From: Dyella sp. 2HG41-7
GTDB lineage: Bacteria > Pseudomonadota > Gammaproteobacteria > Xanthomonadales > Rhodanobacteraceae
NCBI RefSeq assembly: GCF_021390675.1
Contig: NZ_JAJEJV010000004.1
Span: 1,302,001-1,366,000, forward strand
Direction: 5' to 3'
Length of the DNA: 64,000 nt
Part shown: positions 1 to 64,000 of the stretch, in pieces
Position numbering within the stretch: the stretch's first letter is position 1
Layout: each line of letters opens with the position of its first letter
Program-made: the position numbers and the translations under genes
Notes under the pieces: model-generated
What the model saw: the letters and a program-made list of their open reading frames with translations, nothing else
Told to the model about the DNA's origin: nothing
The model's database searches: none

Positions 1-335
1 CAATGCGGATCGCCCAGCGTGGCCAGCGCCAATCCGAACGTCGGCCAATGGGTTTTGGTATCGCCATGTAGGGCCGCGCATGCGCTGAGGAATCGCGCTT
101 CGATGCTTGCGCCCAGGCACAGCACTAGCAGATCGCGCTCGAACGCGCTGAGCGCGAACATAGTTTGCAAGGCATGTAGCCGGTTCTCGGGTGTCGCAAG
201 ATCGTTAGCGAGCGCCGACGCGGCCGGAATGGCTGGCGACGGTTCGCCGACACTCGCTACGAGCCGGCGATAAACCCGTTCCAACGCTTGCGGCAACGAC
301 TCGGGCGATGCGGCGGGCGCGCGCGTGTCGTTCAT
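1..335 (-). CDS. AAA+ ATPase of the eCIS cluster, N-terminal part (cut by the window edge)
   Basis: Reading leftwards from the ATG at 335, the frame stays open for 111 codons to the window edge. The protein begins MNDTRAPAASPESLPQALER and contains an FERDLLVLCLG segment, typical of the N-terminal helical region of the large AAA+ ATPases found in eCIS clusters (Afp15/Pvc15-like). In that family the ATPase is thought to help assemble or recycle the contractile particle in the cytoplasm. The Walker motifs would lie beyond the left edge, so the ATPase call rests on this N-terminus and on gene context. Its ATG overlaps the stop of the DUF4255 gene (ATGA at 332-335), so it is translationally coupled to the cluster. 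Confidence 0.7.
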   Translation of the reverse strand, partial: MNDTRAPAASPESLPQALERVYRRLVASVGEPSPAIPAASALANDLATPENRLHALQTMFALSAFERDLLVLCLGASIEARFLSACAALHGDTKTHWPTFGLALATLGDPH

Positions 336-1588
336 GGCGTCACCTGCAACTGCGGCACGTACTGCCCGAAGGTTGGACTGCCGGTGGTGGTGTCCAGCGT
401 CAGCTTGCTTTGCGCGCCGTCGATCTCAATGCGCAACGGATAGTTGCCGACCGGCACGTTGTTGGTGAGCGGAAACACCAGCGTGGTGGACGTCGGCGGC
501 GCACTGGTGGGGCGCTGATCGATGGGAATGGCGATATCGCCGATATACAGCGTCGCTTGCTGCATGCTGCCGACGGCGGGCGAAACGGTGACGGTGACCG
601 ATCCGGTTTGCGCCACGGGATTGGGCGCAGCGTTGGTGATGGTTGGTAGCAGTTGGAACGGCATGGGGCTGGAGCTGAAGCCCGAATGCGGTTTCGACGA
701 CGTCGGGAACGTGACGGTGCGTTGCACGCGCAACAACCGCGTACCGGCTTGCAACGTGGATGGCAACACCACGCGCAGTATCTTGCTCTGCAAGGTAGCG
801 GGTGCAATCCCTTGCGCGCCATCGAACGACACCAGCGTGTTGCTGGTGGCGTCGCCGACGAAGTTGCTTCCTTGCACCGTCAATGTGCCGCCCGCCGCAA
901 CGCCGCTCGGCGTGATGCTGTCGATCACCGGCGACTGCAACGGAAGCACCAGCACCGAACGCTTTTGCACTGGCAGATTGGATGCATATGTGTTGGTGTC
1001 TTGAATCACCACCACCGATACTTGATAGGAGGTGGTCGGGCGATAGTTCGTCTGGAACGCCGTCCACAGACGGTAGATTTCTTCCGTCGTCAGTGTTTCC
1101 GGCGTAATGCGAATATGTTCGATCTGGTTGGCGAGCATGCTGCCGTCGATCAACGAACCCTCGTGCGTGCCGCCCGGCAGCAACGCGTCGAGCGCGTTTT
1201 GAATGGTTTGGCGCGGAACGACCGGCGTGTCGTGGAGCACTTTCATCGCCCAGCCCAAAAGAATTTCCGGATCGAATTGCTTGCTGCCGTAAGCGGTGAC
1301 GAGGTAATGCAGATTGAGCGCAAGCGGTGGATTGCTGATCGCGTTGCCGTACGCATTGCGCGAAGGAAGGTCCACGTTGCGCATCGCGGGATTGAGGCTG
1401 GCGTAATACATAAAAATATTTACGCCAGGTTGTTCGTCTGCACCCACCGGCACGAGATCGGGCGATGTCGCGGTAATGCCCGCCGTGCTGCCACCCAGAA
1501 TCACGCTCGGGCCGCCGCTGGTCAGCGCATCGGCAAGCAGCCAACGCAACACCGCACTCACACCGCCGACGGCGAGGTAATTGCTCAT
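332..1588 (-). CDS. DUF4255 (Pvc16-type) protein with C-terminal IPT/TIG and Ig-like domains
   Basis: A 418-residue protein. Residues about 5-205 match the DUF4255/Pvc16 N-terminal fold found in nearly all eCIS clusters, where the Afp16/Pvc16 family caps or terminates the tube and sheath. Residues about 218-312 look like an IPT/TIG immunoglobulin-like domain (SPVIDSITPSGVAAGGTLTV). Residues 315-395 form a second beta-rich Ig-like segment. Many Pvc16 proteins lack such extra domains, so they may add a binding function; that is inference. There is no signal peptide, as expected for a cytoplasmic assembly protein. The ATG at 1588 overlaps the upstream stop (ATGA), and its own stop overlaps the AAA+ start in the same way. 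Confidence 0.8.
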   Translation of the reverse strand: MSNYLAVGGVSAVLRWLLADALTSGGPSVILGGSTAGITATSPDLVPVGADEQPGVNIFMYYASLNPAMRNVDLPSRNAYGNAISNPPLALNLHYLVTAYGSKQFDPEILLGWAMKVLHDTPVVPRQTIQNALDALLPGGTHEGSLIDGSMLANQIEHIRITPETLTTEEIYRLWTAFQTNYRPTTSYQVSVVVIQDTNTYASNLPVQKRSVLVLPLQSPVIDSITPSGVAAGGTLTVQGSNFVGDATSNTLVSFDGAQGIAPATLQSKILRVVLPSTLQAGTRLLRVQRTVTFPTSSKPHSGFSSSPMPFQLLPTITNAAPNPVAQTGSVTVTVSPAVGSMQQATLYIGDIAIPIDQRPTSAPPTSTTLVFPLTNNVPVGNYPLRIEIDGAQSKLTLDTTTGSPTFGQYVPQLQVTP

Positions 1589-2250
1589 CGATCGCCGCTC
1601 CGGTCGCGACTCAGAAAGGCGTCGAGGCTCACGCCAGGGCGGAACGGCGGTTTGCGCGGCGCAGACGGCGCAGGCGCTGCGGCGTTGCGCACTTCGACGC
1701 GTCCGATCGAGATGGTGATCGTCTGCGAGTGTTCTTCGATGGCGGGCGTGTCGTGCATAAGCGCTCGCTCGATATGCGGCGTCTCCGCTACCGGTCGCGG
1801 CGAGCGTTGCTGCACCGGCGCGCGAGGGAGCGCGGTCGGTAGTAGGGGTTGAATGACGTTTTGTTTCGTCCCGGCGTCCGCTGTTTCTTCCGATGACACG
1901 TGTGATGGCGTGTCTCGCGCTGGCGATGCCGTAACAACGTTACGCTTCTGCACGGTTTCGCTCGCTGATAGCTCGATAGGCCGCGTCGGGCGCACACCGT
2001 TTTCAGCTTGGAAACGGGACGTTACTTCGGGCTGGATCGGCGTCAGTCTCGTATCGATATCCACCGCGTCGACGTTGCGATTCACGCGCGTCGGCGCGCT
2101 GGCTTCGATGGTCGTCGCGCGAAGCGCCTCCTCATGGCTGTTGGCTTGCGCATGGGCAAAGCGTGGAGACAGCAACGGCTTGATACGGTGCGCGGCGCCT
2201 GCAGAGGCGTCGCGGGCGCGAGAGATCAGGCGGCGCAATAGATCGCTCAT
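1585..2250 (-). CDS. Proline/alanine-rich eCIS-associated protein of unknown function
   Basis: A 221-residue protein beginning MSDLLRRLISRARDASAG. The frame stays open further upstream to about 2508, but that part lies wholly inside the preceding baseplate gene. The ATG at 2250 makes a clean ATGA overlap with that gene's stop, so I chose it. The N-terminus (about 35 residues) is basic and amphipathic. The middle is rich in Pro, Thr, Ala and Arg and probably disordered. A short ordered tail reads RPGVSLDAFLSRDR. Similar terminal SLDxFLxxR motifs occur in small proteins of other eCIS clusters, as I recall. No catalytic motif is visible. A scaffold or linker role in baseplate assembly is possible but unproven. 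Confidence 0.6.
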   Translation of the reverse strand: MSDLLRRLISRARDASAGAAHRIKPLLSPRFAHAQANSHEEALRATTIEASAPTRVNRNVDAVDIDTRLTPIQPEVTSRFQAENGVRPTRPIELSASETVQKRNVVTASPARDTPSHVSSEETADAGTKQNVIQPLLPTALPRAPVQQRSPRPVAETPHIERALMHDTPAIEEHSQTITISIGRVEVRNAAAPAPSAPRKPPFRPGVSLDAFLSRDRSGDR

Positions 2251-2969
2251 GCGCTTAGCAACTCCAGATAAGCGTCGCGTCGTGCAGGGCTCATGCCGGC
2301 GATATCCGACTCGCGCCAGCCGTAATGCATGGCCAGCGTATGGATGTCGACGACCAGGCGACGTGCCGCGTGATGCGCTTTGCGCCATATGAAATCGCCG
2401 AGGTCGACGTCCCACATCGCCTCGTGCTGGCACTCGGGGCAAAGCAGGGCGCAGCGCAGTTCGCTGTCGGCGTGCAATCGGTCGAAAAACGCGCGTGCTC
2501 TCTGCCACGATTCGTCAGATAGCGCCTGATTCGACGACGAGTCCATGCCAAGGCAGCGTCGAAGCACATGTTCTTCGGCGAGCGCACCGTCTGCCAGATA
2601 AGTGGACGCGAGCAGATCGGCGGTCGTGACCTGACGCAAGGAGCGCGGTTGCGCCGCATCCATCCATTCGATCCACGTTGTCGTCGGATCGTCGCTCAAG
2701 CTTTCGAGAAGTTCGCCGATCGAAAGGCTCAATTCCATGCCGGCGCCGCATTGCGGGCAATCGGCATAGCCATCCAGCGTCGGACCGAAACTGATGCGAT
2801 GAAGTTGCAGCAGCAAGCGATTGCGTTGCGACATCGGCAAGTTCAGCAAGCGATCGCGTTCGTATTCCGGCAAGGTCGCGGCCAGCAGCGCGATGGGCCG
2901 AAGCAGCGCGTGTTCGCACTGCGCCTGCTCACAGGCAGCCAGCAATCGTTCGCCAGAAAGAGTCAGCAT
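2247..2969 (-). CDS. Phage T4 gp26-like baseplate protein with two CxxC pairs
   Basis: A 240-residue protein. Cys71-x2-Cys74 and Cys177-x2-Cys180 could form a zinc site. The C-terminus (DIHTLAMHYGWRESDIAGMS followed by a basic/leucine stretch) resembles the T4-like baseplate hub-assembly family found in myophages and eCIS clusters. It presumably acts in the cytoplasm during baseplate/hub assembly. The AGAGG Shine-Dalgarno sequence at about 2976-2981 lies just before the left end of the MITE-like element, so insertion left the ribosome binding site intact. The stop overlaps the start of the next gene (ATGA). The family assignment is by recognition of the tail motif and the cysteine pairs; the zinc site is inferred. 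Confidence 0.65.
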   Translation of the reverse strand: MLTLSGERLLAACEQAQCEHALLRPIALLAATLPEYERDRLLNLPMSQRNRLLLQLHRISFGPTLDGYADCPQCGAGMELSLSIGELLESLSDDPTTTWIEWMDAAQPRSLRQVTTADLLASTYLADGALAEEHVLRRCLGMDSSSNQALSDESWQRARAFFDRLHADSELRCALLCPECQHEAMWDVDLGDFIWRKAHHAARRLVVDIHTLAMHYGWRESDIAGMSPARRDAYLELLSA

Positions 2970-2982
2970 GATGCGCCTCTTA

Positions 2983-3247
2983 GAGCCTGTTTAGTGTCTC
3001 GGCGTTGCCCGCGTTGCCGCGGTGCGTCCGCCAGGTGGTGGTGCGTGGCGCAGTGCTTGCCTGGCTGGCAAGCCAAGCCGCGCGCTGCCGCATGGCGGAC
3101 GCACCGTGGCAACCCTTCGGGCCGGGTTTGTTTGCCCGCCGTGCCGCGTCCTCACTCAGTTGTGTATCGACATACACGCCTTCGTTCCTCCTTGCCCGTC
3201 AGGCAAACAAACCCGGCGCGGGCCACGCCGAGACACTAAACAGGCTC
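2983..3247. mobile_element. 265-bp MITE-like element with 23-bp terminal inverted repeats and TTA target duplication
   Basis: The ends are perfect inverted repeats: 2983-3005 starts GAGCCTGTTTAGTGTCTCGG and 3225-3247 is its complement. TTA flanks both sides (2980-2982 and 3248-3250), consistent with a 3-bp target duplication. Inside lie further inverted pairs: 3021-3033 with 3093-3105 (13 bp) and 3121-3135 with 3203-3217 (15 bp). There is no transposase-sized ORF. Termini starting GAGCCTGTT with a TNA-type duplication suggest mobilisation by an IS5-family (IS427/IS1031-like) transposase; this is inferred from memory of that group. The right-hand TTA is the complement of the tail-tube stop codon, so the insertion hit exactly at that stop. 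Confidence 0.75.
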
Positions 3248-3775
<528 letters not shown>

Positions 3776-3813
3776 GACTCATCTCCGCAAAGACAGGTGT
3801 TCGATGACGACGA

Positions 3814-6078
3814 TCAGGAGGATTGCCCGGCGATCTGCTCGATCTGGATCACCACGAATTCCGCCGGCTTGAGCGGCGCAAAGCCGACCAGGATGTTGAC
3901 GATGCCGTTGTCGATGTCGGTTTGCGTGGTGGTTTCGCTGTCGCATTTGACGAAATACGCTTGCGCCGGCGTGCTGCCCTGAAACGCGCCTTTCAAAAAC
4001 AGCGTTTGCATAAAGCCGCCGACGTTGAGCCGTATGGACGCCCATAACGGTTCGTCGTTGGGTTCGAATACGACCCATTGCGTACCTCGATAAAGGCTTT
4101 CCTCGATGAACAGCGCGGTGCGTCGCACGGGCACGTATTTCCATTGATTGGCCATCGCATCCGCGCCGACCAAGGTGCGCGCGCCCCACAACACCGAGCC
4201 GTACACGGGGAAATTGCGGAAGCAATTGAGGCCCAGCGGATTGAGCACGCCGTTTTCGGCGTCGGTGAGTTTGTAGACCATGCTTTGCACGCCATTGAGT
4301 ACGGCGGCGGTGCCGGCCGGCGCTTTCCAAACGCCGCGACTGCCGTCGGTCGTCGCGTACACGCCCGCTACCACGCCGCTCGGCGCGAACGTACGCAATT
4401 GGTAGTTGTTCAACGGGTCGGGTAGGCGCAGACGCGGGAAGAACGCCGCGCCGTTCGGATCGACCACGCCCAACGTGCTGCTTTTCCAATCCACGGCGGC
4501 GGCCACGCTGACGACGTTCGGTGGCGGATCGATCAACAAAAATGCGCGCCGTTGATCGCACATGGCGATCGCCGCGCTGTAGATCGCGCTGGTGTTGATA
4601 TTGGGATCCAGCGCCGAAGGATCGCCCTTGTTGGCGCGCGTTGCATCGGGAATGCACAACAAGTTGAAAAGATCGACCTTCTGCAACGCATAGATGCCGG
4701 TAAACAAAGCCTGATCGCCAATGATGTCCAAAGTCGCAGGCAAGCCCGTGCCGTCGGCGCCTTTGGTCGATGTGGTCTGCTGCGCCCAGGCGTTGTTGCC
4801 GGTTCCCAGCGCGTAGTGCGCCACGTTCGCGGTGCCGCCGCTAAGTCCGAGCAGGGCGGCGCAAGGTTTCAGCGGCGAAGCGCCGGAAGGATCGGCGATG
4901 CTGATCACCGCATCCGGATAGCCGGGCAGTGACGCATTGAAACGCAATGCTTGCGTCGACGGCGAAGCGGGCAATTGCGTCACGCTCACCTGCACGGAAG
5001 CGCCCGGCATTTGCACCGCCAGCGCGGCGTTGAAGGCTTGCTGTATCTGCGTCGCCAGGCCGCTCAACGTCATCGGAATCTGACTATTGCTGGGAATCAC
5101 CTTCACCGTGATCGGCAAGCCGGCTGGAGCGGTAGCGGGATCGGTCGTGCCTAGCATCAGGCCGTAATCATTCGCCGGCACGGTGGAATTGGCGACGACA
5201 ATCGTCGATGCGGCTTCATTGGCGCCGGTGTAGTTCCCCGCCAGCGTGAGGCTGGTGTCGTTGCTGATCGAAAGAATGCGATACGGCGTATTGGTGGCGT
5301 CGGAGCCGAACGTGATCCACTGACCGAACTTCAGATCGGTGGTGAAGTGCGTGCCGGTACCCACCACGCTGCTGCTGCCGGTCGTGATCGCGGCGGTGCC
5401 GGTCGCGTTCGTCGTGCCGCAAAGCGTGCTGGCGACCGAGTAGGGTGTGACCGCCGCGCCGACGAAGCCGGTTTGATACATGGACGCCAGCGCTTCGATC
5501 GCCGTGAGTTGCGCGGAAGTAGGTGTCGCCATGTTGATGAGTTGCGAGCCGTTGTCCGGATCGTTGACGACCGTCTGCACCCAGTTGCTTTGCGTGTTGT
5601 CATACGAGACGGACGGGAAATATTCCGTGGTGCCGCCCGCCAGATCGGTCACCGTAAGATTGAACGTTTTCTGGCCGCCCGATCCGGTATTCGGGTTGAG
5701 TCCGATGTAGTCGATGTCGATCAGCAAATTCCCGTTCGCCGCGGTGCCGCTGCTTAGCGCCTGGAACGTAAAGGACTGGAAGACGACGTTCGCCGCCGCA
5801 GCGCCCAGCGATGTCGCAGGCGTTCGCACGATGTACGCTTGCGCGCCGCCATTCTGAAAGAACTGTTGCACCGCGTAGCTGAGCTCGCTACCGGAAGCCA
5901 GGCCGCCGTACAAGCGTTCGTAATCGCCGAAGCTGAAAATCTCTTGCGCGCGATTGTCGATGCCGCTCTGCGTGTAGCCGACGAACGCCGTGATGGAAGT
6001 CGGTACGCCAGTAATCGGATGGGAGGCGCTTTGCAGTTCCTGCACGTACACGCCGGGATAGCTATAGGACGTCGCCAT
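3814..6078 (-). CDS. eCIS tail sheath protein with an inserted beta-rich domain
   Basis: A 754-residue contractile sheath subunit. The N-terminus (SYSYPGVYVQELQSASHPIT) and the C-terminal core (from about 615, with IEESLYRGTQWVVFEPNDEP) are hallmark sheath regions. The C-terminal 'handshake' part mediates inter-subunit linkage in known sheaths. The protein is longer than the ~350-500 residues of short eCIS sheaths because of a large middle insertion. Residues about 222-297 in it resemble a beta-sandwich module seen in phage and surface proteins (GTGTHFTTDLKFGQW, then NDTSLTLAGNYTG). Inserted sheath domains normally project from the outer particle surface. CAAGGTAATCACT precedes the ATG. It is the second gene of the operon. 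Confidence 0.92.
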   Translation of the reverse strand: MATSYSYPGVYVQELQSASHPITGVPTSITAFVGYTQSGIDNRAQEIFSFGDYERLYGGLASGSELSYAVQQFFQNGGAQAYIVRTPATSLGAAAANVVFQSFTFQALSSGTAANGNLLIDIDYIGLNPNTGSGGQKTFNLTVTDLAGGTTEYFPSVSYDNTQSNWVQTVVNDPDNGSQLINMATPTSAQLTAIEALASMYQTGFVGAAVTPYSVASTLCGTTNATGTAAITTGSSSVVGTGTHFTTDLKFGQWITFGSDATNTPYRILSISNDTSLTLAGNYTGANEAASTIVVANSTVPANDYGLMLGTTDPATAPAGLPITVKVIPSNSQIPMTLSGLATQIQQAFNAALAVQMPGASVQVSVTQLPASPSTQALRFNASLPGYPDAVISIADPSGASPLKPCAALLGLSGGTANVAHYALGTGNNAWAQQTTSTKGADGTGLPATLDIIGDQALFTGIYALQKVDLFNLLCIPDATRANKGDPSALDPNINTSAIYSAAIAMCDQRRAFLLIDPPPNVVSVAAAVDWKSSTLGVVDPNGAAFFPRLRLPDPLNNYQLRTFAPSGVVAGVYATTDGSRGVWKAPAGTAAVLNGVQSMVYKLTDAENGVLNPLGLNCFRNFPVYGSVLWGARTLVGADAMANQWKYVPVRRTALFIEESLYRGTQWVVFEPNDEPLWASIRLNVGGFMQTLFLKGAFQGSTPAQAYFVKCDSETTTQTDIDNGIVNILVGFAPLKPAEFVVIQIEQIAGQSS

Positions 6079-6168
6079 AGTGATTACCTTGCTGACGTTG
6101 AAACATCGAAGGGCCCGAGTCGGGAGAACACCCGGGCAGCGGTAAACAAGAGGGTCGCGGACATCGTC

Positions 6169-6483
6169 TCAGTGCTTGAGCCCGATGCCGGATTGCAACG
6201 CAATGAATTGATCCAGACACGCATCCCCCGCCGAATCGATAGACACTCTTCGGAAACGCACGCGACCATCGAGCGCGCGCACCGCCTCGATCGCACCGGC
6301 GTCTTGCAACAGCGCAAGCGCACGTTCCACAACGTCGGTCGATGCGGGAGCCAGCCCCAACCACCATTGCGCAATGCCCTCCTTGGTATCTCCTGCGAGC
6401 GGATTGGCTCGTAGATAGCGGGCAAGGCAACACGCCACGTCGGACACCGACGCCGGGTCGCTCGGCCTCACATCGCCATTCAT
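6169..6483 (-). CDS. Small winged-helix-like protein heading the eCIS operon
   Basis: A 104-residue protein beginning MNGDVRPSDPASVSDVACCL. Residues about 18-90 look like a compact helical/winged-helix domain: ARYLRANPLAGDTKEGIAQW, then helices ending in LLQDAGAIEAVRALDGRVRF. I recall similar ~100-residue proteins with a DTxEGIxxWWL core near eCIS and tailocin loci, so a regulatory or assembly role in the same operon is plausible. The frame stays open upstream to 6777, but that stretch carries palindromic operators and a hairpin and reads like non-coding DNA, so I start at 6483. No clear Shine-Dalgarno sequence precedes this ATG, which leaves the start uncertain. Confidence 0.6.
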   Translation of the reverse strand: MNGDVRPSDPASVSDVACCLARYLRANPLAGDTKEGIAQWWLGLAPASTDVVERALALLQDAGAIEAVRALDGRVRFRRVSIDSAGDACLDQFIALQSGIGLKH

Positions 6484-6574
6484 GACGAGAAAGGGGCAAG
6501 GACGATGCCAGTTCGGCGCATCGCACAGGCGCTTGTTTTTAGGGGGAAAGCGTGAGGCGGTCTCGGCGCCGGGT

Positions 6575-6683
6575 GGACACTTTTGTCCTAGCTCAATACG
6601 TCGAAGAAGGGCGGCAGCGTTTGCTGGAACGCCGCTTGAACCGCACGGACAAATTTGTCCTATCGGATCGAGGCATTTGTCCT
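6575..6683 (-). promoter_or_regulatory. Candidate operators upstream of the eCIS operon (GGACA-N4-TGTCC palindromes)
   Basis: On the minus strand the octamer AGGACAAA occurs three times, at 6683, 6661 and 6589 (22 and 72 bp apart). Two copies form palindromes with GGACA/TGTCC arms and a 4-bp centre: GGACAAATTTGTCC at 6647-6660 (perfect) and 6575-6588 (imperfect centre). The third is a half site. They lie 92-200 bp upstream of the first eCIS gene, in DNA with no convincing gene. Such clustered dyads look like binding sites of a dimeric repressor or activator. I cannot name the regulator, and I see no convincing -35/-10 pair. Confidence 0.5.
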
Positions 6684-6734
6684 GTGCGTGAGTGCACGCC
6701 TGCGCGCCAGTGGCGCTGGTTTGAGCATCCATTC

Positions 6735-6760
6735 GTCGTCCCGGCGCTTGCGGGGACGAC
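6735..6760. repeat. Intergenic hairpin GTCGTCCC/GGGACGAC
   Basis: Eight-base perfect arms at 6735-6742 and 6753-6760 enclose a 10-base loop. It lies 34 bp after the cytochrome c stop codon and before the eCIS regulatory region, so it may help end the oxidase/cytochrome transcript. It resembles other GC-rich intergenic hairpins here (21435-21462, 45325-45344), suggesting a dispersed family. No T-tract follows it. Confidence 0.45.
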
Positions 6761-6793
6761 TGGCCATGCGCAAACACGCCACTGTCGAAGGGT

Positions 6794-7252
6794 TCAGTGC
6801 GACGTTGGCGTCGATGCGGTGGTTTGCGGGTGCATCGCAGCCACTTCCGCCGCGGTGATGCTGTTGGTGTAGTGATTGCCGAAATGCGTGCGCACGTAGT
6901 TGACGACGTCGGCGACTTGCTCGTCGGTCAGCATGGCGTCGCGGAAGAAATTTCCATGCGTCGCTGGCTTCGTCCCGAACGAAGGCATATCGTGTCGGCC
7001 GAACAACACCACGGCAGTCATGTATTGCGGCGAGGCGAGTTTGGGGTTGTTCGCTAACGCGGGATACGCCCCCGCGCCTATCGCGCCCTTCGCGTCGGGC
7101 ATGTGGCAACCCTGGCAGATGGCATGAAAGATCTGCTCGCCGTTCGCGCTTTTAAGCGTGTCGTACGTGTAAAGCGTGGTGTCGGAACTCTGGGCGTGCA
7201 GGCAGCTCGCAAACGCTAGCAGCGTTGCCGCGATAAAGAATGCGCGCTTCAT
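6794..7252 (-). CDS. Periplasmic c-type cytochrome, partner of the adjacent amine oxidase
   Basis: A 152-residue protein with a cleavable signal peptide (MKRAFFIAATLLAFASCLHA) and one heme site CQGCH (Cys46, Cys49, His50). HDMPSFG further on could supply the axial methionine. It belongs to the small class I cytochrome c group (cytochrome_CBB3 type). The frame extends upstream, but the ATG at 7252 overlaps the oxidase stop (ATGA) and is followed by an ideal signal peptide, so it is the start. The coupling suggests that this cytochrome receives electrons from the flavoprotein in the periplasm and passes them to a terminal oxidase. That physiological role is inferred. Confidence 0.85.
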   Translation of the reverse strand: MKRAFFIAATLLAFASCLHAQSSDTTLYTYDTLKSANGEQIFHAICQGCHMPDAKGAIGAGAYPALANNPKLASPQYMTAVVLFGRHDMPSFGTKPATHGNFFRDAMLTDEQVADVVNYVRTHFGNHYTNSITAAEVAAMHPQTTASTPTSH

Positions 7253-8856
7253 GCCGCACCTCCCGTCACGACACGCTGATGAAGTCGTGTGATGAGATCC
7301 AGCGCCGATGTCACCGCGCCTTCTTGCCACGCAGGCAAATACGACGCGTGTTCGCCTGCAAGCGCAATGCGGCCGTCGATCTGGCAAAGGTTCTCGTAAT
7401 GCTTGGCGCGCAAATCGTCCGACCATGCGGCGAAGCAGCCCATGGTGAACGGCGAGCGATGCCATGCCACGGCCACGCCGTTTTCGAATTCGGTTTTGTA
7501 TTGCGGGTGGATCTGCGCACCGTATTCCACCGCTCTGCGCACGCGTTCTTCGGGCGTCATCGCGGTGAATTCGTAAGCGGTCAAACCGTAGGCGTACATG
7601 CCGAGCAAGACGCCTTTTCCTTTGCTGTTGAAATCGTTGCTCGGGTAGCTAATCGTGTTGATCGGCAGATCCGTCGCGGTGACGCCGCCGTAGATATCGT
7701 CGTCTTCTTCCCAGAAGCGTCGCTTGAATTGCAAGCCCACTTTCACCGAGGCCGCGTAAGCTACCGCGCCGATTGCATCGGCCATCGGCGCGCTCACGTT
7801 CATCGGAATTTGGCTGAGAATCGAAAGCGGAATCGTGCAGATGCACCAGTCGGCTTGCGCCGTCGAGGTTTTGTCGGGATGGCGCGCATCGACATAGCTG
7901 ACCGTTACGCCGTGATCGTCCTGATGGATGGCGGTGACTTTGGCGTTATAGCGAATCACGCCTTCCAATTGATGCCCGAACGCTTCGCCGATGCGCCCCA
8001 TGCCACCAACCGGCTGCAGCAGCGTGGTTTGGAATTCGAAATTGTCGCCGTCGGTTAGACCTTCCCACAGATGCGAATTCAGTACGTCGTGCAGTTGCAG
8101 CGGTTGCGAATCCGTCGGCTTGGCCGAGAGACCGCCGCCGGGCGATTTGGCGTAGCCGCGTCGATTGCTGGCGCCGGGGCCTTGGATGTACGCATAATTT
8201 TTGTCGAGCGCGCCCCATTGGCGTAGCGATTCGAGCAGCAGTTCCTGATCTTCCTTGGTGATCTGCGCGTCGAGTTTGCTTTGTTGCGTCGCCTTGGCGA
8301 GCAGCTCGGCGATGTGACCGCGGTAATCGGCATTGATGGTGCGGAAACGTTGCGGCTTGCCGTCGAACGCTTTGGTGCTGTGCAGATACGCGTTGTGATT
8401 GACCTGCACGAACGGCTCCAACGGCACGTTCAGTTTTTTGCAGTAATCGAGCAAGCCGCGATGGTGATACGGAATGCGCCACGGGCCGGGATTGATGTAG
8501 AGCCCGCGATCGAATTGGCAATGTTGCGTGTAGCCGCCGAGTTCGGTGTACGTATCGCCGCCGCGCAACGTCCAGTTGCGGCCGCCGGGTCGATGGTTGT
8601 ATTCGAGTATTTGGACCTTGTAGCCAGCCTGGCGCAATTCGTACGCCGCGACCATGCCGGCCAGCCCTGCGCCCAAGATCACCACGGACGTTCCGCGCGG
8701 CGCGCCATGCAGAAGCGGCGTGCCTTTGTACGGCGATTCCGCGGCGAAGCCGAGGCGGCTCATCGCCTGATACATCGCCGCGCCGCCGGCGCTGACACCG
8801 ATCAGGCGCAGCAGTTCGCGGCGAGTCATGGAAAGTTGTGAAGCGTCCCCTTGCAT
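7249..8856 (-). CDS. Flavin monoamine oxidase / L-amino acid oxidase family protein, Tat-exported
   Basis: An FAD-dependent amine oxidase of about 535 residues. MTRRELLRLIG followed by a hydrophobic Gly/Ala stretch is a twin-arginine (Tat) signal, so the folded flavoprotein goes to the periplasm. VVILGAGLAGMVAAYELRQAG is the Rossmann dinucleotide site, followed by the PGGR motif typical of the family. The C-terminal GEHASYLPAWQEGAVTSALD is the conserved FAD-contacting end. The substrate is not evident. I chose the ATG at 8856 because GGGG lies 6-9 bases upstream; ATGs at 8868 and 8829 are alternatives, and open frame further upstream looks non-coding. It is coupled by a 4-base overlap to a cytochrome c gene, so the electron acceptor may be the cytochrome and not oxygen. 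Confidence 0.82.
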   Translation of the reverse strand: MQGDASQLSMTRRELLRLIGVSAGGAAMYQAMSRLGFAAESPYKGTPLLHGAPRGTSVVILGAGLAGMVAAYELRQAGYKVQILEYNHRPGGRNWTLRGGDTYTELGGYTQHCQFDRGLYINPGPWRIPYHHRGLLDYCKKLNVPLEPFVQVNHNAYLHSTKAFDGKPQRFRTINADYRGHIAELLAKATQQSKLDAQITKEDQELLLESLRQWGALDKNYAYIQGPGASNRRGYAKSPGGGLSAKPTDSQPLQLHDVLNSHLWEGLTDGDNFEFQTTLLQPVGGMGRIGEAFGHQLEGVIRYNAKVTAIHQDDHGVTVSYVDARHPDKTSTAQADWCICTIPLSILSQIPMNVSAPMADAIGAVAYAASVKVGLQFKRRFWEEDDDIYGGVTATDLPINTISYPSNDFNSKGKGVLLGMYAYGLTAYEFTAMTPEERVRRAVEYGAQIHPQYKTEFENGVAVAWHRSPFTMGCFAAWSDDLRAKHYENLCQIDGRIALAGEHASYLPAWQEGAVTSALDLITRLHQRVVTGGAA

Positions 8857-8942
8857 CGTGAGCCCCATCGTCGACTGATCGCCAGCACAACGCATCTTAC
8901 GCGCAGGTGACAGTGACATAAGGCATGCATCGACTTCTGATT

Positions 8943-8964
8943 CCTCTCCCCGTCGGGGAGAGGG
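8943..8964. repeat. Palindromic repeat (CTCTCCCC-GGGGAGAG family)
   Basis: CCTCTCCCCGTCGGGGAGAG forms a near-perfect hairpin with a 3-base loop. It lies 9 bp after the stop codon of the GNAT gene. It is one member of a family found about eleven times in this window, mostly just after stop codons. Confidence 0.75.
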
Positions 8965-8972
8965 AGAAAGGC

Positions 8973-9446
8973 TCAATGCACCGGCTTGGCCATCCGCAGC
9001 AGATCGAGGTTGTAGCCCGCCGCTTCGTACAACGCCCGTGCGCGCTCGTTGCCGGGAAACACGGCGAGCGTCACGAGCTGGCATTGGTGTTCGCGCGCCC
9101 ACGCCTCGGCGTGTTCGATCAGCGCCTTGCCCACGCCCTGGCCCTCATGACGCGGCGCAACGGCCAGATCGGAAATATGGCAATTGGTGCGCCCGGTGAA
9201 GAAATCCTGCGTCTTTTGCAGATGCACGAAGCCGACCCGCTCGCCGTCGTCGTTTTCGGCGACAAAGACGAAGCTGTTGGTCGGTTGGTCATCCAGCTGG
9301 TGGCTGAGGTCCTTGCGGATGCCTTCGATGCATTCGTGTCGCTTGCGCCAGGAAGGCAGCGTGAAATCCACGAAGCGCGGAACGAGGCCGAGAATGAAGT
9401 CGTCGTCATCCTCGGCCAGACGAATAAGAAAGTTGCTGTCGCTCAT
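8973..9446 (-). CDS. GNAT-family N-acetyltransferase
   Basis: A 157-residue protein starting MSDSNFLIRLAEDDDDFILG. Residues 85-125 carry the acetyl-CoA binding core: ISDLAVAPRHEGQGVGKALI (R/Q-x-x-G-x-G/A signature), followed by the LVTLAVFPGNERARALYEAA motif of small-molecule or protein acetyltransferases. The family transfers acetyl from acetyl-CoA to an amine; the substrate cannot be predicted. The frame is open to a TTG at 9494, but the first part looks non-coding and the ATG at 9446 gives the normal family length. It is a single gene between two copies of the palindromic repeat (8943 and 9543). Confidence 0.85.
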   Translation of the reverse strand: MSDSNFLIRLAEDDDDFILGLVPRFVDFTLPSWRKRHECIEGIRKDLSHQLDDQPTNSFVFVAENDDGERVGFVHLQKTQDFFTGRTNCHISDLAVAPRHEGQGVGKALIEHAEAWAREHQCQLVTLAVFPGNERARALYEAAGYNLDLLRMAKPVH

Positions 9447-9542
9447 TGCGTCGAGCCGGTCGATTTGAACGGGTAGGGTCGGTTCTACACCCAACAGGGT
9501 TGCGGGTGGAAGTCCCTTTGGCTGATGACGCGCGACGTATGT

Positions 9543-9564
9543 CCCTCTCCCCGTAGGGAGAGGG
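9543..9564. repeat. Palindromic repeat (CCCTCTCCC family)
   Basis: CCCTCTCCC (9543-9551) and GGGAGAGGG (9556-9564) form a hairpin 13 bp after the stop codon of the CocE-type hydrolase, where it may act in 3'-end formation or mRNA protection. Confidence 0.72.
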
Positions 9565-9577
9565 AGCCTTTGCGAGC

Positions 9578-11554
9578 TTAGCCGCCGATGACCGGCAGCG
9601 AGATGTAACTTGCCTGATCCGCCGAGCGATAGATGCGCTGCGTGGCCTTTTGATAGTCGCCGGGCTTGGCCCAGAAGATGTTCGGCACGAAGGTCTGCGG
9701 GTTGCGGTCGTACAGCGGGAACCAGCTCGATTGCACCTGCACCATCACGCGATGTCCGGGCAGGAATACGTGATTGGCGGCGGGCAGATCGAATTTATAT
9801 GTCAGCGCCTGATTCGCGGCGAGCGGCTTGGGGTTGTCGAACCCTTCGCGATAGCGCCCGCGGAAAATATCCATCGATACGCCCAGTTGAAAGCCGCCCA
9901 TCGCCGGCTGTTCGGCCACCTGATCGGGGTACACGTCGATCAATTTCACGACCCAGTCGCTGTCCGTTCCGCTGGTGGAAGCCACTAGATGCACCACGGG
10001 CGCGCCGGCGATCGTCAACGGCTGCGTGAGCACATCCGATACATAGGTGACGACGTCCGTGCGGCCGGAGGCTTCACGCTGATCGTCCACCAGCCATTCC
10101 GACCAGGTCAGGCCGTTGTCGTAACCCATTGGCTGGATCGGACGCGCGCGGAACGGCACGGGATGCGCCGGATCGGAGACGTATTCGTCGTACGCGCCGC
10201 TGCCGGTCGGCGCATTGAAGCCGAGTTTCTGGTCCGCCTGCAGATACAGCGGACGGCTCTTCGCCTTGCAACCTTCATCGCAGGCGAGCGGCCAGTGACT
10301 CAAGCGCTGCCACTGATTGCTGCCGGTTTGATACGCGGTGACCGCTGCGAGATCCGCCTTCGGCGCGCCATCTTTCAGATATTGCGCAAGATACGGACGC
10401 AGAATGTGTTCGCGGAAATATTTGCCGGTGTCGCTGCCGAAACGAATCGCGCCGAGTGAACTGGCTTCATCGATTTCCTGGCCGTGATGCCACGGACCCA
10501 TCACCAGTTTCACCATGTCGCCGTTTTTGTCTTTCGGCTTGATCGCGCGATAGACAGCCAACGCGCCGTAGATGTCCTCCTGATCCCACAAACTGTGCAC
10601 CAGCATCACCGGCACTTTCAGCGGCTGTCCGGCGAGCAGCTTGTCGACGGCCTGATCGCTCCAGAACGAATCGTACGCAGGGTGCGCGATCACTTTGTTC
10701 CAGAAGCCAATCTGCTCCATGCCGTATGCGCGACCGAGTTCGCCGGCCGAGACGTAATGCATAAAGAGGTCGTATTCGTCGTGATAGTTCGTCCACCACT
10801 TGAAGCTGTTGTCGCGACTGGCGGTCTGCTCGTAGATGTAAGACATATTCTGCTGGCGGAATGCGCCGTTGTGGAACCAGTCGTCGCCCATCCAGCCGTC
10901 CACCATCGGATTCATCGGCACCGCCACTTTCAGTGCCGGATGCGGATTGACGATCGACATCAGCGGTTCGAAACCGTCATAGGAAATGCCGATGGTGCCG
11001 ACCTTGCCGTTCGACTCGGGCACGTTCTTCACCAGCCAGTCGATGGTGTCGTAGGTGTCGGTCGCATCGTCGACGGGCGTGGGATTGAGCGGGCCGTGCA
11101 CGGGCCGGTTCATGACGTAATCGCCGTCGGAGCCGTATTTGCCGCGGATGTCTTGAATCACGCGAATATAGCCATCTTCCACGATCACGTCGGCGGCGTT
11201 GTCGTAGCCTTCCAGCATCGGTTCGAGATGACCGCTCATCACGTGATGCGTGAGTTCTTTCGCATCGTAAGGCGTGCGCGTCATAACGATGCCGGCGTGA
11301 TGCGCGCCCTTCGGTATAAGAATCACGGTGTTGAGCTTGACGCCGTCGCGCATCGGAATTTTTACGTCGCGCTCGATGTAGTCCAAGCCATCGGTGGCCG
11401 GCTTGAAGTTGGCGGGCGTTTCGCTGGGATAGTTGGGGTATTGCTGCGCCGGCGTATCGTCCATGGCCAATGCGGCGCCGCTCAGACTAAGCAGCAAAGC
11501 AAGCAACGCGGGTTTTGCTCCGCGCAAAGCAATCGCGGTACGACTGGACTTCAT
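9578..11554 (-). CDS. CocE/NonD family hydrolase (X-Pro dipeptidyl-peptidase S15-like), secreted
   Basis: A 658-residue protein. The first ~30 residues form a signal peptide ending in SLSGAALAMDD. An alpha/beta-hydrolase domain follows, with the nucleophile motif GISYDG (Ser in GxSYxG, context KVGTIGISYDGFEPLMSIV) and the family's early RDGVKLNTVILIPKG and TRTPYDAK motifs. The C-terminal third is the beta-jelly-roll domain of X-Pro dipeptidyl peptidases, cocaine esterase and glutaryl-7-ACA acylases. It probably hydrolyses amide or ester bonds in the periplasm; the substrate is unknown. A GGGGAG ribosome binding site precedes the ATG at 11554. It is transcribed alone, with a palindromic repeat 13 bp after the stop. 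Confidence 0.88.
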   Translation of the reverse strand: MKSSRTAIALRGAKPALLALLLSLSGAALAMDDTPAQQYPNYPSETPANFKPATDGLDYIERDVKIPMRDGVKLNTVILIPKGAHHAGIVMTRTPYDAKELTHHVMSGHLEPMLEGYDNAADVIVEDGYIRVIQDIRGKYGSDGDYVMNRPVHGPLNPTPVDDATDTYDTIDWLVKNVPESNGKVGTIGISYDGFEPLMSIVNPHPALKVAVPMNPMVDGWMGDDWFHNGAFRQQNMSYIYEQTASRDNSFKWWTNYHDEYDLFMHYVSAGELGRAYGMEQIGFWNKVIAHPAYDSFWSDQAVDKLLAGQPLKVPVMLVHSLWDQEDIYGALAVYRAIKPKDKNGDMVKLVMGPWHHGQEIDEASSLGAIRFGSDTGKYFREHILRPYLAQYLKDGAPKADLAAVTAYQTGSNQWQRLSHWPLACDEGCKAKSRPLYLQADQKLGFNAPTGSGAYDEYVSDPAHPVPFRARPIQPMGYDNGLTWSEWLVDDQREASGRTDVVTYVSDVLTQPLTIAGAPVVHLVASTSGTDSDWVVKLIDVYPDQVAEQPAMGGFQLGVSMDIFRGRYREGFDNPKPLAANQALTYKFDLPAANHVFLPGHRVMVQVQSSWFPLYDRNPQTFVPNIFWAKPGDYQKATQRIYRSADQASYISLPVIGG

Positions 11555-11670
11555 GGTGGCTCCCCGTTGGATAAGCCTGGGTAGCCTAGCCTTAATCGAC
11601 GCGGGTTGGCATGTGGCGCTGCCGTATGCCGTTAGCGAGAGCGGCGTCGGTGTCGTGGAGACAAAATAAA

Positions 11671-11697
11671 AACGCCCGGATGATCCGGGCGTTTTTG
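11671..11697. terminator. Bidirectional rho-independent terminator
   Basis: CGCCCGGA (11673-11680), loop TGA, TCCGGGCG (11684-11691), with AAAAA before and TTTTT after, so it works in both directions. On the minus strand it ends the acyl-CoA dehydrogenase operon, whose stop is at 11714. Confidence 0.9.
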
Positions 11698-11713
11698 TAT
11701 CGTCGATGAAGCT

Positions 11714-13489
11714 TTACACCAACGCGGGAAGACTATCGATGCCAGCCTCGATCGCTGCTTTGTGCATTTGCGTGCGTGGCAGGATGCGTGCGAAATAGAA
11801 CGCAGCCGTGTCGCGTTTGGCCTGCTTGAACGATGCCTGCTGCGAACTCTTCGCACTCGCCGCTACGGCGCGCGCCCAGAAATAGGCAAGCGTGATGTAG
11901 CCGCTGTAGTAGAGGTAATCGTTGGCTGCGGCGCCCAGTTCTTCCGGATTGGTTTGAATGCGCTGCGCGAGTTTGAGCGTAAGCTCGCCCCATTCCTTCG
12001 CCATCACGCCGAGCGGGCCGATAAACGGACGCATGGCGTCGTCGGTCGCATGTTGCTTGCAGAACGCACCGATCTCGGCGAGGAAATGCTGCAGGCCCAC
12101 GCCTTTGAGTTGCAGAATTTTGCGCCCGAGCAAATCGGCGGCCTGGATGCCAGTGGTGCCTTCGTACAGCGTGATGATGCGCGCGTCGCGCACGAATTGC
12201 TCCACACCGTTTTCCACGATAAAGCCGTGGCCGCCGTAAACCTGCAACGCTTCCTTGGTGCATTCCTGCGCGAGTTCGGTGACCACGCCCTTGGCGATCG
12301 GAATCAGGAAGGCGAGCAACTCGCTGGCCTTCTGACGCGACGCTTCATCGGCGCCGCGCGCTTCGATATCGGTTTGCAATGCGGCGTACAACAACAGCAT
12401 GCGCGAGCCTTCCACCAACGCGCGTTGCGTCAGCAGCATGCGGCGTACGTCCGGCTGAACCAGCAGATTGTCGGCGGGTTTGTCGGGGAATTTTGCGCCG
12501 GACAGCGCGCGGGACTGCAAACGCTCGCGCGCGTAGTTGAGGCTGTTCTGCCACGCGCGCTCGGACAACGCCAAACCTTGCACGCCGACCGACAGGCGCG
12601 CCGCATTCATCATGGTGAACATCGCCGCCAAACCTTTGTTCGGTTGGCCGATCAAATAACCTTCGGCGTCGTCGAAATTCATCACGCAGGTGGCCGAGCC
12701 GCGGATGCCCATCTTGTGTTCGATGGCGCCGGCGTAGGCGTTATTGCGCTCGCCAGGCGTGCCGTCCGCCTTCACTTTGAATTTGGGGACGATAAACATC
12801 GAGATGCCGCGACTGCCGGCCGGCGCGTCGGGCAAGCGCGCCAACACGAGATGGATGATGTTTTCGGCGAGATCGTGCTCGCCCGCGCTGATAAAGATCT
12901 TGGTGCCGGTGATGTGGTAGCTGCCGTCCGCGCCCGGTTCGGCGCGCGTTTTGAGCAAGCCAAGATCTGAGCCGGCCTGCGGCTCGGTCAGGCACATGGT
13001 GCCGGTCCATTGGCCGGCGACGATGGGTTTGAGATAGGTGTGTTTCTGTTCGTCCGTGCCGTGCAGTTCCAGCGCGTGGCAGGCGCCTTCCGACAGCAGC
13101 GGGTACAGACTCCATGACAGATTGCCCGACTGGAACAGTTCGGTGGTGGCGATGCCCAACACCGACGGCAACGCCTGGCCGCCGAAATCTTCGGCCATGG
13201 TGAGGCCGGCCCAGCCGCCTTCCGCGAATTGCTTGAACGCTTCCTTGAAACCCTTCGGCGTAGTGACGGTGCGCGTGGCTTTGTCGAAATGACAGCCTTC
13301 TTCGTCGCCCGGCGCGTTGGTGGGTGCGAGCACCTGTTCGCTCAAGCGGCCGGCCTCTTCCAGCACAGCGTCGAGCAGGTCGCGGGTGTGACCGTCGCCG
13401 CTTTGCAGTTGGGTAAGAACCGCTTCGGCGCCCAATACGTCGAAGAGGGCGAAGCGCTGGTCGTCAAGCGGGGCCTTGTAGAGCGTCAT
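11714..13489 (-). CDS. Acyl-CoA dehydrogenase (long, DmdC-like form)
   Basis: A 591-residue FAD enzyme that oxidises acyl-CoA to trans-2-enoyl-CoA. The N-terminal domain has GQALPSVLGIATTELF. The middle domain has the FAD/substrate signature MCLTEPQAGSDLG and MGIRGSATCVMNFDDAEGYL. The C-terminal helical domain has LYEGTTGIQA, whose Glu (about residue 443) aligns with the catalytic base. A further C-terminal extension matches the ~590-residue acyl-CoA dehydrogenases related to DmdC. The exact chain-length preference is unknown. AAGGAT precedes the ATG. It follows a lipoprotein gene by 23 bp, and both sit behind a PsrA-like operator, which fits a fatty-acid degradation role. Confidence 0.92.
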   Translation of the reverse strand: MTLYKAPLDDQRFALFDVLGAEAVLTQLQSGDGHTRDLLDAVLEEAGRLSEQVLAPTNAPGDEEGCHFDKATRTVTTPKGFKEAFKQFAEGGWAGLTMAEDFGGQALPSVLGIATTELFQSGNLSWSLYPLLSEGACHALELHGTDEQKHTYLKPIVAGQWTGTMCLTEPQAGSDLGLLKTRAEPGADGSYHITGTKIFISAGEHDLAENIIHLVLARLPDAPAGSRGISMFIVPKFKVKADGTPGERNNAYAGAIEHKMGIRGSATCVMNFDDAEGYLIGQPNKGLAAMFTMMNAARLSVGVQGLALSERAWQNSLNYARERLQSRALSGAKFPDKPADNLLVQPDVRRMLLTQRALVEGSRMLLLYAALQTDIEARGADEASRQKASELLAFLIPIAKGVVTELAQECTKEALQVYGGHGFIVENGVEQFVRDARIITLYEGTTGIQAADLLGRKILQLKGVGLQHFLAEIGAFCKQHATDDAMRPFIGPLGVMAKEWGELTLKLAQRIQTNPEELGAAANDYLYYSGYITLAYFWARAVAASAKSSQQASFKQAKRDTAAFYFARILPRTQMHKAAIEAGIDSLPALV

Positions 13490-13512
13490 GGCGGAATCCT
13501 TCGAAGTGCGGA

Positions 13513-14010
13513 CTAGCGAAAAGTGTTGGGCACGCCGGGTACCGGCGAAAGAAAGGAATTGCTGGTGAACGGAAAATCGCGCGGGTTCTTGTTGTCCGGG
13601 TGGTCTTCCAGATTAGGCGCGCAATGCACCACGCCCCGGAGCGTGTAGGGCAGCTGCCCGGCGCTTCCTTTGCCGGCGATGGCTTGCAGCGCCTGGCTCA
13701 TGGCGGGAGTCGGCAGCACCTCCACCTGCACCACATCGCCCGCGAACGACGGCACATCCAGGTCGAACGCGGCGTGCACGCGCACTGGAATCCCTTGCGC
13801 GATATCCATCTGGCCTTCGATCGATTGGTAATTCATGCCGGTGTAGCTGTTGTTCTGAAAGCGCACGGTGAGCTGCCAGGCGCCATCGGGCTGCACGCGC
13901 ATTTGCTGGATGGTGATCGTGGGCGGAAACACGCTCTGCCGCTGCGGGCCGCAGGCGGAGAGCAGGGTAGCGAAGGCGACAAGGGCCAATCCGTGGAGCA
14001 GTCGTTTCAT
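13513..14010 (-). CDS. Predicted lipoprotein of unknown function
   Basis: A 165-residue protein with a signal peptide and lipobox (ATLLSACG), so it should be acylated at Cys20 and anchored to the inner or outer membrane. Residues 35-120 are beta-rich (QMRVQPDGAWQLTVRFQNNS, later VRVHAAFDLDVPSFAGD) and recall LEA14-like/FN3-like lipoproteins, but I cannot name the family with confidence. GAGG lies 8-11 bases before the ATG. It is the first gene of the operon with the acyl-CoA dehydrogenase. The pairing suggests a link to lipid metabolism, but nothing in the protein proves this. Confidence 0.75.
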   Translation of the reverse strand: MKRLLHGLALVAFATLLSACGPQRQSVFPPTITIQQMRVQPDGAWQLTVRFQNNSYTGMNYQSIEGQMDIAQGIPVRVHAAFDLDVPSFAGDVVQVEVLPTPAMSQALQAIAGKGSAGQLPYTLRGVVHCAPNLEDHPDNKNPRDFPFTSNSFLSPVPGVPNTFR

Positions 14011-14019
14011 GGAAGTACC

Positions 14020-14040
14020 TCAAACGATTGTTTGAATATA
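14020..14040 (-). promoter_or_regulatory. -10 element and PsrA-like operator of the lipoprotein/acyl-CoA dehydrogenase operon
   Basis: TCAAACGATTGTTTGA (14020-14035) is a perfect dyad with 6-base arms. Its core CAAAC-N4-GTTTG fits the G/CAAAC-N4-GTTTG/C box described for the TetR-family fatty-acid regulator PsrA in gammaproteobacteria. On the minus strand TATATT (14040-14035), a good -10 hexamer, abuts it, so a bound repressor would cover the transcription start. The -35 is weak. The site is 10 bp upstream of the lipoprotein ATG. Confidence 0.55.
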
Positions 14041-14182
14041 GCAGGGAATCGGGCGGGTGAAATGGGTGTCCGCACTACGGGAAACGTTTGAAACGAAAAG
14101 AGTTGTACCAAACGATGGCGGCGAGATGACGGGGCGTCGTTTTGTTCGCGATGACGCGCACGGTGCGATTCTCGTCTCGAGT

Positions 14183-14214
14183 TGCTCCCTCCCCTGCGCG
14201 CAGGAGAGGGAGCA
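14183..14214. repeat. Palindromic repeat in the 14011-14324 gap
   Basis: TGCTCCCT and AGGGAGCA arms with an inner GC-rich stem around CGCG. It is a variant of the CTCTCCCC/GGGGAGAG family. It lies between divergent genes, the lipoprotein on the minus strand and the SET gene on the plus strand. Apart from this repeat and the operator at 14020, I see nothing else in the 314-bp gap. Confidence 0.6.
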
Positions 14215-14324
14215 CATCGCGCTTCGTTATTGGTGTTCGATAGCTATGGCGCGGTTCCCATCGTCACACAGAGCGGGCATCATTAGCGGTTGCACTCCTT
14301 GTCTTTCTCAAATTCCGGATATCC

Positions 14325-14801
14325 ATGTCCCCTCGCATTGCAGCTCGCCGCTCACCTATCCACGGCAATGGCGTATTTGCCGTCGCGCCCATCAAGAAGG
14401 GCGAGGAAATCATCGAATACAAAGGCACGTTGATGACCCATGACGACGCCGACGCCATGTACGGCGACGGTGGCGAAACGGGACACACGTTCCTGTTCAC
14501 GCTCAACGACGAATACATCATCGACGCCAACCGCAAGGGCAACAAGGCGCGCTGGATCAATCACAGCTGCACGCCCAATTGCCAAGCCTTCGTGCTGGAA
14601 GCCGAAAGCGGCGATCTGCGCAAAGACAGGGTCGTGATCGAAGCCAAGCGCAACATCAAGCCGGGCGAAGAATTGACCTACGACTACGGCATCGTGCTGG
14701 AAGTGCCGCACACCGCGCGCCTCAAAAAGAAATGGGTGTGCCTGTGCGGTTCGCCCAAGTGCACGGGCACTTTGCTCAAGCCCAAGCGCGGCAAAGCCTG
14801 A
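14325..14801 (+). CDS. SET domain protein-lysine methyltransferase
   Basis: A 158-residue protein that is essentially one SET domain. It has the N-terminal GNGVFAVAPIKKGEEIIEYKG, the cofactor/knot motif RWINHSCTPNC (residues ~74-84), ELTYDYG, and a post-SET CLCGSPKCTGTLL with three cysteines that, together with the NHSC cysteine, would bind zinc. SET enzymes use S-adenosylmethionine to methylate lysine. Bacterial members are scattered and their substrates mostly unknown; chromatin-associated or ribosomal proteins are possible targets. All catalytic elements appear intact. It is transcribed alone, with a terminator at 14808-14846. The Shine-Dalgarno sequence is weak. Confidence 0.9.
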   Translation: MSPRIAARRSPIHGNGVFAVAPIKKGEEIIEYKGTLMTHDDADAMYGDGGETGHTFLFTLNDEYIIDANRKGNKARWINHSCTPNCQAFVLEAESGDLRKDRVVIEAKRNIKPGEELTYDYGIVLEVPHTARLKKKWVCLCGSPKCTGTLLKPKRGKA

Positions 14802-14807
14802 AAACAG

Positions 14808-14846
14808 AAGGCGACAGCGTAGTAACGCTGCCGCCTTTGTTTTTTC
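14808..14846 (+). terminator. Rho-independent terminator after the SET gene
   Basis: A 13-base stem with one mismatch (AAGGCGACAGCGT paired with ACGCTGCCGCCTT, loop AGTA) is followed by TTGTTTTTT. It starts 7 bp after the SET stop codon. It also separates this gene from the convergent Gre-like gene. Confidence 0.85.
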
Positions 14847-14857
14847 GGTCGCCGTGT

Positions 14858-15355
14858 TTACAAATACGCGATGGCGACCACTTCGATCGTGACATCGCCC
14901 GCAGGCCGCTGCCAGCGCACCTCGTCGCCCACGCGTGCGCCAAGCAGCGCGGTCGCCAACGGCGACACATAGCTCACCAAGCCGTGCTCGGCGTCGGATT
15001 CGTCTTCGCCGACGATCTGCCAACGTTGTTCGCCTTCGTCGGTATCCACGGTGACGGTGGCGCCGAACGCGACGCGATCGTGCGGTTGCTTGGCCAGATC
15101 CACTTCAATGGCGTTGGCGACGCGCGCGCTTAAATAGCGCAATTCGCGCTCGAGCGCCGCGCGTTCGCTTTGTTGCGACAACGCATCTTGTTCGCTGGTT
15201 TTCATGGCGTCCAGGCGCGCGGCGACGGCCGCCATTCGCCCGCGCAATGCGCCAAGGCCGCGCGGCGTCACATAGTTGGGATGCGTGCTTTGCGGCAGTT
15301 CGGGCAATACCTCGGGGGTATCGCCGTCGTCGTCTTTTACGAAGGCTCGGCTCAT
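14858..15355 (-). CDS. GreA/GreB family transcription elongation factor-like protein
   Basis: A 165-residue protein. Residues 28-85 form the N-terminal coiled coil (YVTPRGLGALRGRMAAVAAR to LERELRYLSARVANA), and residues 88-165 the FKBP-like C-terminal domain (VAFGATVTVDTDEGEQRWQI, SPLATALLGARVGDEVRW). Gre factors enter the RNA polymerase secondary channel and stimulate transcript cleavage in stalled complexes. The acidic coiled-coil tip normally needs Asp/Glu residues; here the tip reads around KTSEQDAL, so cleavage activity is not certain. AAAGGAGG lies upstream of the ATG. It is 146 bp downstream of the EF-G-like gene on the same strand. Confidence 0.85.
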   Translation of the reverse strand: MSRAFVKDDDGDTPEVLPELPQSTHPNYVTPRGLGALRGRMAAVAARLDAMKTSEQDALSQQSERAALERELRYLSARVANAIEVDLAKQPHDRVAFGATVTVDTDEGEQRWQIVGEDESDAEHGLVSYVSPLATALLGARVGDEVRWQRPAGDVTIEVVAIAYL

Positions 15356-15449
15356 GCGGCCCTCCTTTCTGCGTGTATCGAAAAACCACTCGACGCTAGC
15401 GTGATGCGTACGCGGTGGATCGGTTAATTAAGCACATTGGGATCAGGCC

Positions 15450-15469
15450 GGGCGACTGCAACGTCGCCC
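15450..15469 (-). terminator. Hairpin after the EF-G-like gene
   Basis: GGGCGAC (15450-15456), loop TGCAAC, GTCGCCC (15463-15469), about 30 bp after the stop of the EF-G-like gene. No T-tract follows, so it may be a weak or rho-assisted terminator. Confidence 0.4.
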
Positions 15470-15500
15470 AGCCATTCGGTTCATGAATGCGAGGGCGACG

Positions 15501-17540
15501 TCAGTCTTCGTCCAGTTTGGGTTTCCAGGCCTCGCTGAGCTGGCGCTGGACCGGTGGCGGCACCGGCTCGTAGTGGCTTAAGTCGAGGCTGTACCGACCT
15601 CGTCCGCCTGTCATGGCTTTTAATTCGGTGGGGTAATCGGTGAGTTCGGCCAGCGGCGCCTGTGCCTTGATCACGAGTTCGCCGCCGCGTTTGGCATCCG
15701 TGCCCATGATGCGCGCGCGCTTGCTGGCAAGTCCGCCAGTCACGTCGCCCACGTTGAGCTCGGGAATCGCCACTTCGACATCCACAATAGGTTCCAACAC
15801 GATCGGTCGCGCTTTGCTCACGGCATCGAGAAACGCTTTCTTGCCCGCGCTGACGAAGGCGACTTCCTTGGAATCGACCGGGTGATATTTGCCGTCGAAG
15901 ACGGTGACGCGCAGATCTTGCAGCGGAAATCCGGCGACTGCGCCGTTTTCCATCGCCTGGCGCACGCCTTTTTCGATGGCGGGGAGATACTGCCCGGGAA
16001 TGACGCCACCTTTCACGGCGTCGACAAACTCGAATCCTGCGCCGCGTTCGAGGGGATCGACGCGGAGAAACACTTCGCCGAATTGTCCTGCGCCGCCCGT
16101 TTGCTTTTTGTGACGGTGATGTCCTTCGGCCGAACCGGCAATCGTTTCGCGATACGCAATGCGCGGCGGATGCGTGACGACTTCCACGCCGTACCGATCT
16201 TTCATGCGCTCCAGCGCAATCTTCAAATGCAAATCGGAAAGACCGCGAATCACCGTTTCGTTGAGTTCTTTGTGATGCTCCATGCGAAAGCACGGATCTT
16301 CTTCACTCAGTCGCGATAGCGCGAGAGAAAGTTTTTGCTCCTGGCCTTTGTGTTTCGGTTCCAGCGCCAAGCCGAACATCGGTTGAGGAAAGTGCAGCGG
16401 TTCGAGATGGATGCTGTCTTCGTCGTGCGAATCGTGCAGCACGGCGTCGAAGTGAATGTCGTCGACTTTGGCGATGGCGGCGATATCGCCCGGTATCGCT
16501 TGATCGATTTCCACATGCGTTTTTCCGTTCGGTCGGAACAAATGACCCACCTTGAACGCTTTGCGGCTGTCGTCGATGAAAAGCTGACTGTCGCGACGAA
16601 TGGTGCCTTGCCATACGCGGAAAATGCCGAGCTTGCCGACGAACGGATCGTTCACCACTTTGAAGACATCCGCGATCACATGCGCGTTGGCGTTGGGGTC
16701 CACCGCAAGCTGTTTGTTCTGACCGTTGCGGAACGGCGGCGGGTTAGCTTCGGTGGGATTGGGCAGCAAGCGATCGAACACATCCAGCAATTCGCCGACA
16801 CCCGCGCCCGAACGTGTGCTGACAAAGCAAATGGGAACCAGATGCCCTTCGCGCAAGCATTGCTCGAATGCGTCGTGCAATTGCTGCGGCGTCAAGGCTT
16901 CTTCGCCGGCGTCCAGATACGCACCCATCGTGGATTCGTTGATTTCCACCACTTGGTCGAGGATTTGTTGATGCGCTTCGGCGAGCGACGAAAAATCCGT
17001 GGCGCCGTCGCGATGGAAGAAACAATCCAGCACTTTGCTAGCTTGTTCGGCCGGTAAATTCACGGGCAGGCATTCGCTGCCGAACTCTTCGCGCAATGTC
17101 TCGACGAGCGCGGGAAGATCGACGCCTTCGGCATCGATTTTGTTGACGATCAGCACACGCGCAAGCCCACGCTCGCGCGCGTGCTCCATCATGCGGCGCG
17201 TGCCGTGCTCGACGCCGTTGGACGCATTGACGATCACGGCGACGGTCTCCACGCCGGCAAAGGCGGAGAGCGTGCCGCCGCGAAAATCCGGGTAGCCGGC
17301 CGTATCGATCAGGTTGATATGACACTCGTTGCGATCGATGCCGGCGATGCAACTGTCGATGGAATGTCCACGGGCTTTTTCTTGTGGATCGGTATCCGAT
17401 TGCGTGCTGCCGCGTTCTACCGATCCCATGTTCTGAATGACGCCGCCGGCATGCAGCAAGGCTTCGAACAAGGTGGTTTTGCCGACGCCGGCGTGACCGG
17501 CGAGCGCGATGTTGCGGATATTTTCCGTGTTGTAGGACAC
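15501..17540 (-). CDS. Elongation factor G-like GTPase (EF-G2 type)
   Basis: A 679-residue protein with all five EF-G domains. G1 is GHAGVGKTTL, G3 is DTAGYPDF and G4 is NKID. Domain IV contains GHHRHKKQTGGAGQFGEVFL. It is of the paralogous EF-G2 type found beside canonical FusA, not FusA itself: the switch II motif is DTAGYPDF where EF-G has DTPGHVDF, so the catalytic His is Tyr. Roles proposed for such paralogues include ribosome recycling or stress translation; none is proven here. I start at the GTG at 17540 because GAGGAGG sits 8 bases upstream and the fold begins at once (SYNTENIRNIALAGH); the open frame extending to 17819 reads as non-coding. Confidence 0.88.
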   Translation of the reverse strand: MSYNTENIRNIALAGHAGVGKTTLFEALLHAGGVIQNMGSVERGSTQSDTDPQEKARGHSIDSCIAGIDRNECHINLIDTAGYPDFRGGTLSAFAGVETVAVIVNASNGVEHGTRRMMEHARERGLARVLIVNKIDAEGVDLPALVETLREEFGSECLPVNLPAEQASKVLDCFFHRDGATDFSSLAEAHQQILDQVVEINESTMGAYLDAGEEALTPQQLHDAFEQCLREGHLVPICFVSTRSGAGVGELLDVFDRLLPNPTEANPPPFRNGQNKQLAVDPNANAHVIADVFKVVNDPFVGKLGIFRVWQGTIRRDSQLFIDDSRKAFKVGHLFRPNGKTHVEIDQAIPGDIAAIAKVDDIHFDAVLHDSHDEDSIHLEPLHFPQPMFGLALEPKHKGQEQKLSLALSRLSEEDPCFRMEHHKELNETVIRGLSDLHLKIALERMKDRYGVEVVTHPPRIAYRETIAGSAEGHHRHKKQTGGAGQFGEVFLRVDPLERGAGFEFVDAVKGGVIPGQYLPAIEKGVRQAMENGAVAGFPLQDLRVTVFDGKYHPVDSKEVAFVSAGKKAFLDAVSKARPIVLEPIVDVEVAIPELNVGDVTGGLASKRARIMGTDAKRGGELVIKAQAPLAELTDYPTELKAMTGGRGRYSLDLSHYEPVPPPVQRQLSEAWKPKLDED

Positions 17541-17744
17541 GATGCGACCCTCCTCTACGTAAGGCTCGATGTCGTGCGTGACCTGCGGCACCGCACGACA
17601 CCGCGCGTAGCGGCTGTGATGGCGGGCCGTCATGGTCGTCCTTTGCGTGCGGGACGCAGGGCGGTCATGGCGGGGAGGCGGCAAGGACGTTTCTCGGGGC
17701 GTCGCACTGCCGCGTTCGCTAGCGTTCTCCCATTGGCTCGGATG

Positions 17745-17773
17745 GTCAAGCTGCACTGCAGAGACAGCTTGAC
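17745..17773. promoter_or_regulatory. 29-bp inverted repeat between divergent genes, candidate operator
   Basis: GTCAAGCTG (17745-17753) and CAGCTTGAC (17765-17773) are perfect 9-base arms around 11 bases. On the plus strand the right arm overlaps TTGACG (17770-17775), a possible -35 with TAATGG 18 bases later. That would drive the TonB-like pair. The site lies in the 353-bp gap upstream of both the EF-G-like gene (minus) and the TonB-like genes (plus). Confidence 0.4.
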
Positions 17774-17992
17774 GACAAGCGTTAACGTTGCGTAATGGCG
17801 TGTGGAACCGCGAGGCCAATCAACGGTCTGTGAGAGGCACGCCAACACTGCACGACTGCCGCATGACGCGGCAGAGCGCGCCACGGAGGACGAATTATCG
17901 AACGCCCCGATCAGGTCGAGCATCACCGCTGGTTTTCGCCTCCCCCCGATTCCAACCGAGGACTGGCGCCGCTCGACGGACCCACCCGCGCC

Positions 17993-18859
17993 ATGCTGCA
18001 CGAGTTGCGCTGGCGCAAGCCGCCGCGCGATCTGCGCCGCCTGTGGGTGGCGTTGACGATCGCGCTGGTGCTGCACGTCTTTTTTGTGGCGGCGGTGTGG
18101 TACGAGATGAAACCGCGGTTACGCGAAGGGCGCGTTGCGCAGGTGCACGCCGATGAGGCGATTCAAATCCGTTTCATTACGCGCAGCACGAGCAAGCCGC
18201 TGGCCGCACCGCCACCGCCGGTGACGCCGCCGCTGCCGCATCCGTCGCGCGAACCGGTATCGAAGAATGCGTTGTCGGTGCATATCCCAACATCGACACC
18301 GCAACCTGCGCCTGCTACGTCGGCGCCGCTTCCCGTGTTGTTCGATCGCACGGGAAGCATCGTGCTGCCGGCCAATGCGTCCAGCGCGCCGACGGCGCCA
18401 TCAGCCGATTACGTGCAGCATGCGCCGCAAGGCGATACCGAGATCATGGAGCATCGCGTCGGTTCGGCTTATCAGTCCGCGCCGAATACATTTAAAAAAT
18501 ATTTTCCGCCGCCGCACGAATCCTTCGTCGGCGGTTTGATGCGCAAATTGAACGGCAGCCAGAGCAATACGAAAGACGTCGATCTGCCGCACGGCATTCA
18601 CTTGAAGTGCCAAAAGGTGTTGGGCGTTCCCATCCCCAACTGCGGCATTCCTCCCGCGCCGCCACCGCCCACCGACGGCGACGAACGTTTGAACATGGCG
18701 CCGGCGCCGCTGGTGAAAGGCACGCCCACGCCCAAACCGGATATCGCCACGTGCATTGCCGACTACCAAGCCGGCAGGCCGTTGCCGTATGGCTGTCCGG
18801 TCGACACGCCAATGCGCGCCGTTGATGCGCAGAAGCAACGTTCTGGGCCAAAGCCCTAA
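17993..18859 (+). CDS. TonB-like membrane-anchored proline-rich protein, paralogue A
   Basis: A 288-residue protein. Residues ~18-40 form one transmembrane helix (LWVALTIALVLHVFFVAAVW) after a basic cytoplasmic tail. A proline-rich periplasmic stretch follows (about 65-140), then a C-terminal domain of ~140 residues starting at GDTEIMEH (residue 147) with four cysteines. This architecture recalls TonB/TolA energy transducers, but the C-terminal domain is not the TonB fold I know. The same domain ends the next gene. The first ATG (17993) has no ribosome binding site. The frame is open back to 17867, with GGAGGA at 17885-17890 before in-frame ATT (17894) and ATC (17897), so the true N-terminus may be 32-33 residues longer. 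Confidence 0.7.
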   Translation: MLHELRWRKPPRDLRRLWVALTIALVLHVFFVAAVWYEMKPRLREGRVAQVHADEAIQIRFITRSTSKPLAAPPPPVTPPLPHPSREPVSKNALSVHIPTSTPQPAPATSAPLPVLFDRTGSIVLPANASSAPTAPSADYVQHAPQGDTEIMEHRVGSAYQSAPNTFKKYFPPPHESFVGGLMRKLNGSQSNTKDVDLPHGIHLKCQKVLGVPIPNCGIPPAPPPPTDGDERLNMAPAPLVKGTPTPKPDIATCIADYQAGRPLPYGCPVDTPMRAVDAQKQRSGPKP

Positions 18860-18946
18860 GAGCTCGGCGTTCCTATGGAGGCGGAATAGGGCGAGGACGA
18901 TTCCGCGCATCAAGAAATGCCACGCCGCCCGCTACACTGGCGGCCT

Positions 18947-20911
18947 ATGTCCACGCCGCCGCCCGATAAACCTGCTTCGCCCACGCCGGCCATTGTGATC
19001 AAGTCACCGCGCGACGCGGCGACGTGGGCGATCGTTTATCGGCGTCGCCTGCGCGACCGGCCGCGCGATCGGTTGCTGAAATTGGCCGGCGTCATCGGCG
19101 CGTTGCTGGTGCATGTGATCTTTCTGCTCGGCGCGATCCTCGGTTCGCCTTATGAGTTGCCGCCGCCACCGCCGGAGCCCAAGGGTAATCCGTTGCTCGT
19201 GCGCATCATCAACAACAAACCGCAGCCGCCTCCGCCGCCACCGGTGCGCGGCGTGCCGCCGAAAGAGCATGGGCCAACGCATCGCGGAAACACGTCGCAG
19301 GTGGTACACGCGACGCATGAAACATCGACCGCGGCGCCGGTCGCCGCCGTAACGCAGCCGCCCGAGCCCGCACCGAAACAAGAGCCGGTGGTGGCGAAGA
19401 CGCAACCGCCCGCGGCTGAAAAGCCGCAAAAAGTCGCAGCGCCGTTGCCGCCGATCACCTTGCCGAAACCGTCGCCGCCGACGATCCAACAACCCACGCC
19501 GGCCGGATTGCCGCCACCGCCGCTGACCTTGCAGGCCGTGCAGGTGCCGCAGCCCACGCCGCCGCAATTTCAGCCCGAACCCGCGCGCAAGCCGCAAGCA
19601 GAAGGCACGCAGCCGCTGCCGCCGTTGCCATCGATCGCGCTGCCAACGCAGCCTGCGCAATCGGCATTAACGGCGACGCCGCCGCACGTGGCCGTCGAAC
19701 AGCCGGCGCTCGCGCCTGTGCAGATGCCGAGCGTGGCCGCCGTGCAACCGAACCTGGTTGCGGCATCGCCGCCCGCACCGACGCTGCAACCCATTCCGAT
19801 GCCGGCACAAGTCGCGCCGGCCGTCAATCTGCAACCGTCGGCTACGGCGTTGTCGACACCGAATGTGCCGCGCACGTCCCAAGAAGTGTTGGGGCCAGTC
19901 GTTCGTCCGCAGGAACAAGCGGAACTTGCGCCTGTTCCGATCACACCTACGGCGGCGCCGACGCCGAACGTAACGCCTGCCGCGCCGTCATTGAATATCG
20001 AAGCACCCAAGCTTGCGGTGCCGGAAGTTTCGCTACGTCCGCAATTGAGCCCGACGCCTGCCGTCACGCCGTCGACGCCGCAAACGGAGGCCAAACCTTC
20101 CGAGGCGCAAAGCAGCGAAAAAGCCGCGGCGGCGACCTCGTCGCCCGCACCAAGCACGGCGCCTTCCAGCGCGCAGGCGAATGAAGGCAACGCAAGCACC
20201 AGCACCGCACCCAATGCAACGCCGGAAGGCAGCGAGACGGCGAATCCCGGTCAGCCGAACGGCGTCGTTCAATCGCCATCGCAAAGCAGTGCGCAGGGAA
20301 CGCAACCTTCACCATCCGTCGGCAACGGTAACAACACGACTGGCGAGCAAGGTGGCGGTACGCCGGGTTCACCCAACGGCACGTATATCCAGCTCAAACC
20401 GCGCGGCGACACGGAGATCATGTCGCACAACACGAACTTGCCGAAGTATCGCTCCACCGTGTTCGATAAATACTGGACGCCGGAAGGCGAGAGCACCGTC
20501 GACACCGCGTTGCGTCACGCTGCGGAAAAAACCACGATCAAGCACACCTTCAATTTGCCCAAGGGGGTGCGTATCGAATGCGCGGTGATGCCGTTGGTGC
20601 CGGTGGCGTTGTTCGGTTGTCACAACCCCGATCCGCCCGCCGTGCCTTTGCCGCAAAAGATGTACGACCGCCTGAATCTGCCCACGCAGAATGCGTCGAT
20701 ACCGAAAGTGGCCGCACCCGCCGCCAGCGCGCCAGCGCCGGCCACGCCGGTGGAATTGGATAACAGCGCCGAATGCGCCGCGGCGCGCGTCAGCGGCGGA
20801 CCGTTGCCGCCTAATTGCGGTCCATCAGCGTTGACGCCGGTGAAGCCGTTGACGGCGCCTGCGCCTGCGTCGACACGTTCGTGGGTGCCAGCCAGCGATC
20901 AATTCCATTAA
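18947..20911 (+). CDS. TonB-like membrane-anchored proline-rich protein, paralogue B
   Basis: A 654-residue protein starting MSTPPPDKPASPTPAIVIKS. It has a basic tail, one transmembrane helix (residues ~46-66, LLKLAGVIGALLVHVIFLLG), about 400 residues extremely rich in Pro, Ala, Gln and Thr (a long extended periplasmic spacer), and a C-terminal domain from GDTEIMSH (residue 487). That domain aligns with paralogue A: GDTEIM-x-H, the KY-x-P-E-S region, LP-x-G, RLN, PLP and matching cysteines. The spacer is long enough to cross the periplasm. No ExbB/ExbD genes are nearby. I start at 18947 (GGCGG just upstream); an ATG at 18917 is possible. It is 87 bp after paralogue A, probably in one operon. 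Confidence 0.72.
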   Translation: MSTPPPDKPASPTPAIVIKSPRDAATWAIVYRRRLRDRPRDRLLKLAGVIGALLVHVIFLLGAILGSPYELPPPPPEPKGNPLLVRIINNKPQPPPPPPVRGVPPKEHGPTHRGNTSQVVHATHETSTAAPVAAVTQPPEPAPKQEPVVAKTQPPAAEKPQKVAAPLPPITLPKPSPPTIQQPTPAGLPPPPLTLQAVQVPQPTPPQFQPEPARKPQAEGTQPLPPLPSIALPTQPAQSALTATPPHVAVEQPALAPVQMPSVAAVQPNLVAASPPAPTLQPIPMPAQVAPAVNLQPSATALSTPNVPRTSQEVLGPVVRPQEQAELAPVPITPTAAPTPNVTPAAPSLNIEAPKLAVPEVSLRPQLSPTPAVTPSTPQTEAKPSEAQSSEKAAAATSSPAPSTAPSSAQANEGNASTSTAPNATPEGSETANPGQPNGVVQSPSQSSAQGTQPSPSVGNGNNTTGEQGGGTPGSPNGTYIQLKPRGDTEIMSHNTNLPKYRSTVFDKYWTPEGESTVDTALRHAAEKTTIKHTFNLPKGVRIECAVMPLVPVALFGCHNPDPPAVPLPQKMYDRLNLPTQNASIPKVAAPAASAPAPATPVELDNSAECAAARVSGGPLPPNCGPSALTPVKPLTAPAPASTRSWVPASDQFH

Positions 20912-20930
20912 GCATTCGGAGGTACGTCCG

Positions 20931-21422
20931 ATGTCCGACGATGCAACGTACTTTGAAGGCGGTTGCGATTGCCGACTCGTGCGTTATCGCATGACGGGCA
21001 CGCCGCTCTTCGTGCATTGCTGTCATTGCCGATGGTGTCAGCGCGAGACGGGCAGTGCGTTTGTGCTCAATGCGATGATCGAGGCAGAGCGTGTCACGCT
21101 GCTTTCCGGCGAAGTCGAAGTGATACATACGCCGTCCTACAGTGGGCGAGGGCAGAACATTGCGCGATGTCCTCAATGCCGCATTGCGTTATGGAGCACG
21201 TATTCCGGAGCCGGCGAATCGATTCGATTTATTCGCGTCGGGACGCTGGACGATCCGGATCGTTTTCCGCCGGATATCCATATTTATACGCAGTCGAAGC
21301 AGCCGTGGGTGGTGATACCGCCAGGTGTTCCTGTGATGGAGGCGTATTACGACCGGGAGACGTATTGGCCGCCTGAGAGTTTGGAGCGAAGACGTGCGTT
21401 GTTGGCGCGTGCAAATAGTTAG
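20931..21422 (+). CDS. GFA family (glutathione-dependent formaldehyde-activating-like) zinc protein
   Basis: A 163-residue single-domain GFA/CENP-V fold protein. Zinc ligands are Cys12 and Cys14 (GGCDC), Cys30/31, Cys33 and Cys36 (CCHCRWCQRETGSAF), and Cys80 and Cys83 (CPQC), all in the family pattern. The founding member binds the glutathione-formaldehyde adduct, but most family members have no proven reaction, so formaldehyde activation should not be assumed. GGAGG lies 8 bases before the ATG. It follows paralogue B by 19 bp and may be read from the same transcript. A 12-bp-arm hairpin lies 13 bp after the stop. Confidence 0.88.
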   Translation: MSDDATYFEGGCDCRLVRYRMTGTPLFVHCCHCRWCQRETGSAFVLNAMIEAERVTLLSGEVEVIHTPSYSGRGQNIARCPQCRIALWSTYSGAGESIRFIRVGTLDDPDRFPPDIHIYTQSKQPWVVIPPGVPVMEAYYDRETYWPPESLERRRALLARANS

Positions 21423-21434
21423 CCGCTTGCCTCA

Positions 21435-21462
21435 CGTCATTCCGGCCTTCGCCGGAATGACG
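21435..21462. repeat. Perfect hairpin after the GFA gene
   Basis: CGTCATTCCGGC (21435-21446) and its exact complement (21451-21462) enclose a 4-base loop. It resembles the intergenic hairpins at 6735 and 45325. It probably ends or stabilises the GFA transcript; there is no T-tract. Confidence 0.65.
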
Positions 21463-21482
21463 AATTGAAAGTTTCTCGCTAG

Positions 21483-21566
21483 GTTGCCCCTCACCCCAGC
21501 CCTCTTCCTCGCTCCTCAAAGCGCGGCCATCCATGGCCGCTCCCCGCGTCCCGGAGGGGAGAGGGA
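21483..21566. repeat. Composite palindromic repeat, long form
   Basis: It starts like the short family (CCCCTCACCCCAGCCCTCT) and ends GGGGAGAGGG, but has about 45 extra bases in the middle, including GCGGCCATCCATGGCCGC, an 18-bp near-perfect palindrome. Nearly the same ~80-bp unit occurs in the other orientation at 53458-53542. It ends 9 bp before the stop of the convergent molybdenum hydroxylase gene. Confidence 0.75.
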
Positions 21567-21575
21567 GTGAAAGCG

Positions 21576-23825
21576 TTAGAGCAAGCGCAAAAGTTCTTTC
21601 ATCAGCGGCAATCGACGCACGCGCACGGCGCTTACGCGAAACACCGCATTCGCTAGCGCAGGCGCGGTGGTCGGCATCGCAAGGAAACTCGCGCCGGCAG
21701 GATCGCCTTCGCCTGGCACGGTGATCACCTCAACCGAACGCGGCAATTGCGCCATGGTGGCGAGCGGATAGTCCTTCCACGAGGTCTGCTGCACCTTGCC
21801 GTCTTTAACGGTGATGGCGAGATTGAGTGCGCTCGATAGCGCATCCAACGTAGCGCCCGCCACTTGGCCTTCCAAGCCCATCGGATTGATGATGCGACCC
21901 ACGTCGACGGCGCACACCACGCGCTCGATGGTGAGTTTCTCGCCTTGCATGGATACCTCGATGGCGTGCGCGACATACGCGCCATCGACATACCAGCACG
22001 CTAGGCCCAGGCCGTTCACGGTATGCAGCCAATCTTTCCAGCTGATGCGATCGGCCACGAGCTTCAAGACATTGGCCAGACGCGCCGTATCGATCGCACC
22101 GCCGCCTTGCAGCGGAATCAGTCGCGGTTCGCCGATCAAGCGCAATTGCGTGACCAGCGGATCTTCTTTTAGCGTGTGTGCGATTTCGTCGACGAAGCTG
22201 TTCACCGCAAACGCGTTGGTGATGTCCGGCATGCCGCGATGCGGGCCGCGCGGCAGCGACGAACTCAGCCCAAACCAATCGCTGCGATAATTCGGAACGA
22301 GGCCGGCCGGCAGTTGGTTCATGCCGACTTCGGACGTCCACAGGTGATCCGTCGGCACGCCGCGTCCGGTCAGCGCGGAGGCGCTTGCCAGTCGCTGGTT
22401 CCACGCGACGATGTGGCGCTTGTTGTCGACGACGGCGCTGAATTTGTGCACCGTGCCGGAGCGGTAGTAATCGTGCGCGAGATCTTCGTCGCGCGGCCAG
22501 AACAATTGAAGCGGTTTGTCGACTTCCTTGGCGAGCAATACGGCTTCGGCGACATAGTCGTGATCGAGGCGACGACCATAACCGCCGCCGATGCGCGACA
22601 CGCGGATATCGATCTGGTCCGGCGCCAAGCCGGTGAGGCGTTGCACGACCGTCCACGCTTGTTGCGGCGATTGCGTGGGCACGTAGAGCACGGCGCTGGT
22701 TTTATCCAGGCGCACCAGGCAATTCATCGGCTCGCTGCACGTATGGGCGAGCCATGGTTGAACGTAGGTCGCTTCGATCCGACGCGCGGCTTTGCGCCCG
22801 GCTTTGTCGGCATCGCCGTCGTCGCGTACGCGTGTGGTGGGCGCGGCGTCGCTGTTGATCAGCGCGGTAGCTTCTTGTTCCAATGCGGCGGTGCTTTCTC
22901 GGCCGCTGGCGCCGGGCTTCCACGAAAGCTTCAGCGCGCGTCGGCCTTGCATGGCCGTCCACGTGCTATCCGCAATCACCGCCACGGCCGGTGCGATCAC
23001 CGTTTCGCCGGGCGGCGAGGACGGATCGGGTTTGAGCTCGATGACTTTCAACACGCCTTTAATGGCGAGCGCGGCGCTGCTGTCGAGTCCGGCAAGTTGA
23101 CCGTCGGGCCACGGACAATGCGACAGCACGGCGACGACCGCGTCGCCGAAATGCTGATCGAGCGAATACGGGGTCAGTCCCGTCACGATGTCGCGCGCAT
23201 CGACATCGCCGGCCGGTTGACCGATCAATGTAAAACGATCGGGCGTCTTGAGCGCAACGGGCGTGGTCGGCGGCGTGAGTTTTGCGGCCGCAGCGGCCAG
23301 TTGGCCGTAACCGAGGCGGCGTCCATCCGGCGCAATCACGGTACTTTTTTCGGTACGCAAACGTTCGGCTGGAATGCCGAGTTGCTGCGCGGCAGCCTGC
23401 ATCAGCAATCGACGCGCCAGCGCGCCGGCCGAACGCAGATCGCGCCATGCGCGCGGCATCGAATTGCCGGTGCCGCCCGCTTGCTGACCGTACAGCCAGC
23501 GCGGACGACCGTTGTCGTTGGCAACGCCCAAACCGAGCGGCACGACGCGCACATGCTGCCAATCGGCATCCATTTCGTCGGCGATGATGCGCGACAGCGA
23601 CGTGGCGACGCCGGTGCCCGTTTCCGGATCGCGTGTGCCGATCAGCACCGTCCCGTCGGCATCGACGCGTATATAGAGACCAAAGTCGTACAGCGCATCG
23701 CCGAGCATATCCAACGGTGTCGGCACTTCAGCGTGCGCCGCGCGAATGCCGACGATCAACGCGCCGGCGGCGCCCGCGAACACTTGCAGAAAACGACGGC
23801 GGGAAATCTTCACCTCGCCGCTCAT
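21576..23825 (-). CDS. Molybdopterin-binding large subunit of a xanthine dehydrogenase-family hydroxylase (IorB-like)
   Basis: A 749-residue protein. It starts with a Tat signal (SRRRFLQVFAGAAGALIVG), so the assembled complex is likely exported folded. The body has two molybdopterin-binding halves of the aldehyde oxidase/isoquinoline 1-oxidoreductase beta type, with GGGYGRRLDHDYVAEAVLLA and, near the end, VDVGRIINPMGLEGQVAGA. Such enzymes hydroxylate aldehydes or N-heterocycles using water and pass electrons to the iron-sulfur subunit and on to a cytochrome. The substrate here is unknown. The start overlaps the small-subunit stop (ATGA), and no separate FAD subunit is present, as in IorAB-type enzymes. 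Confidence 0.9.
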   Translation of the reverse strand: MSGEVKISRRRFLQVFAGAAGALIVGIRAAHAEVPTPLDMLGDALYDFGLYIRVDADGTVLIGTRDPETGTGVATSLSRIIADEMDADWQHVRVVPLGLGVANDNGRPRWLYGQQAGGTGNSMPRAWRDLRSAGALARRLLMQAAAQQLGIPAERLRTEKSTVIAPDGRRLGYGQLAAAAAKLTPPTTPVALKTPDRFTLIGQPAGDVDARDIVTGLTPYSLDQHFGDAVVAVLSHCPWPDGQLAGLDSSAALAIKGVLKVIELKPDPSSPPGETVIAPAVAVIADSTWTAMQGRRALKLSWKPGASGRESTAALEQEATALINSDAAPTTRVRDDGDADKAGRKAARRIEATYVQPWLAHTCSEPMNCLVRLDKTSAVLYVPTQSPQQAWTVVQRLTGLAPDQIDIRVSRIGGGYGRRLDHDYVAEAVLLAKEVDKPLQLFWPRDEDLAHDYYRSGTVHKFSAVVDNKRHIVAWNQRLASASALTGRGVPTDHLWTSEVGMNQLPAGLVPNYRSDWFGLSSSLPRGPHRGMPDITNAFAVNSFVDEIAHTLKEDPLVTQLRLIGEPRLIPLQGGGAIDTARLANVLKLVADRISWKDWLHTVNGLGLACWYVDGAYVAHAIEVSMQGEKLTIERVVCAVDVGRIINPMGLEGQVAGATLDALSSALNLAITVKDGKVQQTSWKDYPLATMAQLPRSVEVITVPGEGDPAGASFLAMPTTAPALANAVFRVSAVRVRRLPLMKELLRLL

Positions 23826-24355
23826 GCCTTGGCTCCTTGCTTAATCGCGGCGGCAGCGCGTTTGACGGCTTTGCGTACGCGCGTCTGGCAACCGCAACGG
23901 CAGAGGTTGGGCAAGGTATCGATGTCGTTATCGGAAGGGTCTTTGACGCGATTCAAGAGATCCATCGATGCGATCAGCCAACCTGCCGTGCAGTAACCGC
24001 AGCCGATCGCGTCTTCGTCGATAAAGGCTTGTTGAAGCGGATGCAATCCACCTTTGGCATCGGCCAGACCTTCGACCGTGACGACTTTTTTATCCTCAAG
24101 CTTGCTCATCGGCGTAGTGATGGCAGATGTCGCCTTGCCTTCCACCAGCACCAGGTCAGCGCCGCCTTCGCCGTGTTCGCCGCCGTATTTGGTGCCTGTA
24201 AGGCGCAGCACGTCGCGCAGATACCACAGCAAGGGCATCTGAGGATCGCCGGTATGGCGAAAGCGCTCGCCATTGATCTGCAGGTCGATGCCCGTGCGGA
24301 CCGCCACCGATGTGATGTCCGCTTTGTTGGGCGACGCGGCGTGGTCTTGCGCCAT
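23822..24355 (-). CDS. [2Fe-2S] small subunit (IorA-like) with a degenerate first cluster site
   Basis: A 177-residue protein of the XDH/IorA small-subunit family. The C-terminal helical domain keeps its cluster ligands (CGYCTAGW and LCRCG). The N-terminal plant-ferredoxin-like domain has lost its cluster: where the family has GTKxGCGxxxCGAC, this protein reads GTKYGGEHGEGGADLVLVEG, and the fourth Cys of the SC motif is Ala (TSAITTP). All four ligands are thus replaced by Gly, Gly, Asp and Ala, yet the fold-defining residues remain, so the frame is not broken. I start at the ATG at 24355 (AGAGGA upstream); a TTG at 24373 is possible. It is co-translated with the molybdopterin subunit. Confidence 0.85.
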   Translation of the reverse strand: MAQDHAASPNKADITSVAVRTGIDLQINGERFRHTGDPQMPLLWYLRDVLRLTGTKYGGEHGEGGADLVLVEGKATSAITTPMSKLEDKKVVTVEGLADAKGGLHPLQQAFIDEDAIGCGYCTAGWLIASMDLLNRVKDPSDNDIDTLPNLCRCGCQTRVRKAVKRAAAAIKQGAKA

Positions 24356-24408
24356 CAGGTCGTGTCCTCTCAATGCCTATCAGCACATTGTGGCATTGGC
24401 GCAAGAAT

Positions 24409-25731
24409 TTAGGGGCGAACAGGGCTGAACAAGCGTCTCCAGATCAGGTAGACGGGAATGCCGGCGGCCATGATGAGCAAGCCCATGCCCGTATTCACCA
24501 AGCTTGTACGCAGGCTTTGCACCACCACCAGTCCGATCGTGGCGATAAAAATCAGAGGCAGCAGCGGATAACCCGGCACGCGGAACGGGACATCGCCCTG
24601 CTGCCGACGGCGATACCAGAACAATGTGCCGACACCGACCGCACAGGCTAGCCAGTCGCCGAAGGTGGCGTAATCCAGCAGTTGGCCGTAGCTGCCTGAC
24701 AGCACCAGCAGAATCGACCAACCGACCAGCAGCAAGAGCGCCAGATTGGGCGTGTGGTGCCGCGGGTGCAGCCGCCCCACGCTGGCGAAGAACAAGCCAT
24801 CCGCGCCCATCACCTGCAAGACGCGCGCGCCGGACACCAAGGTGATGTTGCAAAAGCCGAACGTAGAAATCGCGATGCCGACAGCAATCAACTTGGCGCC
24901 GGCCGAACCGAACACCTTGTTCATGACATCAGCGGCGGGCGTGCGGCTGTGCGCCAGGCCGTCATGGCCGAGCACCGCCAGGTACGCCACGTTCACAAGC
25001 GCATAGGCGGTAATCACACCGAGCATGCCCAGCAGCAAAGCGCGGGGCAGTGTGCGTTGCGGTTCGCGCACTTCGCCGGCCAGATTATTGAGATACGTGA
25101 AGCCGGAGTAGGCGAACAACACCGGTAGCGCGGCGCTCATAAAGCCGACATCGCTGCGTGCGGGGTCCACCGCCAGCCATGGCGTGCCGCTGCCGACGCC
25201 AGCAAGAAACAACCCGCACACCACCAGTACGGCAACAGCCAGCAGCTTCAGCAGCGTGAACAGGTTTTGCATCTGCACGCCGAACTTCAATCCGAACACA
25301 TTGATCACTGCGACCATCGCCAACGCACCCATCGCCAACGGCGTGGCCATGCCCGCCGGCAAGCCGAACACCGCGGCGGCGTAGCTGGCGAAAATCGTCG
25401 CTACCGCCGCGCTCGATCCGGAATAGATCACCAGCAACATGGTCCAGCCAAACAGGAATCCCGCCAGCGGACCGAAGGCTTCGCGCAAGTAGACGTAACT
25501 GCCGCCCGCATGCGGACGCCGCGCGCCCAGCTCGGCGTAACACAGCGCGCCGATCAAGGTCAGCACGCCGGCGCCCACCCACATCAAAAGCAGAGCCAGT
25601 CCCGATTCCGTGCGTTGCGCGGCAATGCCCGGGTTGAGAAAAATGCCGCCGCCGATGATGCCGCCGATCACCACCAACGCCGCGTCCCGCAGGCGGAGGC
25701 TGCGCTGATAACCCGTAACCGGTGACGTCAT
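24409..25731 (-). CDS. APC-superfamily amino acid permease
   Basis: A 440-residue membrane protein with about 12 hydrophobic helices. TM1 carries the unwound GIIGGGIFLNPG segment where APC transporters bind the substrate backbone, and TM3 begins with the ELGARRPHAGGSYVYLREAFG signature. It resembles LAT/serine-threonine exchanger-type permeases. It imports or exchanges amino acids across the inner membrane; specificity is not visible. Open frame extends to 25827, but AGGGGC just before the ATG at 25731 sets the start. It is 54 bp from the small iron-sulfur subunit gene downstream and 105 bp from phzF upstream, all on the same strand. Confidence 0.88.
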   Translation of the reverse strand: MTSPVTGYQRSLRLRDAALVVIGGIIGGGIFLNPGIAAQRTESGLALLLMWVGAGVLTLIGALCYAELGARRPHAGGSYVYLREAFGPLAGFLFGWTMLLVIYSGSSAAVATIFASYAAAVFGLPAGMATPLAMGALAMVAVINVFGLKFGVQMQNLFTLLKLLAVAVLVVCGLFLAGVGSGTPWLAVDPARSDVGFMSAALPVLFAYSGFTYLNNLAGEVREPQRTLPRALLLGMLGVITAYALVNVAYLAVLGHDGLAHSRTPAADVMNKVFGSAGAKLIAVGIAISTFGFCNITLVSGARVLQVMGADGLFFASVGRLHPRHHTPNLALLLLVGWSILLVLSGSYGQLLDYATFGDWLACAVGVGTLFWYRRRQQGDVPFRVPGYPLLPLIFIATIGLVVVQSLRTSLVNTGMGLLIMAAGIPVYLIWRRLFSPVRP

Positions 25732-25836
25732 GGATAAGCCCCTACTGTGGAAACCCAGAGCATGGCAACGGCGGAGCGATCCGGCAAGCGCCGATTTATC
25801 CGATTTCGGTGTCAGCGGCGCGCCCACGCGTTCCCA

Positions 25837-26715
25837 TTACGCTAGATCGAGTTCGCCTCGGATCACCGTCGCGCACTGACCGCCGATGGTTATCGTGCCG
25901 GTGGCGTCGTCGTGCTTGACGGTTACGTAACCGTCGCGCCCGATTTCGCGGCCCTGGCTGGCGACGTAGCGATGGCCGTAGCGCGTGTCGCGACCATCCA
26001 AGAGAAACGCCATGATCGCGGCATTCGCACTGCCGGTGACGGGGTCTTCCGGAATATTGTCCGCGGGACAGAAAGCACGCACGGCCATCTGCGCAGAACC
26101 GGTATTTTCCAGGCCGAACACGCTGACGCCAATAACAGCGTGCTGCTCACACAAACGTTGAATGCCTGCGAAGTCGGGTTCCAACGTTCGCACGCGCGAG
26201 GCGTCGAGCAAATCGCATACCCACCAATGCGGTCCAATGTTGATCAGCTTGATGTGTTCGTCATTCAGCGTCGCAGTCAATGCTTCGGCGATCGCGTTGC
26301 GCACGTTGACACTGACGTCGAGCGCCTGTGCGACTGGCGCTTGCACATGAATGATTCGTTCAACGCCGTGGCCTTCGATCGAAACTGGCAACAATCCTGC
26401 CGCGCACTGCTGGATCAGTTTCGTTTTGCCGGCGTCGACAAGTCCCGCTTCGATGGCTGCATACGCGCTGCCAACGCTTGGATGTCCCGCAAACGGCAGT
26501 TCCTGACGCGGCGTAAAAATCCGCACGCGATAGTCGGCTTCCGGATTCGTTGGCGGCAACAAGAACGCGGTCTCGGAAAGATTCGTCCAACGCGCGAAAG
26601 CGCGCATCGTCGCTTCATCCAAACCATCGCCATCGATCACGACAGCAAGCGGATTGCCTTTCATCGGTTGGCGCGAAAACACATCGAGTTGCATGAAGCG
26701 GCGTTTGAAGGACAT
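25837..26715 (-). CDS. PhzF family isomerase/epimerase-like protein
   Basis: A 292-residue protein of the PhzF fold (two diaminopimelate-epimerase-like halves). It shows QLDVFSRQPMKGNPLAVVID, the catalytic-Glu region NLSETAFLLPP, the PFAGHPSVGSAYAA motif of the first half and DPVTGSANAAI in the second half. PhzF itself isomerises a phenazine precursor, but no other phenazine genes are present, so this is a generic PhzF-like protein of unknown substrate. I chose the ATG at 26715; an ATG at 26694 (MQLDVF) is a reasonable alternative. The 410 bp upstream (26716-27125) hold no gene I can support. Confidence 0.87.
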   Translation of the reverse strand: MSFKRRFMQLDVFSRQPMKGNPLAVVIDGDGLDEATMRAFARWTNLSETAFLLPPTNPEADYRVRIFTPRQELPFAGHPSVGSAYAAIEAGLVDAGKTKLIQQCAAGLLPVSIEGHGVERIIHVQAPVAQALDVSVNVRNAIAEALTATLNDEHIKLINIGPHWWVCDLLDASRVRTLEPDFAGIQRLCEQHAVIGVSVFGLENTGSAQMAVRAFCPADNIPEDPVTGSANAAIMAFLLDGRDTRYGHRYVASQGREIGRDGYVTVKHDDATGTITIGGQCATVIRGELDLA

Positions 26716-27125
26716 GGGCTTCGGATGTGGCGAGATGAAGAGACATTCTAGCAATCGATATCGCAAGTTTCCTTCATTCGCGCGCCTCAAACGTTGTGAA
26801 GGCGTTGCCTACGCAAATCTGAACAACGGGCATAAAACCCCGATAAAACCGCGTTTTTAGGTTTAGTCCTATATCTCGCACATTCTTCGATCTCTAGCAT
26901 TACTTTCGACACAGAACGCATCGCAGTACACCGCGACCTGCGTGCGCGTGAAATGAATAAAGCGCGCGCCGTCAACGGCATCGCTCAGTCGCAGCTTGCG
27001 ACATGCGCCGGCGACACATCGAAAAGCACGACGCGACAACTCAACGCGGAAGGTCGATTCAAGGCTCTTTCTTAAGAAGCCAGGGTCGGTTTGTGCGCAA
27101 AACGTATCTCTACTGGAGCACTCCC

Positions 27126-29636
27126 ATGAACAAGGTCTATCGAATCGTATGGAATGCAGCGACTCACTCGTGGGTCGCGGCTTCCGAATTGAGCCGCGCG
27201 CGCGGAAAATCCCACTCACGTCGCCGCACGGCGTTGGCGCTCGCGACGCTGTCTGCCCTGGCTGTTGCGCCGGTGTGGGCGCAGACGTCCACGCCGGAAC
27301 TCATTGTTGTTGATAACGGCGCTGGGGCTGTGATCCAGAACAGCACCTACGGCGTCAGTTCGATTAATTCTTCGGGCGGCGCTTTGCTCCTGCAAGTCAA
27401 TAACGCCGGCACCATTTTGGGAGGGGACGCAGGTGTCTACACCAGCGGATCAGGTTTGGGTGTGGTCAATACGGGTTTGATCAGTGGTGCCTTTGGCATC
27501 GTGGGTTCTTCAGGCTACGGCGTGACGAACACGATCTACAACGCAGGCACGATCACGGGTACTGCTCCCACGGGAATCGCTACGACGGCGATCGCGTTTA
27601 ACGGCAATGGCGATCACAACATCGTCACGCTAGACACCGGTTCGGTGCTTAATGGTTTTGTGAATGGCGATTACGCCGGCTATGGCACCAACCAAAACGA
27701 CCTTATCCTGCAAGGCACCAATTCCGACAGCTTCAACAAATTCCTCAAATTCCAGACACTGACGGTACAAAACGGCGGCATCGGTGCGACCGACTGGACG
27801 ATGGATGGCGTAGGTAGCTTTAGTCAGGGCGTCACCGTCACTGAAGGCACGCTGCGTCTGGCTCATTCCTATACGTCGCTGTTCACGCCTGCCACGACGG
27901 TGGGAGTCGGCGGAATGTTGGCCGGCTACGGTACTGTGTTTGGCGATGTCACCAACAACTCCGGCGGAGCCATCGCACCGGGTAGCGCAGGCACACCGGG
28001 CGGCGCATTCGGTGCGCTCAGCATTCACGGCAACTATGTTGGCAACGGTGGTCACGTCGAACTGAACACTGTGCTCAATGAAGGTGGTACGTTGAACAAT
28101 CAACAAACCGACCGATTGTTGATTACCGGTGCCCCTTCCTCTACAACACCGCCGCAGACTGGCGGTGGTGGCGCCGCTAGCATTGAAAGCATGGGGGTTA
28201 TGGCTGACTCGGTGGGGTCCGCCAGCGTGGGTGGCATCCTGGCTAATACTGCCGGCTCCGCCAGCGGCACCACTTACCTCATAGTGCACGGCTCAGGCGC
28301 AGGTGCCACCACCGACCTCAACGGCAACGGCATCAACGACAACAACGAAGGCATTTCGCTCGTGCAGGTACACGGCACCTCGACACCAGATGCATTCAAG
28401 CTCGCCGGACCGGGTTATGTGGCAGTCGGCCCGTGGATGTATACGCTGCATCCGTTCGGCCCGGGTGACACTGATCAATCTCAAAGCGTGTTGCCGAGTG
28501 GCGATTCGCTGGACTGGGATTACCGCCTGGCGAACGCGCTGGAAACGGCGACGCCCACGCCCACGCCGACTCCTGCGCCGACGCCGACGCCAACTCCCGC
28601 GCCGACGCCAACTCCCGCGCCGACGCCGAGTCCTGATCCGACCGACGACATCGTCAGCCGCAAAGCTGTCGCCCCGCAGGTCGGCTCGTACGTGTCGTCA
28701 GGCGCCGCGTTGCTCGGCTACGGCGGCCAAATGATCGACACCCTGCACCAGCGCCTGGGCGAAATCCGCAACGTGCAAGCCAGCGACAACGGCGACCACG
28801 GCGGCGAGATGTTCGCGCGCTACATCGGTACGCACTACAACTACAACTCCGATCGCAACTTCCAGCAATACGGTTACGACTTCGACCAGCAAACCAACAT
28901 GCTCCAGCTGGGCGGCAGCATTGTGGGTTGGACCGGCGACAAGAGCAGCCTGCGTTTTGGCGTGGCGGCCGACAAAGGCACCACCACGGTCACACCCAAA
29001 GCCACCAGCATCGGCGGCAGCAGCGCCAAATACGATGCTGGCGGCGTCTCGGCCTGGTTGACCTGGCAGCAAGACAACGGCTTCTACCTCGATACGGTGG
29101 TCGGTGGCGAAAGCTATCGCGGCAAGGTGAGCACGAATCTGCGTGGTTCGGATGTCGCCACGATTCGTGCGCACGGTTGGCACGCATCGATCGAAAGTGG
29201 TTATCCGTTTGCGCTGGGTCAAGGCTATGAACTAGAGCCGCAAGCGCAGATGACGTATCAGTCGCTGGTGTTCAACAGCGTCACCGACCCGGACGGTCTG
29301 AAGGTGAATTTGGGCGACACCGGTCAAGCGACGTATCGCCTGGGTGCACGCCTCACCAAGCACGACGATGAAAAGTTCTCGCCGTACCTGCGTGCCGACT
29401 ACATCAACCGTGTCGGTGGTCGTCAGCGGGTGGATGTCACCAGCACCGATTGGCAAGACGTGCAAGCCACGTTCGCCGGTGGCCGCGCCGGTGCGAGTTA
29501 TCGCCTGGGTGGCGGCGTCACCAGCCAGTTCACCAAGAACCTCGCGCTGTATGGCGAAGTGGATTACCAAGGTGCGTTGAACAACTACGGCACCAGCGGT
29601 TGGACGGCCAATGTGGGTTTGCGCTGGAATTTCTAA
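27126..29636 (+). CDS. Type V autotransporter with extended signal peptide
   Basis: An 836-residue protein. The N-terminus (MNKVYRIVWNAATHSWVAAS) is a classic extended signal peptide region (ESPR), followed by a hydrophobic core ending VAPVWAQ. The passenger (about 58-470) is a glycine/asparagine-rich beta-helix with autotransporter-type repeats (VTVTEGTLRLAHSYTS, GTVFGDVTNNSGGAIAPGSA). A Thr-Pro repeat linker covers residues ~475-503. The last ~270 residues are the beta-barrel, ending in LRWNF with the C-terminal aromatic needed for Bam insertion. The passenger likely sits on the cell surface as an adhesin; no protease triad is visible. TGGAG precedes the ATG at 27126; the frame is open 41 codons further up but the ESPR fixes the start. 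Confidence 0.92.
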   Translation: MNKVYRIVWNAATHSWVAASELSRARGKSHSRRRTALALATLSALAVAPVWAQTSTPELIVVDNGAGAVIQNSTYGVSSINSSGGALLLQVNNAGTILGGDAGVYTSGSGLGVVNTGLISGAFGIVGSSGYGVTNTIYNAGTITGTAPTGIATTAIAFNGNGDHNIVTLDTGSVLNGFVNGDYAGYGTNQNDLILQGTNSDSFNKFLKFQTLTVQNGGIGATDWTMDGVGSFSQGVTVTEGTLRLAHSYTSLFTPATTVGVGGMLAGYGTVFGDVTNNSGGAIAPGSAGTPGGAFGALSIHGNYVGNGGHVELNTVLNEGGTLNNQQTDRLLITGAPSSTTPPQTGGGGAASIESMGVMADSVGSASVGGILANTAGSASGTTYLIVHGSGAGATTDLNGNGINDNNEGISLVQVHGTSTPDAFKLAGPGYVAVGPWMYTLHPFGPGDTDQSQSVLPSGDSLDWDYRLANALETATPTPTPTPAPTPTPTPAPTPTPAPTPSPDPTDDIVSRKAVAPQVGSYVSSGAALLGYGGQMIDTLHQRLGEIRNVQASDNGDHGGEMFARYIGTHYNYNSDRNFQQYGYDFDQQTNMLQLGGSIVGWTGDKSSLRFGVAADKGTTTVTPKATSIGGSSAKYDAGGVSAWLTWQQDNGFYLDTVVGGESYRGKVSTNLRGSDVATIRAHGWHASIESGYPFALGQGYELEPQAQMTYQSLVFNSVTDPDGLKVNLGDTGQATYRLGARLTKHDDEKFSPYLRADYINRVGGRQRVDVTSTDWQDVQATFAGGRAGASYRLGGGVTSQFTKNLALYGEVDYQGALNNYGTSGWTANVGLRWNF
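28551..28635 (+). repeat. Thr-Pro/Ala-Pro coding tandem repeat in the autotransporter linker
   Basis: Imperfect 18-bp units (GCGCCGACGCCAACTCCC) and 6-bp ACGCCC-type units encode alternating TP/AP residues between passenger and barrel. The repeats could expand or contract by slippage in multiples of three, changing linker length without frameshift. Confidence 0.7.
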
Positions 29637-29677
29637 TCCACGTCGGCACACACGGATGTGCATAGGGAAGTGAGCAA

Positions 29678-29706
29678 AGAGCCGGGCAATGCCCGGCTCT
29701 TTTTTT
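29678..29706 (+). terminator. Rho-independent terminator of the autotransporter gene
   Basis: AGAGCCGGGC (29678-29687), loop AAT, GCCCGGCTCT (29691-29700), then six more T's. It lies 41 bp after the stop codon. A second, weaker stem (TCTCCC/GGGAGA near 29719-29735) may serve the convergent peptidase gene. Confidence 0.93.
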
Positions 29707-29757
29707 GCTCTGCTTTCTCTCCCAAGGCGGGAGAAGGCTTTAGATTGCTAGTGAATA

Positions 29758-31689
29758 TTAAAAACCGCTACGGAAGAACGCATCCAGATTGGCGACATCC
29801 AGTGCACCAATACCCGCGCCTGGGTTGTAATGCGGTGAACCGTTGTAGAACCAGTTGTCGCCGGTACGAATGGCTTTGAACGGCGTGTACTTGCCGTAGC
29901 CGAAGATGTTCTGCAGCGCATACACCTGCGGATTCCACAAGCCGACGCGATGTCCCGAGCTTTGGATCAACAACGCGGTAATGCCGTTGAGCTGCGGCGC
30001 CACAAAACTCGTGCCGCCTTCGCCGGCGGCGAGACCGCCGTCCACCGTGGATACGAACAGATAGCCGGTTTCCGGGTCAGCGTTAAGCGAAATATCCGGC
30101 ACATTGCGGCCCGCGAAATGGCCGGGTAATTTCAACAACGTGGTCGGGCCCGCGACGGGATCGTTGTAGACCAGCGACTGTTTCGATTCGCTGCGACGAA
30201 TGCCTGGCGTGAAGTCCTGATAGAACGGCGTGCGCCAGTACACGCTCACGCCGCCGCCGCCGCCCGTGGAGAACAGGTTGTACACGCCCTTGCCGATGTA
30301 CGTGTCCAGATAGTTCTGCAGGTAATCCCAACCCCACACGCTTTCCTGCGCCACCGATTCAGTCGGACCCATGCCGAACGCGTAGCTATACGGTGTTGTC
30401 GTACCGCCTGCGGCGGTGATGAAAGGGTCGGATGCGGGCGAGTCGACGGTGAGCGGCGCTGTGTATTGGCCAACACCGGTGCCGGCGCCAAGATCGCGTA
30501 CTGTGTCGTACGCACCGGAATCGCCCGATGCGGCGAACAGCGATTGTCCTTGTATCGCGGCTTCTAGAAAGATTGCATGGAACGCGCGCAAATCGCCGGC
30601 ATCGGTGGTGTCGGTGTTGCTCGCGCCGTTTACGTTCAGCGCCGCGAAGTTGAAGATTTCAGGCAAGCCCCAACTGGTGGAAATGCTGTCGGCAGTGTTG
30701 TCCGACACCGCTTGCGCAAACGCATCGACATATCCGGCGGTGGTATTGGGCGCGTCGTACACGACGATGTTGGCGAACGGCGCCACGCCGCCCGACTGTT
30801 CCACGTCGATCGACGTTTCGCCGCTGCCGCCGTCGATCGCGCCGCCGCCATCCACATGCACTTGCGTGATGCGGTTGGACTTGGTGGTCAAGCCGATGTC
30901 AGACCAATATGTCGTCGCATCGCTGGGATAAAAATCCGACAACGTGACGATACCGACGGTTGAGCCATTGCCAACCACGCCGCGTTGATACAGCGGGTTG
31001 ATGTCATAGAAATTCGCGACATCGCCGACGGTGTATTCGCCCGGAATGCCGGATGCCGTGGGATTGCTGCTGGTTCCGCCGGACTTTTTGTTGCTGAACG
31101 CATTCGCTTGCAGTTTGGGTGCGCCGTTCGATGCGAAAGATGGCGACGACACGTGATGCGGACGATAAACTTTCTCATCGCTCAAGCCGGTCGCCACATC
31201 GATAATACCGGCGAGTTCGGAAGGAAGCTGCGGCGCGGAAGCGGGCTTGTGGTAGCGATGGCCGTTCTCGCGCGACACATAGTTGTGAATCGAGGTTTGG
31301 AACAGCGTGCTGAATTGGCCCAAGCTGCCGCTGGTGCGGATAGCCAAATGACTCGGCAATACCTCGCTGGTCAATCCCTGTTTCTGCAGATAGGCCTGCA
31401 CGCGCGCAATCTCGTCGCTGGTGGCGCCGAATCGCTGCGCAAACTGGCTGGTGGTCAAAAATTGCTGATAGTGCTCGCTGCCGGGCGTGACGGTTTGCCG
31501 AATGTAATCTTCCAGCGCGGCTTGATTGTGCAGCTTCAAAATCAGGGTGACGTGCGCGGTTTGATTCGTCGGCGCCATGCCCGCATCGACAGCGGGTGTT
31601 GCTTTTGCGGCCCATGCGCCGGCGCTTGCGCCGGTCAACAGCACGCTAAGGGACAGCGAAAGCGACTTGCGATGCAGCTTGGAAAACAT
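29758..31689 (-). CDS. S53 family (sedolisin/pseudomonalisin-like) secreted serine-carboxyl peptidase
   Basis: A 643-residue preproprotein. It has a signal peptide (first ~28 residues) and a pro-kumamolisin activation domain (about 35-190; NQTAHVTLILKLHNQAALED, SLGQFSTLFQTSIHNY). The catalytic domain has Glu291 and Asp295 (GETSIDVE), oxyanion Asp390 (SGDSGA) and Ser561 (GGTSFVAPQ), the E-D-D-S set of sedolisins. These enzymes self-activate at low pH and cleave proteins outside the cell. NADPETGYLF near the active Ser region resembles the family core. I start at 31689 because GGGAGGAGC is 6 bases upstream and a signal peptide follows; the open frame to 31896 is not needed. It converges on the autotransporter. 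Confidence 0.92.
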   Translation of the reverse strand: MFSKLHRKSLSLSLSVLLTGASAGAWAAKATPAVDAGMAPTNQTAHVTLILKLHNQAALEDYIRQTVTPGSEHYQQFLTTSQFAQRFGATSDEIARVQAYLQKQGLTSEVLPSHLAIRTSGSLGQFSTLFQTSIHNYVSRENGHRYHKPASAPQLPSELAGIIDVATGLSDEKVYRPHHVSSPSFASNGAPKLQANAFSNKKSGGTSSNPTASGIPGEYTVGDVANFYDINPLYQRGVVGNGSTVGIVTLSDFYPSDATTYWSDIGLTTKSNRITQVHVDGGGAIDGGSGETSIDVEQSGGVAPFANIVVYDAPNTTAGYVDAFAQAVSDNTADSISTSWGLPEIFNFAALNVNGASNTDTTDAGDLRAFHAIFLEAAIQGQSLFAASGDSGAYDTVRDLGAGTGVGQYTAPLTVDSPASDPFITAAGGTTTPYSYAFGMGPTESVAQESVWGWDYLQNYLDTYIGKGVYNLFSTGGGGGVSVYWRTPFYQDFTPGIRRSESKQSLVYNDPVAGPTTLLKLPGHFAGRNVPDISLNADPETGYLFVSTVDGGLAAGEGGTSFVAPQLNGITALLIQSSGHRVGLWNPQVYALQNIFGYGKYTPFKAIRTGDNWFYNGSPHYNPGAGIGALDVANLDAFFRSGF

Positions 31690-32314
31690 GTTGCTCCTCC
31701 CAGGTGAGCACAGTGGCGTGCGCCCATGCATGTTCACGTCATGCGAACGAAAGCCGTTGTGCATGTGGTTGATATTTCGTCTTCCCAGCGACTGTCGTCC
31801 GTCTCCCCTGACGATCAGCATCGAGCCGCTCAAGCGACCATATAGCGCTGCACACATACCTGGAAGTGCCTGAAATGCATGTCGTCGTGAACACAAGTTA
31901 TGGGCCGATAACGGCGGTTAACGTGCTTCGACGCCATGAAAGTTCATCAGGCGGTTGTCGACCAGATGTGTGATGCGCGAATACGCTCGCTCTACAGAGC
32001 AAACGTTTTGCGTATGCGAATCCCTACCAGCACGAAAGTCATGTCATCGGATTCGTTGAAGTGATTCTGTAACCTTTGCAAAATTTTTATGGTTGCAGCG
32101 ATGGCGTACTTCGGCTTGAGCCGTGACTTGGCAAGTCTTTGGATTTGGGCGGGAACAGCGCCGATGCCCTCAGGACCAAGCCCTATTTTTGAGGGCCGAT
32201 TCGGCCGCGAGGAGGGTCGGATTTCTAACCCCAGGCCTGAATGCGGCACAATAGGGCGGTTATGCCCCGGAGACGCAAGGCTTTCGGGGCCGTTCTCCAG
32301 TCGAAGCAGCCGCC
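31690..32314. other. 625-bp intergenic region between the peptidase and fumarase genes
   Basis: It holds the divergent promoters of the S53 peptidase and fumarase genes. I see no convincing -35/-10 pair. A 79-codon open frame at 32089-32328 overlaps the fumarase start and has no recognisable features, so I do not call it a gene. No strong repeat was found. Confidence 0.5.
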
Positions 32315-33829
32315 ATGACCCTCATTAAGCAAGACGATCTGATCCAGTCCGTCGCCGACGCGCTCCAGTACATCAGCTACTACCACCCGGTCGACTACAT
32401 CACCAACCTGGCCAAAGCCTACGAGCGTGAGGAGTCGCCTGCCGCGAAGGACGCGATGGCGCAGATCCTGATCAACTCGCGCATGGCCGCGGAAGGGCAT
32501 CGCCCGCTGTGCCAGGACACCGGCATCGTCACCGTGTTCCTCAAGGTGGGCATGAATGTGCGTTGGGACGCCACCATGAGCCTGGAAGACATGGTGAACG
32601 AAGGCGTGCGCCGCGCGTACAACCACCCCGACAACAAATTGCGCGCGAGCGTGCTGGCCGATCCGGCCGGCAAGCGCAGCAATACCAAGGACAACACGCC
32701 CGCGGTGGTCAATGTCTCGATCGTGCCGGGCGACACCGTCGACGTGATCGTGGCGGCGAAGGGCGGCGGCTCGGAGGCCAAGTCCAAGTTCGTGATGCTT
32801 AACCCGTCCGACTCCATCGTCGACTGGGTGCTCAAGACCGTGCCGACCATGGGCGCGGGCTGGTGCCCGCCAGGCATGCTGGGCATCGGCATCGGCGGCA
32901 CGGCCGAGAAGGCGATGCTGCTGGCGAAAGAGGCGTTGATGGAGCCGATCGATATTCAGGATCTGATCGCTCGCGGCCCGACGAATCGCGCTGAAGAACT
33001 GCGCCTGGAGCTCTATGAGAAGGTCAACGCGCTTGGTATCGGCGCGCAGGGCCTGGGCGGTTTGACCACCGTGCTCGATATCAAGGTGAAGGATTACCCC
33101 ACGCACGCCGCGAATCTACCGGTGGCGTTGATTCCCAACTGCGCCGCCACGCGCCACGCACACTTCACTCTCGATGGCACTGGCCCGGTGATGCTCGATC
33201 CGCCGTCGCTGGAAGATTGGCCGAAGCTCACCTACGACTCCTCCAAGGGTCGTCGCGTGAATTTGGATACGGTCACGCGCGAAGAAGTCGCAAGCTGGAA
33301 ACCCGGCGAAGTGCTGCTGCTCAACGGCAAGCTGCTCACCGGTCGCGACGCCGCGCACAAGCGCATGGTCGATATGTTGAACAAGGGCGAAAAGTTGCCC
33401 GTCGATTTCACCGGTCGCTTTATCTATTACGTCGGCCCGGTCGATCCCGTCCGAGACGAAGTGGTCGGCCCTGCTGGACCCACCACCGCCACGCGCATGG
33501 ACAAATTCACGGAACAGGTGCTGGCGCAAACCGGCCTGCTGGGCATGGTCGGCAAGGCCGAGCGTGGCCCGGCCGCGATCGAGGCGATCAAGAAGCATCA
33601 GTCGATCTATTTGATGGCTGTGGGCGGCGCGGCGTACCTCGTGTCCAAAGCCATCAAGGCCAGCCGAGTGGTGGCTTTTGAAGATCTGGGCATGGAAGCG
33701 ATCTACGAATTCGAGGTCAAAGATATGCCCGTGACCGTAGCGGTGGATTCGGCCGGTACGTCGGTGCATAAGACTGGGCCGCGCGAGTGGCAGGCGAAGA
33801 TCGGCAAGATTCCAGTATTGGTGGAATAA
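32315..33829 (+). CDS. fumA: Class I (iron-sulfur) fumarate hydratase
   Basis: A 504-residue cytoplasmic TCA-cycle enzyme that interconverts fumarate and malate. It is the [4Fe-4S] class, unrelated to FumC. The cluster ligands are Cys66 (RPLCQDTG), Cys185 (GAGWCPPGM) and Cys277 (IPNCAATRH). The C-terminal beta domain has the TTATRMDKFTEQVL and VSKAIKASRVVAFEDLGMEA motifs. Length is normal for the family (about 505-550). It is oxygen- and iron-sensitive like its homologues. No clear Shine-Dalgarno sequence precedes the ATG at 32315, but the protein begins as in homologues (MTLIKQDDLIQSVADALQYI). It is transcribed alone, with a hairpin 29 bp after the stop. Confidence 0.95.
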   Translation: MTLIKQDDLIQSVADALQYISYYHPVDYITNLAKAYEREESPAAKDAMAQILINSRMAAEGHRPLCQDTGIVTVFLKVGMNVRWDATMSLEDMVNEGVRRAYNHPDNKLRASVLADPAGKRSNTKDNTPAVVNVSIVPGDTVDVIVAAKGGGSEAKSKFVMLNPSDSIVDWVLKTVPTMGAGWCPPGMLGIGIGGTAEKAMLLAKEALMEPIDIQDLIARGPTNRAEELRLELYEKVNALGIGAQGLGGLTTVLDIKVKDYPTHAANLPVALIPNCAATRHAHFTLDGTGPVMLDPPSLEDWPKLTYDSSKGRRVNLDTVTREEVASWKPGEVLLLNGKLLTGRDAAHKRMVDMLNKGEKLPVDFTGRFIYYVGPVDPVRDEVVGPAGPTTATRMDKFTEQVLAQTGLLGMVGKAERGPAAIEAIKKHQSIYLMAVGGAAYLVSKAIKASRVVAFEDLGMEAIYEFEVKDMPVTVAVDSAGTSVHKTGPREWQAKIGKIPVLVE

Positions 33830-33858
33830 CAGAACCCAGCCAAATGCCTTGAAATACG

Positions 33859-33889
33859 ACGCCCCGGCCAATGCTGGGGCGTTGGTTTC
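33859..33889 (+). terminator. Hairpin terminator after fumA
   Basis: A 10-bp stem with one G-T pair (ACGCCCCGGC / GCTGGGGCGT, loop CAAT) is followed by a short TGGTTTC. The T-tract is weak, so efficiency is uncertain. Confidence 0.6.
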
Positions 33890-34030
33890 AGGCCCTCGGA
33901 TGTTTCTGATTAGGCGCGTACTACCCGCATTTAGCCGTCCAAATCCATATTCCCAATCACCGGTTGCATTCCGGCTGATGCGGCGCAACACTGGCGGGAA
34001 TAACTTTCCCGCAACCCTGACAGAGAAACC

Positions 34031-36643
34031 GTGACCTCGAATGCTTCCGCGCCGCTTTCTGCCGGCGCTCCCTGGATCGTGATGAAGTTTGGCGGCACCA
34101 GTGTCGCCACCTTGCCGCGCTGGCAAAACATCCGCGAACTCGTCGCCACCCGTCGTGCCGAAGGCGCGCGCGTGCTGGTGGTCGTGTCCGCGCTTACCGG
34201 CATCACCGACGCACTCAAACAACTGTGCGCGCAGGAAGACAAAGGCAAACGTATCGAGGCTGCCAAAGCGATCGCGCAACGTCATTACGATTTGCTCGAT
34301 CACATGCAGCTGGCGGTTCCGGGCACCTTGGACGCGCGTTTGCGCGACCTGGCGAAGCTGGCCGAAGAAGGCCCGGTTGTGATGGGCGAGCTTGCATGGT
34401 CGGCATTGGTGCAAGCGCACGGCGAGCTGATGTCCAGCGCGCTCGGCGCCGCGTTCCTTACGCATAGCGGTTTGCCCACGCAATGGGTGGATGCGCGCGA
34501 ATGTTTGGCCGCGATTGCGTTGCCAAATCAGAACGAACGCACCAAATTGCTTTCGGCGATGGTCGAAGCCAAACCCGATCCCGCGTTGAACGCACGCTTG
34601 GCGCAGCTCGGCGAGGTGTTCATTACGCAAGGCTTTATCGCGCGCGAATCGGAAGGCCGCACGGTGTTGCTCGGTCGCGGCGGTTCGGATACGTCGGCGT
34701 CGTATTTCGGCGCGTTGCTCAAAGCGCAGCGCGTGGAAATCTGGACCGACGTCGCCGGCATGTTCACCGCCAATCCGCGCCAAGTGTCGGGTGCGCGCCT
34801 GTTGCAAAAACTCGATTACGAAGAAGCCCAGGAAATCGCCTCGACCGGCGCGAAAGTGCTTCATCCGCGTTGCTTGTCGCCATTGCGCGAACCGCGCGTG
34901 CCGATGTTGATCAAAGACACCAATCGTCCCGAGCTGGAAGGCACGGTGATCGGTCCGGAAGTGCGCGAGCATGCGCCGAGCGTCAAAGCGATCAGCGCGC
35001 GCAAAGGCATCACGCTGATATCGATGGAATCGGTGGGCATGTGGCAGCAGGTCGGTTTTCTTGCCGACGTGTTTGCGCAGTTTAAGCAGCACGGCTTGTC
35101 GGTGGACTTGATCAGTTCGGCCGAAACCAACGTGACCGTGTCGCTCGATCCCACCGAAAATCTGCTCGACTCCGATGCCGTGGCGGCGTTGGCGAGCGAT
35201 CTTGCCAAGGTCTGTCGCGTTAAAGTGATCGCGCCGTGTGCGGCCATTACCATGGTCGGTCGCGGCATGCGTTCGATGCTGCATACGTTGTCCGGCGTGC
35301 TGGCGGAATTTGGTCAATTGCGCGTGCATTTGATTTCGCAGTCGTCGAACAATCTCAACCTCACGTTCGTGGTAGACGAGAGCGTGGTTGACGAACTGAT
35401 ACCGCGCCTGCACGAAATGCTGATTGCTGCCGGTGCCTTGCGTACCGACGACAGTGCGTTGTTCGGTCCGAGTTGGCAGAATCTTTACGGCAGCGGCGAA
35501 ACCGTTGCCGCGAGCGACGCATGGTGGCGCACGGAATCGCGCGGCCGGTTGCTCGCGCTCGGCGCCGAAGCGACGCCGCGCTACGTCTACCACTTGCCGA
35601 CCGTACGCAAGCAGGCGCGCGAATTGAAAACGCTCACCTCGGTGGATCGCCTGCATTACGCGGTGAAAGCCAATACGCATCCGGCGTTGCTTCGCGCGCT
35701 TGCGGAAGAAGGCTACGGCTTCGAATGCGTTTCGCCGGGCGAGCTGAAAGCGGTGATGGCGGTGGTTCCCGAATCGGCGCCGTTATTGTTCACGCCTAAC
35801 TTCGCGCCGCGCGAGGATTACGCCTGGGCGCTCACCACGCGCGCCACCGTGTCGCTGGATTCGCTGTATCCGCTAGAGCATTGGGGCGAGGTATTCCGCG
35901 GTCGCGAGATCGTGCTGCGTATCGATCTTGGTCGCGGATTGGGCCATCACGAAAAAGTGCGCACTGGCGGCAGCGGTAGCAAGTTCGGTTTGCCGGTGGA
36001 TCAAATCGATCAGTTCTTGCGTCTTGCCGACACGCATGGCGTCACTGTGCGCGGTCTGCATGCGCATTTGGGCTCCGGCATTCTGGACGACAAACACTGG
36101 GGCGAGGTTTACAGCCAGCTTGCCAGCCTTGCCGAACGCATCGGCAGCGTCGCGTTCCTCGATATCGGCGGCGGCCTCGGCGTGCCGTCGCATCCGGGCG
36201 AGGCGCGGCTCGACATCTCGGCGCTGGAAGAAGTGCTGCGTAAAGTCAAAGCAGCCTATCCGCATTACAAACTGTGGATGGAGCCGGGCCGCTACCTGGT
36301 GGCCGATGCGGGCGTGCTGCTAACGCGCGTGACGCAGCAGAAGGGCAAGGGTTCGTGGCGTTACTTGGGCGTAGACACCGGTATGAACAGCCTGATTCGC
36401 CCCGCGCTGTATGACGCCTGGCACGAAATCGTGAACCTGACCCGCCTCGACGAGCAGGCCACAGCGCTTTATCAAGTCGTCGGCCCGATCTGCGAAAGCG
36501 GCGACGTGATCGGCTCCGACCGGCGCTTGCCCGAAGCGCGCGAAGGCGACGTGATTTTGATCGCTCAGGCGGGCGCCTACGGAAAAGTGATGTCTTCGCC
36601 TTACAATCTGCGGGATGAGGCGGAAGAGATCGTCATTGAGTGA
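34031..36643 (+). CDS. Bifunctional aspartate kinase / diaminopimelate decarboxylase
   Basis: An 870-residue fusion of the first and last enzymes of lysine synthesis. Residues ~15-460 are aspartate kinase (KFGGTSVA near the start, GRGGSDTSA at the active site, then two ACT-type regulatory domains with SVGMWQQVGFLADVF). Residues ~490-870 are PLP-dependent diaminopimelate decarboxylase: Lys546 in HYAVKANTHP binds PLP, with GSKFGLP, HLGSGI and CESGDVIG (catalytic Cys) further on. This fusion is characteristic of Xanthomonadaceae and relatives. The start is a GTG at 34031 with a weak ribosome binding site; the kinase core begins at the in-frame ATG at 34082, so the GTG is preferred on length. A palindromic repeat follows 17 bp after the stop. 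Confidence 0.94.
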   Translation: MTSNASAPLSAGAPWIVMKFGGTSVATLPRWQNIRELVATRRAEGARVLVVVSALTGITDALKQLCAQEDKGKRIEAAKAIAQRHYDLLDHMQLAVPGTLDARLRDLAKLAEEGPVVMGELAWSALVQAHGELMSSALGAAFLTHSGLPTQWVDARECLAAIALPNQNERTKLLSAMVEAKPDPALNARLAQLGEVFITQGFIARESEGRTVLLGRGGSDTSASYFGALLKAQRVEIWTDVAGMFTANPRQVSGARLLQKLDYEEAQEIASTGAKVLHPRCLSPLREPRVPMLIKDTNRPELEGTVIGPEVREHAPSVKAISARKGITLISMESVGMWQQVGFLADVFAQFKQHGLSVDLISSAETNVTVSLDPTENLLDSDAVAALASDLAKVCRVKVIAPCAAITMVGRGMRSMLHTLSGVLAEFGQLRVHLISQSSNNLNLTFVVDESVVDELIPRLHEMLIAAGALRTDDSALFGPSWQNLYGSGETVAASDAWWRTESRGRLLALGAEATPRYVYHLPTVRKQARELKTLTSVDRLHYAVKANTHPALLRALAEEGYGFECVSPGELKAVMAVVPESAPLLFTPNFAPREDYAWALTTRATVSLDSLYPLEHWGEVFRGREIVLRIDLGRGLGHHEKVRTGGSGSKFGLPVDQIDQFLRLADTHGVTVRGLHAHLGSGILDDKHWGEVYSQLASLAERIGSVAFLDIGGGLGVPSHPGEARLDISALEEVLRKVKAAYPHYKLWMEPGRYLVADAGVLLTRVTQQKGKGSWRYLGVDTGMNSLIRPALYDAWHEIVNLTRLDEQATALYQVVGPICESGDVIGSDRRLPEAREGDVILIAQAGAYGKVMSSPYNLRDEAEEIVIE

Positions 36644-36660
36644 TCTCGCCGCCTTCTACT

Positions 36661-36684
36661 CCCTCTCCCCTTAGGGGAGGGGGA
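36661..36684. repeat. Palindromic repeat after the kinase/decarboxylase gene
   Basis: CCCTCTCCCCTTAGGGGAGG with flanking complementary bases. It lies 17 bp after the preceding stop and 29 bp before the MurL GTG start, so it sits inside the presumed transcript. Confidence 0.7.
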
Positions 36685-36712
36685 GTAGAGCACCGCATAC
36701 CGGAGTGTTTGA

Positions 36713-38062
36713 GTGACCCAACCGATCCAACCTCGCCTGACCCAGGTCTTCCGCTTCGTACGCCGCAGTTACGCCAACGGCGTGGCGGAGCTGGTGTATG
36801 CCTTCGACCAGGGCGAAGAGTTGATCGAGCGCGTGCGTTTTCCTGCCGCGCCGGACGTGACGCCTGCACACAAACAAGCATTTGACGCCGCGCTCGCGCT
36901 GCTGCATTACATCGCGGGCGTCAGTTATTACAAAGCAGGCGTTCCACCGAAGATCGAGGTGACCGACGGTCCGCTCGACGACGCCACGGCAGACCTGCTC
37001 GATGCGTTGTATCTGCATGGCTTGGCGGAATTCGCCTATCGCAACGGCTTGGATTTGCGCGGGCGCATTGCGTTCCCGCGATCCGGCGAACCGTCCGGCA
37101 AAATCGAAGCGCCGACATTGCATCTTCCGCAACGCACGTTGGTGCCGATCGGCGGCGGCAAAGATTCTCTCGTCGCCGTGGAAGCTATCAAGCAGATCGG
37201 TGGCGAAGCGACGGCAGTGTGGGTCGGCAACTCGCCGCTTATCGCAGCGTGTGCGGAGCGCACCGGACTGCCCACGCTGAATATTCAACGCGAACTCGCG
37301 CCTGGCTTGTTCGAATTGAATCGACTCGGCGCTTGGAATGGCCATATTCCCGTCACGGCGGTGAATTCGGCGATTCTGGCTGTCGCGGCCGTTCTTTATG
37401 GCTACGACAGCATTGCGTTCGCAAACGAACGCTCCGCGTCGGCTGCAACGCTGGAATACGAAGGGCAACAGGTCAATCATCAGTGGAGCAAGGGCTACGC
37501 GTTCGAACGCCTGCTCAACGATTGGCTGCATACGCACGTCGCGGCGGACCTCGATTATTTTTCGCTGCTGCGTCCGTATTCCGAATTGGCGATCACGCGC
37601 GCGTTCTCGAAACTCACGCCGTATTTTGACGTGTTCTCCAGCTGCAACCGCAACTTCAAAATTCTGGGGCCGAAGCCGGCTGATCGTTGGTGCGGTCAGT
37701 GCCCGAAGTGTCACTTTGTGTTTCTCGCGTTGGCTCCGTTTCTACCGAAGCCTCGTCTGCTCGCTATCTTCGGTCGCAATTTGCTGGATGACGAATCGCA
37801 AGCGGCCGGTTTCGACGCATTGCTCGAATATCGCGATCACAAACCATTCGAATGCGTGGGCGAGGGCGCCGAAGCGCGCGCGGCGATGTATGTGCTGAGC
37901 CAACGGCCGGAGTGGCAGGAAGACGCGCTGGTGGCGCGCTTCCGCAGTGAAATTCTGCCGCAGCTCGATGTTGCCGAATTGGCGCTGGAGCCTTGGCTGC
38001 AACCTGCCGGCGAACATCGCGTGCCGACGCGCTTGCAAGCCGCACTGGCGGCGATCGGCTGA
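36713..38062 (+). CDS. murL: UDP-MurNAc-L-Ala-L-Glu epimerase (MurL)
   Basis: A 449-residue protein matching MurL of Xanthomonas, which converts the terminal L-Glu of UDP-MurNAc-L-Ala-L-Glu to D-Glu in an ATP-dependent way and so gives the normal peptidoglycan precursor without glutamate racemase. LVPIGGGKDSLVAVEAIKQI is an ATP-binding PP-loop-type motif. WCGQCPKCHFVF near residue 325 may bind metal. It acts in the cytoplasm together with MurD2, encoded next with a 1-base gap. The GTG at 36713 has CGGAG 8 bases upstream. The identification is by family recognition and by the partner gene; both agree. Confidence 0.9.
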   Translation: MTQPIQPRLTQVFRFVRRSYANGVAELVYAFDQGEELIERVRFPAAPDVTPAHKQAFDAALALLHYIAGVSYYKAGVPPKIEVTDGPLDDATADLLDALYLHGLAEFAYRNGLDLRGRIAFPRSGEPSGKIEAPTLHLPQRTLVPIGGGKDSLVAVEAIKQIGGEATAVWVGNSPLIAACAERTGLPTLNIQRELAPGLFELNRLGAWNGHIPVTAVNSAILAVAAVLYGYDSIAFANERSASAATLEYEGQQVNHQWSKGYAFERLLNDWLHTHVAADLDYFSLLRPYSELAITRAFSKLTPYFDVFSSCNRNFKILGPKPADRWCGQCPKCHFVFLALAPFLPKPRLLAIFGRNLLDDESQAAGFDALLEYRDHKPFECVGEGAEARAAMYVLSQRPEWQEDALVARFRSEILPQLDVAELALEPWLQPAGEHRVPTRLQAALAAIG

Positions 38063-38063
38063 T

Positions 38064-39422
38064 ATGCGCATTGCCGAGCTTGCCGGAAAGCGCATCGCCA
38101 TTTGGGGTTTCGGTCGCGAGGGGCGCGCCGCGATTCGCGCATTGCGCCAACGTCTTCCCGATGCTTCGCTGGCGTTGTATTGCAGTGAAGCGGAAGGCGC
38201 CGACGCGCGAGCGTTCGATACTGCACTGCGCGTCTACACGAACGACCCTGATGCGGTGGCGCTAAGCGCCTACGATGTGGTGGTGAAATCGCCGGGCATT
38301 TCAGCCTACAAGCCGGCGATTCTCACGGCGCAAGCACAAGGCACGCGCTTTACGTCCGGAACCGCGCTGTGGTTTGCGGAAAATCCGCAAGCGCGGGTGA
38401 TTGCTGTCACTGGCACGAAGGGCAAAAGCACAACGACGGCATTGATCGCGCATTTGGCGCGCGCGCTGGGTGTTCGCACCGCGCTGGCTGGCAATATCGG
38501 CATGCCCTTGTTGGAGCTGCTCGATCAACAAGCCGATGTGTGGGCCATCGAACTATCCAGTTTCCAGACCGGCGAAGCCGGTGCGTTGGAATTGGGTGTC
38601 GTCACCAGCTTGTACGAAGAACATCTCGATTGGCATGGTTCGCGCGAACGCTACGTCGCCGACAAGCTTAAATTGGCCGATGCCGCGCGGCAGTTGTTGG
38701 TTAATGCCGAACAAGCGCCGTTGCTGGAGAAGACGGTGGCGCATCCGAATCGCAAGCTGTTCGGTAACGCCGAAGGATGGCATGTCGCCGAAGGATTTAT
38801 TCGGCGTGGCGACGCATCGGTGATCGCGCTGGAGCAACTTTCCGTTCCAGGTCTGCATAACGCACTGAACGCCTGCGCAGCCTTCGCGGCATTGGAAATT
38901 ACGGGTTTCGACGCGGTTGCTGCAGCACCCGCGCTTTCCAATTTCCAGGCGTTGCCGCATCGCTTGCAACCCTTGGGCGAGCGCGATGGGTTGGTGTGGA
39001 TCAACGATTCGATCAGCACAACGCCGCTTGCAACCCTCGCCGCACTCGACAGCCTGCACGGTCGCGAAGTGACAGTGATCGTCGGCGGGCATGATCGCGG
39101 CCTGGATTGGTCTCCGTTCGTGCAAGCCGTTGCAACGCGCTCAGCGCTACGTATCGTGACGCAAGGCGCGAACGGTCCTCGCATTGCTGCGGCGCTGCGC
39201 TCCGCCAAATCGGAAATACCCCTGGGCGATGTCGACAAACTAGGTGACGCCGTCGAGATGGCGCAAGTCATCACGCCTGCGGGAGGCGTTGTGCTGCTTT
39301 CGCCCGGTGCGCCAAGCTTCGATCAATTCCACGATTACGTCGACCGTGGCAAGCGTTTTGCCGAACTTGCCGGCTTTGATGGACATGCGATGGCGGGCAT
39401 CGGTGGACTCGGCGTCGACTGA
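38064..39422 (+). CDS. murD2: UDP-N-acetylmuramoyl-L-alanine--L-glutamate ligase (MurD2)
   Basis: A 452-residue Mur ligase. It has an N-terminal Rossmann-like domain (KRIAIWGFGREGRAAIRAL), the ATP-binding P-loop GTKGKSTT (central domain), ELSSFQTG and the C-terminal ligase domain (WINDSISTTPLATLAALDSL). In Xanthomonas, MurD2 adds L-Glu, not D-Glu, to UDP-MurNAc-L-Ala, and MurL then epimerises it. The start at 38064 lies one base after the MurL stop; the frame is open further upstream inside murL, but that part is a shadow. Pairing with MurL is what separates it from ordinary MurD. A strong terminator follows at 39467. Confidence 0.9.
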   Translation: MRIAELAGKRIAIWGFGREGRAAIRALRQRLPDASLALYCSEAEGADARAFDTALRVYTNDPDAVALSAYDVVVKSPGISAYKPAILTAQAQGTRFTSGTALWFAENPQARVIAVTGTKGKSTTTALIAHLARALGVRTALAGNIGMPLLELLDQQADVWAIELSSFQTGEAGALELGVVTSLYEEHLDWHGSRERYVADKLKLADAARQLLVNAEQAPLLEKTVAHPNRKLFGNAEGWHVAEGFIRRGDASVIALEQLSVPGLHNALNACAAFAALEITGFDAVAAAPALSNFQALPHRLQPLGERDGLVWINDSISTTPLATLAALDSLHGREVTVIVGGHDRGLDWSPFVQAVATRSALRIVTQGANGPRIAAALRSAKSEIPLGDVDKLGDAVEMAQVITPAGGVVLLSPGAPSFDQFHDYVDRGKRFAELAGFDGHAMAGIGGLGVD

Positions 39423-39466
39423 GTCGTTCTGGACCGCGTCGCTTAGCGGCGCGTTGCAACGCAAAT

Positions 39467-39500
39467 AAAAAGCCTCACCTGTAATGATGAGGCTTTTTTT
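39467..39500. terminator. Bidirectional terminator between murD2 and the M13 peptidase gene
   Basis: AAAAGCCTCA (39467-39476) pairs with TGAGGCTTTT (39488-39497) around an 11-base loop, with more T's after it and A's before it. It serves both convergent genes. Confidence 0.88.
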
Positions 39501-39516
39501 ACGAGGCAGAAAGCGA

Positions 39517-41592
39517 TTACCAGATCTTCACGCGCTGATCCGGACTCAAGTACAGCTTTTCGCCCTGCTTCACATCAAACGCGTCATACCAACCGTCGAT
39601 ATTGCGCACGGTCTGCGCGCGGAATTCCGCCGGAGCATGCACATCGGTCGCGAGGCGCTGGCGTTGCGCGGCGTCGCGAATCTTGGAGCGCCAGGCTTGA
39701 CCGAAGGCAAGGAAGAAGCGCTGATCGCCGGTCAATCCGTCGATCACGGGCGCAGGCTTGCCGCCCAGCGATTTGTGATACGCGGCGTAGGCGGCGGTGA
39801 GGCCGGAAACGTCGGCGATGTTTTCACCCAGCGTCTGCTGGCCGTTGACGTGCAGACCCGGCAGTGCTTCGTATTGATCGTATTGCTTCACCAGCTTCTG
39901 CGTAGCTTCTTCGAAGTGCGCGGCGTCCGCCGGCGTCCACCAGTTTTCCATCTTGCCCTGCGCGTCGAAATCGGCGCCGGTGTTGTCGAAGCTGTGGCTG
40001 ATTTCGTGGCCGATCACTGCGCCGATAGCGCCGTAATTGGCAGCGGCGTCGGCCTTCGGATCGAAGAACGGCGGTTGCAGAATCGCGGCGGGGAAGTTGA
40101 GCGCATTCTGCAGCGGCAGATTCACGGCGTTGACCGTCTGCGGCGTCATCCACCATTCGGCGCGATCGACGGGCTGACTGAGTTTAGCGAGCTGATGGTG
40201 ATATTCCAGTTCATCGGCGCGCTTATGGTTGCCGATGGGATCGGTCGCGCTGATATCCAGCTTGCTGTAATCGCGCCAGCTATCTGCGTAACCCACGCCA
40301 ACGCGCAAGGTGGCGATCTTTTCTTTCGCTTTGGCGCGCGTCGCAGGCGTCATCCACGCCAGCGTGTCGAGGCGCTCGTCGAACGCAGCGACGATGTTCT
40401 TCACCATGTCTTCCGCTTTGGCCTTCGCCGATGCGGGGAAGTAGTGCTTCACATAAAGTTGGCCGACGGCATCGCCCAGATCGGTGTTAGTGGCGCTGAC
40501 GCCGCGCTTCCAGCGATCTTGTTGCTTGGGCGTGCCTTGCAGCGTGGTGCCGTAGAAATCGAAGTGCAGATCGGCGTAGGCCTTGGGCAACAGCGGCGCT
40601 GCATCGTCCAGCGCGTGATAGCGCAGCAGCTGCTTCCAGGTTTCAAGCGGTTCGCTGCCAACCAGTGCGGCAATACCGGTGGTGGCGGAAGGCTGCCATA
40701 CGTCGATTTGTTTCTGACCATCCAGGCCGGCGGCTTTGAAGTAGGCGTCCCAGTTCAGGCCCGGCGCCTTCTTCGAAAAATCGTTCATCGACCAGACGTT
40801 GTTGGCTTTGTGCACGTCCTGGCTATCCACCAGCGTTTCTTGTGCCTGTGCGATTTTAGTTTCCAACGCAATCACGGCTTTCGCTTGCGCGTCGGCATCG
40901 GCGGCGCCCGAGAGCTTCAGCAGCGACGTCACGTACGTCTGATATTTGGCGCGCGTGGCGACCATGTCCTTGTCTTGCGACAAGTAGTAGTCGCGGCTCG
41001 GCATCGCGATACCGCCCTGCAACAGGTACGCCATATTGTGCGAGGGATCTTCCAAACCTTGCGTTACGAACAGACCAAATAGATTTTCGGTGTGGAAGTT
41101 CGTCGCATTCACCGGATCGACATCGGCGCGCAATTCGCTGCCGAGTACGCCGGCAAGATCGTCGCGCGTCTTGATCGCGTCGATATGATCGAACGCGGAT
41201 TTCAGCGGCGTAACGCCGAGCTTTTCGATGTTCGCCTCGTTCATGTAGGCCGCGTAGTAGTCGGCGATCTTGCGGTCGTTAGTGCCGGCCGCGGGATGGC
41301 TTTGCGCGACGTTGCGGATCAGTTGCGAGGTTTGCTTTTCCGCCAGCTGATATACCTGCAAGAAGGTGCCGGTGCTGGAGCGATCCGCCGGAATCTGTGT
41401 GTTCTTCACCCACGTGCCGTTGGCGTATCCGAAGAAATCGTCGCCGGGCTTAATGGCGTGATCCACGCCTTTCAGATCGATGCCGATATCCGCATGGCCG
41501 GTTTTAGCGGGCGCCGCGTTTTCCGGCGATGCCGCCATGGCCGCGGCGCTGCTGAGCATCGCGGCGGTAAGAATCCACTTCAATCGCTGCAT
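39517..41592 (-). CDS. M13 family zinc metallopeptidase (PepO/neprilysin-like), secreted
   Basis: A 691-residue protein with a signal peptide (MQRLKWILTAAMLSSAAAMA). The zinc site is HEISH (His529, Glu530, His533), with the third ligand Glu in ENIADVSGL about 60 residues on. NALNFPAAILQPPFFD and the C-terminal RVKIW are family hallmarks. These enzymes cleave short peptides in the periplasm or outside the cell. I start at 41592 (AAGGTGA upstream); two further upstream codons are in frame. It is transcribed alone and shares the terminator at 39467. Upstream (41611-41851) lies a pair of palindromic repeats. Confidence 0.93.
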   Translation of the reverse strand: MQRLKWILTAAMLSSAAAMAASPENAAPAKTGHADIGIDLKGVDHAIKPGDDFFGYANGTWVKNTQIPADRSSTGTFLQVYQLAEKQTSQLIRNVAQSHPAAGTNDRKIADYYAAYMNEANIEKLGVTPLKSAFDHIDAIKTRDDLAGVLGSELRADVDPVNATNFHTENLFGLFVTQGLEDPSHNMAYLLQGGIAMPSRDYYLSQDKDMVATRAKYQTYVTSLLKLSGAADADAQAKAVIALETKIAQAQETLVDSQDVHKANNVWSMNDFSKKAPGLNWDAYFKAAGLDGQKQIDVWQPSATTGIAALVGSEPLETWKQLLRYHALDDAAPLLPKAYADLHFDFYGTTLQGTPKQQDRWKRGVSATNTDLGDAVGQLYVKHYFPASAKAKAEDMVKNIVAAFDERLDTLAWMTPATRAKAKEKIATLRVGVGYADSWRDYSKLDISATDPIGNHKRADELEYHHQLAKLSQPVDRAEWWMTPQTVNAVNLPLQNALNFPAAILQPPFFDPKADAAANYGAIGAVIGHEISHSFDNTGADFDAQGKMENWWTPADAAHFEEATQKLVKQYDQYEALPGLHVNGQQTLGENIADVSGLTAAYAAYHKSLGGKPAPVIDGLTGDQRFFLAFGQAWRSKIRDAAQRQRLATDVHAPAEFRAQTVRNIDGWYDAFDVKQGEKLYLSPDQRVKIW

Positions 41593-41684
41593 GGCGATCA
41601 CCTTGGGTGAGGAACGAGTTCCTCACCTTAGCCCGCTGGGTCGGGCTTTGTGAGTATGACTTTTGGGCTAGGCGTCGGCTTTTT

Positions 41685-41841
41685 CCCTCTCCCCTCTGGG
41701 GAGAGGGTCGGGTGAGGGGACAAGGCTTGCGGGGACGTGTAGAGGTACATTCAAGCTGCTTATTTGGTGCTTTACACACCAATAAGGAGTAAGGCGAGGC
41801 TGACCCCTCACCCCAACCCTCTCCCCGGAGGGGAGAGGGAG
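41685..41841. repeat. Inverted pair of palindromic repeats
   Basis: The left unit (41685-41725) is a CCCTCTCCCC/GGGGAGAGGG hairpin followed by TCGGGTGAGGGGACAAGG. The right unit (41801-41841) is the same in reverse (TGACCCCTCACCCCAACCC, then the hairpin). The right unit ends 10 bp before the stop of the GH92 gene. The ~75-bp spacer contains nothing I recognise. Confidence 0.8.
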
Positions 41842-41851
41842 CAACGTCGCG

Positions 41852-44800
41852 TCAATGCCCAAGCAAGGCTATTTCGGACAAAGCTTCGAGTGCTTGGCTT
41901 TCGAACCGAATCCGATAATACGCATGAGACCCAGGCTGACGAATGACAAACGCACGCGTCTGCAGCGCCCACGGGAAGCGTTCGCTTTGCCGGATATCCA
42001 GCGCAATCCAATGCTTTCCATCGTCGGACGCTTCCAGCGCCCACGTTGATGGAGCAGGCGCTTGCTTGGCGGAGGTGAGCGTGTACATCGCCACCACGTG
42101 CGGTTGCGGGAAATGCCAGCTCACCGTGGACGAAGGTGCAGGCAGCTGCGTTTCGGTATCGCTGGTGTGATCGAACAGCGCATCGAGATTCTGGATCGCC
42201 GGTTCGCTGCTTGATTCGCTTTGTCCAGGACCGAGCAGATCGTGCATCGGCGCGGGCTTGCCGGCGTTCGTCAGCGACGGCGGCAGCGCTTGTGCGTCGC
42301 TACCCCACGTCGAAGGCTTGGGGCCCATCGTGAAGTCGAGCGTTGCGCCTTGCGCAAGCAGTGCATGCGGTAGCGTCAGTTTGTTCCAGGGCTGACCATT
42401 TACGAGCAAACTTTGCACGTAGCGATTGGTATCGCTGACGCCTGATGCGTTGATGACGATGTGCTTGCCGTTTTCCAGCGCGATATCCATATGCGGGAAA
42501 TACGGCGCGCCGATCACGTATTCCGGCGTGCCCATACGCAGCGGATAGAAGCCGGCCGCGCTGAACAACCACCATCCGGACATTTCGCCGTTGTCTTCAT
42601 CGCCAACGTAGCCCTGGCCGATTTCGCTCCCGAGATACAAGCGCGACAGCACATCGCGGACTTTGTCCTGTGTTTTCCACGGCTCGCCGGTGTAGTCGTA
42701 CATGTAAATGATGTGATGCGAAGGCTGATTGCTGTGGCCGTATTGGCCCATGCGCACCGCTTGCGCTTCGAGCATTTCGTGGATCGGTTCGCCGTAGCCG
42801 CCGACGTGATAAATGCCCGACGCTGCAAAGAACGCATCGAGCTTCGCCGCAAGCGCCTTGCGGCCGCCGTAGAGCGCGGCAAGACCCGCGCCATCCTGCG
42901 GCGCATGGAAAGCCATGTTCCAGCCGTCCGTTTCGGTGTAGTCATCGCCCCAGCGATAGGGGTCGAAGTTCTGTTTCGTATAGCGCCAGTTGCCTTGCGC
43001 ATCGCGACCGACGAAGAAGCCGATATCGGGATTGAACAGGTTTGCGTAGTCCAAGGCGCGATCGTGGAAATAGTCGGCGTCTTCCGCGTAGTGCGCGCGA
43101 TACGAATCTCGCGCGTCGCTTTCCGTAGCCAGTGCGCTGGCCAAGTTGCCGATGGCGAAGTCCGCGATATAGCCGTCCATCGACCAGGAGAATCCTTCCT
43201 TGATATCGAAATCGGTGTAACCGTTGAAGATGGAGCGTTGCAGACCTTTGCGCCCGGTGCCGCGATTAGGGCTCACCACGGTGGCGTCTTTCAAGGCCGC
43301 TTGATAGAAGGAGCGCACATCGAAGTTGTGCACGCCTTTCAACCACGCATCCGAAAACGCGACATCGGCGCTGGTGCCGACCATCAAATCGGCGTAGCCC
43401 GGCGACGACCAGCGCGCGATCCATCCACTGTCGCGATATTCCTGTACAAAGCCGTCGATCATCGTGCCGGCCTGTTGCGGCATCATCAAAACGTACGCAG
43501 GCCAGGATGTGCGATACGTATCCCAGAAGCCGTTATTGACGAATATTTTGCCATCGACAATGCGCGCGCCGGTTTGCGTGGGCGTGTTTTCGCCGACGGC
43601 AGGCGAGAACGGGCTGGCATAACGATAAACGGGCTGGCTTGCCGTGCCCGTGTTTTCGTACGCCGAGTTCGGATACATGAAAAGGCGATAGAGATTGGAA
43701 TACAGCGTGACGAGCTCGCCATGGCTGGCGCCTTGTACGTTCACGATGCCGAGTTGTTTGTCCCACGTGCGTTGGGCGCGCTCGCGCACGTCGTCGAAAA
43801 TTTCTTGAGGCGCGATTTCGAGCGCAAGGTTGTGCTTGGCTTGTTCGAGGCTAATCAGTGACGTCGCGATGCGCACGTTCACCGTTTTGTTTTTCGCGGT
43901 ATCAAATCCCAACCACGCCGTGACGTGATCTCGGTTTTCTCCGGTCAGACGTCCGCTACCTTGGACGGAATGGTCGACGGTGGCATAGAAGAACAGGCGC
44001 GTCGCGCCGGTGGAAAGCCGGCTTTTGACATCGGAATAGCCGCTAAAACTGCGATGCGCCGCGTCGAGCGTGATGCCACCTTGATCGGTGCGGTTGTCGA
44101 AAACCAGCTGTCCGCGACTGCCAGGAAAGGTGAAGCGAAGCATCGCAGCGTGATCGGTCGGCGTCATCTCGGCGGCGATGCCGTTGTCGAACGTAACCTT
44201 GTAATAGTGCGCATGCGCGATTTCGTGATCGTGACTGAAGCTCAACGCACGTTTCGCACGATTACCCGAGGGTGCGCCGCTGGCGACGGCCGCAGGCATG
44301 ATCTGAAACGTTTGGCGATCGCCCATCCACGGGCTGGGTTCGTGCGACAGCGAGAACGCTTCGATGCGCGGTCGATTCCTGGCATCGTTGCGTTGCTGGT
44401 ACTGATACATCCAATCCGAACTGGCGTCCGTCACCGGCACCCAAAAGTTGAAGCCGTGTGGCAACGTAACCGCCGGGATGTTGTTACCGCGCGAGAACGC
44501 GTCGCTGGAGTTCGTTCCGCGCAACGTGTAGACGTAGTCGCTGGGGTGTTCGTTCGCGAGGGGTGTCGATGCGGGGCCAATCCGCAGATCGTCGAGAAAC
44601 CCCTCGAAGTCACCGGCCGGGCCTTCGTGCGAGAGCTCGATGCGACGAATATGTCGCCCTGCAGCCACATTGCCCACGTCGATCGTCAGCTTGTTCCACT
44701 GGTTGACGTAGACCGTCCGACTTTTGCCGAGCGCATGCGCGTTGGCGGGAATACGGTGTTGGTCTTGCGCGTTTGTTTGAGACAGGCGCGTGCCGTCGTC

Positions 44801-45199
44801 GAACACCAGATCGATGGCAACATAGGTGGCGGGGTCGGCAAGGTCGTTTTTCGTGATGCACGGAAACAACACATAGGAAAGCTGTGTGTTCGCCTGCACT
44901 GGAACATCCACGTCGAAGATCGCAGTTTCCTGCTTGCCGCCGTCGTGACCGCGGTAATGCAAGGAGTGCAAACCCGTGAAGCCGACGCCGGGCTTGGCGC
45001 TGTAAGCGTTGTCCGCTGATGGGCCGCTACCGGTGTCGACGCTGAAAATGGCTGCGGAGCTTGCCCGCGGTGCGGGTTCCCCGGGCTCGAAGGACGTATA
45101 GAACGTATCGTCCTGATGTGCGCTCGCGATGGTGGCGCCGAAAGCGAGCGCGAGAAGGAGGAGCTTTCGCTGCGAGGAACGTGCGATGAGGCCGGGCAT
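41852..45199 (-). CDS. GH92 family glycoside hydrolase (alpha-mannosidase type), secreted
   Basis: A 1115-residue exported enzyme. The signal peptide ends around ATIASAHQ. Residues ~30-215 form an N-terminal beta-domain. The GH92 module follows: HGFNFWVPVTDASSDWMYQY, DNGIAAEMTPTDHAAMLRFT, then the (alpha/alpha)6 barrel with GWNMAFHAPQDGAGL and the active-site region GDEDNGEMSGWWLFSAAGFY. A C-terminal ~120 residues (from about 985) resemble an F5/8 type C carbohydrate-binding domain. GH92 enzymes are Ca-dependent exo-alpha-mannosidases acting on N-glycans or mannans. AGGGGTGA lies before the ATG. The exact linkage specificity cannot be read from sequence. Confidence 0.92.
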   Translation of the reverse strand: MPGLIARSSQRKLLLLALAFGATIASAHQDDTFYTSFEPGEPAPRASSAAIFSVDTGSGPSADNAYSAKPGVGFTGLHSLHYRGHDGGKQETAIFDVDVPVQANTQLSYVLFPCITKNDLADPATYVAIDLVFDDGTRLSQTNAQDQHRIPANAHALGKSRTVYVNQWNKLTIDVGNVAAGRHIRRIELSHEGPAGDFEGFLDDLRIGPASTPLANEHPSDYVYTLRGTNSSDAFSRGNNIPAVTLPHGFNFWVPVTDASSDWMYQYQQRNDARNRPRIEAFSLSHEPSPWMGDRQTFQIMPAAVASGAPSGNRAKRALSFSHDHEIAHAHYYKVTFDNGIAAEMTPTDHAAMLRFTFPGSRGQLVFDNRTDQGGITLDAAHRSFSGYSDVKSRLSTGATRLFFYATVDHSVQGSGRLTGENRDHVTAWLGFDTAKNKTVNVRIATSLISLEQAKHNLALEIAPQEIFDDVRERAQRTWDKQLGIVNVQGASHGELVTLYSNLYRLFMYPNSAYENTGTASQPVYRYASPFSPAVGENTPTQTGARIVDGKIFVNNGFWDTYRTSWPAYVLMMPQQAGTMIDGFVQEYRDSGWIARWSSPGYADLMVGTSADVAFSDAWLKGVHNFDVRSFYQAALKDATVVSPNRGTGRKGLQRSIFNGYTDFDIKEGFSWSMDGYIADFAIGNLASALATESDARDSYRAHYAEDADYFHDRALDYANLFNPDIGFFVGRDAQGNWRYTKQNFDPYRWGDDYTETDGWNMAFHAPQDGAGLAALYGGRKALAAKLDAFFAASGIYHVGGYGEPIHEMLEAQAVRMGQYGHSNQPSHHIIYMYDYTGEPWKTQDKVRDVLSRLYLGSEIGQGYVGDEDNGEMSGWWLFSAAGFYPLRMGTPEYVIGAPYFPHMDIALENGKHIVINASGVSDTNRYVQSLLVNGQPWNKLTLPHALLAQGATLDFTMGPKPSTWGSDAQALPPSLTNAGKPAPMHDLLGPGQSESSSEPAIQNLDALFDHTSDTETQLPAPSSTVSWHFPQPHVVAMYTLTSAKQAPAPSTWALEASDDGKHWIALDIRQSERFPWALQTRAFVIRQPGSHAYYRIRFESQALEALSEIALLGH

Positions 45200-45321
45200 C
45201 TGTCACCCCTGTGGGAGTTGTGCGAGCGCTGATGGGGAGCGCATATCGACTGGGATTTGATCGATCTAAATGAAGTGTGTCAAACCGCAGCGCAGCATGT
45301 CGACCCCCGTAAATCCCACCC

Positions 45322-45430
45322 GTCGCCCCGGCAAAAGCCGGGGCCCAGCGACTTGCGGATGATCAACGCCACTAGGCCCCGGCTTGACCAGCTTTGCTGT
45401 TGTAAGGCTCCTCGCCCCGGCGACGATCGT
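45322..45430. repeat. GC-rich intergenic repeat region
   Basis: GCCCCGGCAAAAGCCGGGGC (45325-45344) is a perfect 8-bp-arm hairpin. Two more GCCCCGG copies follow at about 45376 and 45414. It lies in the 326-bp gap between the divergent GH92 and MFS genes. Hairpins of similar form are at 6735 and 21435. The MFS promoter is probably between 45480 and 45520, but no hexamers stand out. Confidence 0.5.
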
Positions 45431-45525
45431 TGTGCGCAAAGGCCCGCGACGAATGTCGATTTGCACGCCACTCGTTCGACGTACTAAGAGAGTAGATTCT
45501 TACGATCATTTCCTCAGGACGGCTT

Positions 45526-46992
45526 ATGACTCTGTCGCATTCCGAACGCCCCGCTCACGTTTCCATGCATCCGGATCGCCGATGGCTTGCGCTGGTGGTG
45601 CTGTGCCTGGGTGTGCTGATGATCGTGCTGGACACCACGATCGTGAATGTCGCGCTGCCGTCCATCAAGACCGACCTGAAATTCGGCGATACCGCGTTGG
45701 CCTGGGTAGTCAATGCGTACATGCTGACCTACGGCGGCTTTCTGTTGTTGGGTGGACGCCTGGGCGATCTGTATGGGCATCGCCGATTATTCTTGATCGG
45801 CATCGGCGTATTCACGCTGGCGTCGCTTGCCTGCGGACTGTCGACGACACAATTTGCTTTGGTCGTTGCGCGCAGTGTGCAAGGTCTCGGCGGTGCGGTG
45901 GTGACGGCGGTCGCGTTGTCGCTGATCATGGATTTATTTACCGAACCGCAAGATCGCGCCAAGGCGATGGGCGTGTACGGTTTTGTCTGCGCAGGTGGCG
46001 GGAGCTTGGGCGCGATGTTGGGTGGCGTGCTGACCAGTAGCCTGAGTTGGCACTGGGTGTTTTTGGTGAATCTGCCGATTGGTTTTGGCGTGGTGTTGGC
46101 GTCGTTGCGGTTGCTGCCCAATGCGCAGGGCACCGCGGCCTCGCGGCATCTGGATGTATGGGGCGCTGTCACCGTCACCGCGGCATTGATGTTGGCGGTG
46201 TATGCGATCGTCAACGGCAATCAAGTCGGCTGGCTAGCGCCGCGCACATTGACGCAATTGGCGATAGCCGCCGCGCTCCTGGCGACGTTTCTGTGGTTGG
46301 AAGCGCGCGTGCACGTGCCGTTGATGCCGTTGCGTCTGTTCCGTCTGCGCAATCTAGTGATCTCCAATATCGTCGGCGTGTTGTGGGCGGCGGCGATGTT
46401 CGCGTGGTTCTTTTTGTCCGCGTTGTATATGCAGCTTGTGCTCGGCTACGGGCCGATGGAAGTCGGGCTCGCATTTTTGCCGGCGAACTTGATCATGGCG
46501 ATGTTTTCGCTGGGCATCTCCGCCAAGGTCGTGATGCGCTTTGGCATTCGCGGTCCACTTGCAGTAGGTCTCGGTTTCGCGGCCCTTGGATTGTTGCTGT
46601 TTGCGCATGCGTCTGTGGATGGTCACTTTGTGCGCGACATTCTTCCTGGCATGACCTTGCTCGGCATCGGCGCAGGCGTGGCGTTCAATCCCGTGTTATT
46701 GGCGGCGATGAGCGATGTAGGGCCATCGGAATCCGGTCTCGCTTCCGGTGTCGTCAACACCGCATTCATGATGGGCGGTTCGCTAGGTCTAGCGGTACTC
46801 GCCAGTCTCGCGTCTTGGCGCACGCAAGTGTTGACGGTCGCGGGCGCCGGCCAAAGCGTGGCGCTCACCGGTGGCTATCAATGGGCTTTTCTGGTCGGCG
46901 CATGTTTCGCAGCGTTAGGCGCGTTGCTGGGCGCGTTGTTTCTGCGTACCGCGCGGGCGCCGGCTGGCGAGCCGGCGGTGAGCGCGGACTAA
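45526..46992 (+). CDS. DHA2-family MFS multidrug transporter (EmrB/QacA type)
   Basis: A 488-residue inner-membrane protein with 14 predicted helices. VLDTTIVNVALPSIKTDLKF in TM1 is the DHA2 motif. GGRLGDLYGHRRLFLIG after TM2 is the MFS A-motif, and VARSVQGLGGAVVTAVALSL is the TM4/5 region of EmrB-like exporters. It uses the proton gradient to export drugs or metabolites; the cargo is unknown. No EmrA-type membrane fusion gene is adjacent, so it may act alone. AGGACGG lies before the ATG. The DUF899 gene follows 19 bp later, probably in one transcript. Confidence 0.92.
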   Translation: MTLSHSERPAHVSMHPDRRWLALVVLCLGVLMIVLDTTIVNVALPSIKTDLKFGDTALAWVVNAYMLTYGGFLLLGGRLGDLYGHRRLFLIGIGVFTLASLACGLSTTQFALVVARSVQGLGGAVVTAVALSLIMDLFTEPQDRAKAMGVYGFVCAGGGSLGAMLGGVLTSSLSWHWVFLVNLPIGFGVVLASLRLLPNAQGTAASRHLDVWGAVTVTAALMLAVYAIVNGNQVGWLAPRTLTQLAIAAALLATFLWLEARVHVPLMPLRLFRLRNLVISNIVGVLWAAAMFAWFFLSALYMQLVLGYGPMEVGLAFLPANLIMAMFSLGISAKVVMRFGIRGPLAVGLGFAALGLLLFAHASVDGHFVRDILPGMTLLGIGAGVAFNPVLLAAMSDVGPSESGLASGVVNTAFMMGGSLGLAVLASLASWRTQVLTVAGAGQSVALTGGYQWAFLVGACFAALGALLGALFLRTARAPAGEPAVSAD

Positions 46993-47011
46993 CCAAACGG
47001 AGCATGCAACG

Positions 47012-47785
47012 ATGAAGCACGATGTCGTATCGCGGGAAGTGTGGCTGGAGGCTCGCCAAGCATTGATGGCGAAGGAAAGAGCGCATATGCGGGCCAACGA
47101 TCAACTCAATGCGGAGCGTCGCGCACTGCCATGGGTCAAGGTGGAAAAGCACTACGAGTTCGAAGGCCCAGATGGAAAAGTAACGCTATCCGATCTCTTC
47201 GACGGACGAAGCCAGTTGTTCGTCAAGCACTACATGATGGGTCCGGGGCAGGAACATCATTGCGTGGGTTGCGCCTTCGAGGTCGATCATTTGCAAGGCA
47301 CCCTGGTGCATTTGCAAAACCACGATGTATCTTACGTGGCGATCGCGCGCGCACCGATCGACGAGATCGAAGCCATGCGTCGGCGCATGGGCTGGCAGTT
47401 TCCGTTTGTTTCGTCCTATCGCAGCGATTTCAACTACGACTTCAACGTGTCGTTCACGCCGGAGCAGGTGGCGACGAAAACCGCGTTCTACAATTTCCGC
47501 GAAACCGATCCTGGCCTGGAAGATCTCTCAGGCGACAGCGTGTTTTACAAGGATGAGCACGGTGACATTTTTCACACGTACTCCGTGTTCGGACGCGGTT
47601 GCGAAATCTTTCTCGGCATCTATCCGTTTCTCGATGTGATGCCAAACGGAAGGGCGGAGCACGGCCCCCATCACAGCTTGGGCGATTGGGTGCGTCCTCA
47701 CGATATGTACGGGCGTCAGGGAACGGTGGAGCCGACGGGGCGCTATCACCCGGAAGCGTGCGCGTGTTCGGCGCATAAGCGGTAA
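47012..47785 (+). CDS. DUF899 family thioredoxin-like protein
   Basis: A 257-residue protein of the DUF899 family: VSREVWLEARQALMAKERAH, LPWVKVEKHYEFEGPDGKVT, then LFVKHYMMGPGQEHHCVGCA and FPFVSSYRSDFNYDFNVSFT. The fold is thioredoxin-like, but the usual CxxC is replaced by CVGCAFEVDH after the first strands; a redox role is possible, not shown. No signal peptide, so it should be cytoplasmic. GGAG lies 11 bases before the ATG. It follows the MFS exporter closely. Confidence 0.88.
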   Translation: MKHDVVSREVWLEARQALMAKERAHMRANDQLNAERRALPWVKVEKHYEFEGPDGKVTLSDLFDGRSQLFVKHYMMGPGQEHHCVGCAFEVDHLQGTLVHLQNHDVSYVAIARAPIDEIEAMRRRMGWQFPFVSSYRSDFNYDFNVSFTPEQVATKTAFYNFRETDPGLEDLSGDSVFYKDEHGDIFHTYSVFGRGCEIFLGIYPFLDVMPNGRAEHGPHHSLGDWVRPHDMYGRQGTVEPTGRYHPEACACSAHKR

Positions 47786-47803
47786 CGTGCCGCGAGCGCT
47801 CGC

Positions 47804-50800
47804 CTATTTCTCGATGCGATAGTTGAGGCTTGCGCGATTGAAGTCGGTGGCGTTTTGGCCCTCGAAACTCCAGCGTCTGCTCAATCGATAACGCAAGGTG
47901 ATGACCTGCCCCGGTTCGAACAGACCGACGCCGTAGCTTAAGTACAGTCGCGGCGAGAGGTATTTGCCGACGGTGAACGCGCTGCTGCCGTTCAAGGCGT
48001 CGCTGCTGGATACGCCGATATCGGAGATGCCGAGTTTGCTTCCGACGCTTTTGGCGAGCAGGTTGCCCGTGGCCGAGCCAAGCGCTTGCGCGGCGGCATT
48101 CACCTTGTTGGTGTCGCCACCGCTCACTTGTGACAAAGGCTTGCCGGTGACGAGGTAGGAAAGCGCGTCGGATTGATCCATCGTCGGGTTGGAGAACACG
48201 GTGAGCACCGGGCGTTTCGCGGTGCCGCTGATCTGCAATCCCACTTCTTGTCCTTGATCGATGGTTGCGTTGGGCGTCAGGCTGCGCACGGCTTTGATGC
48301 TGAGGCCGGGATTGTCGATCGGCGTGCTGGCGAACAGCAGCTGGCCTTGTTGAATCTGCAGATTCTGTCCGTACGCTTTGTACGTGCCGCTCACCGCAAT
48401 TTGGCCTTGACCTGTGGTTTGACGACCAGGACGTTCGTCCACCGTGAGTACGCCGCTCAAATTGCCGTTGAGGCCCATGCCTGCGAGATGCGTGTGCTGA
48501 CCAAGATCGACTTTGATCGATGCGTTGATCGGTGTCGGACCGCTGTTGGAGGCTGGCTGTGGCTGATCGACCACGACGATGTCGGACGATGCTTTGTTTA
48601 CGCCGTTACCAGGCAGCTTGTCGAGATTGACGTTGGCCTTGTCCAGCACGACCGATCCAGTAGCTTGGATGCCTTGCGTGTCGCAGCGAACGAGCAGATC
48701 GGGCGAAATGACCACATTGGCGGCTGGAATATCGACGGCGGTAAACGCGCTGCCTTTCAGTGTGATGGCGGTGGGCGTCTGCGCGTTGAGTCCCGCCGTG
48801 CCGTCGATCGCCACCGCACCTTTTCCTGATGTCACTGTGCCGTTGATGCGTAACTGCTGCGCATCGACTGCGCTGACGACGATGCGGCCGTCGGTTAGTT
48901 TCAAGCCTGCATCGGGCACTTCCGCAGCGAATCCGTTAACGCTGGCTTGCCCGGTGATGGCAGGTTGAGGCACCGTGCCGCCGAGTCTGAAGTCGCCGTC
49001 GATACGGCCTTTGACGTTCGCGATGCTTTCCGTAAATAAGCTGACAAAGGCCAGGTTGTCCAAGTGCAGGCCGATCTGTCCCGTCAATGTCTGCTGGGGA
49101 CCGGTGATGTTGACTTGGCCGTCCAAGCGACCCGAGCCGTTGATCGCGGCGTGCACCGTGGCTTGCTGATTGCCGGGCGCCAAGTTGGCATTCACCGCCA
49201 GCGCTTTGTACACGAGCAACGGCTGATCCGGTTGCTCGTTGTAAGTGACGCGACCTTGCGGCGAGGTAATGCTTGCGTTGCCCGAAAGCGCGCCCGCCAC
49301 GCTGCGATGGAGTTTGCCGTTGCCTTCCAGCGTGCCTTCGACGGTAAACGGAATATCTTTGTTGCCGACTGCGTCGATAATCAAGGTCAGCGGTACCGCA
49401 TGCAGACGATAGCCGGCGTCGAGATTACCGGCCTTGTCCATGGCGCCGTTGACGCAGAGCAGGGGATCACCTGCGGTCAAGCAAATGTCGCCGACGCTGG
49501 CGTTGCCGTTGTTCCAGCTCAAGCGCGAAGATTGCTGCTGACGCCAACGCGGTAAACCTTGCACGTCCAACACCAGCGACGACAGCACGCCGTTCCAGTT
49601 TTGTCCTTTCAGCGATCCGCTAAGCGCAAGCGATGCGGACAGCTGCGTGCCTTGCGCATCCAATGTGAGTTGATGCTGCGCCGACGTGCCGTGACCGTTC
49701 AATCGAAGTTGCCGGAATGTGAGACTACCGATCTCGGCGTTGCTCGCATCGAGTTCCAGCTTTCCGCCGATGGTGCTGATATCCGGCACGTCAGCTTGCA
49801 ATTGCAGTTGCTGAATGCGTTGCGTTTGCCACGTCAGGGTTTGGCCTTGCAGCGTGCCGTTGACGGCGAGTTTGGGAATCTTGCCACGCACGCGGAATTG
49901 GCCGTCCAGATGACCGCCCGCTTGCGGCAGCCAATCGCCCAGCGAGGCGATCGCCAGGGTGACGTTCGCATCGTTGCTCTCGCCCGGTCGCGCTTGCAAC
50001 TTGACGGTGCTGTTGCCGGAGGCGAGATCGAGCGTCCCGTCGACGACTTCGTTCGGCGATACATGCAAATGTCCGTTGCCGCGAAGATGGCGTTGGCGAA
50101 GTTGTCCTTCCAGCTTGCGCAAGTCCAGCGTGATGTCGGGGCTGTTTTTGGCGAGCTTTCCTTGCGTGCTGAAGTCGGCGTCCAGCGAGCCTTGCCAGCC
50201 GGCCAGCAATTGCCCGGGATCGAATTTGCTGGCCTTGGCTTGAAGCTGCCACGCGAGCTCCGGTTGCAGGGTCAGCGTGCCGTTCGTCGTGAAGTTGCCT
50301 TGCGGTTGCAGCAGGCTCAGCGTGTGCAGCGCAACTTGCTGTGGCGTGCCATCCAGATTCAACGCCAGCTTCGCCGGTTTGCCCGGCGGCCCGACGGTGA
50401 CATCGCCCTCGGCGTGATACGCGTTTGCGCTGCCTTTCACGGCGAGGCGGCCTTGGCTGTCGAGCACTTGTCCAACCAGATCGGCAGGCAGTTCGAGGTT
50501 TTTCCAATCAAGCGTGAGGTCGGCGCTAACCGGATGCGCATCCAGTTGCACTGTGCCCGACGCATTGACGAGCCCTTTGATCTGCGGCGAAGCAAGCTGA
50601 AGCTGCTGCAGCGTAAGCGTCTTGAAATCCTTGTCGAAGCTCGCCTGCAAAGGCTGCAGCATCACGCGATACGCATTGAGATCGAGTTGCCCGTTCAACG
50701 TTCCGCTCTGCTTGTCGCCACTCCCTTGCAGATTCACGCCAAGGCGTGTGAGCGAGCTATTGCCCAGCAGCGGTTTCGGGTCGAACGCGGGCACGTCGAG

Positions 50801-51592
50801 CTTGGCCTTCCACGCATTGTTTTTGCGCTGGCTCATATCGAGTTGAAGCTGCGCAGCCATCGGTTGCGTCAATGCGACTTGCAGCTGCGCATTGCGACCG
50901 TCGCCTTGTGCGGTCAGTTCGCCGGCATAGTCGGTGTCATTGATTTTCCACGCTATCTGCGCATGACCTTTGCCGCGATAGCGACGGCCAATGCCGAGTT
51001 GTCCATCCAGGTCGATATGGCCGTCAGGCGCACGCAACATCAGTTTTTCGATATCGAGGCCGTCGTTGGTCCAGCGACCGGAAAGGTCGAGCTGATTGGA
51101 CGCGAACAGTGGCTTGCCTTGTTGCGAAAGTGCGACGGGGCCGACGTGCACGCGATCCAGTACCAGCTCGATCGGCGGCTTCAACGTAAAGCCGCTTGAC
51201 GATGACGATGCTTGCGGTGCCGGTAGCGAGGCATTCACGCGTTCGGCGCTCAGCGCGATAACGTGCAAACGTTTGTAGAGCAGGGCTGCGACATTCCATT
51301 CCAAATGGACGCCTGTGATAACGACATCGGTCCCTTCGCCATCGTTGTACCGAAGTTGCGCGATATCGATGGGTCCGATGATTCGCCCTTCCGCTTGCTG
51401 CACTTGGATGGCGCCGTTCGTAAGACGTTCCAGCTCAGTCAGCGCAAAACGCAGCCCCGATCCCGTGGCGATCAACCAGCCGACGCTACTCGCGATCGCG
51501 ACAATAAACGCGATCACGACAATGCCGACGATGCGTAACCATCGGCGGCGAGGGCGGGGCGAGGGCGGTGTCGTAGTCATGCGCGATGTCAC
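47804..51592 (-). CDS. tamB: Translocation and assembly module subunit TamB
   Basis: A 1262-residue inner-membrane-anchored periplasmic protein. An N-terminal helix (residues ~20-42, WLRIVGIVVIAFIVAIASSV) is followed by ~1000 residues of repetitive beta-strands (AsmA-like/beta-taco groove) and the C-terminal DUF490/TamB domain (SYLVTGKPLSQVSGGDTNK to the end). TamB spans the periplasm, partners TamA in outer-membrane protein assembly, and in some bacteria helps phospholipid transport. The GTG at 51592 overlaps the TamA stop (GTGA), giving translational coupling; an ATG at 51580 is an alternative. It is convergent with the DUF899 gene, 18 bp between stops. Confidence 0.92.
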   Translation of the reverse strand: MTSRMTTTPPSPRPRRRWLRIVGIVVIAFIVAIASSVGWLIATGSGLRFALTELERLTNGAIQVQQAEGRIIGPIDIAQLRYNDGEGTDVVITGVHLEWNVAALLYKRLHVIALSAERVNASLPAPQASSSSSGFTLKPPIELVLDRVHVGPVALSQQGKPLFASNQLDLSGRWTNDGLDIEKLMLRAPDGHIDLDGQLGIGRRYRGKGHAQIAWKINDTDYAGELTAQGDGRNAQLQVALTQPMAAQLQLDMSQRKNNAWKAKLDVPAFDPKPLLGNSSLTRLGVNLQGSGDKQSGTLNGQLDLNAYRVMLQPLQASFDKDFKTLTLQQLQLASPQIKGLVNASGTVQLDAHPVSADLTLDWKNLELPADLVGQVLDSQGRLAVKGSANAYHAEGDVTVGPPGKPAKLALNLDGTPQQVALHTLSLLQPQGNFTTNGTLTLQPELAWQLQAKASKFDPGQLLAGWQGSLDADFSTQGKLAKNSPDITLDLRKLEGQLRQRHLRGNGHLHVSPNEVVDGTLDLASGNSTVKLQARPGESNDANVTLAIASLGDWLPQAGGHLDGQFRVRGKIPKLAVNGTLQGQTLTWQTQRIQQLQLQADVPDISTIGGKLELDASNAEIGSLTFRQLRLNGHGTSAQHQLTLDAQGTQLSASLALSGSLKGQNWNGVLSSLVLDVQGLPRWRQQQSSRLSWNNGNASVGDICLTAGDPLLCVNGAMDKAGNLDAGYRLHAVPLTLIIDAVGNKDIPFTVEGTLEGNGKLHRSVAGALSGNASITSPQGRVTYNEQPDQPLLVYKALAVNANLAPGNQQATVHAAINGSGRLDGQVNITGPQQTLTGQIGLHLDNLAFVSLFTESIANVKGRIDGDFRLGGTVPQPAITGQASVNGFAAEVPDAGLKLTDGRIVVSAVDAQQLRINGTVTSGKGAVAIDGTAGLNAQTPTAITLKGSAFTAVDIPAANVVISPDLLVRCDTQGIQATGSVVLDKANVNLDKLPGNGVNKASSDIVVVDQPQPASNSGPTPINASIKVDLGQHTHLAGMGLNGNLSGVLTVDERPGRQTTGQGQIAVSGTYKAYGQNLQIQQGQLLFASTPIDNPGLSIKAVRSLTPNATIDQGQEVGLQISGTAKRPVLTVFSNPTMDQSDALSYLVTGKPLSQVSGGDTNKVNAAAQALGSATGNLLAKSVGSKLGISDIGVSSSDALNGSSAFTVGKYLSPRLYLSYGVGLFEPGQVITLRYRLSRRWSFEGQNATDFNRASLNYRIEK

Positions 51593-53352
51593 AAGTCCGG
51601 CCCGACGACCAAGTGCAATTCGATGCCGTGACGCTGCGCGTCGTTAATGGGCGTGCCGATGTCCACGCGAACCATGCCCACCGGCGAGCGCCAGCGCACG
51701 CCAACGCCTGTGCCTATTTTGGGATGCACGGCGGTGCCATTGAAAGCATTGCCGGCATCCACAAAGGTGGCGATACCCCAGCGCGGAGTGAAGTAGTGCT
51801 CGACGGTCGCGCTGGCGATAACCAGACTGTCACCGCCGATCACGCGGCCGTAACTGTTCTGCGGGCCTAGAGCCTGGAACGGAAATCCTCGAATCGACTG
51901 ATCGCCGCCTGCAAAGAATCGCAATTGCGGTGGCAGCGCTTCGAAGTTGCTGGTCCACACATGACCGATATCGCCACGCAAGATCAGGCGGTTGTTGCGC
52001 CAGAACGCGCGAATCCATTTGGCGTCCGCAGAAAGTTCGCTGAAGCGCGCCGTGGAAAGAAAGTCGCTCGCGGTACTGCGCGCATCGAAGCTCAACGACC
52101 ATCCGCGGCGTACAAAGTCGAGATTGTCCGCGACTTTGCGGCTTAACGAACCTTCCGCATAAATCAATGTGCTGTGACCATGTTCGACGCCCGGCGTGCT
52201 TTCTGGCTCGTTGGGCGTTTTGCCGACGCTGAAGGTGCCGGTGAGCGCGTGCAAGCCGACCGTGCGCACCCATTCGTGCCAAAGCTCGGTTTCGTTGGCG
52301 ACCAGCTCCAGTGTGCGCGATTGCGAGGTAACGGTATTGGCGTCGCGATAGGTGATGCCGAAGTTGAGGCTACGCTGATTGTCGCCGGGCAGCGGGATGG
52401 AGTATTGGCTCGTTACGGTTTTCAACCGCTGCGCGAGCACAATGTCGTTTTTCCATTTGTGACCATATTTGTTGACCCAGCGCCGCTCCATGCCACCGCG
52501 AATGCCGAATCCGGTATCGGTGCCGACGAACAAACCGCTGGTGTAAATCGTGCGTTTGGCCGGCAGCAACTGCACTTTGACATCGACGACGCCGTCCTTC
52601 GCGGAATCGATCTCGGGCATGACGTTGACGGCCGAAAAATAGTCCGCGCCGTTCAAAGCTTGTTGCAAAGACAGCAACTGGTTCTGATCGAAGTAATCGC
52701 CGGATTTAAACGGGACGTACCGATCCAGAAAGCCAGGGTGGAATTGCGAGCCTTCGAAATCCACTTTGCCGTACCGATAACGCCGGCCCACTTCCCACGC
52801 CAAATGGATGGCCGCGGTGCGGTCGCCGCGATGCACTTCCACGCGATGCACGGTCAATTTTGCGTCGAGATAGCCGTTTGCGGTCAGAGCGTTGTTCAGG
52901 CCGTCGCGTGCGGATTCGTAGGCGGCATCGTCCAGTCGCTGGCCTTTGAGCTTCTCGACCGTGCGTCGCGCCGAACGAACGGGCTTCAATGCAGCCGCTA
53001 CGGCATCCAACTGGATGTCGACGGACGTGACATTGACGGGTTCGCCCGGTACGACATGCAAGGTGACTTGCCAGTCCTTGCCCACGTGTTTGATGGTGCC
53101 GGTGCTGTGCGCCGCGTAGTAACCGTAAGGCTGCAGCGCGTTGGCCACTTCCGTGTTGTTGGCGCGGTCGAAGAGACGATGCACTTGCGCGTCGCTGACA
53201 TCGCGCGTGGCGTATTGCGACAAGCTGACGCCGGCGACCACGGCGGCTTTGAGCGGATCGTCCACGCCATCCACCACGAGCTGCACCCCCGCATGGCTTA
53301 GCGCAGGAACCAACAACAGCGGTAGCAGGCTCAGACAGCGGATCCGGCGCAT
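51589..53352 (-). CDS. tamA: Outer-membrane assembly protein TamA (BamA/Omp85 family)
   Basis: A 587-residue outer-membrane protein. The signal peptide ends LSHAG. Residues ~22-250 contain POTRA domains (GKDWQVTLHVVPGEPVNVTS; AIHLAWEVGRRYRYGKVDFE). The C-terminal ~330 residues form the Omp85 16-strand barrel, with FFAGGDQSIRGFPFQALGPQ as the conserved loop-6 region (RGF) and a final strand VRVDIGTP...LHLVVGPDL. Together with TamB it inserts autotransporters and other barrels; the autotransporter at 27126 is a possible client. It ends with a 4-base overlap onto TamB. Confidence 0.92.
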   Translation of the reverse strand: MRRIRCLSLLPLLLVPALSHAGVQLVVDGVDDPLKAAVVAGVSLSQYATRDVSDAQVHRLFDRANNTEVANALQPYGYYAAHSTGTIKHVGKDWQVTLHVVPGEPVNVTSVDIQLDAVAAALKPVRSARRTVEKLKGQRLDDAAYESARDGLNNALTANGYLDAKLTVHRVEVHRGDRTAAIHLAWEVGRRYRYGKVDFEGSQFHPGFLDRYVPFKSGDYFDQNQLLSLQQALNGADYFSAVNVMPEIDSAKDGVVDVKVQLLPAKRTIYTSGLFVGTDTGFGIRGGMERRWVNKYGHKWKNDIVLAQRLKTVTSQYSIPLPGDNQRSLNFGITYRDANTVTSQSRTLELVANETELWHEWVRTVGLHALTGTFSVGKTPNEPESTPGVEHGHSTLIYAEGSLSRKVADNLDFVRRGWSLSFDARSTASDFLSTARFSELSADAKWIRAFWRNNRLILRGDIGHVWTSNFEALPPQLRFFAGGDQSIRGFPFQALGPQNSYGRVIGGDSLVIASATVEHYFTPRWGIATFVDAGNAFNGTAVHPKIGTGVGVRWRSPVGMVRVDIGTPINDAQRHGIELHLVVGPDL

Positions 53353-53457
53353 GCGTTAGGGTTCCATCCTCGTCTCGGCATCGCAAGTGACAGCTTAGCG
53401 AGGCGCGCGTGCATCCTGCATTAAGGCGGTTCTTATTTTTGCTGTCCGCCTTATCTT

Positions 53458-53632
53458 CCTCTCCCTTATGGGACGCGGAGAGCGGCCATGGATGGCCGCG
53501 CTTTGAGGAGCGAGGAAGAGGATCGAGGTGAGGGGACAACCTTGCGCAAGAATTCCGTCGAAGCGTGGTGTGCGCGATACGTTTCTCGCAAGATTGACCC
53601 CTCACCCAACCCTCTCCCCGAAGGGGAGAGGG
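53458..53632. repeat. Inverted pair of palindromic repeats, one in long composite form
   Basis: The left unit (53458-53542) carries the same ~45-bp internal insert as the element at 21483, in opposite orientation (core GCGGCCATGGATGGCCGC). The right unit (53594-53632) is the short form and ends 4 bp before the stop codon of the glucan synthase gene. The pair fills most of the 284-bp gap between the tamA start and that stop. Confidence 0.78.
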
Positions 53633-53636
53633 CTTG

Positions 53637-56237
53637 CTAGCCCGCTTTATCGCCCGAACGGTGCGCGATCCAAGCGCCTACCAGTGCGGAAAAATACGGA
53701 ATCGACTGCGCGGACAGGATGAATATCCACAACTGGCCTTCGATAAAGCGCGAGGCCGGGCTCATCGCCATGCCGACGACGCACAGCGCCAGCGCGAGGA
53801 ACATCAGCATTTCTTCGCGCACCGGCGCAAATGCGGCGAAATTGCTGCCGCCGAGGCGCCGGCTCTTTGCCGTGACCACGAATGAGGTCTTCTCGCGCGT
53901 GAGACCGTGCAGAATGCCGCGCGCAATCGCGTGGCTCAAACTCATGCTGGCGAGCGAAGCCATGAGGGTGTCGTACCAGCCACAGGGAACGCGCGCGCGA
54001 TAGAGCACGACGCCGAAAATCGCCTTGGCGAAGAAGAAGCCGATCACCGGTATCAAGAACAGCTGCATCGGCAGGCTGAAGATATGCGGCAATCCCACCA
54101 TGCCGGCGGTCCAGAAGATCGCCATCAAGGTGAAGATCAGGTGCAGCGCATCAGCGAACCAACTGAACCATCCGGTGAGGAAGTGGAAGCGCTGGCCGCC
54201 GCTGAGCGGACCTTTCTTCGTCATCCAGTTCCAGCGGCCCTTCAAAATCTGCATGGCGCCGAAGGCCCAGCGATAACGCTGGCTCTTGTATGCCTTGAAG
54301 TCGGCGGGCGTCAGGCCCTTGCCCATCAGTTCGTCGACGTAGACGAGTTCGTAACCGGCGTGCATCAGGCGCAAACCGAGTTCGGCGTCTTCGCAAATCG
54401 TCCATTCCGACCAGCCGCCGGTGCCTTCCAGCGCGGAACGGCGAACCATCGTCATGGTGCCGTGTTGAATGATCGCGTTGCGCTCGTTGCGATGGTGCAT
54501 GCCGATGCGGAAGAAGCCGTCGTATTCCCACGCAGTCATGCGGCGGAAACGGTTGTGCTCGAAGTCGCGATGCGCCTGCGGACACTGCACCACAGCTACT
54601 TTCGGATCGTGGAAATAACCGGTGAGGGCTTTCAGCCAATCGGCGCGCACTTCGTAATCGGCGTCGATCACCGCGACCACATCGGCGCGTTGATCGGTTT
54701 CCTTCAAGCCGAAGTTGAGCGCGCCAGCTTTGAAACCGGGCCACGGCTCGAGATGGAAGAAGCGGAAGCGCGAACCGAGTTTTTCGCAATATTCCTGCAC
54801 CGGCTTCCACACCGCCGGATCTTTGGTGTTGTTGTCGATCACCAGCACTTCGTAGTTTTCGTACTCGAGCGCGGCGAGCGAATCGAGCGTGATGATCACC
54901 ATCTCCGGCGGCTCGTTGTAGCACGCCAGATGGATGGAGACGAACGGCTGCTTGTCGACCGGATCGGGCTCAAGCAAGCCGGCATGGCGCACCCACTTGC
55001 GCCGCCACAGTACTTCGGTGAACTCGAAACCGTTGATCAAGAGGATCGCAAGAATCGCCACCTGCGCCGGGAACAAGAGCGCCAACATGCTCCAGTCCAC
55101 CCAACTCAGGTAGAAGTTGAACGGTAGCGTGACCGACCAGACGATCAGGCCGCAGGCCAACTGGATCAGCACGTCGAAGAACAACCGCCCCGTCAGCTTG
55201 AAGCGCGCGTAGCGGATGCCGAACCATATCATCGGAATCAGCGCCAGCAAGCTGGCGGCCAGCGCTTTCCACGGCCAGCCGGTGTCTTCCGTCACCGGGC
55301 CGGTGAACGGGAACTTCGGCTGGCGATCGGCGTTGAAGATGCCCCAGTACGCGCCCGTGCGACCTTCGCCGAGATTTTCTTTCCACGGCTGATCGAAGGC
55401 TTCGAGCAAGTAGTAGTCGACGTTGTTCTGCTTCGCCCAGATCAGCCACTCACGAATAAAGATGGCTTCGTTGGAAATGGACGGATAGGCGCGCTCGTGA
55501 TGGTCGCCGTTGGACGGCCAGCCGATTTCGCCCACCACGATGTGCTTGTTGGGGAAGCGTTGCTTGATGGACGTGTACGCGCCTTCGGCCGCGCCAAGCG
55601 CGCTATTGCGATCGATACCGTTCCAGAACGGGAACAAGTGGATGGTGATGAAGTCCACGTGATCGGCCAGTTCCGGATACTTCAACCAGATGTAGTCCGG
55701 TTCGGCGATCGATACGGGTTGGCGAATATGCGCGCGCGCCCGGTCGAGATACGTGATCATTTTGTCGACGGGCACGTTGTTACGGAACAACACTTCGTTG
55801 CCGATGATCACGCGATCGATGGTGTCCGGATAACGATGCGCCAGCGCGATCAGCGTATCGAGCTCTTTTTCGTTGTTGTCCAGGCGCGTGTCGATTTCCG
55901 CGCCGGCCATCACCTTCAGCCCGTCCTTCTGCGCCAGGCGAAAGATCTGCGGCGTCAACTGGGTGGAGTAGGTGCGGATGTGATCGGTGTACTTATGCAG
56001 CAACGTCAGATCGCCGTCGATCTCGTCGTCGCTGGGAAAACTTTGCGTGAAGGGATTTTGATAACGCTGAAACAGGGAGATCGAAAAACCGTTGATCTTG
56101 CCGTGCCAATCCTCGGGACCGTGCGGGCGGTTGCTCCACCACCACAGGCCGATGTTGAGCGCGGCGACCAAGAACGCCAGGAAGATGGCGGTAACGATCG
56201 ATGGCCAGGTTTTGGGTTGAGAAGGTGCGGCGCTCAA
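53637..56237 (-). CDS. GH17/GT2 fusion glycosyltransferase (NdvB-like beta-glucan synthase)
   Basis: An 866-residue inner-membrane protein. Residues ~14-34 are TM1. Residues ~40-315 form a GH17-like periplasmic domain (NGFSISLFQRYQNPFTQSFP, VVGEIGWPSNGDHH with a catalytic Glu). Two or three TM helices follow, then a cytoplasmic GT2 domain (~430-660) with VVAVIDADYEV (D-x-D) and QRYRWAFGAMQ (Q/RxxRW), and more TM helices. It likely makes and trims beta-(1,3)- or (1,6)-glucan from UDP-glucose. The start is a TTG at 56237 with GGGGA 6 bases upstream. A palindromic repeat is 4 bp after the stop. Confidence 0.88.
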   Translation of the reverse strand: MSAAPSQPKTWPSIVTAIFLAFLVAALNIGLWWWSNRPHGPEDWHGKINGFSISLFQRYQNPFTQSFPSDDEIDGDLTLLHKYTDHIRTYSTQLTPQIFRLAQKDGLKVMAGAEIDTRLDNNEKELDTLIALAHRYPDTIDRVIIGNEVLFRNNVPVDKMITYLDRARAHIRQPVSIAEPDYIWLKYPELADHVDFITIHLFPFWNGIDRNSALGAAEGAYTSIKQRFPNKHIVVGEIGWPSNGDHHERAYPSISNEAIFIREWLIWAKQNNVDYYLLEAFDQPWKENLGEGRTGAYWGIFNADRQPKFPFTGPVTEDTGWPWKALAASLLALIPMIWFGIRYARFKLTGRLFFDVLIQLACGLIVWSVTLPFNFYLSWVDWSMLALLFPAQVAILAILLINGFEFTEVLWRRKWVRHAGLLEPDPVDKQPFVSIHLACYNEPPEMVIITLDSLAALEYENYEVLVIDNNTKDPAVWKPVQEYCEKLGSRFRFFHLEPWPGFKAGALNFGLKETDQRADVVAVIDADYEVRADWLKALTGYFHDPKVAVVQCPQAHRDFEHNRFRRMTAWEYDGFFRIGMHHRNERNAIIQHGTMTMVRRSALEGTGGWSEWTICEDAELGLRLMHAGYELVYVDELMGKGLTPADFKAYKSQRYRWAFGAMQILKGRWNWMTKKGPLSGGQRFHFLTGWFSWFADALHLIFTLMAIFWTAGMVGLPHIFSLPMQLFLIPVIGFFFAKAIFGVVLYRARVPCGWYDTLMASLASMSLSHAIARGILHGLTREKTSFVVTAKSRRLGGSNFAAFAPVREEMLMFLALALCVVGMAMSPASRFIEGQLWIFILSAQSIPYFSALVGAWIAHRSGDKAG

Positions 56238-56394
56238 GAAAATCCCCGTAAGTCACCTCTTTCTCGAGGCGCATGAACTTCGCGAGCTTAACCAATTCGC
56301 GGCAGTCGGCTCAATAAAATACGAGGGTGTGGGTCAGCGCAAGGTCAGGGGTACGGCTCCCTTACCGTGGCGGCGAGGGAGCGAAAGGGCGATT

Positions 56395-56862
56395 TCACTT
56401 CAGCAGCGAGCGCAGCATCCACGCGGTTTTCTCGTGCTCTTTCAGGCGTCCGGTGACCATATCCGCCGTGCCTTCGTCGCCGGAGGCGTCGGCCGCCTTG
56501 ATCGTCGCGCGTGCCGTGGCGGCGGCGATTTCGTGTCCTGTTACGAGCTGGTTAACCATCTCTTTCCAATCCGGCACGCCCGATTCTTCCTTGATGGTGG
56601 TCAGCTTGCCGAACTGGCTGTAAGAGCCCGGTGCGAACACGTCCAGGGTACGGATGCGCTCGGCCACTTCGTCCGCCGCCAGCCACAGCGCGTTGTACTG
56701 GGTTTCGAACATGGTGTGCAGGCTGTTGAAATGCGGCCCCGTCACGTTCCAGTGGAAGCTGTGGGTTTTCAGATACAGCGAATACGTATCGGCCAGTAGC
56801 TTGGACAGCTGCTTGGCGATAGCTTCGCGATCTTTCTTGGCGATGCCGATGCTGGTGGCCAT
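56395..56862 (-). CDS. dps: Dps-family ferritin-like DNA-protection protein
   Basis: A 155-residue four-helix-bundle protein. It has the Dps ferroxidase residues in [20 protein letters not shown] and [11 protein letters not shown] (His, Asp and Glu of the intersubunit iron site). Dps 12-mers store iron, remove peroxide and in many bacteria bind DNA; the short N-terminus has few lysines, so DNA binding is uncertain. AAGGAG 8 bases before the ATG at 56862 fixes the start; open frame to 56952 is extra. It is divergent from hrpA, with 98 bp between starts. No OxyR or IHF site was recognised. Confidence 0.93.
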
Positions 56863-56960
56863 GATTTGCTCCTTTCTGTAAGCCCGAGCATTGAGCTTAG
56901 CCATGGCCGCCGGGGAGGGGAAATGAATAGTCCTGATGCCGACGATAGTCACCGGCTATC

Positions 56961-59900
56961 ATGTACGACTGCATGAGTAACGTGACGCCCGATACCCCCT
57001 CCGCTTCGCCCGATGCCCGCCTGCGCGCTCTGCGCAAATCGCTGGACGCGGTAACCAGCCGCGACTTCGGCCGATTGCTTGGCCGCTGGCGCGGACTGTC
57101 GCGCCGGCCGGACGCGAAGAAGCTGGAGGCGCTAGCCGCCGATATCGCCGCCTCGGCCGCGCGGAGGCAGCTCCGTGCGCAAAGCAAGCCCGAGATCCGG
57201 TTGGACGAATCGCTGCCGATCACCGCGCGCGCCGACGAGATCGTCAAGCTCATACGCGAACATCAAATTGTCGTGATCGCCGGCGAAACGGGCTCCGGCA
57301 AAACCACGCAGTTGCCGAAGCTGTGCTTGGCGGCGGGGCGCGGCGAAGCCGGGATCATCGGTTGCACGCAGCCGCGTCGTCTGGCCGCGCGCTCGGTCGC
57401 GCGTCGCGTGGCGGAGGAGCTCGGAACACAGGTCGGCGACAAAGTCGGCTTCCAGGTGCGCTTCAACGATCAGGTATCCGAGCAAAGCCTGATCAAGTTT
57501 ATGACCGACGGCATTCTGTTGGCGGAGACGCAGGGCGATCCGTGGTTATCGACCTACGACACGCTGATCATCGACGAGGCGCACGAACGCAGCCTCAATA
57601 TCGATTTTCTGCTCGGCTATCTCAAACGCCTCGCGGCCAAGCGGCCGGAGCTGAAGATCATCGTCACCTCGGCCACCATCGATACAGCGCGTTTTGCCGA
57701 GCACTTCGGCGACGCGCCGGTCGTTTCGGTGGAAGGGCGCGCGTATCCGGTGGAGGTGCGGTGGCGTTCCGTCGACGAACTGGCCGCGCGCCGGCAGCAG
57801 CGCAATACCGATATGCAGCAGGGCAGCGCCGAGCATATCGCCGCGGTGCTGGATGAAATTACGCACGACGATCCGCGCGGCGACGTGCTGGTATTCATGC
57901 CCGGCGAGCGCGAGATTCGCGATACGCATTTATTGTTGTCGCGCCGGCAATATCGCGAAACGGAAATTCTGCCGCTGTATGCGCGTCTGTCGGCGACCGA
58001 TCAGGATCGTGTGTTCAAGCCCGGGCCGAAGCGGCGCGTGGTGCTGGCCACCAACGTCGCCGAAACCTCGCTGACGGTGCCGCGCATTCGCTATGTGATC
58101 GATACCGGCACGGCGCGCGTGAAACGCTACAGCCAACGCAGTCAGCTCGAGCGCCTGCATGTGGAGTCGATCGCGCAAGCCGCCGCCGATCAGCGCAAGG
58201 GGCGATGCGGCCGTGTCGGACCCGGCATTTGCTATCGCCTTTACGACGAAGCCGATTACGCGTCGCGCGCGGCGTATACCGATCCGGAATTGCTGCGCTC
58301 TTCGCTTGCCAACGTCATCCTGCGCATGCTGTCGCTGCAATTGGGCGACGTCGACGCATTTCCATTCCTCGAATCGCCCGATCCGCGCGTCGTCGCGGAT
58401 GGTTATCGTCGCCTGGCGGAAATCGGCGCGATCGACGAGAAACGCGAGCTCACGTCAATCGGTCGAACGCTCGCCCGTTTGCCGATCGACGTGCAGCTTG
58501 CGCGCATGCTGGTGCAGGCGCAGACGTTGGGCAGTCTGCGTGAGTTGTTGATCATCGTGGCGTTCCTCAGCATTCAAGATCCGCGCGAACGCCCGGCGGA
58601 TGCGCGCCAGCAGGCGGATGCGGCGCATGCGGCGTTTGCCGATCCCAAATCCGACTTTGTGGGTGTTTTGAATCTGTGGCGCGAATACGACAGTGCGCAC
58701 GAAGAATTCACGCAATCGAAATTGCGCGACTGGTGTTCGCGGCATTTTCTGAGTTTTTTGCGCATGCGCGAATGGCGCGAGTTGCACCGGCAGTTGTTGC
58801 TGGTGGTGCAGGAGCTTGGTTGGAAACTGGACGCCACCGCACATTCTCCCTCTCCCCTTCGGGGAGAGGGTCGGGGTGAGGGGGCAACCTCGCGAAATGT
58901 TTCAAAGACACAGGCAAAGATTTCGCAGAAGCACCGCAAGGGTGTGAGTTCTCGCGAGCCCCAGCCCCTCACCCCAGCCCTCTCCCCGGAGGGGAGAGGG
59001 AGTGAAAGTGAGGCCGAGCGACATTACGAATCGATCCATCGCAGCTTGTTGGCAGGACTGCCCACGCAAGCCGGCCACAAAGACGAAAAAGGAGTTTACC
59101 GCAGCACGCGCGAACGCCGTTTCCAAGTGTTTCCCGGTTCGGCGCTCGCCAAAACGCCGCCAAACTGGATCTTCGCCGCGCAAATTCTCGATATCGGCGG
59201 TCGCGTGTGGGGCATGATGTGCGCGCGCGTCGAGCCGTTGTGGATCGAACAGGAAGCCGCGCATCTGTTGCGCAGTACATGTCGCGACGCGCATTGGTCG
59301 CGCAAGCGCGGCACGGTGGTAGCGTACGAACAAGTGAGCCTGTTTGGACTCGTGCTGGTCGAGCGCCGGGCGGTGACATTCCAGCACCAAGACCCGGCGC
59401 TCGCGCACGAGATATTTTTGCGCGAGGCGCTCGCCCGTTGCGATATCGAAGCGCGCGCCGATTTCGTGCGTGCCAACCAGCGCGTGCTGGAAGACGCGCA
59501 TGGCATCGAAGCGCGTCAGCGGCGCGAAGGGTTGATTCGTCACGAAGACGAACTCGTGGATTTCTTCCGCGGCAAGCTGCCGCAGGAGATCGCCAGCACT
59601 CGCGCGCTCGATGCGTGGTATCGCCATGCGCGACCTGCGGAACAGGCGGCGCTGCGTTGGTCGATCGACGATGTGATGGTGGGCGGCGCCGGGCTCGACC
59701 CGAAAGCGTTTCCCGCTGCGCTCGATATTCCACCGCAACGCTATCGCCTGGAATACCGCTTTGTGCCCGGCGACGAAGCCGACGGCGTGACCTTGCATTT
59801 GCCGTTGGCGATGCTCAATGCGCTGCCAGCAGCACGCTGCGAATGGCTCGTTCCCGGTCTTCTCGGCGAGAAAGTCGCCGAACTGATTCGCGGTCTGCCC

Positions 59901-61040
59901 AAAGCAATGCGGCGAAATTTTGTGCCTGCGCCGGATTTCGCGCGTGCCTTTGTCGAAGCGGAAGCGCCGCGCGATGAATCGCTAACCAAGGCGCTCGCTA
60001 CTTTTCTACGTCGGACCACGGGCGTTGAGATCGATGCTGCCGATTTCGCGCACGTTGAATTGGCGGCGCACTTCGCCATGCGTTTCCGCTTGCACGATGA
60101 AAAAGGCCGCACGCTCGCGACCGGTCGCGATCTCGCGCTGCTGCGCGGACAGTGGGAAGGGCAGGCGCGCGAGGCGTTCTCGCGCAAGACCGATATCGAA
60201 CTCACGCGCGAAGATGTCACTAGCTGGGATTTCGAGGAGATTCCCGAGCAAGTGCGTTCCGATGGTGGATTGCTGGCGTTTCCCGCGCTGGTCGATCTTG
60301 GCGAAGCGGTCGCGTTGCGCGTCTTCGAACGTCACGACGAAGCGCGCCTTGCGCATGTCAAAGGCGTGGAACGACTGCTGCGAAATGCACTTGGCAGCGA
60401 CATCAAGCAGGCGCGTCGACGTCTGCCAATCTCCAATCCTGTTTCGTTGAAATATGCGCCGCTCGGCAGCGTCGACAGCTTGCGCGAGGATGTGGTGGAA
60501 GGCGGCTTCGACGACTTTCTGCAAACGCAGGACCTCAACGTGCGCAGCGCCGCGGCGTTCGAACGGCTCCACACGCACGCGTCGCGCGAACTGTTTGCAT
60601 GTGCAGTGGAACGGCTGAAACTTGCCGAACCGATTATCGACGCACAGGCCGAGATGAAACCGTGGCTGCAACCGCCACTGATCGGCTTTGCCCGCGCCAG
60701 CTACGACGATCTGCGCGAACAGCTCGATGCGCTGCTTGCACCCGGATTTCTGCGCGAGCTGCCGACGGCCAGACTGGCGCATTTTCCTCGCTATCTGAAA
60801 GCGATGCGTCTGCGCGCGGAGCGCTTGCGCCAGGACCCGACCAAAGATCAGCAACGTATGCTGCAGGTGATGCCGTATTGGCGCGAATACCTCAATCATC
60901 GCGCTGCCGGCGACGAAGGCTTGGACGAGCTCCGTTGGCTGATCGAGGAATGGCGAGTATCGCTGTTCGCGCAGGAATTGAAGACCGCCGAACCGGTGTC
61001 GGCCAAACGATTGGCGAAGGCGCTCGAAGCGCTGCGCTAG
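56961..61040 (+). CDS. hrpA: ATP-dependent RNA helicase HrpA with an in-frame repeat insertion
   Basis: A 1359-residue DEAH-box helicase. Walker A is GETGSGKTTQ (~108-117), DEAH lies in LIIDEAHERS (~205), then TSATI and the QRKGRCGRVGPG motif VI. HA2/OB and the long HrpA-specific C-terminal domains follow. HrpA acts on mRNA and stalled ribosomes in other bacteria. Residues ~630-681 are not part of the family: they are encoded by an inverted pair of palindromic repeats (58848-59003) placed between LGWKLD and ERHYESIHRSLL, and read through in frame without stops. An ATG at 56973 is an alternative start. The gene is followed by relA 59 bp later. Confidence 0.93.
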   Translation: MYDCMSNVTPDTPSASPDARLRALRKSLDAVTSRDFGRLLGRWRGLSRRPDAKKLEALAADIAASAARRQLRAQSKPEIRLDESLPITARADEIVKLIREHQIVVIAGETGSGKTTQLPKLCLAAGRGEAGIIGCTQPRRLAARSVARRVAEELGTQVGDKVGFQVRFNDQVSEQSLIKFMTDGILLAETQGDPWLSTYDTLIIDEAHERSLNIDFLLGYLKRLAAKRPELKIIVTSATIDTARFAEHFGDAPVVSVEGRAYPVEVRWRSVDELAARRQQRNTDMQQGSAEHIAAVLDEITHDDPRGDVLVFMPGEREIRDTHLLLSRRQYRETEILPLYARLSATDQDRVFKPGPKRRVVLATNVAETSLTVPRIRYVIDTGTARVKRYSQRSQLERLHVESIAQAAADQRKGRCGRVGPGICYRLYDEADYASRAAYTDPELLRSSLANVILRMLSLQLGDVDAFPFLESPDPRVVADGYRRLAEIGAIDEKRELTSIGRTLARLPIDVQLARMLVQAQTLGSLRELLIIVAFLSIQDPRERPADARQQADAAHAAFADPKSDFVGVLNLWREYDSAHEEFTQSKLRDWCSRHFLSFLRMREWRELHRQLLLVVQELGWKLDATAHSPSPLRGEGRGEGATSRNVSKTQAKISQKHRKGVSSREPQPLTPALSPEGRGSESEAERHYESIHRSLLAGLPTQAGHKDEKGVYRSTRERRFQVFPGSALAKTPPNWIFAAQILDIGGRVWGMMCARVEPLWIEQEAAHLLRSTCRDAHWSRKRGTVVAYEQVSLFGLVLVERRAVTFQHQDPALAHEIFLREALARCDIEARADFVRANQRVLEDAHGIEARQRREGLIRHEDELVDFFRGKLPQEIASTRALDAWYRHARPAEQAALRWSIDDVMVGGAGLDPKAFPAALDIPPQRYRLEYRFVPGDEADGVTLHLPLAMLNALPAARCEWLVPGLLGEKVAELIRGLPKAMRRNFVPAPDFARAFVEAEAPRDESLTKALATFLRRTTGVEIDAADFAHVELAAHFAMRFRLHDEKGRTLATGRDLALLRGQWEGQAREAFSRKTDIELTREDVTSWDFEEIPEQVRSDGGLLAFPALVDLGEAVALRVFERHDEARLAHVKGVERLLRNALGSDIKQARRRLPISNPVSLKYAPLGSVDSLREDVVEGGFDDFLQTQDLNVRSAAAFERLHTHASRELFACAVERLKLAEPIIDAQAEMKPWLQPPLIGFARASYDDLREQLDALLAPGFLRELPTARLAHFPRYLKAMRLRAERLRQDPTKDQQRMLQVMPYWREYLNHRAAGDEGLDELRWLIEEWRVSLFAQELKTAEPVSAKRLAKALEALR
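58848..59003. repeat. Inverted pair of palindromic repeats inside hrpA
   Basis: The left unit (58848-58889: CCCTCTCCCCTTCGGGGAGA, then GGGTGAGGGGGCAACC) and the right unit (58960-59003: CCCCTCACCCCAGCCC, then CTCCCCGGAGGGGAG) match the intergenic pairs at 41685 and 53458. Translated, they give SPSPLRGEGRGEGAT and PLTPALSPEGRGSES in the HrpA protein. Confidence 0.85.
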
Positions 61041-61099
61041 TTCCGCAGGGCATATGGATAGGGCAAGCGCGTGCGATGCCCGCCTCGCACGGTTGAGCT

Positions 61100-63259
61100 A
61101 TGCTCGATCTTCGCACCGAACGCACAGAAACCATGGTTCACGCCACTACCACCGTAGGACATCTGGCGGCGTGGCAGTCACGGGCTGGCAGCTTGCCCCC
61201 GGTACTGGCCGACGCGCTGTCGGTGTGCGCGCAAAACGGCGTCAACGAGCGCGAGTGCGGCGACGTGCTGGATCTGCTGGCCATGCTTGGGTGCGATGCG
61301 CAAACCCAGGCAGCCGGATTGTGGTTCGAAATCGCGCGCATACATCCGCTGGTTTGGGAACAGCGCGCGTCGTCCTTGCCCGAAGAGTTGCAGCGCCTGG
61401 TCGCCGGCCAGACGGCGGCGGAACGCGTATGGGCGTTGCATGCGCAGCGGCCGCCGGAAGGCGGGTCCGAAGGATTGCGCCGTTTGCTGCTGGCGATCAT
61501 TCGCGATGTGCGCGTGGTGTTCGTGCTGCTGGCGCGTCAGTTGGCGCGCATGCGCGCCGCGAGCAGCTTGCCCGAAGCGGAGCGTCAGGAACTGGCGCGG
61601 CTCACGCGCGATATCCACGCGCCGCTCGCCAACCGACTCGGCATCTGGCAGTTGAAATGGGAGCTGGAAGATCTCGCCTTCCGTTATCTGCAGCCCGATA
61701 CCTATCGACGCATCGCCGCCTTGCTCGACGAGCGTCGCGGCGATCGCGAGGAATTTATTCGCGAGGCGCTCGCCGAACTGGGCGAGGCCGTGCGCATGGC
61801 CGACATCAACGCGGATCTGGCGGGGCGTCCCAAACACATTTATTCGATCTGGAAAAAAATGCAGCGCAAAGCGCTGGAATTTTCCGATCTCTACGACATT
61901 CGCGCTGTGCGCGTGCTGGTCGATAGCGTCGGCGATTGTTACGCCGCGCTCGGTATCGTGCATGCGCTGTGGCCGCATTTGCCCGGCGAGTTCGACGATT
62001 ACGTCGCGCGTCCCAAGAGCAACGGCTACCGTTCGCTGCATACCGCGGTCATCGGCCCGCACGGCAAAACGCTGGAAGTGCAGATACGCACGCACGAGAT
62101 GCATCGCGCCAACGAGCTGGGCGTCGCCGCGCATTGGCGTTACAAGGAAGGCGGCAGCGGCGATGCGGACTTCGAAGCGAAAATCGCCTGGATGCGCAAG
62201 CTGCTCGAACCGCGCAACGACGACGGCGAGCTTGCCGCCGAATTGCAAACCGAGCTGCTCGAAGATCGCGTCTACGTGCTGACGCCGCGCGGCGAAGTGG
62301 TCGACATGCCGCACGGCGCCACCGTGCTCGATTTCGCGTATCACGTGCACACGGAAGTCGGTCATCGTTGCCGCGGCGCCAAGGTCAACGGACGCATCGT
62401 GCCGATGACGTTTCAACCGCACAGTGGTGATCGCGTGGAGATTCTCACCACCAAAATCGCCGAGCCGCGACGCGACTGGTTGTCGCCGCATCACGGCTAT
62501 CTGCACACCAGCCGCGCGCGCGACAAAGTGCGGGCATGGTTTCGTCGCAGCGCGCACGAGGCCAATCTCGCGGCCGGTCGCACCATGCTGGAGCGCGAGT
62601 TGAAACGGCTGGCGCTACCGGATGTCGATATCGCCAAATTGCCGCCGTTGTTCCATCTGCAAACGCAGGACGAATTGCTGATCGGACTCGCCCTCGGCGA
62701 AATCAGCGGCGGGCAGGTGGCGCGCGTGTTGCAGGAGTCGCAGCAACCGGCCGAAACATTGCCCAGCGTGCCCGTGGCGCCGGTGCGACCGACCGTGTTC
62801 GATCACAGCGCCATCACAATCGAAGGCGTCGGCAATTTACTTACCGTGCTGGCGCATTGTTGCCAGCCGTTGCCGGGCGATCCGGTGCGGGGGTTCATCA
62901 CCCGTACGCGCGGCATTTCGGTTCATCGCGCCAACTGCGCCAGCTTGGCGCGACTGGCGCGGCGCGATCCGGATCGAGTGATCGACGTCAGCTGGGGGCG
63001 CGCCTCTGCGCAGGCTTACGAGGTGACCATTCAGCTCAACGGCTACGACCGTAAAGGGCTGCAAAAGGATGTGGTGGGCGTGATCAGCAACGCCAACGTC
63101 GGCATCATTGCGTCCTCCAGCCGGCTGTTTGCGCGCACTGCCGAGGTGGAAATGCATTACACCCTGCGCGTGCGGGACTTCGAGCAACTTTCCACCTTGC
63201 TGGACCGCCTGTCGGCGCTGCCCAATGTGGTGGAGGCGCGAAGGGTGGGGGCGGGCTGA
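61100..63259 (+). CDS. relA: (p)ppGpp synthetase RelA
   Basis: A 719-residue stringent-response enzyme that makes (p)ppGpp from ATP and GTP/GDP on stalled ribosomes. The N-terminal hydrolase region lacks the HD...ED residues (degenerate, as in RelA rather than SpoT). The synthetase has RPKSNGYRSLHTAVIGP and EVQIRTHEMHRANELGVAAH. A TGS domain (RVYVLTPRGEVVDMPHGATV), a helical/zinc-finger part (HCCQPLPGDPVRGFITRTRG) and a C-terminal ACT domain (~640-719) follow. The start could be the ATG at 61100 or at 61133; neither has a strong ribosome binding site. It lies just after hrpA. Confidence 0.94.
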   Translation: MLDLRTERTETMVHATTTVGHLAAWQSRAGSLPPVLADALSVCAQNGVNERECGDVLDLLAMLGCDAQTQAAGLWFEIARIHPLVWEQRASSLPEELQRLVAGQTAAERVWALHAQRPPEGGSEGLRRLLLAIIRDVRVVFVLLARQLARMRAASSLPEAERQELARLTRDIHAPLANRLGIWQLKWELEDLAFRYLQPDTYRRIAALLDERRGDREEFIREALAELGEAVRMADINADLAGRPKHIYSIWKKMQRKALEFSDLYDIRAVRVLVDSVGDCYAALGIVHALWPHLPGEFDDYVARPKSNGYRSLHTAVIGPHGKTLEVQIRTHEMHRANELGVAAHWRYKEGGSGDADFEAKIAWMRKLLEPRNDDGELAAELQTELLEDRVYVLTPRGEVVDMPHGATVLDFAYHVHTEVGHRCRGAKVNGRIVPMTFQPHSGDRVEILTTKIAEPRRDWLSPHHGYLHTSRARDKVRAWFRRSAHEANLAAGRTMLERELKRLALPDVDIAKLPPLFHLQTQDELLIGLALGEISGGQVARVLQESQQPAETLPSVPVAPVRPTVFDHSAITIEGVGNLLTVLAHCCQPLPGDPVRGFITRTRGISVHRANCASLARLARRDPDRVIDVSWGRASAQAYEVTIQLNGYDRKGLQKDVVGVISNANVGIIASSSRLFARTAEVEMHYTLRVRDFEQLSTLLDRLSALPNVVEARRVGAG

Positions 63260-63281
63260 CGCAGCATTTTTCGTGCCTTTA

Positions 63282-63302
63282 CCGCGCGTGTGCGCGGAAA
63301 AA
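63282..63302. terminator. Small hairpin after relA
   Basis: CCGCGC (63282-63287), loop GTGT, GCGCGG (63292-63297), then AAAAA. It is the right shape for a minus-strand terminator; on the plus strand there is no T-tract, so its use for relA is doubtful. Confidence 0.35.
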
Positions 63303-63389
63303 TGACGTTCCTGAACGCAACTTTTCGCTGTCAATCCGTGTCCACACCGCAATGCTAAGCTGAACATATCGACTTGAGCTCGCGAGCAT

Positions 63390-64000
63390 ATGAGCGGAAA
63401 CCGCACTCCTAACGACCCGCGCAATCCCGGGCGTACCGAACCGACGCTGGGCAATCTGGATCAACTGGATCGCCCGCTCCCGCGTGTCGATCTCGACGAT
63501 GGACTGCCACAGATCAGAGTGGAGCCCATTTATCAGCGCAATCATCACAACCAGCCGCCGGAAGACGACTACGATCCGCGGCCGCCGCGCCGCTGGAAAA
63601 TACCGCTGCTGATTGGCGTGGCGGTGGTGCTGGCGGTCGTCGCGGGTATGTGGATCAACGAAAGCCGTTTGCGCGGCATGGTGCCGCGCACCGATTTCGA
63701 CAATGTGCTTCATCGTGCGCAAGTCGCCTTGCAGCAAGGACATCTGGACGGCACCGACGGCAGCAGCGCGCGCGAGTTGTTCGAAGCTGCGCGCGCGCTG
63801 GAGCCGGACAACGATTCGGCGCGCCAGGGTCTCAACGACGTAGGCCGTGCGGAAATCGCGCGCGCCGATGCCGCGTTGCAGGCAGGCAAAATCGGTGAAG
63901 CCAGCGACGCGTTGACCAATGCGCGCGAATTGCTTGGTGGCGGCAGCGATGTGGATCGTCTCTCCGAAGCTATCGCCAAAGCACAAGTGTCGACGGGTCA
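63390..64000 (+). CDS. Membrane-anchored protein with TPR-like periplasmic part (cut by the window edge)
   Basis: An open frame from the ATG at 63390 runs 203 codons to the right edge with no stop. A proline/aspartate-rich cytoplasmic tail of about 70 residues (MSGNRTPNDPRNPGRTEPTL) precedes one TM helix (residues ~71-90, KIPLLIGVAVVLAVVAGMW). The visible periplasmic part is helical and alanine-rich with a TPR-like rhythm (FDNVLHRAQVALQQGHLDGT, then SARELFEAARALEPDNDSAR). I do not recognise the family; similar TPR-type proteins follow relA in relatives, as I recall. The Shine-Dalgarno sequence is weak. Confidence 0.6.
   Translation, partial: MSGNRTPNDPRNPGRTEPTLGNLDQLDRPLPRVDLDDGLPQIRVEPIYQRNHHNQPPEDDYDPRPPRRWKIPLLIGVAVVLAVVAGMWINESRLRGMVPRTDFDNVLHRAQVALQQGHLDGTDGSSARELFEAARALEPDNDSARQGLNDVGRAEIARADAALQAGKIGEASDALTNARELLGGGSDVDRLSEAIAKAQVSTG

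What the first reader, a model, noticed from the sequence alone, without database searches (positions are those of the whole stretch)
1..6760. Extracellular contractile injection system locus with its upstream border in view
Sheath, tube, gp26-like, DUF4255 and AAA+ genes in one operon define an eCIS (established for Afp, PVC and MAC systems). The order here is wHTH-like, sheath, tube, gp26-like, unknown, DUF4255-IPT, AAA+. It differs from the Afp order with 2-3 sheaths first, and the DUF4255 protein carries extra IPT/Ig domains. I infer a less-studied eCIS subtype; effectors and spike genes would lie to the left of the window.
Basis: partly seen in the sequence, partly recalled or inferred. 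Interest (0 to 1): 0.7.

Follow-up and report, generated by a model that had tools for sequence, protein, structure and literature searches.

The report
Sigma-54-controlled injection system with fibre glycosyltransferase
This is a complete-looking set of genes for a phage-tail-like molecular syringe, apparently switched on through its own dedicated enhancer promoter, with an uncharacterised enzyme beside its fibre gene that looks like a sugar-adding enzyme.

Summary
Leftwards the contig completes a 29.6-kb eCIS operon (C4:1278920-1308483): winged helix, sheath, tube, gp26-like, unnamed protein, DUF4255-TIG cap, AAA+, hub, spike, baseplate, DUF6519 fibre, DUF6734 and two DUF4157 proteins. No phage head or tape-measure gene was recognised. 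The family is Rhodanobacteraceae.

(1) The window holds what looks like a dedicated sigma-54 promoter: -24/-12 at 6510-6496, palindromic enhancers at 6660-6647 and 6588-6575. The enhancer consensus matches exactly nowhere else in the 4.26-Mb genome; enhancer plus promoter span exactly 92 bp in six loci; an activator (bEBP) gene lies at the operon's far end. Among named relatives, 13 of 13 loci with the winged-helix gene have such a site, against 2 of 65 without. (2) DUF6734, with a GT-A-like DxD motif, directly follows the fibre gene in 12 of 12 carriers found, from two phyla.

I infer an enhancer-licensed eCIS whose fibre is modified by DUF6734. The regulation rests on sequence only, and the activator's GAFTGA loop departs (GAYTSA); the enzyme's role is inference.

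The parts
6675..6682 (-). third, half-site copy of the enhancer (GGACAAAT)
   Evidence: sequence; by my reading of the alignment of seven upstream regions it is recognisable in five and degraded or absent in G198 and G199
6647..6660 (-). distal palindromic enhancer (UAS) GGACAAATTTGTCC
   Evidence: GGACAAANNTGTCC matches exactly at only two places in the whole genome, this one and 6575-6588; direct repeat D9, spacing 72
6575..6588 (-). proximal enhancer (UAS) GGACAAAAGTGTCC
   Evidence: composite enhancer-N64-promoter of exactly 92 bp also in G017, G038, G171, G198, G199
6496..6510 (-). -24/-12 sigma-54 promoter TGGCATCGTCCTTGC
   Evidence: TGGCA and TTGC invariant in 7 of 7 aligned loci; association test; one RpoN match in the genome
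6169..6483 (-). winged-helix protein, 104 aa, first gene of the operon; its ATG lies about 13 nt after the -12 element, so the mRNA may be nearly leaderless (inference)
   Evidence: AlphaFold2 pLDDT 87.2, fold matches; relatives in 13 of 79 named sheath loci
3814..6078 (-). tail sheath, 754 aa
   Evidence: PF17482, PHROG tail sheath; best solved match of the family profile is 8BKY, deposited with the S. coelicolor CIS paper
3248..3775 (-). inner tube protein, 175 aa
   Evidence: PF06841, TIGR02241
2982..3248 (.). 267-bp hairpin element with 32-nt terminal inverted repeats, directly after the tube gene
2247..2969 (-). gp26-like baseplate protein, 240 aa
   Evidence: PF12322 4.1e-5 and PHROG baseplate hub 1e-4; family found in 76 of 79 named loci
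1585..2250 (-). conserved two-ended protein without a family name, 221 aa (N- and C-terminal motifs, variable middle)
   Evidence: hits in 55 of 79 named loci; no Pfam, NCBIfam, PHROG or PDB match
332..1588 (-). cap (tail terminator): DUF4255/Pvc16_N domain plus Ig-like strands (one TIG domain by Pfam; two Ig-like domains by my reading of the model)
   Evidence: PF14065, PF01833; model matches solved CIS caps 9qgn, 9gts, 7b5i, 7adz
3..335 (-). N-terminal part of the AAA+ ATPase (650 aa; C4:1300383-1302335)
   Evidence: PF00004 and WHD PF22977

Best explanation
A complete-looking contractile injection system of the DUF6519-fibre kind. Step 1 (regulation; strong sequence evidence, not shown by experiment): RNA polymerase with sigma-54 sits at the -24/-12 promoter (6510-6496) and stays silent until the activator (bEBP) encoded convergently at the operon's far end (C4:1277452-1278912) binds the palindromic enhancers 64-150 bp upstream and opens the promoter; the winged-helix protein, made first, probably gives a second level of control. 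Step 2 (assembly; by homology): tube and sheath polymerise on a gp25 / TIGR02243 / hub-OB baseplate, are capped by the DUF4255-Ig protein, helped by the AAA+ ATPase. Step 3 (inference): DUF6734, a putative GT-A-type glycosyltransferase translated right after the fibre, modifies the DUF6519 fibre. Step 4 (inference from the eCIS literature): DUF4157 proteins are the cargo or its carriers. My confidence by step: eCIS identity 0.97; sigma-54/bEBP control 0.85; DUF6734 acts as a glycosyltransferase 0.65, and on the fibre or particle 0.45.
For: eCIS. Promoter: exact GGACAAANNTGTCC at only two places in the genome, both here. The composite pattern hits 6 of 197 family genomes; four hits are eCIS promoters, all exactly 92 bp; the backward control gives 0. 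In 50 named genomes it hits 4, two of them eCIS promoters, again 92 bp; backward control 0. A site with at most 2 mismatches lies within 600 bp upstream of the sheath in 13 of 13 winged-helix loci, against 2 of 65 others and 101 of 1560 random segments; a bEBP relative is on the held locus in 10 of those 13 against 4 of 65, and the other three (L028, L029, L030 = G040, G198, G199) have it at the operon's 3' end. bEBP: PF00158 E 1.8e-63, Walker A and B. RpoN is present. DUF6734: 5 of 197 family genomes, exactly the five whose sheath matches over its full length in one piece; own genome only among 369 class and 398 phylum genomes; gap from fibre stop to DUF6734 start -4 to 47 nt in 12 of 12 carriers; DxD invariant in 14 of 14; it goes with one fibre C-terminal type in 5 of 7 carriers outside the model, against 0 of 6 non-carriers.
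Against: No expression or particle data. The own -24/-12 site has 2 mismatches to the consensus that I used. The activator's sigma-54-contacting loop reads GAYTSA, not GAFTGA, and its Fis-type HTH (PF02954) is under the cut-off. G017 has the promoter, but no bEBP in the 40 kb fetched. G040 lacks the strict enhancer pattern. Four of the ten composite-pattern hits (two in each set) lie away from the eCIS. DUF6734 has no detectable similarity to any solved or named glycosyltransferase, and its fold was not predicted here. Fibres of G208 and G227 carry DUF6734 but not the shared C-terminal type. Ser/Thr/Pro-rich stretches do not separate carriers from non-carriers. Linkage to the fibre could be clade inheritance.
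Confidence: 0.75

Rival explanations
1. DUF6734 is cargo: an injected enzyme that glycosylates a protein of the target cell.
For: [quoted passage not shown]
Against: In the carriers found it does not swap: 44-89% identical in 11 other eCIS loci and always directly after the fibre gene, while the large DUF4157 protein does change between loci. It has no DUF4157 domain of its own. In four loci (G198, G201, G208, G227) no DUF4157-like gene was recognised after it in the DNA fetched; G227 has one elsewhere in its operon, and the rest of those genomes was not searched for DUF4157.
Confidence: 0.25
2. DUF6734 does not glycosylate anything in particular: it is a fibre-assembly partner or a passenger gene of one eCIS clade.
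For: The position directly after the fibre gene is where phages place fibre chaperones (recalled). Nine of ten carriers form one clade of the AAA+ tree, 100/99.
Against: The DxD is invariant in 14 of 14. The tenth carrier in the tree, Ancylobacter G227, lies outside that clade, so the label needs two changes. Two distant Bacteroidota relatives have no annotated eCIS gene within 15 kb on either side.
Confidence: 0.3
3. A cytoplasmic CIS, like that of Streptomyces, that acts inside its producer and is never released.
For: The nearest solved sheath is that of S. coelicolor, 8BKY; no tape-measure gene, as reported there.
Against: A DUF6519 protein, now described as a fibre class (eBAP5, PMC12923769, passages), is present in all 18 loci measured; Streptomyces CIS are reported to lack conventional fibres.
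Confidence: 0.2
4. An R-type tailocin or remnant prophage tail rather than an eCIS.
For: Shared ancestry of all contractile tails (general knowledge).
Against: AAA+, DUF4255 cap and eCIS_core proteins are eCIS marks; no head, integrase or lysis family among the 31 locus and flanking proteins scanned.
Confidence: 0.02

Closest known systems
eCIS with DUF6519 (eBAP5) fibres, PMC12923769 (passages read)
   Same: DUF6519 N-terminus on the fibre candidate; fibre gene placed after the baseplate genes
   Different: Two TIGR02243 proteins here, whereas that class is said largely to lack the Afp12 homologue; Tail_P2_I not detected by Pfam; 'glycosyl' does not occur in that paper's main text
Streptomyces coelicolor CIS (subtype IId), PMC10066040 (passages read)
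   Same: Nearest solved sheath; no typical tape measure
   Different: A fibre candidate and DUF4157 proteins are present here; sigma-54-type promoter; Gram-negative host
Afp / PVC (subtype Ia)
   Same: Same core parts by homology, including the Pvc16-like cap
   Different: One sheath instead of several; hub, spike and LysM on separate genes; no recognised tape measure; different gene order (the Afp/PVC side of this comparison is recalled)
T6SS clusters controlled by sigma-54 and bEBPs (Bernard et al. 2011, seen only as a citation in PMC6653060)
   Same: A contractile machine under sigma-54 and a cognate bEBP
   Different: That work is on T6SS; the listings and passages that I saw showed no eCIS case
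Geobacter sulfurreducens GSU0972-0992 cluster, PMC10599522 (passages read)
   Same: A sheath-tube-baseplate cluster whose table lists a 'Glycosyltransferase' (GSU0991) among its genes
   Different: Whether GSU0991 is DUF6734 was not tested

Membership tests
eCIS | sheath, tube, baseplate (gp25, baseplate J), spike OB | tested here: met
eCIS | DUF4255 cap and AAA+ ATPase | tested here: met
   PF14065, PF00004; fold match to solved CIS caps
eCIS | DUF4157 (eCIS_core) proteins | tested here: met
   two proteins, E 1.8e-17 and 8.6e-28
eCIS | PAAR tip | tested here: inconclusive
   107-aa gene at the right place, no Pfam or NCBIfam match
eCIS | tape-measure protein | tested here: inconclusive
   none recognised among the 21 locus proteins scanned; also absent from Streptomyces CIS by report
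eCIS | forms released particles | not testable with these tools
   needs microscopy
prophage | capsid, terminase, portal, integrase | tested here: not met
   none among 21 locus and 10 flanking proteins scanned with Pfam
cytoplasmic CIS (Streptomyces type) | no tail fibre | tested here: not met
   DUF6519 E 1.3e-47, read as a fibre on the strength of PMC12923769
eBAP5 eCIS | DUF6519 N-terminus on the fibre candidate | tested here: met
   residues 1-448
eBAP5 eCIS | Tail_P2_I adaptor, Afp12 mostly absent | tested here: inconclusive
   760-aa tail protein has no Pfam hit; two TIGR02243 proteins
sigma-54-dependent promoter with bEBP | -24/-12 element, paired enhancers, RpoN in the genome | tested here: met
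   the -24/-12 site has 2 mismatches to the consensus used
sigma-54-dependent promoter with bEBP | AAA+ activator with intact GAFTGA loop | tested here: not met
   PF00158 E 1.8e-63, but the loop is GAYTSA; so 'works like', not proven member
sigma-54-dependent promoter with bEBP | transcription needs RpoN | not testable with these tools
   needs deletion and 5' mapping
GT-A glycosyltransferase | DxD motif | tested here: met
   D101 and D103 invariant in 14 of 14; the motif's meaning is recalled
GT-A glycosyltransferase | similarity to known glycosyltransferases | tested here: inconclusive
   no match by profile in PDB up to E 10; in Pfam no glycosyltransferase family, only DUF6734 and three weak single-member hits
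GT-A glycosyltransferase | GT-A fold and activity | not testable with these tools
   DUF6734 lies outside the window and is not on a locus of the kinds that the fold tool admits

The most novel reading that the evidence does not exclude
A multi-phylum clade of eCIS whose fibres are glycosylated by a built-in glycosyltransferase (DUF6734) and which, in several proteobacterial members, is produced only when a dedicated bEBP fires a sigma-54 promoter through paired enhancers (in the own genome matched exactly nowhere else). More widely, a winged-helix / sigma-54 / bEBP cassette would be an on-switch of eCIS in at least three phyla.
Probability: 0.35. Interest if true: 0.75.

Novelty: new variant of a known kind. 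Interest (0 to 1): 0.6.

Why it matters
Most eCIS loci are known only from sequence, and how the producer decides to make them is a gap: the adjacent regulators named in the large survey are RfaH, GerE and BTAD genes (PMC8213781, passages). A promoter with paired enhancers that are unique in the genome, and a neighbouring activator gene, makes the question directly testable by deleting one gene. If DUF6734 glycosylates the fibre, it could bear on target choice and particle survival; I saw no such proposal in the listing of 20 papers that pair the words, most of which I did not open.

Tried and rejected
DUF6734 in phage records: no match. In IMG/VR: two stretches matched a pattern, neither encoded a relative. 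In plasmids: two Bacteroidota records at 27-28% identity. In Emticicia the gene sits among lantibiotic dehydratase, vitamin K epoxide reductase, TlpA, ABC exporter and HlyD genes; in Hymenobacter beside vitamin K epoxide reductase, TlpA and HlyD genes and transposases; no eCIS gene is annotated in either stretch.

Ser/Thr/Pro-rich linker as the glycosylation site: not discriminating (own 0.60, but 0.57 in a non-carrier).

Sheath length as a mark of DUF6734: it fits within the 197 family genomes, but not outside, where a carrier (Edaphobacter) has a 676-aa sheath and a non-carrier (Paracoccus, L041) a match of 764 codons.

Regulon search: around the other enhancer-like sites (1 mismatch) no -24/-12 element was found in the 3 kb held.

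Sigma-70 promoters and simple terminators in the region: not above shuffles. Rfam: nothing. tRNA: none in the first 20 kb of the window; the left end was not scanned. Ig domains of the cap as a distinctive feature: rejected. AAA+ match to the anti-phage ATPase IteA is far below its cut-off and read as generic AAA+. The fold search with the cap model also returned many unrelated Ig proteins. A tube-protein tree was only finished in its quick form.
Full report
WHAT IS THERE. The window is C4:1302001-1366000 of a 4,255,517-base genome in four contigs. All genes of the finding are on the minus strand. I fetched the DNA to the left, picked ORFs by a simple codon-position GC score and checked starts. 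The operon runs from 6483 in the window (C4:1308483) to C4:1278920, about 29.6 kb. In order: winged helix; sheath; tube; gp26-like; 221-aa unknown; DUF4255-TIG cap; AAA+ (650 aa); 112-aa unknown; CIS_tube (PF19266 2.6e-4, under cut-off); LysM (0.006, under cut-off); gpD-like hub (NCBIfam VgrG_rel 3.7e-4, under cut-off); OB spike (PF04717 7.3e-18); 107-aa PAAR-like by position only; gp25 (PF04965 1.9e-15, C4:1296714-1297091); two TIGR02243 proteins (1.6e-70, 1.4e-69); 760-aa tail protein without a family; DUF6519 (1.3e-47); DUF6734 (7.2e-54); eCIS_core + OmpA (485 aa); eCIS_core 1733-aa protein. The flanking genes scanned are chromosomal.

THE CAP AND THE WINGED HELIX. The cap model (pLDDT 83, pTM 0.47, 25 sequences) matches solved CIS caps of PVC, S. 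coelicolor, Anabaena and Algoriphagus by Foldseek (E 1.2e-7 to 2.7e-6); its C-terminal half is Ig-like strands. The 40 cap relatives printed are all 400-458 aa, so the extension belongs to the lineage. The 104-aa first gene is a winged helix by its model. Its relatives occur in 13 of 79 named sheath loci, in each just upstream of the sheath: Dyella, Rhodanobacter, Paraburkholderia, Roseateles, Aquabacterium, Nitrosomonas, a betaproteobacterial MAG, a Nitrospiraceae genome and Udaeobacter.

THE PROMOTER. In an alignment of up to 700 bp upstream of seven related sheaths, the clearest conserved non-coding blocks are TGGCA-N6-TTGC just before the winged-helix gene and two GGACAAA-type palindromes, with a third half-site in most. 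This is the layout of a sigma-54 promoter with enhancers (general knowledge). Tests: (a) GGACAAANNTGTCC matches exactly at only two places in the genome, both here, 72 bp apart. With one mismatch allowed there are 14 rows against 11 for the backward control, so single 1-mismatch sites mean nothing, and those sites have no -24/-12 element near them. (b) Enhancer-N50-80-promoter over 197 family genomes: six hits, of which G000, G017, G038 and G171 are eCIS promoters, all exactly 92 bp; G092 (95 bp) and G095 (80 bp) lie elsewhere; backward control none. G040 is missed because its proximal site departs. (c) Same pattern in 50 named genomes: four hits; G198 and G199 are eCIS promoters, both 92 bp; two lie elsewhere (98 and 100 bp). 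(d) In 78 of the 79 named loci (one had too little upstream DNA), a site with at most two mismatches lies within 600 bp upstream of the sheath in 13 of 13 with the winged-helix gene and 2 of 65 without; random segments 101 of 1560. The 13 are not independent, but span Pseudomonadota, Nitrospirota and Verrucomicrobiota. For L030 the best-ranked site is another one, tied with the aligned site.

THE ACTIVATOR. A bEBP gene (PF00158 1.8e-63) lies convergent to the operon's end in the own genome and in G038, G171, G040, G198 and G199 (65-85% identical); a more distant one (43-46%) lies upstream in G078, G029, G094 and G204; none was found in the fetched DNA of G017, G049, G028, G002, G201, G227, G200 and G208. 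Of these, G049, G028, G002, G201 and G227 also have no promoter-like site within 600 bp upstream of the sheath ORF, while G017 has two. In the loop that normally reads GAFTGA, 19 of 20 rows with a readable loop (17 distinct genomes) have GA[FY]T[S/D/T/H]A; only L104, which has no winged-helix hit, has GAFTGA; two more rows were not readable. This counts against plain membership and is itself a lead. RpoN matches once in the genome.

DUF6734. The gene after the fibre has Pfam domain DUF6734 and an invariant HxDxDV motif. It is rare: 1 of 369 class genomes and 1 of 398 phylum genomes, the own one in both; 5 of 197 in the family, exactly the five whose sheath matches over its whole length in one piece. 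Of 50 named genomes chosen from the 79 sheath loci, 8 carry it, one of them the same genome as G040. In all 12 distinct carriers it starts -4 to 47 nt after the fibre's stop: Rhodanobacteraceae (six), Paraburkholderia (two), Ancylobacter, an alphaproteobacterial MAG, Edaphobacter and a Bryobacteraceae MAG; for the last and for the alphaproteobacterial MAG the sheath lies on another contig. A profile from five carriers' fibre C-termini hits five of seven other carriers and none of six non-carriers. In an AAA+ tree of 46 rows, nine of ten carriers form one clade with 100/99 support that mixes Gamma- and Betaproteobacteria and an acidobacterium; Ancylobacter lies outside. A quick tree of the short tube protein is less clear: nine of eleven carriers group together, G204 and G227 lie apart. 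So the pairing moves between phyla with the machine, and may have arisen or been lost more than once. No paper in the held library contains 'DUF6734'. I favour modification of the fibre over cargo because the gene is conserved, coupled to the fibre, and present also where no DUF4157-like gene follows it; this is inference.

OTHER VARIATION. In the ten family loci compared, the genes that my ORF picker found are in the same order (it missed some small genes), with one local difference: in the DUF6734-negative loci G078, G029 and G094, and in Ancylobacter G227, genes similar to the own eCIS_core/OmpA protein lie between AAA+ and CIS_tube. The last DUF4157 protein changes: a near-full-length relative (62%) only in G040; in G038 the gene at that place matches no own protein; in G171, G017 and G199 only about 140-180 aa match, to the other eCIS_core protein. 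The own tube-gp26 gap is 278 nt against 0-141 nt in the 15 other loci measured, because of the hairpin element; its terminal repeat has no other copy in the genome within two mismatches, and one with three.

LITERATURE. Papers read in passages: PMC8213781, PMC12998442, PMC10066040, PMC10598620, PMC12923769, PMC10599522, PMC2725144, PMC6653060. Searches pairing CIS or eCIS with sigma-54, RpoN or enhancer-binding protein: 971 papers by loose terms, 25 listed, 2 papers, 7 papers. Of these I opened passages of three (PMC2725144, PMC10599522, PMC6653060); neither listings nor passages showed an eCIS under sigma-54. With glycosyltransferase: 20 listed. The library lacks most subscription journals, so absence from print is not shown.

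VERDICT. The finding is right: an eCIS of a described, little-studied class. The added value is a testable on-switch inside the window and a fibre-coupled putative glycosyltransferase just outside it.

Noticed in passing
window 2982-3248: 267-bp near-perfect hairpin with 32-nt terminal inverted repeats, RNA fold -187 kcal/mol (z -13.3), placed directly after the tube gene; the 15 other loci measured have a gap of 0-141 nt there. It may lower expression of the genes after the tube.
   Followed up: partly
window 1585-2250: 221-aa protein with conserved N-terminal (FLxRL..R..G..P.L.PR..S.FEP-like) and C-terminal (IGR.EVRA ... SLDDYL-like) motifs and a variable middle, hits in 55 of 79 loci including archaea, without any family name: perhaps a tether between two parts of the machine.
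   Followed up: partly
L003:15452-16912 and relatives: eCIS-linked sigma-54 activators share GA[FY]T[S/D/T/H]A in place of GAFTGA (19 of 20 readable rows).
   Followed up: partly
L145, L146 (Hymenobacter and Emticicia plasmids): Distant DUF6734 proteins near vitamin K epoxide reductase, TlpA and HlyD genes, and in Emticicia also a lantibiotic dehydratase and an ABC exporter, suggesting peptide modification.
   Followed up: no
window 3814-6078: The sheath has a long insertion by comparison with shorter relatives (roughly between residues 200 and 430); residues 225-288 match a PHROG of tail fibre proteins.
   Followed up: no
L003:14290-15144: SapC-family gene (PF07277) beside the activator gene, at the far end of the locus.
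   Followed up: no
G171, G017, G199 loci (L110, L114, L136): A ~200-218-aa gene follows the last DUF4157-like gene in three relatives but was not seen in the own locus; possibly a partner of that effector type.
   Followed up: no
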